Shown: piece after piece, positions 1 through 39,793 of the stretch
How the letters are laid out: the number at the start of each line of letters is the position of its first letter
How positions within the stretch are numbered: the stretch's first letter is position 1
From: Nitrospira bacterium HGW-Nitrospira-1
GTDB taxonomy: Bacteria; Nitrospirota; Thermodesulfovibrionia; Thermodesulfovibrionales; UBA6898
Assembly (NCBI GenBank): GCA_002839535.1
Contig: PGYF01000013.1
Location: forward strand, 5,176 to 44,968
Direction of reading: 5' to 3'
DNA length: 39,793 nucleotides
Notes under the pieces: generated by a model
The model's input: the letters and a program-made list of their open reading frames with translations, nothing else
Told to the model about the DNA's origin: nothing
Database searches by the model: none
Position numbers and translations under genes: made by a program

Positions 1-159
1 TGTCATTGTCCGGCTTGACCCCCGCATCAAGCATGCCCTCTGACTTGATCAGGGGGTGCGGGGCAGGCTCCCAATCCAGGATAGGGTATGGATTCCCCGG
101 TCAAGCCGGAGAATGACGGATGGGGGTCGGGCAATGACGGATGGTGGTCGGGCAATGAC
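1..159. repeat. Composite palindromic repeat, copy A (5' end cut by window)
   Basis: The first 41 bases are identical to 35183-35223 and to the last 41 bases of the window. Bases 2-20 and 99-117 form an inverted repeat (18 of 19 pairs; arm GTCATTGTCCGGCTTGACC), so about 116 bases can fold into one long imperfect hairpin. It is followed by two 21-bp direct repeats at 118-138 and 139-159 that differ at one base and end in GGGCAATGAC. No coding frame fits. It looks like a multicopy intergenic repeat of unknown mobility; the left part seen in the other copies is missing because the window starts inside it. Confidence 0.85.
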
Positions 160-169
160 ACAAATTAGG

Positions 170-212
170 AAGCAATTCATCCCTGTGCCAAGAGCACAGG
201 GATGAATTGCTT
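170..212. repeat. Perfect 19-bp inverted repeat upstream of argG
   Basis: Arms AAGCAATTCATCCCTGTGC at 170-188 and its exact complement at 194-212 enclose the loop CAAGA. The hairpin forms the right end of composite repeat copy A. A related but less perfect version occurs at the same place in the copy at 35345-35387, and the core CCCTGTGC-CAAGA-GCACAGGG recurs at 35136-35156 and 39706-39726. It lies 37 bases upstream of the argG start. It could act as a terminator-like or RNA-processing hairpin, but there is no T-tract. Confidence 0.85.
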
Positions 213-249
213 ATTCATTAATCTTTCCGAAATCTTTAGGGAGGCAAAA

Positions 250-1452
250 ATGGTGAAAAAAATAGTCCTTGCATATTCAGGAGGACTTGACACCTCCGTG
301 GCCATTGAATGGCTGAAGGAGACATACCATGCCGAGGTCATAGCCTTCTGCGCTGACCTTGGGCAGGGGGAAGACCTGAAAAAAGTACGGCAGAAGGCCC
401 TTAAGACCGGGGCCTCCAGGGTGTATGTTGAAGACCTGAGGGAAGAATTCGTCAAACACTATATTTTCCCTATGTTGCGCGGGAATGCCGTGTATGAAAG
501 TTTCTACCTTCTCGGCACGTCAATAGCAAGGCCGCTGATTGCAAAAAAACAGATAGAGATTGCGCTGAAGGAAAAGGCGGATGCTGTGGCGCACGGTTCA
601 ACAGGGAAGGGGAATGACCAGATACGGTTCGAGCTGACCTATTATGCCCTTAAGCCGGACATAAAGGTAATAGCTCCCTGGAGGGAGTGGTCATTTGACT
701 CACGGGAGTCTTTAATTGACTATTCCGAAAAACACGGCATACCGGTAGCAGCAACCAGGGCAAAGCCGTTCAGCACAGACAGGAATCTTCTCCATATCAG
801 CTATGAAGGAGGAATCCTTGAAGACCCGTGGGCTGAGCCGCCATCAGATATGTATACCATGATATCGCCCTTGGAACAGACCCCTGATAAGGCCGAATAT
901 ATTGAAATCGCCTTTGAAGGAGGCGACCCTGTAAGCATCAACGGCAAAAAGATGACGCCTGCGAAACTACTTCAAAAACTCAACGTGACAGGCGGCAGGC
1001 ATGGCATAGGAAGGGTGGATATTGTCGAGAACAGATATGTGGGAATAAAGTCAAGGGGGGTATATGAGACCCCGGGCGGAACAATACTGCATATCGCCAG
1101 GAGGGCTGTCCAGTCTATAACCCTTGACAGGGAAGTGACACACCTTCAGGATTCCCTCATGCCAAAATACGCTGAACTGGTATATTATGGCTACTGGTTT
1201 GCGCCTGAACGCATTGTCCTTCAGAAGATGATTGATGATATCCAGAAGGACGTTACAGGGACTGCGCGAATGAAACTCTATAAGGGAAACTGCCTGACTG
1301 TTGGAAGAAAATCTCCCAGGTCCTTATATAATCCAAAGCTTGCAACCTTTGAGGCCGAGAGCGTGTATAACCAGAAAGATGCTGAAGGATTTATCAAGCT
1401 CAATGCCCTGAGATTAAAAGCGAACAAGTCCCTCAGAGGAAGGAATGTCTGA
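250..1452 (+). CDS. argG: Argininosuccinate synthase
   Basis: Joins citrulline and aspartate using ATP to give argininosuccinate, the penultimate step of arginine synthesis in the cytoplasm. The pyrophosphatase-type nucleotide loop [10 protein letters not shown] lies at residues 8-17. GSTGKGNDQ follows near residue 117 and a conserved ASS fold continues to the C-terminus. At 400 aa it has the usual family length. I chose ATG 250 because GGGAGG lies 6 bases upstream. An in-frame ATG at 202 falls inside the repeat hairpin, has no ribosome site and would add 16 non-conserved residues. It overlaps the dprA start by 8 bases, suggesting co-transcription. Confidence 0.97.
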
Positions 1453-2530
1453 TATCAGGCGCTGGATCGGCCTTTGCATGGTGCATGATATAGGGCCGGT
1501 TACAGGCAGAAAACTGCTTGCCGCATTCGGATGCCCTGAAAACGTTTTTAAGGCAAACGCTTCTGACCTGCTTTCTGTAAACGGGATAAGCAGGGAACGC
1601 GCCGGGCATATCAGGAAATTCTGCCAGTGGGATGAGGTGGAAAAATACGTCCGAACAATGGAGAAAAAGGGTATATCGGCTGTTCCTTATCAGGATGACC
1701 GTTATCCCGAAGCGCTCAAAAATATAGACGATGCGCCGCTGGTTCTATATATGAAAGGAGAGTATCATCCTGATGACAGGTTTGCGATCGGGATTGTCGG
1801 TTCGCGGAAACATACCCCTTATGGCGAATCCGTTACGCAGAGGATTGCAGGAGAACTCTCTGCCGCAGGCTTTACAATCATCAGCGGGCTGGCACGAGGC
1901 ATAGATACGTTGTCTCATGAAAGCGCACTTGCAGCCGGAGGAAGGACTATAGCAGTGCTGGGCTCAGGCCCTGACGTCTGTTATCCTCCTGAGAACAGGG
2001 GCTTGACTGAGCGAATCGCAGCTTCCGGTTGTGTGATAAGCGAGTTTGTTCCCGGGACTATGCCGAACAAGGAAAACTTTCCCAGAAGAAACAGGTTGAT
2101 AAGCGGACTTTCGCTGGGCGTCCTTGTTGTCGAGGCAACGGACAAAAGCGGTTCACTTATTACGGCAGGATATGCCCTTGAGCAAAATAAAGAGGTGTTT
2201 TCTGTTCCGGGCAATATCACTTCCCAGAATTCAGAGGGCACAAACAAATTGATAAAACAGGGCGCTAAAATTGTCCTGAAGACCAACGATATTATTGAGG
2301 AGCTTGCCCCTGTGCTGAAGGGATATATCAGGACAGAGCTGAAAGAGCGTGTTAAGCTTGAGGGAGAAGAAAACAGGCTGTGCTCTATGCTTTCCATGGA
2401 GCCGAAACACATAGACCTGATATTGAGAGAGAGCGGGCTGGCCGTAAACCAGTTGCTCAATCTGCTCCTTTCCCTGGAGCTCAAAGGGATTGTAAAACAG
2501 GCCGGCGGAAAGAGATTTTATATTGCATGA
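1445..2530 (+). CDS. dprA: DNA-processing protein DprA/Smf
   Basis: A single-strand DNA-binding, RecA-loading protein of natural transformation, widely conserved also in bacteria not known to be competent. At 361 aa it shows the classic order. An N-terminal helix-hairpin-helix region lies around residues 10-60. The Rossmann-like DprA core follows, with [35 protein letters not shown] and a [12 protein letters not shown] segment (about residues 110-290). A C-terminal winged helix that reads as a DprA WH domain ends the protein. It overlaps argG by 8 bases and is followed immediately by a small gene and topA, a common bacterial order (dprA-smg-topA). Confidence 0.96.
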
Positions 2531-2540
2531 GGTGGGACTT

Positions 2541-2825
2541 TTGTCAAAAAAACTGTTAAAGATTTTGAAGATGATCTCCAGGGATATGGAAGACAGGGAA
2601 TTCGTCTCAGATGAGGCGCTCGAAGCGCCGGGTTATGATGAAACGGATATTATGGATATCAGCGAAGAACTCGAAAACCTGGAATTTTACAATTACCTCG
2701 AAGATGATGAACTTGACATTTTGAAGGGACTTATTGCTTATATATTAATAAAAGAAAGTTCGTATGAGAAAGAAGATATATTTTCTTTAATCTTTGCCGG
2801 AGGAAGAAGGATCGTATGGAATTAG
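2541..2825 (+). CDS. Small acidic protein in the smg (DUF494) position
   Basis: About 94 aa, rich in Asp and Glu, with no membrane segment or cysteine. It sits between dprA and topA, where many bacteria carry smg/DUF494. The helical character and LIAYILIKES-type segments are compatible with that family, but the similarity is weak and the protein is shorter than Smg (about 150 aa). I propose TTG 2541 as start because AGGTGGG (2530-2536), overlapping the dprA stop, lies 4 bases before it. The frame is open back to an in-frame TTG at 2523 and a GTG at 2532. Function unknown. Confidence 0.7.
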   Translation: MSKKLLKILKMISRDMEDREFVSDEALEAPGYDETDIMDISEELENLEFYNYLEDDELDILKGLIAYILIKESSYEKEDIFSLIFAGGRRIVWN

Positions 2826-2859
2826 GAAAATCATGGAAACTGCGTGAAGGCGGCATAAA

Positions 2860-4641
2860 ATGAAATCATTGGTAATTGTCGAGTCCCCTGCCAAGGCCAG
2901 GACAATCAGTAAAATCCTCGGGAAGGATTTTACTGTCAAGGCCTCGGTCGGCCATATAAAGGACCTGCCTGCAAAGGAGATGGGCATTGATATAGAGAAT
3001 AACTTCACCCCGAATTATATTGTTATCCCGGGGAAAGAGAAGGTCATCAAGGAACTGAAAAAGGCTTCAAATGATGCTGAGGAGATTTACATAGCCCCTG
3101 ACCCTGACAGGGAAGGCGAGGCCATTGCCTGGCATATTGCGGATGAGGTCAAAGGCAAGACAAAGAAGATCTACAGGATAAAATTCAATGAGATAACAAG
3201 GTCCGCTGTCCTTGAGTCTATGCAAAATCCCGGCGAGATAGATATGCAAAAGGTCGATGCCCAGCAGGCCAGAAGGATATTAGACAGGCTTGTCGGATAT
3301 GAATTAAGCCCGCTTTTATGGAGGAAAGTCAGGAGGGGACTGAGTGCGGGAAGGGTGCAGTCAGTTGCTGTAAGGCTGGTTGTGGAGAGGGAACGCGAGG
3401 TTGAGGCGTTCAAACAGGAGGAGTACTGGTCTATCAACGCTGAATTTGAAGGATCAAGGAAGCCGCAGTTTTGGGCAAAGCTGTTCAAGTTCAATGAACA
3501 GAAGGTCGACATAAAGAACGCTGACGGGGCAAACTCTGTTGTCGAGAATTTAAAAAACAGCAGGTATCTGCTGACAAAGATCGAACGCAAGAAGAGAAGA
3601 CGGATGCCTTCACCTCCGTTTATTACGAGCACCCTTCAGCAGGAGGCCTCCCGGAAATTACGCTTTACCGCTAAAAAAACAATGATGATGGCTCAGCAGC
3701 TCTATGAAGGCATTGAACTCGGGGAAGAAGGTTCGGTCGGCCTGATTACCTATATGAGAACTGATTCCAACAGAATTGCGGCAGAGGCCCAGCAGGCTGC
3801 AAGAGAGTTTATTGAGAAGGCATACGGAAAGGCTTACATCCCGGAAAAACCGCCTTTCTATAAGAGCAAGGCTTCGGCGCAGGAGGCCCATGAGGCGATA
3901 AGGCCCACCTATTTAAACTACAGCCATGAGGCAATAAAACACTACCTGAGCAAGGACCAGAGCTCCCTGTATAAACTCATATGGAACCGTTTCATCGCAA
4001 GTCAGATGTCGCCTGCCGAGATTGAGCAGACCACCTTCATTATAGAGGATAGGGGTCAGGGGTTAGGGGTTAGCGCTCAATCCCCAATCTCCAATCCCCA
4101 ATCCCAATATGAATTTAGAGCGTCGGGAAGCGTTGTGAAGTTTCAGGGTTTTATGGTCCTTTATACAGAAGGGACGGATGAAATTCTGGATGAAAACGAA
4201 GCCCTCCTCCCTGCATTAAAAGAAGGTGAGACCCTCCGCCTTTTACATCTTGAACCAAAGCAGCATTTTACCCAGCCGCCGCCTCGTTATACGGAAGCTA
4301 CGCTGGTAAAGACGCTGGAGGAAAAAGGCATTGGAAGGCCGAGCACTTATGCTGCTATCCTTTCGACCATACAGGACAGAAAATATGTCCATAAGACTGA
4401 CGGGAAATTTGCTCCCACAGAACTCGGCATTGTGGTGAATGATATGCTTGTGGAAAGGTTCGCGGAACTCATGGATATCGGCTTTACAGCCGGCATGGAA
4501 GAGAACCTTGATCATATAGAAGACGGCAAAAAGAAGTGGGTGAAGGTGGTCAGGGACTTTTACGGGCCTTTTCATGAGAAACTGCGGAATGCAAAAATGC
4601 CAAGCCTCTTGAAGGTGAAACGCCGCCTGCAGCGGCTGTAG
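2860..4641 (+). CDS. topA: DNA topoisomerase I, N-terminal and catalytic part (frameshifted)
   Basis: Type IA topoisomerase that relaxes negative supercoils. The TOPRIM domain starts with SLVIVESPAKARTI and contains PDPDREGEAIAWH near residues 77-89. The catalytic tyrosine is Y298 in GLITYMRTDSNRI. The gate and core motifs PPPRYTEATLVKTLEE and GIGRPSTYAAI follow. The frame ends at TAG 4639-4641 after 593 aa, straight after the catalytic core, while the zinc-ribbon tail continues in the -1 frame (see 4593-5015). Restoring one A in the run at 4593-4597 rejoins them. Residues of about 397-416 are a repeat-derived insertion. The core alone may keep partial activity, because zinc ribbons are dispensable in some homologues. 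Confidence 0.94.
   Translation: MKSLVIVESPAKARTISKILGKDFTVKASVGHIKDLPAKEMGIDIENNFTPNYIVIPGKEKVIKELKKASNDAEEIYIAPDPDREGEAIAWHIADEVKGKTKKIYRIKFNEITRSAVLESMQNPGEIDMQKVDAQQARRILDRLVGYELSPLLWRKVRRGLSAGRVQSVAVRLVVEREREVEAFKQEEYWSINAEFEGSRKPQFWAKLFKFNEQKVDIKNADGANSVVENLKNSRYLLTKIERKKRRRMPSPPFITSTLQQEASRKLRFTAKKTMMMAQQLYEGIELGEEGSVGLITYMRTDSNRIAAEAQQAAREFIEKAYGKAYIPEKPPFYKSKASAQEAHEAIRPTYLNYSHEAIKHYLSKDQSSLYKLIWNRFIASQMSPAEIEQTTFIIEDRGQGLGVSAQSPISNPQSQYEFRASGSVVKFQGFMVLYTEGTDEILDENEALLPALKEGETLRLLHLEPKQHFTQPPPRYTEATLVKTLEEKGIGRPSTYAAILSTIQDRKYVHKTDGKFAPTELGIVVNDMLVERFAELMDIGFTAGMEENLDHIEDGKKKWVKVVRDFYGPFHEKLRNAKMPSLLKVKRRLQRL
4050..4108 (+). repeat. In-frame repeat-derived insertion inside topA
   Basis: A G/T-rich stretch (GGGGTCAGGGGTTAGGGG) followed by a C/A-rich stretch built from AATCCCCAATC-like units encodes about 20 low-complexity residues (GQGLGVSAQSPISNPQSQ) between two conserved parts of topoisomerase I. 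The 16 bases at 4051-4066 are identical to 8080-8095 inside hemC, so this is a dispersed repeat that has become coding. Confidence 0.8.
4591..4599 (+). other. topA: topA frameshift site (A5 run)
   Basis: The upstream frame reads GCA AAA ATG across the run A4593-A4597. The downstream zinc-ribbon frame reads AAA AAT GCC AAG. A missing A, or a -1 slip of the tRNA on AAA, changes one to the other exactly. A short GC stem (GCCGC-CTGCA-GCGGC, 4622-4636) lies 22 bases downstream, rather far for a classical frameshift stimulator. It may be a sequencing or assembly error, a real mutation or recoding. Confidence 0.8.
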
Positions 4642-5015
4642 AGACAGATGAGAAATGTCCCAAGTGTGAATCTCCCATGGTACTTAAGTCAGGCAGGTTC
4701 GGGAAATTCCTTGCCTGTTCAAAATATCCTGAATGCAAGACAACCAAGCCTCTGGCTACAGGGGTCAAATGTCCTGAAGATGGCGGAGATATTGTGGAGA
4801 GAAGGTCAAAAAGAGGCAAGTCCTTTTGGAGTTGCAGTAATTACCCGAAATGCAAATTTGCAACCTGGCATAAGCCGGTACCTAAAAAATGTCCGAAATG
4901 CAGCGCTCTGTTTATGGTTGAAAAATGGGACAAGGCAGGCAATGTTTCACTCTCCTGTTTGAACAAAGAGTGTAATCATAAGGAAGAACTAAAAAGAGAA
5001 GAAGCTGCTTCATAA
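4593..5015 (+). CDS. topA: DNA topoisomerase I C-terminal zinc-ribbon region (continuation of topA in -1 frame)
   Basis: Read in this frame the protein continues as a linker and then three zinc-ribbon units. The first has KCPKC...ACSKYPEC. The second has KCPEDGG...CSNYPKC, where one expected Cys is Asp-like. The third has KCPKC...CLNKEC. This is the expected tail of bacterial topoisomerase I and contacts single-stranded DNA and RNA polymerase in studied members. The first ATG in this frame is 4677, inside the first zinc ribbon, with no convincing ribosome site, so independent translation is unlikely. It is best read as the 3' part of topA. Confidence 0.85.
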   Translation, partial: KNAKPLEGETPPAAAVETDEKCPKCESPMVLKSGRFGKFLACSKYPECKTTKPLATGVKCPEDGGDIVERRSKRGKSFWSCSNYPKCKFATWHKPVPKKCPKCSALFMVEKWDKAGNVSLSCLNKECNHKEELKREEAAS

Positions 5016-5074
5016 GAGGTTTCCAGCATTCATTTCCGAACTGATACATGAAAGAAAAACTGAAGGAGGAAATT

Positions 5075-5218
5075 TTGAAAAAGACTGTTGACAGGAAACT
5101 CCCCTGCGCTGCTGCAAGGAAGATCGCTGAGGGCCTCGGCATCCCCTACTCTGATGTAGGCGCTGCAGCAGATGAACTCGGCATTCAGATCAAAAACTGT
5201 CAGCTCGGTTGTTTCTGA
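5075..5218 (+). CDS. 47-aa conserved-looking cysteine protein
   Basis: A short frame starts at TTG 5075 with an excellent ribosome site (AAGGAGG, 5063-5069) and ends in TGA whose A begins the ccsB ATG (TGATG). The peptide has Cys11, Cys42 and Cys46, with LPCAAARKIAEGLG in the middle and a KNCQLGCF end. That ending resembles the C-terminal segment of small metal- or DNA-related proteins in Deltaproteobacteria and Nitrospirota, but this recollection is not checked. The tight coupling to the cytochrome assembly gene suggests a redox or metal role. Function unknown. Confidence 0.72.
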   Translation: MKKTVDRKLPCAAARKIAEGLGIPYSDVGAAADELGIQIKNCQLGCF

Positions 5219-6030
5219 TGGAAGTAATCCTTTTTGAACTGGCGCTGACCTTCTATTTTGCTGCCACGATCGTATGTGTCCTGGAGCTTTTCAAGGGCAC
5301 CAGCACCACATCCAGGATAATGTTCAGCCTTGTGGTGATCGGATTTGCCTTACATACAGCCAATATCATTGCGAGATATGTTCTTTCAGGGCATATCCCT
5401 ATAGCGAACCTGCATGAGGCTTCTTCCTTTTTTGCCTGGTGCATTGTCCTGCTTTTCTTCTACCTTGAATACCGGTATAAGCCTGGGCTCCTCGGCTCCT
5501 TTATTATGCCTGTGGTTTTTGTCCTTATGCTTTCTTCGTCGATGCTGCCGCGGAAGATCGAACCGCTCAGTCCGGTACTGCAAAGCTGCTGGCTTGGGAT
5601 ACATACCGTGCTTGCCTTTATCGGTGATGCTGCCTTTGCCATGGCCTTCGGCATAGGTATTATGTATCTGATTCAGGAACACTATGTTAAGTCAAAGCAT
5701 ATCCGCGGGCTTTTCAGGAAGCTGCCGAGCCTGCAGATGCTCGATGATATAAATTACCGGCTGATCACAATAGGGTTTCCGTTCCTCACCCTTGCCATTA
5801 TCACCGGCGCCTTATGGGCCGAAAGCGCATGGGGGAGTTACTGGAGATGGGACCCCAAGGAAGTCTGGTCTCTAATCACCTGGTTTATCTATGCATCGGT
5901 GCTGCATGTGCGGCTTACAGCCGGATGGAGAGGGAAGCGGGCTGCGATACTTTCTGTCATAGGGTTCTGTGCTGTCCTCTTTACGTTCTTCGGCGTTAAT
6001 CTGCTTGGCAAAGGATTGCATTTATTTTAA
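5218..6030 (+). CDS. ccsA: Cytochrome c assembly protein (CcsA/CcsB, ResC-like)
   Basis: Integral membrane protein of system II cytochrome c maturation, which carries heme to the periplasmic side and attaches it to apocytochromes. About 270 aa and eight hydrophobic segments. The tryptophan-rich heme-handling motif is seen as GSYWRWDPKEVWSLITW near residues 205-221, with conserved His in the loops (for example LHEASSF and the C-terminal LHVRL). I chose ATG 5218, overlapping the stop of the 47-aa gene; an in-frame TTG at 5209 is the alternative. It is followed by hemA with a TAATG overlap, a common partnership. Confidence 0.93.
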   Translation: MEVILFELALTFYFAATIVCVLELFKGTSTTSRIMFSLVVIGFALHTANIIARYVLSGHIPIANLHEASSFFAWCIVLLFFYLEYRYKPGLLGSFIMPVVFVLMLSSSMLPRKIEPLSPVLQSCWLGIHTVLAFIGDAAFAMAFGIGIMYLIQEHYVKSKHIRGLFRKLPSLQMLDDINYRLITIGFPFLTLAIITGALWAESAWGSYWRWDPKEVWSLITWFIYASVLHVRLTAGWRGKRAAILSVIGFCAVLFTFFGVNLLGKGLHLF

Positions 6031-7307
6031 TGAAAACAGTAGTGATTGGCTTGAATCATAAAACAGCGGATGTTGAGCTAAGGGAGAAACTGGCTTTCAA
6101 CGGCCAGAAGCTTGAAGACGGCATCCGTCAGATAAGAGAACTTCCTGAGATCAGGGAAACCGTCATTGTCTCTACCTGCAACAGGGTCGAGATTTATCTT
6201 AGGGTAAAAGATGTTAAAAAAGCATTTGAGGCAGTCAAGGATTTTTTTGTCCGATTTTTTGAGATAAAGAGAGAGGCTCTTGATAATGCCTTGTATCTTT
6301 ATCATGATATGGAGGCCGTGAGGCATATTTTCAGGGTTTCTTCGAGTCTTGATTCGATGGTGGTGGGGGAACCGCAGATACTCGGTCAGTTAAAGGACGC
6401 CTTTGAATTTGCGCTCGAAAGGAAAACAACAGGGGTACTCCTGAACAGGCTGCTGAAAAAATCCATTTCAGTCGCCAAGAGGGTAAGGACCGAGACAAAA
6501 ATAGCGGAAAACGCTGTGTCCATAAGCTTTGCGGCTGTCGAGCTTGCGAAGAAGATATTTGCCGATCTTTCGGAAAAAACGTTCATGCTCCTGGGGGCCG
6601 GTGAGATGGCGGAGCTTGCTGCCAAACACATGATAAACAATGGGGTGAAAGATATTATTATTGCAAACAGGACCTATGAGACCGGCTGTAATCTTGCGAA
6701 AGAATTCAAAGGGCGGGCAATACGCTTTGATGATTACATAGATGAATTAGCGCATGCGGACATCCTTATATGCTCTACCGGTGCACAGAACTATGTTTTG
6801 ATGAAAGGGCAGATGCAGAAGGTGATGAAAGAGCGGAAGAACAGGCCGGTGTTTCTTATTGATATTTCCGTGCCCAGGAATATTGACCCGGGGATAAATG
6901 ACCTTGATAATGTTTATCTGTACGATATTGATGACCTTCAGGGGACTGTGGATACGAATATCCTTGAAAGGCAGAAAGAGGCGAGGAAGGCCGACGACAT
7001 CATTGAAAAGGAGGTCGAGACGTTCAAAAAATGGTTGTCTTCTCTGGATACTGTCCCGACAGTGGTAGCCCTGAGAGAAAAGGCCGAGGCGATCAAAAAA
7101 GAAGAATTGGAAAAACTGCTGAACCGCCTTCCTGAAATCGGAGAAAAGGAGAAAAAGGCAATAGAAGGCATGGCCGGCTCGATCATCAACAAACTTATCC
7201 ACGCTCCAACCGTTGCGCTAAGAGAAGACTCTGAAGACAGGGATATTATGATAGCTGTCATAAAAAGACTCTACGGATTAAATGGAGAAGATGATGACGA
7301 AAAATAA
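6030..7307 (+). CDS. hemA: Glutamyl-tRNA reductase
   Basis: Reduces glutamyl-tRNA(Glu) with NADPH to glutamate-1-semialdehyde, the first committed step of heme synthesis by the C5 route. At 425 aa, the N-terminal domain has GLNHKTADVELREK and the active-site cysteine C50 in VSTCNRVEIYL. SLDSMVVGEPQILGQ follows near residue 110. The NADPH domain has GAGEMAELAAKHM and ANRT. The C-terminus is helical for dimerisation. It starts at ATG 6030, sharing one base with the ccsB stop, and overlaps hemC. Heme and cytochrome c assembly are therefore probably made together. Confidence 0.97.
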   Translation: MKTVVIGLNHKTADVELREKLAFNGQKLEDGIRQIRELPEIRETVIVSTCNRVEIYLRVKDVKKAFEAVKDFFVRFFEIKREALDNALYLYHDMEAVRHIFRVSSSLDSMVVGEPQILGQLKDAFEFALERKTTGVLLNRLLKKSISVAKRVRTETKIAENAVSISFAAVELAKKIFADLSEKTFMLLGAGEMAELAAKHMINNGVKDIIIANRTYETGCNLAKEFKGRAIRFDDYIDELAHADILICSTGAQNYVLMKGQMQKVMKERKNRPVFLIDISVPRNIDPGINDLDNVYLYDIDDLQGTVDTNILERQKEARKADDIIEKEVETFKKWLSSLDTVPTVVALREKAEAIKKEELEKLLNRLPEIGEKEKKAIEGMAGSIINKLIHAPTVALREDSEDRDIMIAVIKRLYGLNGEDDDEK

Positions 7308-8322
7308 AGTTGTCATAGGCACAAGAGCCAGCAAACTTGCTCTCTGGCAGGCTGAATGGGTAAAGTCAGAACTGGAGCGTATGAACCCCGGCCTTCAGGT
7401 AGAATTGAACAAGATAAAGACAACCGGAGACAAGATACTGGATGTGCCTCTTGCGATGGTTGGCGGCAAGGGACTTTTTGTCAAAGAGATAGAGGAGGCG
7501 ATGCTCAGGGGAGAGGCCGATCTTGCGGTGCACAGCATGAAAGACGTGCCAACAGAGTTTCCCGAAGGGCTTGAGCTTGCAGCGATCTGCAAAAGAGAAG
7601 ACCCCAGAGACGCTTTTATCACAGCTGCAAAATCGACGCTCCGGGGCTTTAAAGATCTTCCGCAGGGCGCCTCTGTCGGTACGAGCAGTCTCAGGAGAGC
7701 CTGCCAGTTGCTGAGCCTGCGGCCTGATATCCGGATTATGCAGTTGAGGGGAAACCTCGAAACCAGACTTAGAAAGCTCGATGAAGGACAATTTGACGCC
7801 ATCATTCTGGCTGTTGCCGGCGTTAGAAGACTTGGATGGTCTGACAGGATAACCGAAATTCTGCCTGCTGATCTCTCTCTGCCGGCAATAGGTCAGGGCG
7901 CGATAGGGATAGAATGCAGAATGAACGATGATTTTATTCATAAACTCATTGCGCCGCTGAATCATAAGGAAAGCGCAACCTGCGTCAGGGCTGAGCGTGC
8001 GCTGCTAAAAAGGCTGCAGGGCGGCTGCCAGGTGCCGATTGCCGCCTATGCCAGACTGATTAGTCAGGAGTCAGGAGTCAGGGGTCAGGGGTTAGAAGAT
8101 AAGAAACAGAGATTAACTACAGATAAAGACTGTTCACTATTCACTGTTTACTATTCACTATTCATGGACAGCCTGGTGGGAAGCATTTCAGGTGACAGGA
8201 TCATCAGGGACCATGCAGAGGGACGTCCTGAAGATGCTGAGGTAATCGGGACGATGTTGGCCGAGTCTTTGCTTTTAAAGGGTGCGGACAAAATACTTGC
8301 CGAGCTTTATGGACAGCATTAG
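7294..8322 (+). CDS. hemC: Hydroxymethylbilane synthase (porphobilinogen deaminase) with an internal insertion
   Basis: Polymerises four porphobilinogens into hydroxymethylbilane. Domain 1 begins with GTRASKLALWQAE, then KTTGDKILDVPL, GGKGLFVKEIE and HSMKDVPTEFP. Domain 2 has GTSSLRRACQL, LRGNLETRLRKL and IGQGAIGIE. The dipyrromethane cofactor cysteine is C245 in GGCQVP. Directly after it, residues of about 257-292 are an insertion encoded by repeats that normal family members lack, after which the fold resumes at SLVGSISGDRII. I chose ATG 7294 because GGAG at 7284-7287 precedes it; ATGs at 7282 and 7291 are in frame. It converges on the dksA-like gene. Confidence 0.95.
   Translation: MTKNKVVIGTRASKLALWQAEWVKSELERMNPGLQVELNKIKTTGDKILDVPLAMVGGKGLFVKEIEEAMLRGEADLAVHSMKDVPTEFPEGLELAAICKREDPRDAFITAAKSTLRGFKDLPQGASVGTSSLRRACQLLSLRPDIRIMQLRGNLETRLRKLDEGQFDAIILAVAGVRRLGWSDRITEILPADLSLPAIGQGAIGIECRMNDDFIHKLIAPLNHKESATCVRAERALLKRLQGGCQVPIAAYARLISQESGVRGQGLEDKKQRLTTDKDCSLFTVYYSLFMDSLVGSISGDRIIRDHAEGRPEDAEVIGTMLAESLLLKGADKILAELYGQH
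8062..8166 (+). repeat. In-frame repeat-derived insertion inside hemC
   Basis: Direct repeats of GTCAGGA pass into GGGGTCAGGGGTTAG. An AT-rich middle follows, and the insert ends in repeated TTCACTATTCACT-like units. Bases 8080-8095 match topA 4051-4066 exactly (16 bp). The frame stays open across roughly 105 bases, adding about 35 residues in domain 3 of HemC. It looks like a dispersed intergenic repeat captured in a coding region. Confidence 0.82.
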
Positions 8323-8342
8323 TCTAACAGCGGTCCCGTACA

Positions 8343-8972
8343 TTATTCTTCGCCTTCGAGCGCCTCGAGTTGTTCCCTGTTTTCCTGACAATCCACGCAG
8401 AGAGTTGCGGCAGGAAGCACCATCAATCTTTTTGCGCTGATCTCCTCACCGCACTCTTCACAGACGCCATAGGTCCCGTCAGCTATTTTTCTGAGAGCCT
8501 CGTCAATATTATGCATCAATTTCCTTTGGGCCGAGAGCCTCTGCAGGCTGAGGTCTTCCGAGATATCTATCTGGGCCCAGTCCCCATCGTCATTAGCAGT
8601 GTCAACAAGTTGTTTATTCTCTCCACTGATATGTCTTGCTATCTCTTCTTTCACTTCTTTGAGAATAGCTTCCTTTTTCCTGAGCAGGGATTTTTTGAGA
8701 TCAAGCAATCTGTCTTTTGAGGCGACTGTCTTTGCATAAGGTTTTTTCTCTTTTCCCATCTTTTTTACAACTGTCTTTTTAACAGTCTTTTCCGCTAAAG
8801 CCTTTTTTGCAGGGGAGATTTTCTTTTCCTGTTTTTTGGCTGGGACGGTCTTTTTCGCCTTGCCTGAAGGTTTGGCATGCGCTTTTTTAGAAAGAGATTT
8901 AACCGTTTTCTTTTTTGCAACAGGCTGCTTTTCTTTTTTCATTATAGTCTTTTTTAGGGTAGCTGCAGCCAT
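8343..8972 (-). CDS. DksA/TraR-type zinc-finger protein with Lys/Ala-rich histone-H1-like tail
   Basis: At 209 aa it has two parts. Residues 1-80 are a strongly basic low-complexity region of Lys, Ala, Pro and Val with PAKK-type repeats, like the tails of bacterial H1-like proteins. Residues of about 85-205 form a coiled-coil and a DksA-type zinc finger, with C171, C174, C192 and C195 (CEEC and CVDC). DksA-family proteins enter the RNA polymerase secondary channel and act with ppGpp. The tail suggests added DNA or RNA binding, which is inference. The start overlaps the stop of the 45-aa gene (TAATG) at the end of the rpsB-tsf-pyrH-frr operon. Confidence 0.88.
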   Translation of the reverse strand: MAAATLKKTIMKKEKQPVAKKKTVKSLSKKAHAKPSGKAKKTVPAKKQEKKISPAKKALAEKTVKKTVVKKMGKEKKPYAKTVASKDRLLDLKKSLLRKKEAILKEVKEEIARHISGENKQLVDTANDDGDWAQIDISEDLSLQRLSAQRKLMHNIDEALRKIADGTYGVCEECGEEISAKRLMVLPAATLCVDCQENREQLEALEGEE

Positions 8973-9109
8973 TAGCCTGCTTCTTCTTTCCCGACTTCCT
9001 CTTTAAATATTTCAATAATGCTTCTTATCTTGATGCCTGCCTGCTGAAGGGCTTTCTGCACGTCAGGGAGCTTTGCATCTTCCACTTTTAACATGAAATT
9101 GCTGTTCAT
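8972..9109 (-). CDS. 45-aa small protein between frr and the DksA-like gene
   Basis: A short frame runs from the ATG at 9109 with GGAGGT six bases upstream, and its TAA overlaps the next ATG. The peptide contains FMLKVEDAKLPDVQKALQQ and ends in an acidic, Lys-rich helix; it has no Cys and no membrane segment. A second in-frame ATG at 9115 overlaps the frr stop. Tight spacing on both sides and a strong ribosome site support a real gene. I do not recognise the family. Confidence 0.68.
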   Translation of the reverse strand: MNSNFMLKVEDAKLPDVQKALQQAGIKIRSIIEIFKEEVGKEEAG

Positions 9110-9111
9110 TA

Positions 9112-11009
<1,898 letters not shown>

Positions 11010-11013
<4 letters not shown>

Positions 11014-11777
11014 TGTATTACCTCCGCTGCCTCTTCTGCCCTGATCTTCTCCTGAATCTGCCCTTTTTCCTCTTCCTGCTGCGCTTCCTTGTTGAGCGCT
11101 GCCCTGCCTTCAATTATGGCGTCAGCCATCTTTGAAGTAAGGAGTTTTATGGCCCTTATTGCATCGTCATTGCCTGGAATGACATGATCGATTTCGTCAG
11201 GATCACAGTTTGTATCTACAACAGCCACGGTTGGTATCGATAGTTTTCTGGCCTCGGCCACCCCGATCTTTTCTTTTTTTGGATCGATAACAAATATGAT
11301 TCCAGGGAGTTGTTTCATATCTTTTATCCCGGAAAGGTTTTTGGCCAGCTTTTCCCTCTCCTTTTCAAGTCTGGCAGCCTCTTTCTTTGTAAGTAGCTCG
11401 AGGGTGCCGTCTTCCTTCATTGTATCCAACTTCTTGAGGCGGTCAAGGCTCTTTTTTACGGTAGTAAAGTTTGTCAGCATTCCCCCAAGCCATCTCTGGT
11501 TGACGTAGAAGGCTGAGGCCCTCTGAGCTTCTTCCATAATCGTGTCCTGCGCCTGTTTTTTTGTGCCTACAAAAAGCGCGCCTGCACCGGTTGCAGCCTG
11601 GTTCCTGACATAATTGTATGCCTCTTCAAGGCCTTTTAAGGTCTTCTGCAGGTCGATGATATAAATACCGTTTCTTTCGCCGAAAACGTATTTTTTCATC
11701 TTTGGGTTCCAGCGCTTTACCTGATGGCCAAAATGTACTCCGGCCTCAAGCAATTCCTTCATTGTGACTACTGCCAT
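11010..11777 (-). CDS. rpsB: 30S ribosomal protein S2
   Basis: Binds at the head-body junction of the small subunit. 255 aa, with [14 protein letters not shown] at the N-terminus, [36 protein letters not shown] and the [13 protein letters not shown] segment. I chose the ATG at 11777, which has AGGAGG seven bases upstream. An upstream in-frame ATG at 11837 would add 20 non-conserved residues. The C-terminus carries an extra Glu/Gln/Ala-rich tail. It is first in the rpsB-tsf-pyrH-frr operon. Confidence 0.97.
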
Positions 11778-11867
11778 GATTTTCCTCCTATGGTTTTTTC
11801 CTCCGCCTGTTCCGCCCACCCTTTTAAAAAGGACCATCAGCAGAACTGTTGCCGGCGTGTGTATTTA

Positions 11868-11899
11868 TTTCTTCCTGAAAAGAGTTTTTCAGGAAGAAA
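11868..11899. promoter_or_regulatory. Perfect 14-bp hairpin between rpsB and mqnB
   Basis: Arms at 11868-11881 and 11886-11899 (TTTCTTCCTGAAAA and its exact complement) enclose the loop GAGT. It lies about 90 bases upstream of the rpsB start, in what would be its leader, and in the upstream region of divergent mqnB. It could be an S2 autoregulatory leader element or a terminator-like barrier between divergent transcripts. I found no convincing promoter boxes nearby. Confidence 0.6.
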
Positions 11900-11975
11900 A
11901 GATTAACATAGTAAATCTTTTTTTGCAAGGCCTGTGTTATGATAATACATTGAAATAAAAAGGGAAAAGTGTTTT

Positions 11976-12725
11976 TTGGGAGCAGGGAAAAAAGCAAACA
12001 TAGGTCTTATAGCCTCGGTTTTTTCCGAGGGGACAATGTTCGAAAGTACGTTCAAAGCTATAGGGAAAGCGCTTCCCTGTTATCCGGCCTTTTATACCGG
12101 CATTGTTACAGGTAATCGGGCAATATTGGGAATATCAGGTGTCGGGAAAGTGAATGCTGCGCATACCGTGACCGTACTCATAGAAAAATTCTCTCCGTCG
12201 TGCATTATCAATTTCGGGACAGGGGGCACTTTCCCCTCTTCAGGGCTTAAGGTAGGTGATATTGCTGTTGCCGAAAAAGAGGTCTATGCTGACGAGGGCG
12301 TACTGTTGAAAGACGGGTTTCATGGTATAGACCTTATCGGCATACCTTTGTTCCAAAAAGGCAGGAAGAAGTATTTCAATGAATTTCCTCTTGATAAGCC
12401 GCTTATCAGAAAGGCTGTCAGGGCTGCTCAACTCATTACGCATTACGCATCACCGGAAACAGTCAAAAAAGGAACTTTTTTGACTGTTTCCGCCTGCACA
12501 GGGACAAAAAAACGGGCTGGAGAACTTGAAAGAAAATTCAGTCCTCTCTGCGAAAATATGGAAGGGGCCTCAATCGCACATATCTGTTGTCTCTATGGAA
12601 TCCCGTTTGTCGAGATAAGGGGCGTCAGCAATATGGTCGAAAACCGCGATAAGGGCAAATGGGACATAAAACTGGCGGCAGAGAATTGCCAGAAGGCGGT
12701 ATTGGAACTTCTTAATATTCTTTAA
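11976..12725 (+). CDS. mqnB: Futalosine hydrolase
   Basis: Removes hypoxanthine from futalosine in the futalosine route to menaquinone. 249 aa with a nucleoside phosphorylase / MTA-SAH nucleosidase fold: ILGISGVGKVNAAHTV near residues 50-65, a GTGGTFP loop, then ENMEGASIAHICCLYGIPF with the catalytic Glu region and the EIRGVSNMVENRD ending typical of MqnB rather than of MTA/SAH nucleosidase. The start is TTG 11976, with only a weak GGGAAAA upstream. Residues of about 154-159 (THYASP) come from an ATTACGC repeat that abuts a perfect palindrome. mqnD of the same pathway lies 6 kb downstream beyond the accessory block. Confidence 0.92.
   Translation: MGAGKKANIGLIASVFSEGTMFESTFKAIGKALPCYPAFYTGIVTGNRAILGISGVGKVNAAHTVTVLIEKFSPSCIINFGTGGTFPSSGLKVGDIAVAEKEVYADEGVLLKDGFHGIDLIGIPLFQKGRKKYFNEFPLDKPLIRKAVRAAQLITHYASPETVKKGTFLTVSACTGTKKRAGELERKFSPLCENMEGASIAHICCLYGIPFVEIRGVSNMVENRDKGKWDIKLAAENCQKAVLELLNIL
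12454..12492 (+). repeat. Perfect 17-bp inverted repeat inside mqnB
   Basis: CGGAAACAGTCAAAAAA (12454-12470) and its exact complement (12476-12492) flank the loop GGAAC. The right arm encodes the conserved LTVSA stretch, so the left arm is probably a copy of it in reverse. Just before it, 12434-12450 holds ATTACGC twice in tandem. An mRNA hairpin of this size inside a coding region is unusual. Confidence 0.88.
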
Positions 12726-12736
12726 CGCAGTTAATG

Positions 12737-12880
12737 CTAAATAGTGTCTGTGTATAAATTAAAGTTTGTCATCCTCGGGCTTGACCCGGGGATCCAGAAC
12801 ATATTGAAAGCAATGGATTCCCGATTAAGGACTTCGGGAATGACGAACAAAAAGCAGAGTTTATACACAGGCTCTAAATA
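12737..12880. mobile_element. MITE-like element with terminal inverted repeats
   Basis: A 7-bp direct repeat CTAAATA flanks the element (12737-12743 and 12874-12880). Inside are inverted ends: 12744-12760 reads GTGTCTGTGTATAAATT and 12858-12873 reads as its near-complement (shared core CTGTGTATAAA). The interior contains GTCATCCTCGGGCTTGACCC near the left and CGGGAATGACGA near the right, the same general type of palindromic repeat as copies A-C. It has no coding capacity. It marks the left border of the accessory block next to mqnB. Confidence 0.65.
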
Positions 12881-12948
12881 ATTTATTAAAATATATTCTT
12901 TTTTGATAGAATAGTTTCAAAACAAAAAGTAAAATAAAGGGGAAAAGA

Positions 12949-13695
12949 TTGAGCGAATATACTGTCTTCCCAAATGCACCTATAACTGAAGCTCTATTAG
13001 ATATTCGTGTTGAGTTACCAGAAGATGTCGATATTAATAAAATAGAAACTTTTCATGAGCATGTCAAAGATAGATTCCCTGATAAGAAAACAAGGGGTGC
13101 CTTTGCGATAGGAGTACAATTAATGCCAGATGGAACTCCGCAATCGCTTCCTGCCTCTGGTGGCCCCCAAGGATTCCTTTTCCGTTCACCTAACGAGAAT
13201 AAAATAGTTCAAGCAAGAATAGATGGCTTCACTTTTAACAAACTAAGGCCCTATGAGAACTGGACAGTTTTTCGTTCTGAGGCTAAATCATTGTGGAATA
13301 TGTATGTAGACCAGTTCGTTCCAAAAAAAGTAACTCGCATTGCCTTAAGGTATATAAATAGAATAGAAGTACCTTTACCGATAAAGGACTTTAAAGAGTA
13401 CATTTTAACTAATCCTGAGATTGCACCAAAGTTGTCACAATTTATTGATCATTTTTTTATGCAGGTTATATTGCCAAATCCAGAAATTCAAGCCAAAGCA
13501 GTAATTACTCAGACAATGGAACCAGCCACGGACAAAAACAAACTCCCTTTAATTCTTGATATAGATGTATTCATGGAAGCTGTTTATGTGGATAATAAAG
13601 AAGAAATATGGACCGATTTTGAAAAATTGCATGTATTTAAAAATGAGATATTTTTTAATAGCCTGACTGATAAAGCAAAGGAACTTTTTAAATGA
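12949..13695 (+). CDS. TIGR04255 family protein
   Basis: 248 aa. It begins with TVFPNAPITEALLDIRVELP and continues with GFLFRSPNENKIVQARIDGF, FNKLRPYENW and VTRIALRYINRIEVPLP. These are the hallmarks of the TIGR04255 family, whose members often lie in accessory or defence-rich regions and have no established biochemical role. The start is TTG 12949 behind AAGGGGAAAAG. The stop overlaps the next start as ATGA. Codon use is visibly AT-richer than in neighbouring housekeeping genes, in line with transfer. Confidence 0.82.
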   Translation: MSEYTVFPNAPITEALLDIRVELPEDVDINKIETFHEHVKDRFPDKKTRGAFAIGVQLMPDGTPQSLPASGGPQGFLFRSPNENKIVQARIDGFTFNKLRPYENWTVFRSEAKSLWNMYVDQFVPKKVTRIALRYINRIEVPLPIKDFKEYILTNPEIAPKLSQFIDHFFMQVILPNPEIQAKAVITQTMEPATDKNKLPLILDIDVFMEAVYVDNKEEIWTDFEKLHVFKNEIFFNSLTDKAKELFK

Positions 13696-14147
13696 CATAT
13701 GCTGATTCAAGAAATGCATTGCATTATTTAAATCGTGAAAAAGTCATTGTTGTCTACGTGAATACATCAGCAGTGGGAGATGACTCCAATATAATCACCA
13801 ATGAAGCTGAACGCTCAGTGGGGCACTATCTTATTCCAGCCTCAACACAATTGGCATATCCTGAGACAAGATTTCTTACGCTTAAAAGAGAATGGGAAGA
13901 TAACACTGCTTATCTATCATCTATGACTAAAATAGTCATGCATCCTGCCTATCAGCAAATTATTGGAATGGGCCAAATTGCTATTCCCTTAATCTTTGCG
14001 GCGATGGAAAAAACCCCGGATCATTGGTTCTGGGCTCTAAGGTCTATAACAGGCAAAGATCCTGTGCTACCTGAGCATAGAGGTCGCTTAAGACAGATGA
14101 CTGAAGATTGGCTTAAGTGGGGTAGGGAAAACGGCCATATTGCATGA
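13692..14147 (+). CDS. Hypothetical protein, middle gene of a coupled trio
   Basis: 151 aa, soluble. The recognisable part is the C-terminal two thirds, LKREWEDNTAYLSSMTKIV, HPAYQQIIGMGQIAIP, PDHWFWALRSITGKDP and WLKWGRENGH. I recall this pattern in small conserved hypotheticals encoded next to DUF7689-like genes, but have not checked it. It is joined to both neighbours by ATGA overlaps, so the three proteins are probably made in fixed proportion. No catalytic motif seen. Confidence 0.72.
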   Translation: MTYADSRNALHYLNREKVIVVYVNTSAVGDDSNIITNEAERSVGHYLIPASTQLAYPETRFLTLKREWEDNTAYLSSMTKIVMHPAYQQIIGMGQIAIPLIFAAMEKTPDHWFWALRSITGKDPVLPEHRGRLRQMTEDWLKWGRENGHIA

Positions 14148-14590
14148 GTTCTGAGGGACAGAAACTGATCGAGGAAATTTTCCCCGGCTTGTTATCCAGT
14201 GGGTATGATATTGCCAGCCCAGCCACAAGAGAATATAATTGCATTGCTTGGGCTGCCGGAGATAGTGAAACTTGGTGGTGGCCTAATAAAGATTGTTTCT
14301 GGCCGTCTGAAATCCCGCAAGAAGAAAACCTGGAGGTGTTCATTAAGGTCTATGAAGCTTTTGGATACTCTCTTTGTGCTATCGATAGCTATGAAGAAGG
14401 GGCAGAGAAAGTTGCCATATATGTTGATCCCGAAGGAATACCAACCCATACAGCAAGGCAGTTAAGCAACGGACGCTGGACAAGCAAGTTGGGGAAACTT
14501 GAAGATATAGAACACAACTCTTTGGAAGGCCTTTACGGCCATACTTACGGCGCTGTTGCAGTGATTATGAAAAGGCCGATAAAAAAGTAA
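14144..14590 (+). CDS. DUF7689-like protein
   Basis: 148 aa, soluble. Near residue 28 it has REYNCIAWAAGDSETWWWP, an NC-x-A-W-A-x(n)-WWWP pattern that places a conserved Cys in a possible active site. HTARQLSNGRWTSKLGKLEDIEH and a YGHTYGAVAVIMKRP ending follow. The arrangement of Cys33, His and Asn/Asp would suit a papain-like or transglutaminase-like hydrolase, but this is inference. It is translationally coupled to the upstream gene by ATGA and followed by the 43-aa gene after two bases. Confidence 0.72.
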   Translation: MSSEGQKLIEEIFPGLLSSGYDIASPATREYNCIAWAAGDSETWWWPNKDCFWPSEIPQEENLEVFIKVYEAFGYSLCAIDSYEEGAEKVAIYVDPEGIPTHTARQLSNGRWTSKLGKLEDIEHNSLEGLYGHTYGAVAVIMKRPIKK

Positions 14591-14592
14591 AG

Positions 14593-14724
14593 ATGCCGAA
14601 ATCAAAATACGATAATTATACAAAAGAGCAGTTGGTGGAGAAGATAAAACAGCTTGAAAAGCATCGCTATGGATTAGTCTGGGAGGACAAGCAGGAAGAC
14701 TTGAAGAATAAGGAAATCAAATGA
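14593..14724 (+). CDS. 43-aa leader-like protein of the restriction-modification locus
   Basis: A short, highly charged peptide beginning MPKSKYDNYTKEQLVEKIKQ with YGLVWEDKQED near its end. The segment resembles the N-terminal extension (KYGLVWEDKPE) found on some adenine methyltransferases of this type. Here it ends in TGA overlapping the ATG of the fusion gene (ATGA). It may be a detached N-terminal piece or a small partner subunit. Too short for routine gene calls but well placed. Confidence 0.62.
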   Translation: MPKSKYDNYTKEQLVEKIKQLEKHRYGLVWEDKQEDLKNKEIK

Positions 14725-16823
14725 CACAAGAAGACATCATCCAAACGATTCTCAAAGACAGTAATTATCATCTTTCTCTCTTTTCCGATGATGAGATTGC
14801 TGCCCTGAGCAATAAAATTAATATCAAGGAATCAAAGAGCAGGAAAATGCCCTTTGTCGTCTGCATTATTCGTGGCAAAGACATCCCGTTGAAGCCAGAA
14901 GAAGTTGTCCGTCAGCTTTATGCAGCAAGACTGATCGAGCAATACGGCTACCCCAAAAAACGGCTTGCTTTTGAATATCCGGTCAATTTCGGGAGGGAGA
15001 AGAAAAGCGCTGATATAGTGGTATTTGATAAAGACAGACCTGATACGCCATACATTATCGTTGAGTTGAAAAAGCCGAAACTCAAAGACGGCAAAGACCA
15101 GCTCCGTTCATATCGCAATGCGACCGGCGCGCCGATGAGTGTCTGGACCAATGGCGAGAAGATTTCTCATTACCACCGCAAAGACCCTAACTATTTTGAA
15201 GACATCACCGACATCCCCAAGGCAAGCCAGAGCATTAAGGACATACTCAGTGAACGGTTTACCCTGAAGGACCTTATCATTAAGGATAAACTCGCCAACG
15301 AGCGTAAGTCCCTGAAAGATATTATTCTTGAAATGGAAGACGAAGTGCTTGCCAACGCTGGCGTAGATGTCTTTGAAGAGGTCTTTAAGCTCATATTTAC
15401 CAAGCTTTATGATGAATTTCTGAGTCAGAAAGATAAAGACATAATCAACTATTTTACAAAACAGGTTACTCAAACCGCAGTGGGAGAACCGGTTGCAACC
15501 TATGGCAATAAGCCCGGATATTTTGATGGTTCCGATTATGACGCGCTAAATGCCGCCGTAAGCGGCATTGATGATGAGGGCTTCAGAGTTATGGAGTTCA
15601 GAAACTCCGGCCAGACTGATACGGAACTGAAAAACAAGATTCAAGGTTTGTTCGATCAGGCAAAAAGCCAGTGGCCGGGTGTTTTTGCGGACGGGTCTGT
15701 TTTTGAGCTATCGGACAGCCATTTGGCCATCTGTATTGCGAGCTTGCAGGATGTAAAGCTGTTCAACTCCAATTTATTGGTGGTGGATGAAGCCTTTGAA
15801 TATCTGGTGAATAAATCTGCCAAAGGAGAAAAGGGGCAATACTTCACGCCGCGTCATATTATAGATATGTGCGTGAAGATGCTCAATCCTAAGGCTGGAG
15901 AGTATATGATTGACACGGCTTCAGGCAGTTGCGGGTTTCCTGTGCATACCATTTTTCAGATTACGGGACATCTGTTTACAAACGCCGAAATCTCTGAGAA
16001 AGACAAGGAGTATGTCTTAAAAGTCTTCGGCATAGACTTTGACGAAAAGACCGTGCGCGTGGCCCGCACTCTGAATCTTATTGCCGGTGACGGCGAAACC
16101 AATGTGCTGCATTTAAACGCTCTGGACTATGAACGATGGGACGACAAGACGGAGAACGATAAAAAATGGATTAAGACCTATGGCAAGGGATTTGAACGAC
16201 TGGAAAAGCTCCGGGCCGAAAAGGGCGAAAATAAATACTTCAATTTTGATATTCTGATGGCCAATCCGCCTTTTGCCGGAGACATTAAAGAGAACCGCAT
16301 CCTGCATCAGTACGAACTGGGATTTAATGCCAACAATAAAGCGCAATCCAAAGTCGGACGGGACATTCTATTTATCGAGCGCAACCTGGACTTTCTCAAA
16401 CCCGGCGGGCGCATGGCAATAGTCCTGCCTCAAGGCCGCTTCAATAACACTTCGGATAAACCTATTCGGGAATTTATCGCCCAACATGGGCGGATACTGG
16501 CTGTTGTAGGTTTGCACGGCAACACCTTCAAGCCACATACAGGCACCAAGACCAGTGTTTTGTTTATACAGAAATGGGACGATAAACTTTGCCCTAAAGT
16601 AGAGGACTATCCCATCTTCTTTGCAGTGAGTGAAAAAGGCGGCAAGGACAACTCCGGCGACTATGTCTATGTAAAAAATGGCACAGGGCAAGACAAGCTG
16701 GATAAAAACGGCCACCTCATCGTTGACCATGACTTGCATAATCATAATGGAGAATTGTCTGACGGCATTGCCGAGGCCTTTATAAAGTTTGCCAAAAAGG
16801 AAAAGCTGTCGTTTTGGAAATAA
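14721..16823 (+). CDS. Restriction-modification fusion: PD-(D/E)XK nuclease domain plus N6-adenine methyltransferase (HsdM-like)
   Basis: 700 aa. The N-terminal 160 residues look like a type I R-subunit nuclease domain, with D98 in SADIVVFD, then E115-x-K117 in IIVELKKPK and Q127 in KDQLRSY. The middle is helical. The methyltransferase starts near residue 370 with KGEKGQYFTPRHIIDMCV, then motif I DTASGSCGF at 398 and catalytic NPPF at 515-518, followed by GGRMAIVLPQGRF. Cleavage and methylation in one chain, with a separate specificity subunit downstream and no helicase, resembles type IIB/IIG systems such as BcgI. Expected to act on DNA with the hsdS product. Confidence 0.9.
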   Translation: MTQEDIIQTILKDSNYHLSLFSDDEIAALSNKINIKESKSRKMPFVVCIIRGKDIPLKPEEVVRQLYAARLIEQYGYPKKRLAFEYPVNFGREKKSADIVVFDKDRPDTPYIIVELKKPKLKDGKDQLRSYRNATGAPMSVWTNGEKISHYHRKDPNYFEDITDIPKASQSIKDILSERFTLKDLIIKDKLANERKSLKDIILEMEDEVLANAGVDVFEEVFKLIFTKLYDEFLSQKDKDIINYFTKQVTQTAVGEPVATYGNKPGYFDGSDYDALNAAVSGIDDEGFRVMEFRNSGQTDTELKNKIQGLFDQAKSQWPGVFADGSVFELSDSHLAICIASLQDVKLFNSNLLVVDEAFEYLVNKSAKGEKGQYFTPRHIIDMCVKMLNPKAGEYMIDTASGSCGFPVHTIFQITGHLFTNAEISEKDKEYVLKVFGIDFDEKTVRVARTLNLIAGDGETNVLHLNALDYERWDDKTENDKKWIKTYGKGFERLEKLRAEKGENKYFNFDILMANPPFAGDIKENRILHQYELGFNANNKAQSKVGRDILFIERNLDFLKPGGRMAIVLPQGRFNNTSDKPIREFIAQHGRILAVVGLHGNTFKPHTGTKTSVLFIQKWDDKLCPKVEDYPIFFAVSEKGGKDNSGDYVYVKNGTGQDKLDKNGHLIVDHDLHNHNGELSDGIAEAFIKFAKKEKLSFWK

Positions 16824-16826
16824 ATT

Positions 16827-17825
16827 ATGAAAAAAGATATTCTGCAAAAAGGCGAAATAATAATTTATAGGACCTCAAAAAATGAGGTAGAGTTGGAAGT
16901 CAAACTGGAGGAAGAAACTGTTTGGCTTTCTTTAGATCAAATGGCTGTCTTGTTTAAAAGAGATAAATCTGTTATTTCGCGCCATATCAAAAATATTTTT
17001 AACGAAAAGGAATTAGAGCAAAAATCAGTTATTGCAAATTTTGCAACAACTGCCGCAGATGGAAAGGTTTATCAAGTGAATTACTATAATCTGGATGTCG
17101 TTATTTCCGTGGGCTATAGGGTTAAATCACAAAATGGAGTAAAGTTTCGCATTTGGGCGAGCAATGTTTTGAAGCAATACCTCATTAAAGGCTATGCCAT
17201 AAACAGTAAAAAGCTTTTGGAAGCACAAAGTAAATTTAATGAACTTCAGGAGGCGGTTTTATTTCTACAAAAGCAGTCGCAAAAAGAACTCCTGAAAGGT
17301 CAGGAAACTGAAATTATAAACTTGCTTGCAGATTATTCCAAGACCTTGTCGCTTCTTGAACAATATGACAAGGGGAAACTTCAGGCGCAAAAAGGGAAGA
17401 AGACCGCATTTGTTTTGCAATATAAGGACTGCATCAAAATAATTGCAGAGCTAAAAAAAGAACTGACTGCCAAAAAAGAAGCAGGAGATCTGTTTGGCGT
17501 GGAAAGAGGCGGCGGTTTTACCGGCGTCGTCAAAGGGCTGTATCAAACATTTGATAGAAAAGAACTGTATCCGACTATTGAAGCCAAAGCATCGCATTTG
17601 CTGTATCTGACTATTAAAGATCATCCTTTTACTGACGGCAATAAAAGAGTTGCCTCATTTTTGTTTGTCTTTTTTTTGGACAGATCAAATTATCTCTTTA
17701 AAAAATCAGGCGAGAGAAAAATCAATGACAACGCTTTGACAGCGCTGGCTTTGCTGGTTGCCGAAAGCGACCCGAAAGATAAAGATGTAATGATTAAGAT
17801 TATCAAAAATTTAATCTCTGAATAA
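16827..17825 (+). CDS. rhuM: RhuM family protein with C-terminal Doc/Fic-type domain
   Basis: 332 aa. The N-terminal RhuM part (residues of about 10-125) has WLSLDQMAVLFKRDKSVISRHIKNI, a helix-turn-helix-like segment, and VISVGYRVKSQNGVKFRIWA. A coiled coil spans about 130-215. The C-terminal domain has a Doc/Fic core HPFTDGNKRVASF at 266-278, with H266, D270, N272, K273 and R274 intact. Doc-type proteins phosphorylate EF-Tu and Fic proteins AMPylate targets, so this may be a toxin-like or regulatory enzyme. It sits 3 bases after the methyltransferase and before hsdS, a place where rhuM-like genes are often found. Confidence 0.88.
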   Translation: MKKDILQKGEIIIYRTSKNEVELEVKLEEETVWLSLDQMAVLFKRDKSVISRHIKNIFNEKELEQKSVIANFATTAADGKVYQVNYYNLDVVISVGYRVKSQNGVKFRIWASNVLKQYLIKGYAINSKKLLEAQSKFNELQEAVLFLQKQSQKELLKGQETEIINLLADYSKTLSLLEQYDKGKLQAQKGKKTAFVLQYKDCIKIIAELKKELTAKKEAGDLFGVERGGGFTGVVKGLYQTFDRKELYPTIEAKASHLLYLTIKDHPFTDGNKRVASFLFVFFLDRSNYLFKKSGERKINDNALTALALLVAESDPKDKDVMIKIIKNLISE

Positions 17826-17831
17826 ATAACT

Positions 17832-18452
17832 ATGCAATATTCAATTGTAAATTGGAAAGACCATGAGCCAACTTCTTTACGGCTTGATGCTGAATATTAC
17901 CGACCTATATTTTTACAGACGGAAAGGCAAATAAAGAGCAAGGAATGGGATTATCTGGAGAATTTATCTGAATCCATAAAAAGCTTTGGTGCATATTCAC
18001 TTTGTAATCAATTTGAATATATAGAAAAAGGTATTCCATTTCTAAGATGTAAAGACATTAAATCCGGGCGTATCGACTTTTCTGATGTTCTTTACATTAG
18101 TCACGATGCAAACAAGCTTTTATGCAAATCAGAAGTAAAGCCAAAAACTGTTCTTTTCACGATGTCGGGAACAGTCGGAAATTCTGCTATTGCAACAGAA
18201 GAGATTAAATATCCTATTAACTCAAATCAGGATATTGCAAAGATAGTCACGAATAGACAATTGAATCCATACTATTTCTCAGTATTCTTACAATCAAGCT
18301 ATGGCGAAAAGCAAGTTTCCAGATTGCCTGTTGGAAGCGTGCAGCAACATGTTTTTTTGTGGCAACTTGAGAAACTTATTGTTCCTAATGAAGACGCAGC
18401 TAATAAATGGCTGCAAACGCAAACAAAAGAGGCTGTTTCCTGTTGTCGATGA
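17832..18452 (+). CDS. hsdS: Type I-like specificity subunit, single target-recognition domain (probably truncated)
   Basis: 206 aa, about half of a normal S subunit. It starts near the conserved RLDAEYYRP, followed by one target-recognition domain with GIPFLRCKDIKSGRI, TVLFTMSGTVGNSAIA and PINSNQDIAKIV. The spacer PVGSVQQHVFLWQLEKLIVP ends abruptly in a non-conserved tail (ANKWLQTQTKEAVSCCR). The usual coiled-coil linker and second recognition domain are missing. It might dimerise as a half-S protein or be a deletion product. It follows rhuM by 6 bases in the same operon. Confidence 0.85.
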   Translation: MQYSIVNWKDHEPTSLRLDAEYYRPIFLQTERQIKSKEWDYLENLSESIKSFGAYSLCNQFEYIEKGIPFLRCKDIKSGRIDFSDVLYISHDANKLLCKSEVKPKTVLFTMSGTVGNSAIATEEIKYPINSNQDIAKIVTNRQLNPYYFSVFLQSSYGEKQVSRLPVGSVQQHVFLWQLEKLIVPNEDAANKWLQTQTKEAVSCCR

Positions 18453-18524
18453 ATAGGATTAGACATGACAATCTGATATTTGATGAGGCATTCTTGATAG
18501 GGTTGTTAGAAGGAGAACTAATAT

Positions 18525-18872
18525 ATGCCGCTTCCACTTTTAATAAAAACACTTACTGAAAAAAAGTTAAAAAAATATTGTGAGAATAAAATTCCGTCGC
18601 ATGTCAGGGATAAAATAACACTTTCATTTAAGTTCAGAGGAAACAGCGTTACCATATTTGAAAACAGGGCGCCATGGCATCCGGACATAAAAGAATGGTC
18701 TTCCATGCCAATAGCCCAAATGAGATATGATGGTAAAACTGGCAAATGGAATCTCTACTGTGCTGACAGAAACGATAGATGGCACGAATATTACGACGTT
18801 GAGCCGACAAAAAATATTGATGTCATCTTAAAAGAAATCGAGGACGACCCTACAGGGATTTTCTGGGGATAA
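18525..18872 (+). CDS. DUF3024 family protein
   Basis: 115 aa, soluble. The family pattern is clear: FRGNSVTIFENRAPWHPD, PIAQMRYDGKTGKWNLYCAD, RNDRWHEYYD and the terminal DDPTGIFWG. Function unknown. DUF3024 proteins are small cargo genes that often travel with restriction-modification or other accessory blocks. ATG 18525 is preceded by AGAAGGAG. The stop is 3 bases from the mqnD start, so mqnD is probably read from the accessory transcript. Confidence 0.86.
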   Translation: MPLPLLIKTLTEKKLKKYCENKIPSHVRDKITLSFKFRGNSVTIFENRAPWHPDIKEWSSMPIAQMRYDGKTGKWNLYCADRNDRWHEYYDVEPTKNIDVILKEIEDDPTGIFWG

Positions 18873-18875
18873 TCT

Positions 18876-19619
18876 ATGCCTGCTAAGACTTTGACTCTCG
18901 GATACTCACCCTGTCCAAACGACACCTTTATTTTTTATGCGCTTGCGCATGGGAAGATCAATGCAGGCGATCTGCGTTTCAGGGAGATACTTGAGGATGT
19001 GGAGACCTTAAACCGGATGGCCCGACGTGCAGAGCTTGATATTACGAAGATATCATTCCACGCCTACGGGCATCTGAGGGAGACCTATTGCCTGCTTAGG
19101 TCAGGCGCCGCGATCGGGAAGGGCTGCGGTCCGCTCGTTGTCTCAAAAAAATATCAGCAGATGAATGACCTGCGAGGCAAAAAAATTGCAATCCCCGGAC
19201 AGCTTACAACCGCATTCCTTCTCCTTCAGCTTTTCGATCCGCTTTTTAAAGGAAATGTGATCGTAATGCCTTTTCATCGTATTATCAATGCGGTCAGAAA
19301 TGATGAGGCTGATGCAGGGCTGATCATCCATGAAAGCCGTTTCACATATCAGGATGCAGGTCTGAATCAGGTCGTGGATCTCGGCGAGTGGTGGGAAAGG
19401 GAAACAGGGCTGCCGATCCCCCTTGGCGGCATTATTGCAAAAAGGGAATTGGGAGAAGCCATGATAAAGGAGATAGACAGGGGCGTCAGAAAAAGCCTTG
19501 AGTATGCCTTTGAGCACAAGGCTGAGCCGAAATCATATATCAAAAAACATTCCCAGGAAATCGAGGACAGCGTTATAGAGCAGCATATCGGCCTTTATGT
19601 TCTGAAGAGAAAGGGATAA
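18876..19619 (+). CDS. mqnD: 1,4-dihydroxy-6-naphthoate synthase
   Basis: Converts cyclic dehypoxanthinyl futalosine to 1,4-dihydroxy-6-naphthoate in the futalosine menaquinone route. 247 aa with the periplasmic-binding-protein-like fold of the family. The N-terminus LGYSPCPNDTFIFYAL is diagnostic, followed by DITKISFHAYGHL, GCGPLVVSKK, ADAGLIIHESRFTYQ with the catalytic His region, and LPIPLGGIIAKREL. Its pathway partner mqnB is on the other side of the accessory block, and the two were probably adjacent before insertion. Confidence 0.95.
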   Translation: MPAKTLTLGYSPCPNDTFIFYALAHGKINAGDLRFREILEDVETLNRMARRAELDITKISFHAYGHLRETYCLLRSGAAIGKGCGPLVVSKKYQQMNDLRGKKIAIPGQLTTAFLLLQLFDPLFKGNVIVMPFHRIINAVRNDEADAGLIIHESRFTYQDAGLNQVVDLGEWWERETGLPIPLGGIIAKRELGEAMIKEIDRGVRKSLEYAFEHKAEPKSYIKKHSQEIEDSVIEQHIGLYVLKRKG

Positions 19620-19665
19620 TCGAAAGGTCTTCGAGGCCTCTTTGTGTGTGGTCCACCGGATTGCT

Positions 19666-19695
19666 TTGAAGAGATTGCAGTAGAGGATGTATAAT
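19666..19695 (+). promoter_or_regulatory. Sigma-70-type promoter for the membrane protein gene
   Basis: TTGAAG (19666-19671), an 18-base spacer and a perfect TATAAT (19690-19695) lie 29 bases before the ATG at 19725, which has its own ribosome site AAAGGAGAG. An imperfect hairpin at 19624-19640 just upstream may end mqnD transcription. Confidence 0.7.
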
Positions 19696-19724
19696 ACCTT
19701 AGGTTTGCTTGCAAAGGAGAGAAG

Positions 19725-20768
19725 ATGACATATACTGACGCTGTAAAAAGCGGATTCAGGCTGATTAACAGGAATTGGCAGTTGGTTGCTGTTCAGGCGG
19801 TTATGATGATTGCCAACTGTATCGGATTTTTTATTGTTGTGGGAATACCGCTTGCTATCGCATTTATCATTTTCGGACTTGACCTGACCGGTCTTGCGGA
19901 GACACGGGATATTATGGGGCTATTGAGAGACCCTTCTGCATTGCTTTCGAAATATATGGGGCTTGCGCTGATTGTTGTCGCCAGTTTTCTCCTATACCTC
20001 GTCATAGTTACGACTGCGGGGCTCTTTGTCTTTTCAGGTTCAATAGGCGTTATCGGCAGCGTGGTGATTGATCCATCCCTGAAGTTCAGCCTAAAGCTCT
20101 TTTTTGCAGAGGCAAAAAGGACCTTTTTCCCCCTGATGAGGTTTTCCCTGCTTATGGGTCTTGTCTTTATAGCAATAGTTTTTCTCCTCGGCCTCTTTGG
20201 CGGCGGAGTTGCAGCGCTTGTTCAGAGCGCCAAAAGCCAGGACTCGACCCTTGCATTGTTTCTTGGGATTTTTTTCTCCCTGGCGCTTGCGCTGATTGCG
20301 ATAAGTTTAATCCTGGCTGCGATCGCTGTTACTGTTTACGGCATAGCAATTCTTTTCTTTAAAACTGAAGGAGCGGCAAGGTCATTCAGGGATGCGGTCA
20401 GGTTTTTATGGAACAGACAATCTGCTTTCTGGCTCTATGTCATGCTCTTCTTTGCCTATCTTGCCGCAAGTTTTCTCATTATGCTTCTCACCTATCCGTT
20501 CATCCTTATCCCTGTTATTGGGACGATCATTTCATTCCCATTACAGTTAGCGTCCAGTTATATCGGTCTGTCAATTCTTGCCGCAATATTCATTTACTAC
20601 TACGAAGCAGAAATCAGAAAGACAGAGATTCCTGCTGAAAGTATAGAGCCGTCTGATTCTGTTAAGGCTACAGAGAAAAGTTCCACTGCGACTGAAGATA
20701 TTTCTGATGCAGGAGTTCCTCCGCAAGAAGATCTTCCTCCTGCGAAGGGGCCGACAGAAGAAGCCTGA
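19725..20768 (+). CDS. Polytopic integral membrane protein of unknown function
   Basis: 347 aa with about six long hydrophobic segments, near residues 22-50, 80-115, 135-160, 178-215, 238-262 and 268-290. A hydrophilic, Glu/Ser/Pro-rich cytoplasmic-looking tail of about 50 residues ends the protein. Several helices contain Gly, Ala and Leu runs like those of DUF975 or GDPDase-membrane-type proteins, but I do not recognise a specific family. It has its own promoter and ribosome site. Its last 101 bases overlap the convergent lipoyl/octanoyl transferase gene. Confidence 0.85.
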   Translation: MTYTDAVKSGFRLINRNWQLVAVQAVMMIANCIGFFIVVGIPLAIAFIIFGLDLTGLAETRDIMGLLRDPSALLSKYMGLALIVVASFLLYLVIVTTAGLFVFSGSIGVIGSVVIDPSLKFSLKLFFAEAKRTFFPLMRFSLLMGLVFIAIVFLLGLFGGGVAALVQSAKSQDSTLALFLGIFFSLALALIAISLILAAIAVTVYGIAILFFKTEGAARSFRDAVRFLWNRQSAFWLYVMLFFAYLAASFLIMLLTYPFILIPVIGTIISFPLQLASSYIGLSILAAIFIYYYEAEIRKTEIPAESIEPSDSVKATEKSSTATEDISDAGVPPQEDLPPAKGPTEEA

Positions 20769-21462
20769 TACCAAAGGCCTCCTCAAAAGATGAGGCAACG
20801 GCTTTTTTGAACGCATCATCATCAAGCAAGGGCAGGACGTCTTTGAGCGCCTTCATGCAGTCTCTGAGAGATGCTGTTTTTTCTGCTCCAAATATCCCTT
20901 GCAGCTTTTCTTTATGATAGAAATAGGGAATGGAGCCCTGCTGGAGCAGGCCGTTACTCCATCGCTTCTGGGCTGAGCCCATGAGTTTTTTGTTATCCAG
21001 GAGTATCTCTCCAAAGGAACTCGACTGGAAGCATAAGGGACTTCTCATGAGCGTCCTGCCTTTTTCCATCTCCTTTTTTGGTTCAGCCATGACGTTGATT
21101 TTTTTAAATGCGATCAAAAAGGCCGTACTTATCCTTTTGTAGCTGTCGAGTAGGCCGTATGAAAATGGCTTTCTGTCTGTTCTTGCGGAAAAGCTGTAGG
21201 TCAATTCATCACTGTGGAGCACAGCCCTTCCGCCTGTCGGTCTCCTAACCACAGGGATATCCTGGGACTGACAGTATTCAATATTAATATCCGACGCCTT
21301 CTGAAAACAACCGAGAGTCAGAGAAGGACTGTCCCAACTATAGAGACGCAATGTTGCAGCCGCCCCGCCTTTTCTGACCTCTATTGCGATGGCTTCGTCA
21401 AGCGCCATATTATAAAAGGCGTCACAGGGGCCGGAGTCTATCAACCGCCATTCTTCATTCAT
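20668..21462 (-). CDS. Lipoate-protein ligase A / octanoyltransferase LipM-like protein
   Basis: Expected to transfer lipoyl or octanoyl groups to lysines of E2 or GcvH domains. 264 aa of the BPL/LplA/LipB fold: WDSPSLTLGCFQ near residue 43, RRPTGGRAVLH at 73-83, and CFQSSSFGEI with C144, then KKLMGSAQKR. The Cys144 segment and the size fit LipM-type octanoyltransferases better than classical LplA, but this is not certain. It is last in the lysA-dapF-dapA direction, 26 bases after dapA. The 3' end overlaps the convergent membrane-protein gene by 101 bases. Confidence 0.87.
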   Translation of the reverse strand: MNEEWRLIDSGPCDAFYNMALDEAIAIEVRKGGAAATLRLYSWDSPSLTLGCFQKASDINIEYCQSQDIPVVRRPTGGRAVLHSDELTYSFSARTDRKPFSYGLLDSYKRISTAFLIAFKKINVMAEPKKEMEKGRTLMRSPLCFQSSSFGEILLDNKKLMGSAQKRWSNGLLQQGSIPYFYHKEKLQGIFGAEKTASLRDCMKALKDVLPLLDDDAFKKAVASSFEEAFGIRLLLSAPSQEEDLLAEELLHQKYLQSQWNFSL

Positions 21463-21488
21463 AAAAAACTATAAATCGGGTAAGGGGA

Positions 21489-22361
21489 TTAAATCAGATT
21501 CATATCCTTCAACGCCTTCTTCAGCTTGTCCCTGTTTGCAGCGGCCATCTCACAGAGAGGGAGCCTGAATTCTTCCCTGATTTTGCCCATGAGCGCAAGG
21601 GCTGTCTTGACCGGTATGGGGTTTGTCTCGATGAACATCGCCGCATTCAGGGGTTCGAGTTGAAAATGTATCTTTCTTGCCTCATCAAACCTTCCCTTTT
21701 CCCATAATGCACACATCCGGGATACAAGCTTCGGCGCCACATTCGCAGATACGGAGATTGTGCCTTTCCCACCAAGCGCCATGAGCGGGAGTGTGGTAAA
21801 GTCATCGCCCGAAAGAACGGTAATCTTGTTGCCGCAAAGCCTGATCACCTCGCTCGCCTGCTTCATATCACCGGTAGCCTCTTTTATGGCAACGATATTT
21901 TTAATCTCTGCCAGCCGCGCCACAGTCGCAGGCAGTATATTTACAGCAGTCCTGCCGGGCACATTATAAAGGACGATAGGCATTTTCACTGCCTCGGCAA
22001 CGGCCTTATAATGCCTGTAAAGCCCTTCCTGTGTCGGCTTGTTATAATAAGGGGCAACAACAAGAGCCCCGTCAGCCCCTGATTTCTTTGCCTCTTTTGT
22101 GATCATGATTGTCTCGTCAGTCGCATTTGCCCCAGTGCCTGCGATTACAGGGACTCTTTTATTTACGGCCTCGACCGTAAACCTGATGACCCGGTGATGC
22201 TCTTCATAATCGAGCGTTGCGGATTCTCCTGTTGTGCCGCAGGGGACAATAGCATTCGTGCCCTGTTTTATATGCCATTCAATAAGATCGCCAAGGGCCT
22301 TCTCATCTACCTTGCCATTCCTGAACGGTGTGACTATTGCTACTATCGAACCTTTAAACAT
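21489..22361 (-). CDS. dapA: 4-hydroxy-tetrahydrodipicolinate synthase
   Basis: Condenses aspartate semialdehyde with pyruvate, the first step of the diaminopimelate/lysine branch. 290 aa TIM barrel. GTTGES near residue 42 binds pyruvate. Y132 in LYNVPGRT and the Schiff-base lysine K160 in VAIKEATGD are present, and GDDFTTLPLMALGGKG follows. AGGAGGAG precedes the ATG, and dapF ends 12 bases upstream. Confidence 0.97.
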   Translation of the reverse strand: MFKGSIVAIVTPFRNGKVDEKALGDLIEWHIKQGTNAIVPCGTTGESATLDYEEHHRVIRFTVEAVNKRVPVIAGTGANATDETIMITKEAKKSGADGALVVAPYYNKPTQEGLYRHYKAVAEAVKMPIVLYNVPGRTAVNILPATVARLAEIKNIVAIKEATGDMKQASEVIRLCGNKITVLSGDDFTTLPLMALGGKGTISVSANVAPKLVSRMCALWEKGRFDEARKIHFQLEPLNAAMFIETNPIPVKTALALMGKIREEFRLPLCEMAAANRDKLKKALKDMNLI

Positions 22362-22373
22362 ATCTCCTCCTCA

Positions 22374-23297
22374 TTACGCTATTGTATTTTCGTTATCTGC
22401 CGGCATCTCGAAATGCCTGTCACCGAGTTTTATTGATCCTTCAAATACGTCAGAAGCAGGCCCGGTCATATACACGTGATTATCTTCTTTCCATTCTATC
22501 CCAAGTTCACCCCCTCGAAGCAGGACATCCACCTGTCTTGCCGTAAACCCCTTGATATACGAAGCAACACCGGCAGCCGACGCGCCTGTGCCGCAGGCCA
22601 TTGTCTCGCCCGCCCCTCTTTCCCATACACGCATCTTTATCCTCTCAGAGTCAATGACCTGGATAAACTCGACATTTATCCTCTTTGGGAAGAGCGCATG
22701 ATTTTCGATCAATGGGCCGTATTTTTTCACATCAATGCCGGCAACGTCATCAACAAAGATTACTGCATGGGGGTTGCCCATCGAAACAGCAGTAATTTTA
22801 AACTCTTTATCCGCAATTTTTAAAGGGAAATCTATTACCCCCCCCCTCCCCCCCTTATTAAGGGGTGGGTGGGGGGGTAGATTGACCGGTATCAGCCTGC
22901 CTTCCAGTATTGGTTCACCCATATCAACTCTCACCATCTGTCCTATTCTTTCCGGCTTTATAATACCGGCAGCGGTCTCTACCAAAAGGATTCCCTTGTC
23001 GGACAATCCCCTGTCCCATATATATTTGGCGAAACAGCGTATCCCGTTGCCGCACATTTCAACTTCGCTGCCGTCGGCATTGAAGATTACCATTTTAAAG
23101 TCAGCAATCGCTGAAGGATACAATAAAAGCACCTGGTCTGCGCCAATACCGAAGCGCCTGTGGCAGAGCCGTATGCTTAAACCGCTTAAACTGTTTGAAC
23201 CGCTTAAACCGCTTGAACTGTTTAACTTACCATCCCGACAATCAATAAGAATAAAGTCGTTCCCAAGGCCATGCATCTTTGTAAACCTGAGATTCAT
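22374..23297 (-). CDS. dapF: Diaminopimelate epimerase with two repeat-derived insertions
   Basis: Interconverts LL- and meso-diaminopimelate. 307 aa, against about 275 in typical members. Both catalytic cysteines are present: C82 in EMCGNGIRC and C235 in MACGTGASA. The N-terminus MHGLGNDFILID is normal. Residues of about 25-41 are a Ser/Gly/Leu repeat from a 9-bp tandem repeat, and about 140-154 (PPHPPLNKGGRGG) come from a C-run/G-run palindrome. Both lie in surface loops between conserved strands. The start overlaps lysA as ATGA. Confidence 0.96.
   Translation of the reverse strand: MNLRFTKMHGLGNDFILIDCRDGKLNSSSGLSGSNSLSGLSIRLCHRRFGIGADQVLLLYPSAIADFKMVIFNADGSEVEMCGNGIRCFAKYIWDRGLSDKGILLVETAAGIIKPERIGQMVRVDMGEPILEGRLIPVNLPPHPPLNKGGRGGVIDFPLKIADKEFKITAVSMGNPHAVIFVDDVAGIDVKKYGPLIENHALFPKRINVEFIQVIDSERIKMRVWERGAGETMACGTGASAAGVASYIKGFTARQVDVLLRGGELGIEWKEDNHVYMTGPASDVFEGSIKLGDRHFEMPADNENTIA
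22831..22886 (-). repeat. C-run/G-run palindromic insertion inside dapF
   Basis: A C-rich run with AAGG-type centre and a G-rich run form an imperfect inverted repeat, each arm about 20 bases. In the dapF frame it encodes Pro-rich then Gly-rich residues (PPHPPLNKGGRGG), a peptide I know from other Nitrospirota and Deltaproteobacteria genomes as an in-frame repeat product (recollection, not checked). Confidence 0.72.
23175..23225 (-). repeat. 9-bp tandem repeat inside dapF
   Basis: About five and a half units of a 9-bp degenerate motif C(C/T)G(C/T)TT(A/G)AA. Because 9 is a multiple of 3, the frame is kept and each unit adds three residues of Leu/Ser/Gly/Asn type (residues of about 25-41). Confidence 0.8.
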
Positions 23298-24550
23298 CGG
23301 AGATACCCTGGTATATTTTCATTACTGATAAGTTCTTCATAGGTGCCGCGTTTTCTGATAAGGCTGTGCGTCTTTCCATTCACCATGACCTCGGCAACAG
23401 AAGGCCGGCTGTTATAGTTTGAACTCATTGACATGCCGTATGCGCCGGCGCTCATGACAGAGAGATATTCGCCTTTGTTGACCTTTGCTATCTTCCTTCC
23501 CTTCGCGAGAAAATCGCCTGACTCGCAGATCGGCCCTACAATATCAGCCATAATCATATTTCTTTTCTTCCTTGCAATAGGGATAATATGATGGTACGCC
23601 TCATACAGCGAAGGCCGCATCAGGTCGTTCATCCCTGCGTCAACAATCACAAATTCCTTCCCACTGCTTTTTTTCAGGTAAAGCGCCTTTGTCACAAGGA
23701 TGCCGGCATTGCCGACAATTGATCTGCCGGGCTCCATGATAAGAGTGATATCCCTGCCCTTTAAAAGAGGAAGCAGCTTTTTAGCGACATCAGCAGGCAC
23801 AGGGGGCTTCTCATTTACATAGGTGATGCCGAGTCCGCCTCCGATATCGAGGTATTTGATGTCGAACTTTTCTCTGTTTAACTCATCAAGAAGTACGAGA
23901 ATTCTTTTAAGCGCATCCACAAAGGGAGATGTCTTCGTTATCTGCGAGCCGATATGCTTTTGAATTCCGACTACCCTGATATGTTTCAGCCTTGACGCCA
24001 GCCGGTAATTTTCAAGCGCATCATCAATCGAAATGCCGAATTTATGCTCACGCATACCGGTCGAGATATACGGATGCGTTTTTGCGTCTATGTCAGGATT
24101 GATCCTCAGCGCCACAGGGGCCTTGGTCCGCATCTTTCCGGCAATCCTGTCGATTTCCCGCAGTTCATCTGCGGATTCGACATTGAACATAAGAATTTTG
24201 GCCATCAAGGCGCTTCTGATCTCTTCTTCTTTTTTGCCGACTCCTGCGTAGACAATCTTTTCAGCCGGGATACCTGCCTTCATTGCCCTGAACAATTCAC
24301 CGCCTGAAACAATATCAGCGCCGCCGCCGTTCTTTGCAAGAAGCCGTAACACAGCGCCGTTGGAATTCGCCTTAAGAGCATAGCAGACAATGTGCGGGAA
24401 GTCTTTATACGCATTGTTATAGGCGTTAAAATGTCTCAGAAGTGTTTTATAGCTGTATATATAAAGCGGGGTCCCGTATTTTTCCGCAAGGAGTCTTACA
24501 GGAACATCCTCTGCATATAACTCATCCTCTTTATAGCTGAAAAAATGCAT
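23294..24550 (-). CDS. lysA: Diaminopimelate decarboxylase
   Basis: Last step of lysine synthesis, removing CO2 from meso-diaminopimelate with PLP. 418 aa from the ATG at 24550, which has AGGAG upstream; a longer frame to 24604 adds 18 non-conserved residues. PLP lysine K60 is in CYALKANSN, then GGGADIVSGGEL, the HKFGI segment, HIGSQ, the LDIGGGLGI glycine loop, EPGRSIVGNAG and GPICESGDFL with the catalytic Cys. Its stop overlaps dapF (ATGA), and aconitase diverges on the other side. Confidence 0.96.
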   Translation of the reverse strand: MHFFSYKEDELYAEDVPVRLLAEKYGTPLYIYSYKTLLRHFNAYNNAYKDFPHIVCYALKANSNGAVLRLLAKNGGGADIVSGGELFRAMKAGIPAEKIVYAGVGKKEEEIRSALMAKILMFNVESADELREIDRIAGKMRTKAPVALRINPDIDAKTHPYISTGMREHKFGISIDDALENYRLASRLKHIRVVGIQKHIGSQITKTSPFVDALKRILVLLDELNREKFDIKYLDIGGGLGITYVNEKPPVPADVAKKLLPLLKGRDITLIMEPGRSIVGNAGILVTKALYLKKSSGKEFVIVDAGMNDLMRPSLYEAYHHIIPIARKKRNMIMADIVGPICESGDFLAKGRKIAKVNKGEYLSVMSAGAYGMSMSSNYNSRPSVAEVMVNGKTHSLIRKRGTYEELISNENIPGYLR

Positions 24551-24680
24551 GTTCGATCTCCTGAAACATATATTCTTGCTTGTTTTTTTTGAATACTTTA
24601 ACATAATAAAAAAACAAAGTCATAAATAAGGCCCCAGTTTAAAATTGTCAGGATTAAAATCAAAAACTAAAGAGGTTCTC

Positions 24681-26627
24681 ATGGGTAAAAACATTATTGA
24701 AAAGATATTCGAAGCACATCTTGCATACGGTGATTTAAAGGCAGGCTCTCCTGTCGGACTGAGGGTAGATCAGGTATACACCCAGGATGCAACAGGGACA
24801 ATGGCCTGGCTTCAATTCGAGGCCATGGGGCTTGACAGGGTAAAGGTCCCTCTCGCTGTCTCATATATTGATCACAACATGGTACAGTCGAACTTTATGA
24901 ACCCTGACGATCATAAGTTTCTCCAGAGCATTGCGGCAAAATACGGCGCATATTTTTCAAGACCCGGCAACGGCATATGCCACCAGATACATCTTGAACA
25001 ATTTGCAGCGCCCGGCAGAATAGCCCTGGGCACTGACAGCCACACCCCCACAGGAGGCGGCATGGGTATGATAGCCATAGGGGTGGGAGGTCTTGATGCA
25101 GCAACTGTCATGGGAGGTTCTCCTTTTGAACTGAACATGCCTCAGGTCATCAAGATACACCTCAAGGGAAAACTCCAGCGGCCATGGGTGACTGCCATGG
25201 ACGTAATTCTTGAGATTCTAAGAAGGCTCACGGTCAAAGGCGGGGTAGGAAAGATTATGGAGTACGGGGGGCCAGGGGCAGGAGACCTGAGCGTCCCTGA
25301 ACGCGCGACCATAACAAACATGGGTGCTGAATTGGGTGCAACAACATCAATATTCCCGAGCGACAAAAGGACAAAATTCTATCTCTCAGCAATCGGCAGG
25401 GAAGCTGACTGGATGGAGCTGAAAGCAGACAAGGGGGCAAGATACGCAGAGGTGATTGATGTTGATCTCAGTTCGATCGAGCCGATGATCGCGCAGCCCC
25501 ATAGCCCTGACAATGTTGTTACTGTCAAAAGCCTTGGCAACACAAAAATAGATCAGGTCTGCATAGGCAGCTGTACGAACTCATCCTATCAGGCGATGAA
25601 GGCGGTCGCATCCATCCTGAAGGACAACACAGTGGCTGAAGGCGTTAATCTTCTGATAAACCCCGGTTCAAAACAGGTCTATGAGATGATAGCAAAGGAA
25701 AAACTCACTTCGGACATGATAGCTGCAGGCGCCCGGATGCTTGAGGCCTCATGCGGCCCGTGCATTGGCATGGGAGGCGCGCCGGGGAGCGGACAGGTTT
25801 CGGTCCGTTCCTTTAACAGGAACTTCAAGGGACGGAGCGGCACAAAAGACGCCTCTGTTTATCTCGCAAGTCCTGTGTCCTGTGCGGTCTTTGCTGTCAA
25901 GGGAGAGATCGTCGCTCCGCGCGAATCAGGACTTCATATCAGCAGTTTTAAAGAACCCTCAAAATACCTGATAAATAGAAACTTCATAATCCCCCCAAAA
26001 GCTGACGCCTCGGATATCAACGTCATCAAGGGGCCAAACATAAAAGAGGCGCCGGTTAAAGAACCTTTGCAGGATAAGATCAATGCAGAGGTCCTGCTGA
26101 AACTCGGGGACAACATCACGACCGATGACATCATGCCTGCAGGTTCAAAAATTCTGCCCTTCAGGTCCAACATACCGGCCATTTCCGAATTTGTCTTTGA
26201 GAATATAGACAAGACCTTCAGCAACCGTGCAGAAGAGGCAAAGTCAAAAGGAGGCGGGATCATTGTCGGCGGCGAAAACTACGGCCAAGGCTCCTCAAGA
26301 GAACATGCAGCCATAGCTCCCATGTTTCTCGGCATACAGGCTGTTATCGTAAAGTCGTTTGCGCGGATACACCGTTCAAACCTGATAAATTTCGGGATAC
26401 TCCCCTTGCAGTTTGAAAATTCCGAAGATTATGACAGAGCAGAGAACGGCGACCAGCTTGTCATAAGAGACCTCAATGCAACAATAAGCGGCGCCCAAAA
26501 GTATATAATTGAAAATACAACACAGGGCTATACTTTTACCGTTGTCTCGACCCTGAACGAGCGGGAACAGGAAATAATCAAAAAAGGCGGCCTGCTTCCC
26601 TATACCAGGGCCCGCTCCGGCATGTAA
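24681..26627 (+). CDS. Aconitate hydratase (compact, Aquifex-like type)
   Basis: Isomerises citrate and isocitrate through cis-aconitate; [4Fe-4S] enzyme. 648 aa, shorter than the AcnA (about 890) and AcnB (about 860) types. GTDSHTPTGGG lies near residue 117. The cluster ligands are C298 (GSCTNSS), C358 and C361 (ASCGPCIGMGG). The swivel domain has GDNITTDDIMPAG and GENYGQGSSREHAA. I chose ATG 24681 after AGAGG; an in-frame TTG at 24645 would add 12 residues without support. Confidence 0.95.
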   Translation: MGKNIIEKIFEAHLAYGDLKAGSPVGLRVDQVYTQDATGTMAWLQFEAMGLDRVKVPLAVSYIDHNMVQSNFMNPDDHKFLQSIAAKYGAYFSRPGNGICHQIHLEQFAAPGRIALGTDSHTPTGGGMGMIAIGVGGLDAATVMGGSPFELNMPQVIKIHLKGKLQRPWVTAMDVILEILRRLTVKGGVGKIMEYGGPGAGDLSVPERATITNMGAELGATTSIFPSDKRTKFYLSAIGREADWMELKADKGARYAEVIDVDLSSIEPMIAQPHSPDNVVTVKSLGNTKIDQVCIGSCTNSSYQAMKAVASILKDNTVAEGVNLLINPGSKQVYEMIAKEKLTSDMIAAGARMLEASCGPCIGMGGAPGSGQVSVRSFNRNFKGRSGTKDASVYLASPVSCAVFAVKGEIVAPRESGLHISSFKEPSKYLINRNFIIPPKADASDINVIKGPNIKEAPVKEPLQDKINAEVLLKLGDNITTDDIMPAGSKILPFRSNIPAISEFVFENIDKTFSNRAEEAKSKGGGIIVGGENYGQGSSREHAAIAPMFLGIQAVIVKSFARIHRSNLINFGILPLQFENSEDYDRAENGDQLVIRDLNATISGAQKYIIENTTQGYTFTVVSTLNEREQEIIKKGGLLPYTRARSGM

Positions 26628-26673
26628 ATTTTTGTTCGCTCAAAAAAGCGGATTTTATGCGGAAAAGATTGAC

Positions 26674-26694
26674 CCCAAAAATGCATTTTTTGGG
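26674..26694. terminator. Palindrome after the aconitase gene, possible terminator
   Basis: CCCAAAAA (26674-26681) and TTTTTGGG (26687-26694) enclose TGCAT, 46 bases after the stop. The T-run lies inside the right arm rather than after it, so it is at best a weak intrinsic terminator. Confidence 0.4.
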
Positions 26695-26724
26695 TTGACA
26701 AGAAAACGCAATAAAGGGTATTTT
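26695..26724 (+). promoter_or_regulatory. tRNA-Lys promoter
   Basis: A consensus TTGACA (26695-26700), 18-base spacer and TATTTT (26719-26724) end 16 bases before the tRNA 5' end, a normal distance for a tRNA transcript leader. Confidence 0.72.
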
Positions 26725-26740
26725 ATTACTTCGTATTTAC

Positions 26741-26816
26741 GGGCCGCTAGCTCAGTTGGTAGAGCAACGCCCTTTTAAGGCGTGGGTCGTTGGTTCGAAT
26801 CCAACGCGGCTCACCA
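26741..26816 (+). tRNA. tRNA-Lys (UUU)
   Basis: A 76-base cloverleaf. Acceptor GGGCCGC pairs with GCGGCTC including one G-T. The D-arm is CTAGCTCAGTTGGTAGAG. The anticodon stem ACGCC/GGCGT holds loop CTTTTAA with anticodon TTT. The T-arm has GGTTCGAATCC, and CCA is encoded at the 3' end. Confidence 0.97.
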
Positions 26817-26863
26817 AAAAACCGTGATGAGTAACAAGTGATGCATTAATGCGGAGTTGCATT

Positions 26864-26950
26864 CAAAATGATAACAAGGCGGCAAGGAGGAAGCGACGAA
26901 GGCATACTGTTTGGTATGTTGAGGAGCTGACGACGAAGCCAACGCAGTTA
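26864..26950. repeat. tRNA-adjacent repeat with a small hairpin
   Basis: A purine-rich stretch contains GAAGCGACGAAGGC and GACGACGAAGCC around a small dyad CATAC-TGTTTG-GTATG (26903-26918). Only one copy is in the window. It resembles repeats I recall next to tRNA genes in Nitrospirota and Deltaproteobacteria (not checked). No coding capacity. Confidence 0.45.
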
Positions 26951-26975
26951 GGTTCGAATCCCACTGGGGACGCCA
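26951..26975 (+). pseudogene. 3' fragment of a tRNA gene, probably tRNA-Glu
   Basis: GGTTCGAATCCC is followed by a GGGGAC-G-CCA ending that matches the T-loop, acceptor 3' strand and CCA of tRNA-Glu (partner 5' end would be GTCCCC). The T-stem 5' side and everything upstream do not fit a cloverleaf. It looks like a remnant left by recombination or element insertion. Confidence 0.6.
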
Positions 26976-26984
26976 GTAAAATCA

Positions 26985-27012
26985 AGGGGTTGCGGCTTGC
27001 AGCCCCTTTTTT
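26985..27012 (+). terminator. Rho-independent terminator
   Basis: AGGGGTTGC (26985-26993) pairs with GCAGCCCCT ending at 27007, followed by a T-tract. It closes the tRNA transcript and lies 6 bases from the convergent cheA stop. Confidence 0.85.
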
Positions 27013-27018
27013 GTTTCC

Positions 27019-29307
27019 TTACTGCTGAGTGAGGTCAATAGCTGAGAGGTATTTTTTTAATATTTCCAAAAGAGACTTTTCATCAAACGGCTTTACAAGA
27101 TAGTCCGCTGCTCCGCTTTCCATCGCTTTTTCTTTATGTTTCCCGGCGCTTCTTGAGGTGAGAATGATAACAGGTATATTTTTCAGCCTTTCGGAACTCT
27201 TTATCCTGCTGATTAGTTCATAGCCATGCATAACAGGCATTTCAAGGTCTGTAATGATGAGATCGACGGGATTCTCATCAAGAATATTCAATGCCTCTGA
27301 GCCATTTGAGGCGCTGTAGACCTGACATTGTTTAGCTTCGAGAAATGTGCTCACATACTTTCTCACGCTCAAAGAATCGTCAACAATAAGAACCCTTCCG
27401 GCTTCATACGCCTTGACGCCTGCAGGCTTTTTGACGGCAAACAACTGTTTCCTGTCTTCAAATATTCTTGTAGGATTAATAACAAAACGTATCTTGCCGT
27501 CCCCTGAGATGGTTGTTCCGGAGTAAACATACAATCCATCGAGAAAACGATTCATCGGCTTTATGATAACTTCTTCATAACCTGCTATCTCATCAACAAT
27601 CAGTCCTGCCTTTTTGTCTGTAACACTGCACACAATTACATGCTTTAGGTTATCGGATGCGCTGTCAAGCCCAAGGACATCCGAGAGATTCCTGATATAA
27701 ATATCACTGCCCCGATAATCTACTGTCTCGAAAGCCGCTTCTTTGTTGCTCATATCGATCCGGATTATCTCGTCTATGAGACCTGCCGGCAGTGCAAACT
27801 CTATATGTCCTGCCCTGAAAACAACCACATTTGTTATTGTCAGGGAAGAGGGCACCCGTATTTTAAAGGCTGTTCCCCAACTGACATCGCTACTTACCTC
27901 GATCACTCCATTGATGGCTGATATCAGTCTTCTGACAGCGCTCATGCCCATTCCCCTGCCTGACACCATATCAACGGTTTCCGCAGTTGAAAAGCCGGGA
28001 ACAAAGACAAGCGGTAAGAGTTCTTCATTAGGCGGTTTTTCCCCAGGCTCCAATAAGCCATTTTCGATTGCCTTGCTGAATAATTTATCCGTATCTATCC
28101 CATTCCCATCATCCTTAATCTCTATTATTGCAGTGTTGCCTTCTCTGCCTGCGGACAGGAAAATGGTCCCTTCCTCCTGCTTGCCCTTCCCGATCCTCTC
28201 CGCTGTTTTTTCAATGCCGTGCCCTACGGCATTTCTTAGAATGTGCATAAGCGGATCAAAGAGTTTTTCAAATATTACCTTGTCGACGTTTGTGTCGCCG
28301 CCTGATATAAGAAGTTTAACGTTTTTGTCGTGCTGCTTCGCCATATCTTTTACAGGCCTTACAAAACGCTGGAACAGCCGGCCGATTTCTATCATTCTGC
28401 TTTCAGCGATATCAGTCCGCAATTCCCTTATCATGATATCCATGGTCTTCACATGATCATTAAAAGTATTGAAAAATTCAGAGAGTCCTTTCAGCGCCTC
28501 TGTTATATCATTTGTTATCTCCTGGAGTTTTCTTGAAAAGAGATTCAATTCATCGTAGCTGTCAAACTCAAGTTCGCCAAACTCGGAAAGAAGCGGATCA
28601 GTATACTTCACATTATCACGAAAAGAATACGCATAACGGTCGGCAAACCTGTTAATCTCATTGAGCAGTCGCATGCCTGCAAAGAATATCTCGTCGGATA
28701 TCTCTCCTGTTGATTTCGTCTGCTGCAAGAGATAATTTTTCTTGATCGTAATTTCACTGATGAGGCTTAACATCTCATCGACCTTGCGGACGTCTACCTT
28801 GACAAAATTACCTGAGAAGAATTCAAAGTCTTCTTTCCTCCTGCCTGTTTCACGTTTCTCCGGGACTGTTACAGCCGGGGGTTCGACAGGCTCGGCAAGT
28901 GACTTTGGCGGTTCTTTTTTGCTGAGCGCTTCGTCAGCCTTCCGGAGGACGTCCTCCCCTACCTCGCTGTTTTCCCCCCTCTGTGCCGAGACGTCGTTAA
29001 TAAGTCCTTTAATGCCGTCAAGCATATATAACAAAAGCTCTGTTAGTTCCCTGCTTACCGCTCTTTTGTTGTCCTTTAATTCTTCCAGAATATCTTCCAT
29101 CTTGTGGGCAATATTGCTCGTAACAGTGAGCTTTACAATAGCCGCTGATCCCTTGAGCGTATGTGCGGCCCTGAAAAGATCCTCGATAAGCGCGGTATTT
29201 TCAGCAGTGGTCTCAAGATCAGTTATCCCCCTGCTGAGCGTATTAATATGCTCCTCTGCCTCAGCAAGGAAATAGCCCAGGAGCCCTGAAAGATTAAAAT
29301 CCGTCAT
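27019..29307 (-). CDS. cheA: Hybrid chemotaxis histidine kinase CheA with C-terminal receiver
   Basis: 762 aa. The Hpt domain has AAHTLKGSA with phosphorylated H49. No clear CheY-binding P2 domain is present. The dimerisation helices have VRKVDEMLSLISEITIKK near residues 172-190. The HATPase domain has an N-box HILRNAVGHGIE, G1 DDGNGID and G2 GRGMGMSAVRRL. A CheW-like domain follows (FRAGHIEFALPAGLIDEI), then a receiver with IVDDSLSVRKY, phospho-acceptor Asp in IITDLEMP and LVKPF. This architecture fits Pil-Chp-like or alternative-function systems. It overlaps cheW as ATGA. Confidence 0.95.
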   Translation of the reverse strand: MTDFNLSGLLGYFLAEAEEHINTLSRGITDLETTAENTALIEDLFRAAHTLKGSAAIVKLTVTSNIAHKMEDILEELKDNKRAVSRELTELLLYMLDGIKGLINDVSAQRGENSEVGEDVLRKADEALSKKEPPKSLAEPVEPPAVTVPEKRETGRRKEDFEFFSGNFVKVDVRKVDEMLSLISEITIKKNYLLQQTKSTGEISDEIFFAGMRLLNEINRFADRYAYSFRDNVKYTDPLLSEFGELEFDSYDELNLFSRKLQEITNDITEALKGLSEFFNTFNDHVKTMDIMIRELRTDIAESRMIEIGRLFQRFVRPVKDMAKQHDKNVKLLISGGDTNVDKVIFEKLFDPLMHILRNAVGHGIEKTAERIGKGKQEEGTIFLSAGREGNTAIIEIKDDGNGIDTDKLFSKAIENGLLEPGEKPPNEELLPLVFVPGFSTAETVDMVSGRGMGMSAVRRLISAINGVIEVSSDVSWGTAFKIRVPSSLTITNVVVFRAGHIEFALPAGLIDEIIRIDMSNKEAAFETVDYRGSDIYIRNLSDVLGLDSASDNLKHVIVCSVTDKKAGLIVDEIAGYEEVIIKPMNRFLDGLYVYSGTTISGDGKIRFVINPTRIFEDRKQLFAVKKPAGVKAYEAGRVLIVDDSLSVRKYVSTFLEAKQCQVYSASNGSEALNILDENPVDLIITDLEMPVMHGYELISRIKSSERLKNIPVIILTSRSAGKHKEKAMESGAADYLVKPFDEKSLLEILKKYLSAIDLTQQ

Positions 29308-29726
29308 AATTGCATATCCTTTACGCTAAAATCCTGGAAAAACCTGTTTACATCAATTAGATCCTCAGGGGAGATGTCAGAGCTGAATTCCGTAGGATAT
29401 GGGAGTATTTCTGAAAGAAAACCAATGCTTTCGTTGATAGTCTCCCTCATGAGTTTGACTTCCACATCAACAACGATCAGTTTGATGCCATGATAGAGGG
29501 GCTTGCCTGTTGGATAAATCTTTGACAGGTCTATAGCAGGGATTACCCTGCCGTGCAAAGAAATTACTCCACACACATATTCCGGAGCAAGGGGGATTGA
29601 AAAGAAGTCAGACACCTCTATCACTTCTCTTATTTGTTCAACAGACAAAAGAAAATCCTTTTCTCCTATCTTAAAGACCCAGTATGTTGTCTCCTCGAAA
29701 GATTGAGCCTCTTCTTTCTCTTTCAT
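29304..29726 (-). CDS. cheW: CheW-like coupling protein
   Basis: 140 aa, a single CheW domain: YWVFKIGEKDFLLSVEQIREVIE at the N-terminus, GVISLHGRVIPAIDLSKIY in the middle and LIVVDVEVKLMRETIN near residue 83. It should connect a receptor to CheA. It overlaps the upstream receiver gene and the downstream cheA gene by ATGA on each side, so the three proteins are made in a fixed ratio. Confidence 0.93.
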   Translation of the reverse strand: MKEKEEAQSFEETTYWVFKIGEKDFLLSVEQIREVIEVSDFFSIPLAPEYVCGVISLHGRVIPAIDLSKIYPTGKPLYHGIKLIVVDVEVKLMRETINESIGFLSEILPYPTEFSSDISPEDLIDVNRFFQDFSVKDMQL

Positions 29727-30088
29727 TGGTTCAAATGCTTTTTCACGGCGAGCAGGATGTCTATCGGCTCACAGGGTTTGATAAGGTATTCGTCTGCGCC
29801 CTGTTTTTCAGCCCAGAGCTTATCACTCATCTGGGTTTTTGCCGTCAACATAATCACAGGAATGTTCTTCAGGTTCTCATTTTTTTTAATATCCCTGCAT
29901 ATCTGAAATCCGTTCTTCTTTGGCATTACAACATCAAGAATGAACAGGTCAAAGGGCTCGTTCTTGATCATTCTCTCCGCTTCTTCACCATCGAAGGCAA
30001 CAGATAATGTATGCCCTGTATTACTTAATACCGACTTTATGTATTCGATATCCGTAATGCTGTCTTCGGCGATAAGAATCTTTGCCAT
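29723..30088 (-). CDS. Single-domain response regulator (CheY/PilH-like)
   Basis: 121 aa, receiver only. Acidic pocket with E8 and D9 in LIAEDS, phospho-acceptor D52 in LDVVMPKKNG, Thr in MLTAKTQ and Lys in YLIKP. Its sequence is closer to the PilG/PilH style than to flagellar CheY, but this is a judgement by eye. AAGGAGG, overlapping the stop of the REC-DUF4388 gene, precedes its ATG. Confidence 0.93.
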   Translation of the reverse strand: MAKILIAEDSITDIEYIKSVLSNTGHTLSVAFDGEEAERMIKNEPFDLFILDVVMPKKNGFQICRDIKKNENLKNIPVIMLTAKTQMSDKLWAEKQGADEYLIKPCEPIDILLAVKKHLNQ

Positions 30089-30089
30089 T

Positions 30090-31385
30090 TCAGGCCTCCT
30101 TTATTTTCAGGATTCCAACCCTTGTCAGGGTATGAAATATCCTTTTTGCTTCATTTATTTCAATTCCTGCCATGTTTACTATATCAACGAGTTTCCGTTT
30201 GCCGTCAATGAGTGAGAAAATTTTCAATTCATTTTCTTCAAGAGTAATATCTTCCATGGCGCCATCACTCATAAACCTGATAAAGACGATATTATCATCC
30301 TCGAACATTTTCGCAGCGAAGCTTTTTTCACCAACTCTCCGCGCACCTTCAAGGATTAGCTGAGAGGCATTTAGCCTTATTGAGATATCTGAGAGATTAT
30401 CCGGGACGGGTATTTTCTCAAAGAAAAAGTTGCCGTCCTCCAACTCCATTGTAGAGTAAATGGCGGCTTCGATGCGTTCTTTGAGAATTGCCGTAATGTC
30501 ATTGGCGGTCAGGACGCCTTCGTTGATAAATGCCCTAAGGATAGGGACGCCTGTTTCTTTCGCTTTCCTCACTACCTGATTAAAGACCTCTTTAGGAATG
30601 TTTTTTCTTTTCTCCAGCAGGTCTCCGGTGAGCACTGCCTTTTCTCCCCTGCTTGTTGACGCATATACGATATTCCCCTGCTCAAAATATATCTCGGAAC
30701 TCATGGTATGAGCATGGATAAAGAGTTTTCCTGTTGCCTTTGCAGTGTCTATTAACTGGAAGATATCGAAGAGACTAAAATCGGAAATGTCTCCTGAGAG
30801 GATAATTCCTCCGGCCTTGATTACGCCTGCCTGTTTGAGAATATCAGTCATGCTTTTCTGAATAAGAAACGAAAATTCGTTGTAAAAATATCCCCTGATA
30901 ATCTTGTCAACGACCTCTCCGATATCAGTGTCAGAATACGCCGGCAAAACAGGCTTTGTATCTTCGCCGCCGGCAGCGGCAATTTTCGCTGTTTCAACCA
31001 CCTCAACCGCTTCACGGGCTTTAAGAGCAGAGTTTACTTTTTCAAGAAGATCCTCAGGCTGGAATGGTTTTATGAAATAATCTACAATGCCGAACTTCTC
31101 GGTAAACTTCTCCCCGACGTCCTTGCCTTTTGCAGTAATAAGTATAATAGGAATATCTTTAAGAAGCTGATTGCTATTTATCATCTTGCAAAACTGATAG
31201 CCGTTAATCTTCGGCATTATAAAGTCAACCAGTATTAGAGAAGGCAATACATCCTCTGCTGTCTTGAGGCCTTCCTCTCCATCCTTTGCCGTAAAAACCT
31301 CATACCCCGCTTCTGCAAGAACAACCCCTGCCAGTTTTTGCATTATCAGACTGTCATCTATTACGAGAACCCTTCCCTTGCTCAT
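30090..31385 (-). CDS. Response regulator with DUF4388 effector domain
   Basis: 431 aa. Receiver at residues 5-118 with D54 in LVDFIMPKINGYQF and YFIKPFQPEDLL. A linker follows, then a DUF4388 domain starting near ILSGDISDFSLFDIFQLIDTAKATGKLFI. A C-terminal winged-helix-like region (KIFSLIDGKRKLVDIVNMAGI) ends the protein. DUF4388/PATAN-type domains link two-component signalling to motility and pili. I chose ATG 31385 because AGGAGG lies six bases upstream; ATG 31391 is in frame. Confidence 0.9.
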   Translation of the reverse strand: MSKGRVLVIDDSLIMQKLAGVVLAEAGYEVFTAKDGEEGLKTAEDVLPSLILVDFIMPKINGYQFCKMINSNQLLKDIPIILITAKGKDVGEKFTEKFGIVDYFIKPFQPEDLLEKVNSALKAREAVEVVETAKIAAAGGEDTKPVLPAYSDTDIGEVVDKIIRGYFYNEFSFLIQKSMTDILKQAGVIKAGGIILSGDISDFSLFDIFQLIDTAKATGKLFIHAHTMSSEIYFEQGNIVYASTSRGEKAVLTGDLLEKRKNIPKEVFNQVVRKAKETGVPILRAFINEGVLTANDITAILKERIEAAIYSTMELEDGNFFFEKIPVPDNLSDISIRLNASQLILEGARRVGEKSFAAKMFEDDNIVFIRFMSDGAMEDITLEENELKIFSLIDGKRKLVDIVNMAGIEINEAKRIFHTLTRVGILKIKEA

Positions 31386-31435
31386 TAACATCCTCCTTTA
31401 CAATGCGCGCTGCTCTTGCATGAATGACGCATATT

Positions 31436-32323
31436 TTATTTTTTCAAAATATCCATGGCTTTCTGCAGGCTCAACTTCATTCTTGTAAATGCATTTGCAA
31501 GTGTTTTTATCTCATTATTGGCGAGGACAGCAAATTCTTTGTCCATCTTCCCGCGGCTTATCTCATCGGCTGTTACGACGAGTCTTTCTATAGGCCTGAT
31601 TATATTGATTATGATCAATCTGTCAAGAACCATTATGACAAGAAGGAAAAAGACGCTATAGATTATAGAAAAGAGAATCAATGCCTTTTTTGCATTTTGA
31701 ATAGGAACATTTGCAGGCACATACACGGTTGTGGCGCCGACGATTTCCCCGTCTTTCCAGTTATATCCTTCATTGACGCCATATATCTTCTTCTGTTCAT
31801 TTGGAGCTATGTTAGGATCGCCATGGCACTTGAGGCAGCCGGCTTCCACTTTTATGGACTGCATGATTGCATAAAAACTGCCTTTGGAGTCCTTTATAAA
31901 TCCTTTCCACTCCTTAGATAATCTCCCTGAACGAAACTCATTAATCTTCTCGGTTTCAAGACTATTTGCCTTATTAGCAGGATTTAATGGGCTGAGGGTA
32001 GCGAACTTGAAGGAATACTCTTTTGCTGTTTCAGCAATATTGTCTGCTATCTCTCTTAAGATATAATATCCCGAAGTAAGCTCTATAGGTTTCTGATCAG
32101 GCGACAATTCATCAACCACAGGGCGCATTGTCCCTCCAACGTATGTCCTCACTCCCAGCATTGTATTGAGCAGAAGTTCTGCCCGCCCCATGCTTTCTTT
32201 TTCAGCATTCTTCAGCAGCGCCTGATAGGTTATACCTACCATTACAGGAAGCGACATAAGGTAAACGATGAGCATGGTTAAAGTAAAACTGGTCCTTAAT
32301 TTCAAATTTTTGAATTTAATCAT
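31436..32323 (-). CDS. Membrane heme sensor: Tll0287-like (DUF3365) domain plus HAMP, no output domain
   Basis: 295 aa. TM1 spans residues 12-34. The periplasmic domain of about 175 residues has a covalent heme site C163-x-x-C166-H167 (GCLKCHG), as in DUF3365/Tll0287 proteins. TM2 lies at 214-238 and a HAMP domain at about 238-290, where the protein ends. There is no methyl-accepting, kinase or cyclase domain. It may pass a redox, NO or CO signal to CheW/CheA through the HAMP helices, or to a partner. Made just upstream of the chemosensory genes. Maturation would need the cytochrome c system encoded by ccsB-type genes. Confidence 0.9.
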   Translation of the reverse strand: MIKFKNLKLRTSFTLTMLIVYLMSLPVMVGITYQALLKNAEKESMGRAELLLNTMLGVRTYVGGTMRPVVDELSPDQKPIELTSGYYILREIADNIAETAKEYSFKFATLSPLNPANKANSLETEKINEFRSGRLSKEWKGFIKDSKGSFYAIMQSIKVEAGCLKCHGDPNIAPNEQKKIYGVNEGYNWKDGEIVGATTVYVPANVPIQNAKKALILFSIIYSVFFLLVIMVLDRLIIINIIRPIERLVVTADEISRGKMDKEFAVLANNEIKTLANAFTRMKLSLQKAMDILKK

Positions 32324-32326
32324 TTT

Positions 32327-32866
32327 TTATTCCTTTCCGTGTCTTGCAATAAACGAAACCTGCTCTTGATCGGGCAGCTCCTTCTTTATAGACTCTAATA
32401 AATAGGAATAATCCTCCGCCTGCATGGAATTGCCGCGGCTGTAGGATATTTTGGAGAAGATATTATCCACAAGCATTTTCCCTATCGGGCCGATTAGCCC
32501 TATAAACTCTTCTTCAAGAGATGCAATAATCTGGGGTCGTATGTTTACGCCTGGACTCGAAGGTATTGCTTCCGCCATTAAGCCTGCATCGCTGCTGCCT
32601 CCTATAAGTTCTATCAGCTTTGGGGTCAGGGGAACATTTGCAGGCATGGGGGATTTTACCCCCTTCAAAAAAGAATGATCCAAAGCAACAGCGCCATTTA
32701 ATTTTTTGAGACAATCTTCATTTTTGCACAGGCCAAGACTTAAGGCGACAACCTCTCCGTTGTCCAGGTATATCTTCAGCAGATGGCTGTCACCCTCTAT
32801 TTTTATCGAAAGAAGTCCCGAATCTTTTACGCGCAGACACTTTTTTATAATATCTGGAATATGCAT
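32327..32866 (-). CDS. DUF4388-like small regulatory protein
   Basis: 179 aa, soluble. The N-terminal half (IKKCLRVKDSGLLSIKIEG, YLDNGEVVALSLG) resembles the DUF4388/PATAN fold used to sense or relay signals. The C-terminal half has LEEEFIGLIGPIGKMLVDNIF, a helical region recalling the C-terminus of such regulators in gliding or pilus systems. It starts at ATG 32866, with AAGGGG five bases upstream; a GTG at 32872 is in frame. Three bases separate it from the heme sensor. Confidence 0.78.
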   Translation of the reverse strand: MHIPDIIKKCLRVKDSGLLSIKIEGDSHLLKIYLDNGEVVALSLGLCKNEDCLKKLNGAVALDHSFLKGVKSPMPANVPLTPKLIELIGGSSDAGLMAEAIPSSPGVNIRPQIIASLEEEFIGLIGPIGKMLVDNIFSKISYSRGNSMQAEDYSYLLESIKKELPDQEQVSFIARHGKE

Positions 32867-32909
32867 TAACACCCCTTAAGCACAGAGACGGATTATTTCA
32901 GTCTTATCT

Positions 32910-33224
32910 TTAACAACCCCTTAGGCTTCTTATCTTTTTCCCGATATTTGTTTTGTTTTTGATCACATACCTAACAGAGACCTTGTCCATGATTTCAATC
33001 TTGTATTTTTTTATTTTTGAGAATGCCTGTTCATCTTCAAAGACTATCTCTGTTTTTACGTTATTTTTATCTTCGACGGTGATACGCTGATTCTTATCGT
33101 CAATTTTTACAAGCAGACCTCTTACAGTTAACTCCTCCCCTGCAAGTGCGATTGCAACTGTCAAAAAAAGAAGGCTTGTTAAAATCAGGATAGAAAACAA
33201 AACATGCTTTTTTGAGATTTTCAT
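32910..33224 (-). CDS. Secreted or periplasmic small protein, unknown function
   Basis: 104 aa. A signal peptide (Lys-rich start, hydrophobic core of about 18 residues, ALA before Gly) ends near residue 29. The mature part has DDKNQRITVEDKNNV and a basic C-terminus ending in Cys. The repeated V-R/K pattern suggests an OB-like or beta-rich fold. No family recognised. I chose ATG 33224, which has GGAGAGG upstream. It could be the periplasmic partner of the heme sensor (inference). Confidence 0.75.
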   Translation of the reverse strand: MKISKKHVLFSILILTSLLFLTVAIALAGEELTVRGLLVKIDDKNQRITVEDKNNVKTEIVFEDEQAFSKIKKYKIEIMDKVSVRYVIKNKTNIGKKIRSLRGC

Positions 33225-33364
33225 ATTTTCCTCTCCTTTTATTTGGTTTATTTGAAACATCCCCTTCACTTAAAATCACTATAGCATAAAGCAAGTTGTT
33301 ATTGCTACTCAAAAATCAGCAAAAAATCAGTAACGGGTTAATGAAGTGACATACGGAAATAATA

Positions 33365-33370
33365 TATAAT
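33365..33370 (+). promoter_or_regulatory. Candidate -10 element of dapL
   Basis: TATAAT at 33365-33370 overlaps the first possible ATG (33369). If used, transcription starts near 33377, downstream of that ATG. This favours the TTG at 33402 as start. The -35 region (TGAAGT at 33342-33347, 17-base spacer) is poor. Confidence 0.4.
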
Positions 33371-33401
33371 GGAAGCCAGGAAATATTATGCGGAGGTAAT
33401 C

Positions 33402-34577
33402 TTGAAACACAAAATTAGTGTGAACCTTGCATCACGTGTGAAAAACCTGCCCCCTTATCTCTTTGCAGCCATTGACAGGATGAAACAGGAGACCCGGGCA
33501 AAGGGGGTTGATTTAATAGATCTCAGCATTGGCGATCCTGATATCCCTACGCCCGGCCACATTGTTGAAGCCATGAAAATCGCAGTCGGAAAACCGGAAC
33601 ACCACCGCTATCCTTCCTATGAAGGGATGCTCTCTTACAGGGAAGCGGTTGCAGGATGGTATAAAAGACGTTTTAATGCAACAATTGATCCGGCTACGGA
33701 GGCGCTTTCACTTATCGGTTCGAAGGAAGGGATCGGCCATATCCCCCTCGCATTTGTTGAGGCGGGTGATACTGTATTAGTGCCGTCGCCCGGTTATCCG
33801 GTATATCCGGTAAGCGTAGTGTTTGCCGGGGGTAAAAGCCATATTATGCCTCTCAGGGAGGTCAATGGTTTTCTGCCTGATTTCAAGGCCATCCCTGAGG
33901 AGACATTGCGGCATACGAAGCTTATGTTTATAAACTATCCCAACAACCCGACCTCTGCAATCGCTCCGAAGTCGTTTTATGAGGAAGTAATATGCCTTGC
34001 GGCCAAATATAACATCATTGTATGCCATGATGCGGCCTACAGTGAAATATATTTTGATGATGAGAAGCCCTTGAGTTTTATGCAGGTAGACGGCGCAAAG
34101 GATGTTGGCATAGAATTTCATTCCCTTTCCAAAACATACAATATGACCGGATGGAGAATAGGGTTTGCTGTCGGCAACCGCAGTGTTATTGCAGGGCTGG
34201 GGAAGATCAAGAGCAACCTTGATTCCGGAGTGTTTCAGGCCATACAGGAGGCGTCGGTTACCGCCCTGAATACCGATGAAAGGATTTTGTCCGGCATCAG
34301 AAAGACCTATCAGGACAGACGTGATGCCCTATATGATGGACTCAGAGGTATTGGCATCGAAGCCGCCCAACCAAAGGCAAGCTTCTATCTCTGGGCAAAA
34401 GTCCCGAAACAGTTTGATTCTTCAGGCTTTGTTGCGCATATCCTGGAGAAGGCTGGGATTCTTACAACGCCCGGCAATGGATTTGGCGCACCTGGAGAAG
34501 GATATGTACGCTTTGCGTTGACAGCGCCGGTCGAAAGAATAAAGGAAGCTGTTGAAAGGCTCAGGAAGGCCTTCTGA
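33402..34577 (+). CDS. dapL: LL-diaminopimelate aminotransferase
   Basis: Converts tetrahydrodipicolinate directly to LL-diaminopimelate with glutamate, bypassing the succinyl or acetyl intermediates. 391 aa from TTG 33402, chosen because GGAGG lies five bases upstream; ATG 33369 is an alternative with a poor site. Fold type I PLP enzyme: RVKNLPPYLFAAIDRMK, LSIGDPDIPTP, FINYPNNPTSA, and K244 in HSLSKTYNMTGWRIG. Together with dapA, dapF and lysA this gives the DapL variant of the lysine pathway; dapB is not in the window. Confidence 0.95.
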   Translation: MKHKISVNLASRVKNLPPYLFAAIDRMKQETRAKGVDLIDLSIGDPDIPTPGHIVEAMKIAVGKPEHHRYPSYEGMLSYREAVAGWYKRRFNATIDPATEALSLIGSKEGIGHIPLAFVEAGDTVLVPSPGYPVYPVSVVFAGGKSHIMPLREVNGFLPDFKAIPEETLRHTKLMFINYPNNPTSAIAPKSFYEEVICLAAKYNIIVCHDAAYSEIYFDDEKPLSFMQVDGAKDVGIEFHSLSKTYNMTGWRIGFAVGNRSVIAGLGKIKSNLDSGVFQAIQEASVTALNTDERILSGIRKTYQDRRDALYDGLRGIGIEAAQPKASFYLWAKVPKQFDSSGFVAHILEKAGILTTPGNGFGAPGEGYVRFALTAPVERIKEAVERLRKAF

Positions 34578-34585
34578 TTTTTTGT

Positions 34586-35077
34586 ATGGCTATTGTTTAT
34601 ATAGGTATAGGATCTAATCTTGGCGACAGGCATAAAAACTGTCTCATGGCCATTGCCCTTTTGAGACAGAATGGTCTTTTGGTAACAAAACAGTCCTCGA
34701 TGTATGAAACAGAACCTTGGGGGGTTGCTGAGCAGCCTGCCTTTGTAAATATGGCTGTTGAGATAGATACAGAGCTTGCACCCATGATGCTTCTGTGCCT
34801 GCTTAAGAAAATAGAAAAAGCTATGGGGCGGCAGGAAGCGCTAAGATGGGGTCCCCGCATTGCAGACCTTGATATCCTCCTCTATAATGATATCACTTTA
34901 AATACGGACGCCCTCACCATCCCCCATCCCTTGATCCATGAAAGGGAATTCGTTCTCAAACCATTATCTGAGATAGCAAAGGATTTCGTACATCCTGTTT
35001 TGAAAAAAAGGATTGGAGATTTGATGAGTAAAGAAAGCAAACTGCGGAAAATGGGCTATCAAGTTGTGCCTATTTAA
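34586..35077 (+). CDS. folK: 2-amino-4-hydroxy-6-hydroxymethyldihydropteridine pyrophosphokinase
   Basis: Adds pyrophosphate from ATP to the pterin substrate in folate synthesis. 163 aa. It shows YIGIGSNLGDR, ETEPWGVAEQPAFVN, EKAMGRQEALRWGPRIADLDILLYND (the two catalytic Asp residues lie in ADLDILL) and PHPLIHEREFVLKPL. It starts 8 bases after dapL and probably shares its transcript. The composite repeat follows. Confidence 0.97.
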   Translation: MAIVYIGIGSNLGDRHKNCLMAIALLRQNGLLVTKQSSMYETEPWGVAEQPAFVNMAVEIDTELAPMMLLCLLKKIEKAMGRQEALRWGPRIADLDILLYNDITLNTDALTIPHPLIHEREFVLKPLSEIAKDFVHPVLKKRIGDLMSKESKLRKMGYQVVPI

Positions 35078-35127
35078 GCGTGCCGGCGTGCTTTCTGAAA
35101 AAGATATGCTCAAGATCGGAGAGACGA

Positions 35128-35395
35128 GTGAAGAACCCTGTGCCAAGAGCACAGGGCGTCAAAAGTCAAAACAAATTTATTCTGTCATTGTCCGGCTTGA
35201 CCCCCGCATCAAGCATGCCCTCTGATTGACCGGACAATCCAGGATAGGGTATGGATTCCCCGATCAAGCATGCCCTCTGACTTGATCAGGGGGTCGTGGA
35301 ATGACAGAGGGGGGGTCGGGGAATGACACAAATTAGAAAGCAATTCATCCCTGTGCCAAGAGCACAGGGAGTTCTTGCTTATTCATTAAAATTCA
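35128..35395. repeat. Composite palindromic repeat, copy B
   Basis: The 96 bases 35128-35223 are identical to 39698-39793. From 35183 the copy also aligns with copy A at the window start and ends with the same AAGCAATTCATCCCTGTGC hairpin (35345-35363) and TTGCTTATTCATTA. Internally it has a duplicated segment containing CATCAAGCATGCCCTCTGA-type and TCAAGCATGCCCTCTGA pieces. A small hairpin CCCTGTGC-CAAGA-GCACAGGG lies at 35136-35156. No gene seen between folK and pgi (35078-35465). Confidence 0.88.
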
Positions 35396-35465
35396 ACTGG
35401 ATATCTGCTGAAGGCGCTAACAAATCATTCAACCGGGCCCGCGCCTTAGCTTCGCATTATCCGGC

Positions 35466-37121
35466 CTATGCTTTTCTCATCTCCTTATACGCATTGATCA
35501 GCCCGTTTGTGGATGAATCATGGGTTGTCACCGGAGCATCATCCGCTATCTCAGGGAGTATCCTGTTTGCCAGCTGCTTGCCGAGTTCCACTCCCCACTG
35601 GTCGAAACTGAAGATATTCCAAATCACGCCCTGCGTAAAGATTTTGTGCTCATACATCGCGATAAGGCTTCCAAGCGTCCTCGGGGTGAGTTTCTTAAAG
35701 AGGATGGAGTTGGTCGGACGGTTGCCTGTGAAGACTTTAAACGGCGCGAGCATCTTTATCTCCTCTTCGCTCTTGCCCGAGGCCCTAAGCTCTGCTATGA
35801 CCTCTTCCTCTGTCTTGCCATTCATCAAGGCCTCTGTCTGGGCAAAGAAGTTCGAAAGCAGTATTTTATGATGCTCACCCACAGGATTGTGGCTTATCGC
35901 AGGAGCGAGGAAGTCGCAGGGGATGGGCCTTGTGCCCTGATGGATAAGTTGATAGAAGGCATGCTGACCGTTTGTGCCCGGCTCTCCCCAGATGACCGGG
36001 CCTGTCTGGTAAGCGACCTCCAGGCCGTCTCTGTCAACGTATTTGCCGCTGCTCTCCATATCAGCCTGCTGGGAGTAGGCTGCAAAACAGCGCATATACT
36101 GATCGTAGGGGAGGATAGCATGGGTCTGTGCGCCGTAAAAGTTGTTGTTCCAGACGCCGATGAGGGCCAGTATAACCGGGATGTTTTTTTCAAAAGGAGT
36201 TTCCCTGAAATGCCTGTCCATGGCGTGAGCGCCTTCCAATAGTCCGATAAAATTCTGAAAGCCGATTGAACAGGCAATTGAAAGTCCTATTGCCGACCAG
36301 AGCGAATACCTGCCGCCGACCCAGTCCCAGAATACAAACATGTTTTCCAGGGCTATGCCGAATTTCTTTACCTCTGTTTCATTGGTCGAGATAGCCACAA
36401 AGTGGTTTTTTACATATACTTTGTCCTTTGCTGAATCAAGAAACCACTTTCGCGCTGTGCGGGCGTTCGTCATGGTCTCCTGGGTGGTGAAGGTCTTCGA
36501 TGCGATCATGAATAGTGTTGTCTCAGGTGACAACTGCTTCAGGGTTTCTGTGATATGTGTAGCGTCGATATTCGAGACAAAGTGTGTCCTGATGTGCGGT
36601 ACTGCATAGGGTCTTAGCGCCTCGGTTACCATGACAGGCCCGAGGTCTGAGCCTCCGATGCCGATGTTTACGATGTCTGTTACTGCCTTCCCTGTATAAC
36701 CCTTCCATTCCCCTGAGATGACCCTGTCTGAAAATACCTCCATCTGCCCCAGCACGGCATTCACCCCGGGCATAACGTCCTTTCCATCGACAAAGATCGG
36801 CGTGTTCGATCGGTTTCTCAGCGCAACATGAAGGACTGCCCTGCCTTCCGTCTCATTGATTTTATCGCCGGAGAAGATCTTTTCTATTGCGTCTTTGACG
36901 TCTGTTTCATCCGCAAGCCCAAGGAGAAGGCGCATGGTCTCACTGTCTATGCTGTTTTTTGAATAGTCAAGCAGGACGTCTTCAAATCTGAGGGAGAACT
37001 TCACAAACCTTTCAGGGTCTTCGCCGAACAGATCTTTCATAAGCCTGTTCTTCATGGCCTTGTAATGGTCTCGAAGACCTTTCCAGGCCTCTGTCTGCAA
37101 TGGGTTGATCTTCTTAAGCAT
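35466..37121 (-). CDS. pgi: Glucose-6-phosphate isomerase
   Basis: Interconverts glucose-6-phosphate and fructose-6-phosphate. 551 aa, the length of the E. coli/eukaryote class. [16 protein letters not shown] near residue 150, [52 protein letters not shown] containing the catalytic Glu-Pro loop and His, and [11 protein letters not shown] with the C-terminal Lys. Its stop lies in unique DNA 70 bases after the repeat. It stands alone on this strand between repeat copy B and the rluD-like gene. Confidence 0.97.
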
Positions 37122-37172
37122 GACTGCCTCCGTAATTGCGCATAATATTCTTCAAGACCTTCCTTACTGCTT

Positions 37173-38108
37173 TTATCCCCTGGTATTATTTTTCAGCAGC
37201 ACGATCTTTTCTCTCATATCCTGTGGTATTTCACTCCTGAATTCCATATATTCCCCTGTTGTGGGATGGGTAAAACCGAGCAGTTCAGCATGGAGCATCT
37301 GACGTGGAAAGAGTATCTTTCCGCTCCCTCTCTCAATAGAAGTTTTTTTTCCGTATGTCTTGTCTCCGAGCACCGGATGACCGATTGATGCAAAATGCAC
37401 GCGTATCTGGTGCGTCCTGCCTGTCAAGAGCTTTGCCTCGATAAGGGTCGCGTCAGTGAGACTTTCTATCACCCTCCAGGTGGTGACCGCCTCTTTGCCT
37501 TTCCGAACCTTTGTGGACATCTTCTTTCTGTCGGAAGAAGACCTGCCGATCTTCAGGACTATTTCGCCGCTGACAGTTTTTAATGTTCCATAGATCAGCG
37601 CCTTATATTTTCTGTTTATCGATCTTTGTTTAAACTGCCCAACAAGATTGTAATATGCGCTGTCATCAAGCGCAACGACCATGACGCCGGAAGTATCTTT
37701 ATCCAGGCGATGCACAACGCCCGGCCTCAGCGGCCCTCCGACTGAGGCGAGTTTTTTGCTGTGATATGCGATCGCATTCAGAAGCGTTCCGCTGCTGTGG
37801 CCTGCCGCGGGATAGATGACCATATCAGGCGGTTTGTTTACCACGATAAGAAAATCATCGCTATACAGTATTTCAAGCGGTATATTCTCCGGCGCAAGTG
37901 TCCGGTCTTCGTCCGGGATTGTTATGGATATGGTGTCTCCATATTTTGTCTTGTAGTTGGGTTTGGTGGGGAGATGGTTAATCTGCACCAGGCCTTTTTC
38001 GATCAGGTGATGCACCTGGGAGCGGGTAATTCCTGACAACTCCGATGTCTGGACATCCACTCTTTTCCCTGCTTCTTCTATGCTGATCTGGAATTCGGTT
38101 TTTTTCAT
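37173..38108 (-). CDS. rluD: RluD-family 23S rRNA pseudouridine synthase
   Basis: Isomerises uridines in the large rRNA. 311 aa. The S4 RNA-binding domain (residues of about 10-70) has RVDVQTSELSGITRSQVHHL. The catalytic domain has NKPPDMVIYPAAGH and HRLDKDTSGVMVVA with catalytic Asp136, then KLLTGRTHQIRVHFASIGHPVLGDKTYG. It fits the RluA/RluC/RluD family; RluD (helix 69) is the closest by context and N-terminal S4 domain but not proven. Confidence 0.93.
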   Translation of the reverse strand: MKKTEFQISIEEAGKRVDVQTSELSGITRSQVHHLIEKGLVQINHLPTKPNYKTKYGDTISITIPDEDRTLAPENIPLEILYSDDFLIVVNKPPDMVIYPAAGHSSGTLLNAIAYHSKKLASVGGPLRPGVVHRLDKDTSGVMVVALDDSAYYNLVGQFKQRSINRKYKALIYGTLKTVSGEIVLKIGRSSSDRKKMSTKVRKGKEAVTTWRVIESLTDATLIEAKLLTGRTHQIRVHFASIGHPVLGDKTYGKKTSIERGSGKILFPRQMLHAELLGFTHPTTGEYMEFRSEIPQDMREKIVLLKNNTRG

Positions 38109-38269
38109 CTGAGGGTAATTTTACCTGAAATTATGATAAATTGGGGACTGCCTCATAAATTAATCTGACTGGAGCTTTATATTGATTGTAATGAATCAGT
38201 TATTTAAGATATGATTTTAATCAAGATTGCCAAAACAGGCAACTTGGTAGTTCAATCGTTACACAAACA
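38109..38269. other. Intergenic stretch between the rluD-like gene and the broken HTH gene
   Basis: AT-rich, with no open frame, tRNA or strong hairpin. It contains CATAAATTAATCTG (38154-38167), similar to TATAAATTAATCTG at 39171-39184, perhaps relics of a small duplicated element. A TATCAT on the minus strand near 38130 could be part of the rluD promoter but I found no good -35. Confidence 0.5.
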
Positions 38270-38674
38270 ATGAAAACAAATTACTAAAAAGAAGCAGCAA
38301 AAATAGCAAAAGCATTTACTCAAGTTTTAGGGTTTAAACTTGATAAAGCGCTGCTTGAAAAAATGGATGCAACTGCAGTGGTTTCATTCAAGCCGTTAGC
38401 TAACTTATTGAAGAATAAGAGAACAGAAATTAACGGAGATTTAAGGGCTTTTTGCAAATCAAATGGTTTTACTCAATATAAGATTAAATATATTGAAGAA
38501 AGCAGTGTCAGAAATCTTGACAGGGATATATTGGCAAAGTACGTTAGAACAATCAACGCAGAAAAAGAGATGAAAGACTGGATTTTAAAGTATCCAAATG
38601 TTGCAAAGAAATACAAAATAGACACAATGATTGGGGATAGGTCCCTCAAAGCCAACCGCGCTAATCTTATATGA
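38270..38674 (+). pseudogene. HTH-like gene with an early in-frame stop
   Basis: From ATG 38270 the frame reads five codons to TAA (38285-38287) and then stays open to 38674 without another stop. The residues just after the stop (KEAAKIAKAFTQVLGFKLDK) look like normal protein. If ATG 38363 is used, a 103-aa protein remains, with INGDLRAFCKSNGFTQYKIKYIEES, reminiscent of an XRE-type helix-turn-helix. No good ribosome site precedes 38363. It could be a regulator of the following toxin-antitoxin pair, truncated by a nonsense mutation. The family call is tentative. Confidence 0.5.
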
Positions 38675-38703
38675 GGAGTAATCTTGGAGACAGGAGGTTA
38701 TCA

Positions 38704-38919
38704 ATGAAACTTACAGCAATTATTGAACGTGAAGGTGATGGATACGTATCACTGTGCCCGGAGTTAGATATCGCAAGCCAAGGGGATAGTGTCGAACAGG
38801 CCCGGGACAATCTTCGTGAAGCGTTGGAACTGTTTTTCGAGACTGCATCACCCGAGGAGGTAAAACAGCGACTTCACGACGAGGTTTTCGTTACCCAACT
38901 TGAGGTGGCACTTGGGTAA
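38704..38919 (+). CDS. hicB: HicB-family antitoxin
   Basis: 71 aa. The N-terminus KLTAIIEREGDGYVSLCPE and DIASQGDSVEQARDNLREALE are the HicB/UPF0150 fold. The short form lacks a C-terminal DNA-binding domain. It starts at ATG 38704 with AGGAGG six bases upstream. The end overlaps hicA by 8 bases. Expected to neutralise HicA and repress the operon. Confidence 0.93.
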   Translation: MKLTAIIEREGDGYVSLCPELDIASQGDSVEQARDNLREALELFFETASPEEVKQRLHDEVFVTQLEVALG

Positions 38920-39133
38920 GTTGCGTGTCCTTTCCGGGAAAGAGGTATGTGCCATCTTGACCAATCAAGGCTTTGAGCAAGTGCGCCAGCGCAGTAGCCA
39001 CATCGTAATGCAGAAGAAGTTACCCCGAGGTACGATAACTGTTCCTGTTCCAGACCATAATGAAATCCGAATTGGGACGCTGCAATCTATAATCCGCCAG
39101 TCAGGGCTGCCTCGAAGTGAATTTGAATTATAA
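38912..39133 (+). CDS. hicA: HicA-family toxin (mRNA interferase)
   Basis: 73 aa, double-stranded-RNA-binding-like fold. KEVCAILTNQGFEQVRQRSSHIVMQK contains the catalytic His in the SSHIVM segment. TVPVPDHNEIRIGTLQSIIRQSGLP is the typical HicA ending. I chose TTG 38912 with GAGGTGG just upstream; TTG 38900 and 38921 are alternatives. In the common antitoxin-then-toxin order, and probably a functional pair. Confidence 0.92.
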   Translation: MGKLRVLSGKEVCAILTNQGFEQVRQRSSHIVMQKKLPRGTITVPVPDHNEIRIGTLQSIIRQSGLPRSEFEL

Positions 39134-39214
39134 CCACCTGGTGCCTAACACTTATAATGCCCTGCGCGCTTATAAATTAATCTGTTAAATTATTCATCCG
39201 CTTATAAAATAATC

Positions 39215-39252
39215 TTGACAAACATATAAATACATGGTCATATGATGATATG
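39215..39252 (+). promoter_or_regulatory. arsR promoter with overlapping dyad
   Basis: Perfect TTGACA (39215-39220), a 17-base spacer and TCATAT (39238-39243) put the transcription start near base 39250, the A of the arsR ATG, with no ribosome site between. A dyad CATAT-GATG-ATATG (39239-39252) covers the -10 and start codon and could be an ArsR operator (inference). Confidence 0.6.
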
Positions 39253-39654
39253 AAAAAGATCCAAAAGATTATGGGCCTGCTCTCTGATAACGCCCGCCTG
39301 AGGATATTGATGCTTCTGATGAGCAGGGAATCATGCGTATGCCAGGTTATGGGTGTTCTCGGCATTTCGCAGCCCCTCGTGTCGAGGAATCTAAAACTCC
39401 TTGGCGATGTTGGTTTTCTGGAAGGACGGAAGGAAGGCAAGCTCGTCTTTTATTCAATGAAAAAAAAGATGGATGACTTCAACGCCGGAATAATCGGGTT
39501 ATTGAGAGAGACTTTAAGAGGCGACAGAATTTTATCAAAAGATATCAGGTCGCTTCGAGCCTGCGAGGAGTTTCAGAAAAAGTCGGGAAAGTGCGATATG
39601 AAGACTTTTTCTGAATATATGTCAAAGAGACGCGGAAAGGCGTCAAGAGTTTAG
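39250..39654 (+). CDS. arsR: ArsR-family transcriptional regulator
   Basis: 134 aa winged helix. LSDNARLRILMLLMSRESCVCQVMGVLG holds C29 and C31, in the place of the ArsR metal-binding CVC motif. SQPLVSRNLKLLGDVGFLEGRKEGKLVFYSM is the recognition helix and wing. Further cysteines lie in the C-terminal part (RACEEF, GKCDMK). Expected to sense a thiophilic metal or arsenite and repress itself. No arsenic-resistance genes follow before the window ends, so the target is unknown. Confidence 0.92.
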   Translation: MKKIQKIMGLLSDNARLRILMLLMSRESCVCQVMGVLGISQPLVSRNLKLLGDVGFLEGRKEGKLVFYSMKKKMDDFNAGIIGLLRETLRGDRILSKDIRSLRACEEFQKKSGKCDMKTFSEYMSKRRGKASRV

Positions 39655-39697
39655 CCCGCCTAATGCAGCAAGTGACGAGTAACAATGTCCCGGTTTT

Positions 39698-39793
39698 GTG
39701 AAGAACCCTGTGCCAAGAGCACAGGGCGTCAAAAGTCAAAACAAATTTATTCTGTCATTGTCCGGCTTGACCCCCGCATCAAGCATGCCCTCT
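39698..39793. repeat. Composite palindromic repeat, copy C (3' end cut by window)
   Basis: These 96 bases are identical to 35128-35223, including the CCCTGTGC-CAAGA-GCACAGGG hairpin (39706-39726) and GTCATTGTCCGGCTTGACC. The last 41 bases are also identical to bases 1-41. No gene is seen from 39655 to the end. Confidence 0.9.

Follow-up and report, generated by a model that had tools for sequence, protein, structure and literature searches.

A probably crippled Type IIB-like restriction-modification operon with RhuM-Doc cargo in a genomic island of a Nitrospira bacterium

The window, a stretch of 39,793 nucleotides from Nitrospira bacterium HGW-Nitrospira-1, probably carries a Type IIB-like (BcgI/BsaXI-like) restriction-modification (R-M) operon that was acquired in an island, holds a RhuM-Doc gene as cargo and has an internally deleted specificity (S) subunit, with its R-M function crippled. 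The locus belongs to a known and widespread two-gene R-M kind. Its domains, conserved catalytic residues, recurring gene order, S deletion and island insertion are observed, with no hsdR found in the host genome, and we infer the activities of all its proteins.

Organization of the operon and its genomic island

The island, its flanking genes and the operon are arranged as follows.

11976-12725: mqnB, left neighbour of the island
12726-18875, + strand: acquired island of 6.15 kb between mqnB and mqnD
14593-14724, + strand: 43-aa ORF, overlapping the RM start by 4 nt
14721-16823, + strand: RM subunit, 700 aa, with HSDR_N_2 at aa 59-166 (D98, E115, K117), N6-adenine methyltransferase at aa 355-627 and NPPF at 515
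16827-17825, + strand: RhuM-Doc protein, 332 aa, with a RhuM domain at aa 67-175, Fic/Doc at aa 229-284 and the motif HPFTDGNKR
17832-18452, + strand: S', specificity subunit with an apparent internal deletion, 206 aa, TRD1 at aa 1-188 plus the C-terminal tail NEDAANKWLQTQTKEA
18525-18872, + strand: DUF3024 protein, 115 aa, final gene of the island, PADLOC candidate PDC-S43
18876-19619: mqnD, right neighbour of the island

The four ORFs of 43, 700, 332 and 206 aa lie at the positions and on the strand given by the initial annotation; after the 4-nt overlap at the RM start, RM and RhuM-Doc are separated by 3 nt and RhuM-Doc and S' by 6 nt. Within the island they follow genes for a TIGR04255 protein, an unknown protein and a DUF7689 protein, and precede the DUF3024 gene. 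In all 19 relatives in which both flanking genes were found, mqnB lies next to mqnD (-79 to 343 bp) and the island is absent; in a same-genus genome the gap is 341 bp. This adjacency identifies the intervening 6.15 kb of the window as an island, most likely acquired horizontally. At its left edge lies a 135-bp element (12742-12876) with 17-nt inverted ends (88% complementary), resembling a small non-coding mobile element.

The host genome is a draft of 1.66 Mb in 182 contigs with 99% completeness; family members have 2.2-3.9 Mb. The mqnD product measures 247 aa against about 278, with about 64 nt missing near codon 242 relative to the same-genus genome. Together, the small genome and the deletions in S and mqnD may point to genome reduction.

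The RM subunit and the absence of a motor

The 700-aa protein fuses an N-terminal nuclease to an N6-adenine methyltransferase (Pfam HSDR_N_2, 4.7e-29; N6_Mtase, 1e-31). Across 67 aligned sequences, D98 is conserved in 66 and E115, K117 and the NPPF motif in all 67, a degree of retention that argues against a chance PD-ExK signature. Both the D98/E115-x-K117 nuclease and the NPPF methyltransferase proposed from the initial reading are thus confirmed by profile match and residue conservation. The best solved relative by profile is RM.BsaXI (6.5e-28), which is also the best PDB fold match of the RM AlphaFold model; the middling confidence of that model (pLDDT 69) makes the fold match supporting evidence only.

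Type IIB enzymes consist of RM plus S or of single RMS chains (PMC11997821), and their cleavage and methylation each need both subunits (PMC3874165). The window RM combines the PD-(D/E)xK nuclease and N6A methyltransferase of this kind, and no ATP-dependent motor subunit was found in the host genome or recurs beside the relatives. Specifically, an HsdR encoded elsewhere, which would speak against the BcgI/BsaXI-like layout first proposed for a helicase-free RM fusion followed by an S gene, was not found in the 99%-complete genome, and the BcgI-like reading therefore holds. That genome has a single HSDR_N_2 gene and no Pfam-level Methylase_S match. Its ResIII matches, read from sequence, are Mfd, UvrB, DEAD-box helicases, a DinG-like helicase, SecA and UvrD, and the remaining one is a DUF1016-associated ResIII helicase. 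The Type IIB arrangement TRD1-CR1-TRD2-CR2 occurs in the S of most relatives and is absent from S'; because this two-TRD S is missing, the window operon does not count as a complete Type IIB system.

An ordinary Type I system, with the RM protein as its M subunit and HsdR elsewhere, is very improbable and largely refuted. PADLOC does label the RM family MTase_I (972 bits), in agreement with such a reading, but the HsdR motor that defines Type I was not found in the host genome, only 2 of 64 large ORFs neighbouring the relatives match ResIII or DEAD models, and the M protein itself carries the conserved nuclease.

Another N6_Mtase gene in the host genome lies on contig C56 (G000:C56, L155; 2751-3767) and encodes 338 aa whose profile match starts at position 38. 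Neither an S nor an R gene was recognised beside it on that contig, and it may be what is left of a second R-M system.

A widespread RM-S family

A genome_contigs search yielded 80 relatives with 59-92% identity over the best segments, the nearest RM being that of L009; a viral_contigs scan yielded four distant relatives only. The family plan, an RM of about 690 aa and an S of about 470 aa, is widespread. In most of the 80 relatives RM is followed immediately by an S of about 460-490 aa, which shows that the gene order recurs in other genomes, and S is full length (at least 450 aa) in 53 of the 70 loci with a visible S. Single-chain RM-S fusions are found in L071, L087 and L088, so both Type IIB forms occur in the family. 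Plasmid pAQ6 carries a long RM ORF.

The 43-aa ORF upstream of RM is real as an ORF, yet it is unique to the window among the loci examined. None of the 80 relatives has a similar peptide upstream of RM, and its best plasmid match is weak (E=0.7) and lies inside a methyltransferase gene. The leader is thus rejected as the possible extra system component first suggested.

Variation is also seen within and after S. At a distance from contig ends, S is short or split in L015, L018, L019, L033, L038, L054, L083 and L087, that of L087 being the remainder of its RM-S fusion; some of these genes may reflect frameshifts, on/off switching or decay. In L066 (12016-14157) the TRD2-CR2 part is duplicated, giving an S of 713 aa with three TRDs. 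A third gene of about 200-295 aa stands right after S in L023, L027, L029, L051, L056, L057, L058, L064, L067, L074, L082, L084 and L154. The corresponding cluster of 17 members gave no Pfam match in the three members tested, and 13 of 15 checked members have an RNxxxHG motif resembling the one in HEPN ribonucleases. The window DUF3024 gene, considered as a conserved third component after S, is unrelated to this family.

An internally deleted specificity subunit

The Methylase_S Pfam match of the 206-aa protein is below threshold (0.0041), while its first ~190 residues resemble Type I S models and MAD5. Of the 475 positions in the family S profile, S' covers 4-191 before ending in NEDAANKWLQTQTKEA. 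This tail aligns, in both protein and DNA, with the C-termini of full-length S proteins (L009, NEDAAIKWLQEQT; L011, NEDSALKWIGEQTKET). About 265 residues are missing, more than half the length, comprising CR1, TRD2 and nearly all of CR2, with the frame kept. Judged from its sequence, S' consists of TRD1 followed, in frame, by the final ~20 residues that a full-length S would have. Profile coverage and tail alignment accordingly replace the "short S subunit" of the initial annotation, a naturally short protein, with an internally deleted two-TRD S. The AlphaFold model of S' (pLDDT 89) consists of one TRD and a 19-residue helix, and its best PDB matches are specificity subunits, BsaXI S included.

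In BsaXI, TRD1-CR1 alone is active with a new palindromic specificity, CR1 deletions of 8-32 aa leave partial activity, as in an engineered TRD1-CR1 without 32 of the 42 CR1-helix residues, and full CR1 removal was not obtained (PMC9159934). These results place S' at or beyond the limit of what works. Its loss of function is not certain, because the construct lacking 32 of 42 helix residues was partly active, and the open, in-frame S' with its terminal helix also counts against a crippled subunit. On this basis S' could be a working, perhaps weak, half-S, two copies of which pair through the short C-terminal helix and, with two RM subunits, read a bipartite site that is palindromic, the engineered BsaXI TRD1-CR1 being the model. 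The idea gains from the predicted good fold of S' and from L018, which holds another in-frame half-S with an N-terminal start joined to TRD2-CR2. It is nevertheless unlikely: the L018 protein keeps its CR2, S' retains only ~19 helix residues from the CR2 end, BsaXI yielded no construct entirely without CR1, and 396 genomes of the phylum showed no further copy of the short S. A still less probable version makes S' a natural minimal specificity subunit, a dimer of one TRD and a 19-residue helix reading a palindromic site, with RhuM-Doc acting as a fail-safe, killing the cell or arresting it once the R-M complex is blocked.

The deletion itself is documented by a single contig of a draft assembly, and this, together with the ~64-nt deletion in nearby mqnD, makes an assembly fault possible. 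If the short S were such an artefact, the organism's S would be full length and its Type IIB-like system functional. Fragmentation of the genome into 182 contigs and the second deletion fit this account, which is given a low probability: the S' join is in frame, the genes on both sides are intact, and several relatives also have short or split S genes. A genuine internal deletion in an acquired Type IIB-like operon stays the preferred reading.

Exchangeable cargo at the RM-S junction

The 332-aa protein matches Virulence_RhuM (3.1e-24) and Fic (5.6e-9) in Pfam and PADLOC candidate PDC-S23 (416 bits); its DOC_P1 score is just under the cut-off. It combines a RhuM domain with a Fic/Doc domain bearing HxFxDxNKR, as RhuM-DOC proteins do, and the HPFTDGNKR site is intact, as first described. 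The gene is intact and co-directional with RM and S'. The NKR ending is typical of Doc, and AMPylating Fic proteins have NGR; protein phosphorylation is therefore the likelier activity of RhuM-Doc, rather than AMPylation. The suggestion that it is a safety or toxin element is plausible. As for a Phd-Doc toxin-antitoxin pair, no antitoxin-like ORF is adjacent, the immediate neighbours being RM and S'.

Four relatives (L010, L011, L044 and L047) likewise have RhuM-Doc between RM and S, with the Doc motif kept; directly after RM, L034 has a RhuM-Doc protein and L017 a RhuM-like one that lacks the Doc motif. Junction cargo is present in 18 of 70 loci, the window counted, and its domains include RhuM, Bro-N, PemK/MazF, Fic, DUF488, AAA and a transposase. 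Around differing cargo, S keeps its start (ATGCAATATTC...) and RM its end (TTTTGGAAATAA), which suggests that cargo is swapped between conserved flanks. The RM tree shows several changes of the RhuM label and no clustering of it beyond chance, and L009 lacks RhuM. A single inherited RhuM unit at the junction, which would demand several gains or losses on this tree, is rejected.

Proposed mechanism and significance

Going by the family, intact relatives would combine two RM subunits with one two-TRD S into an enzyme that needs no ATP, methylates the adenines of a bipartite site and cleaves next to sites that lack methylation. In the window genome, an in-frame internal deletion appears to have removed CR1, TRD2 and nearly all of CR2 from S. 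Because these parts are missing, the normal (RM)2S complex probably cannot form; R-M activity of this copy is most likely lost or weak, and Type IIB-like working is conceivable only if S' can still pair. RhuM-Doc would be exchangeable cargo placed between RM and S, intact and predicted to be co-transcribed, and going by its Doc-type motif it most likely modifies proteins, either as a toxin that arrests growth or as a back-up defence.

Toxin-like genes have entered the RM-S junction of this widespread Type IIB-like family repeatedly and across phyla, which makes it a tractable case of defence genes nested in defence genes. The main value of the window copy is its natural S deletion, which could test how little S suffices.

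Comparison with known systems

The closest likeness is to BsaXI/BcgI, which share the fusion of an N-terminal PD-(D/E)xK nuclease to an N6-adenine methyltransferase, the separate S gene and the lack of a motor; BsaXI is the best match in the PDB by both sequence and fold. It is only a distant relative, its RM having 916 aa against 700 aa in the window, where S' lacks CR1-TRD2-CR2 and a RhuM-Doc gene separates RM from S. The methylation-associated defence system (MADS) is a further point of resemblance, with RM similar to MAD2 (288.5 bits) and S' to MAD5 (74.8 bits). These scores fall far under the curated cut-offs (720 for MAD2, 400 for MAD5) and further MAD matches are lacking among the neighbouring genes, so membership is rejected.

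The position of a toxin-like gene inside an R-M operon, as a possible guard, recalls EcoprrI, in which PrrC is embedded. PrrC, an anticodon nuclease, belongs to a Type I operon, whereas the guard role of RhuM-Doc is putative. RhuM-DOC genes (PDC-S23) in R-M loci were noted, and proposed as toxins, in 2013 (PMC3710099), and the window gene is likewise a RhuM fused to Doc inside an R-M operon. It differs from them in that its host R-M is Type IIB-like and the gene lies exactly between RM and S.
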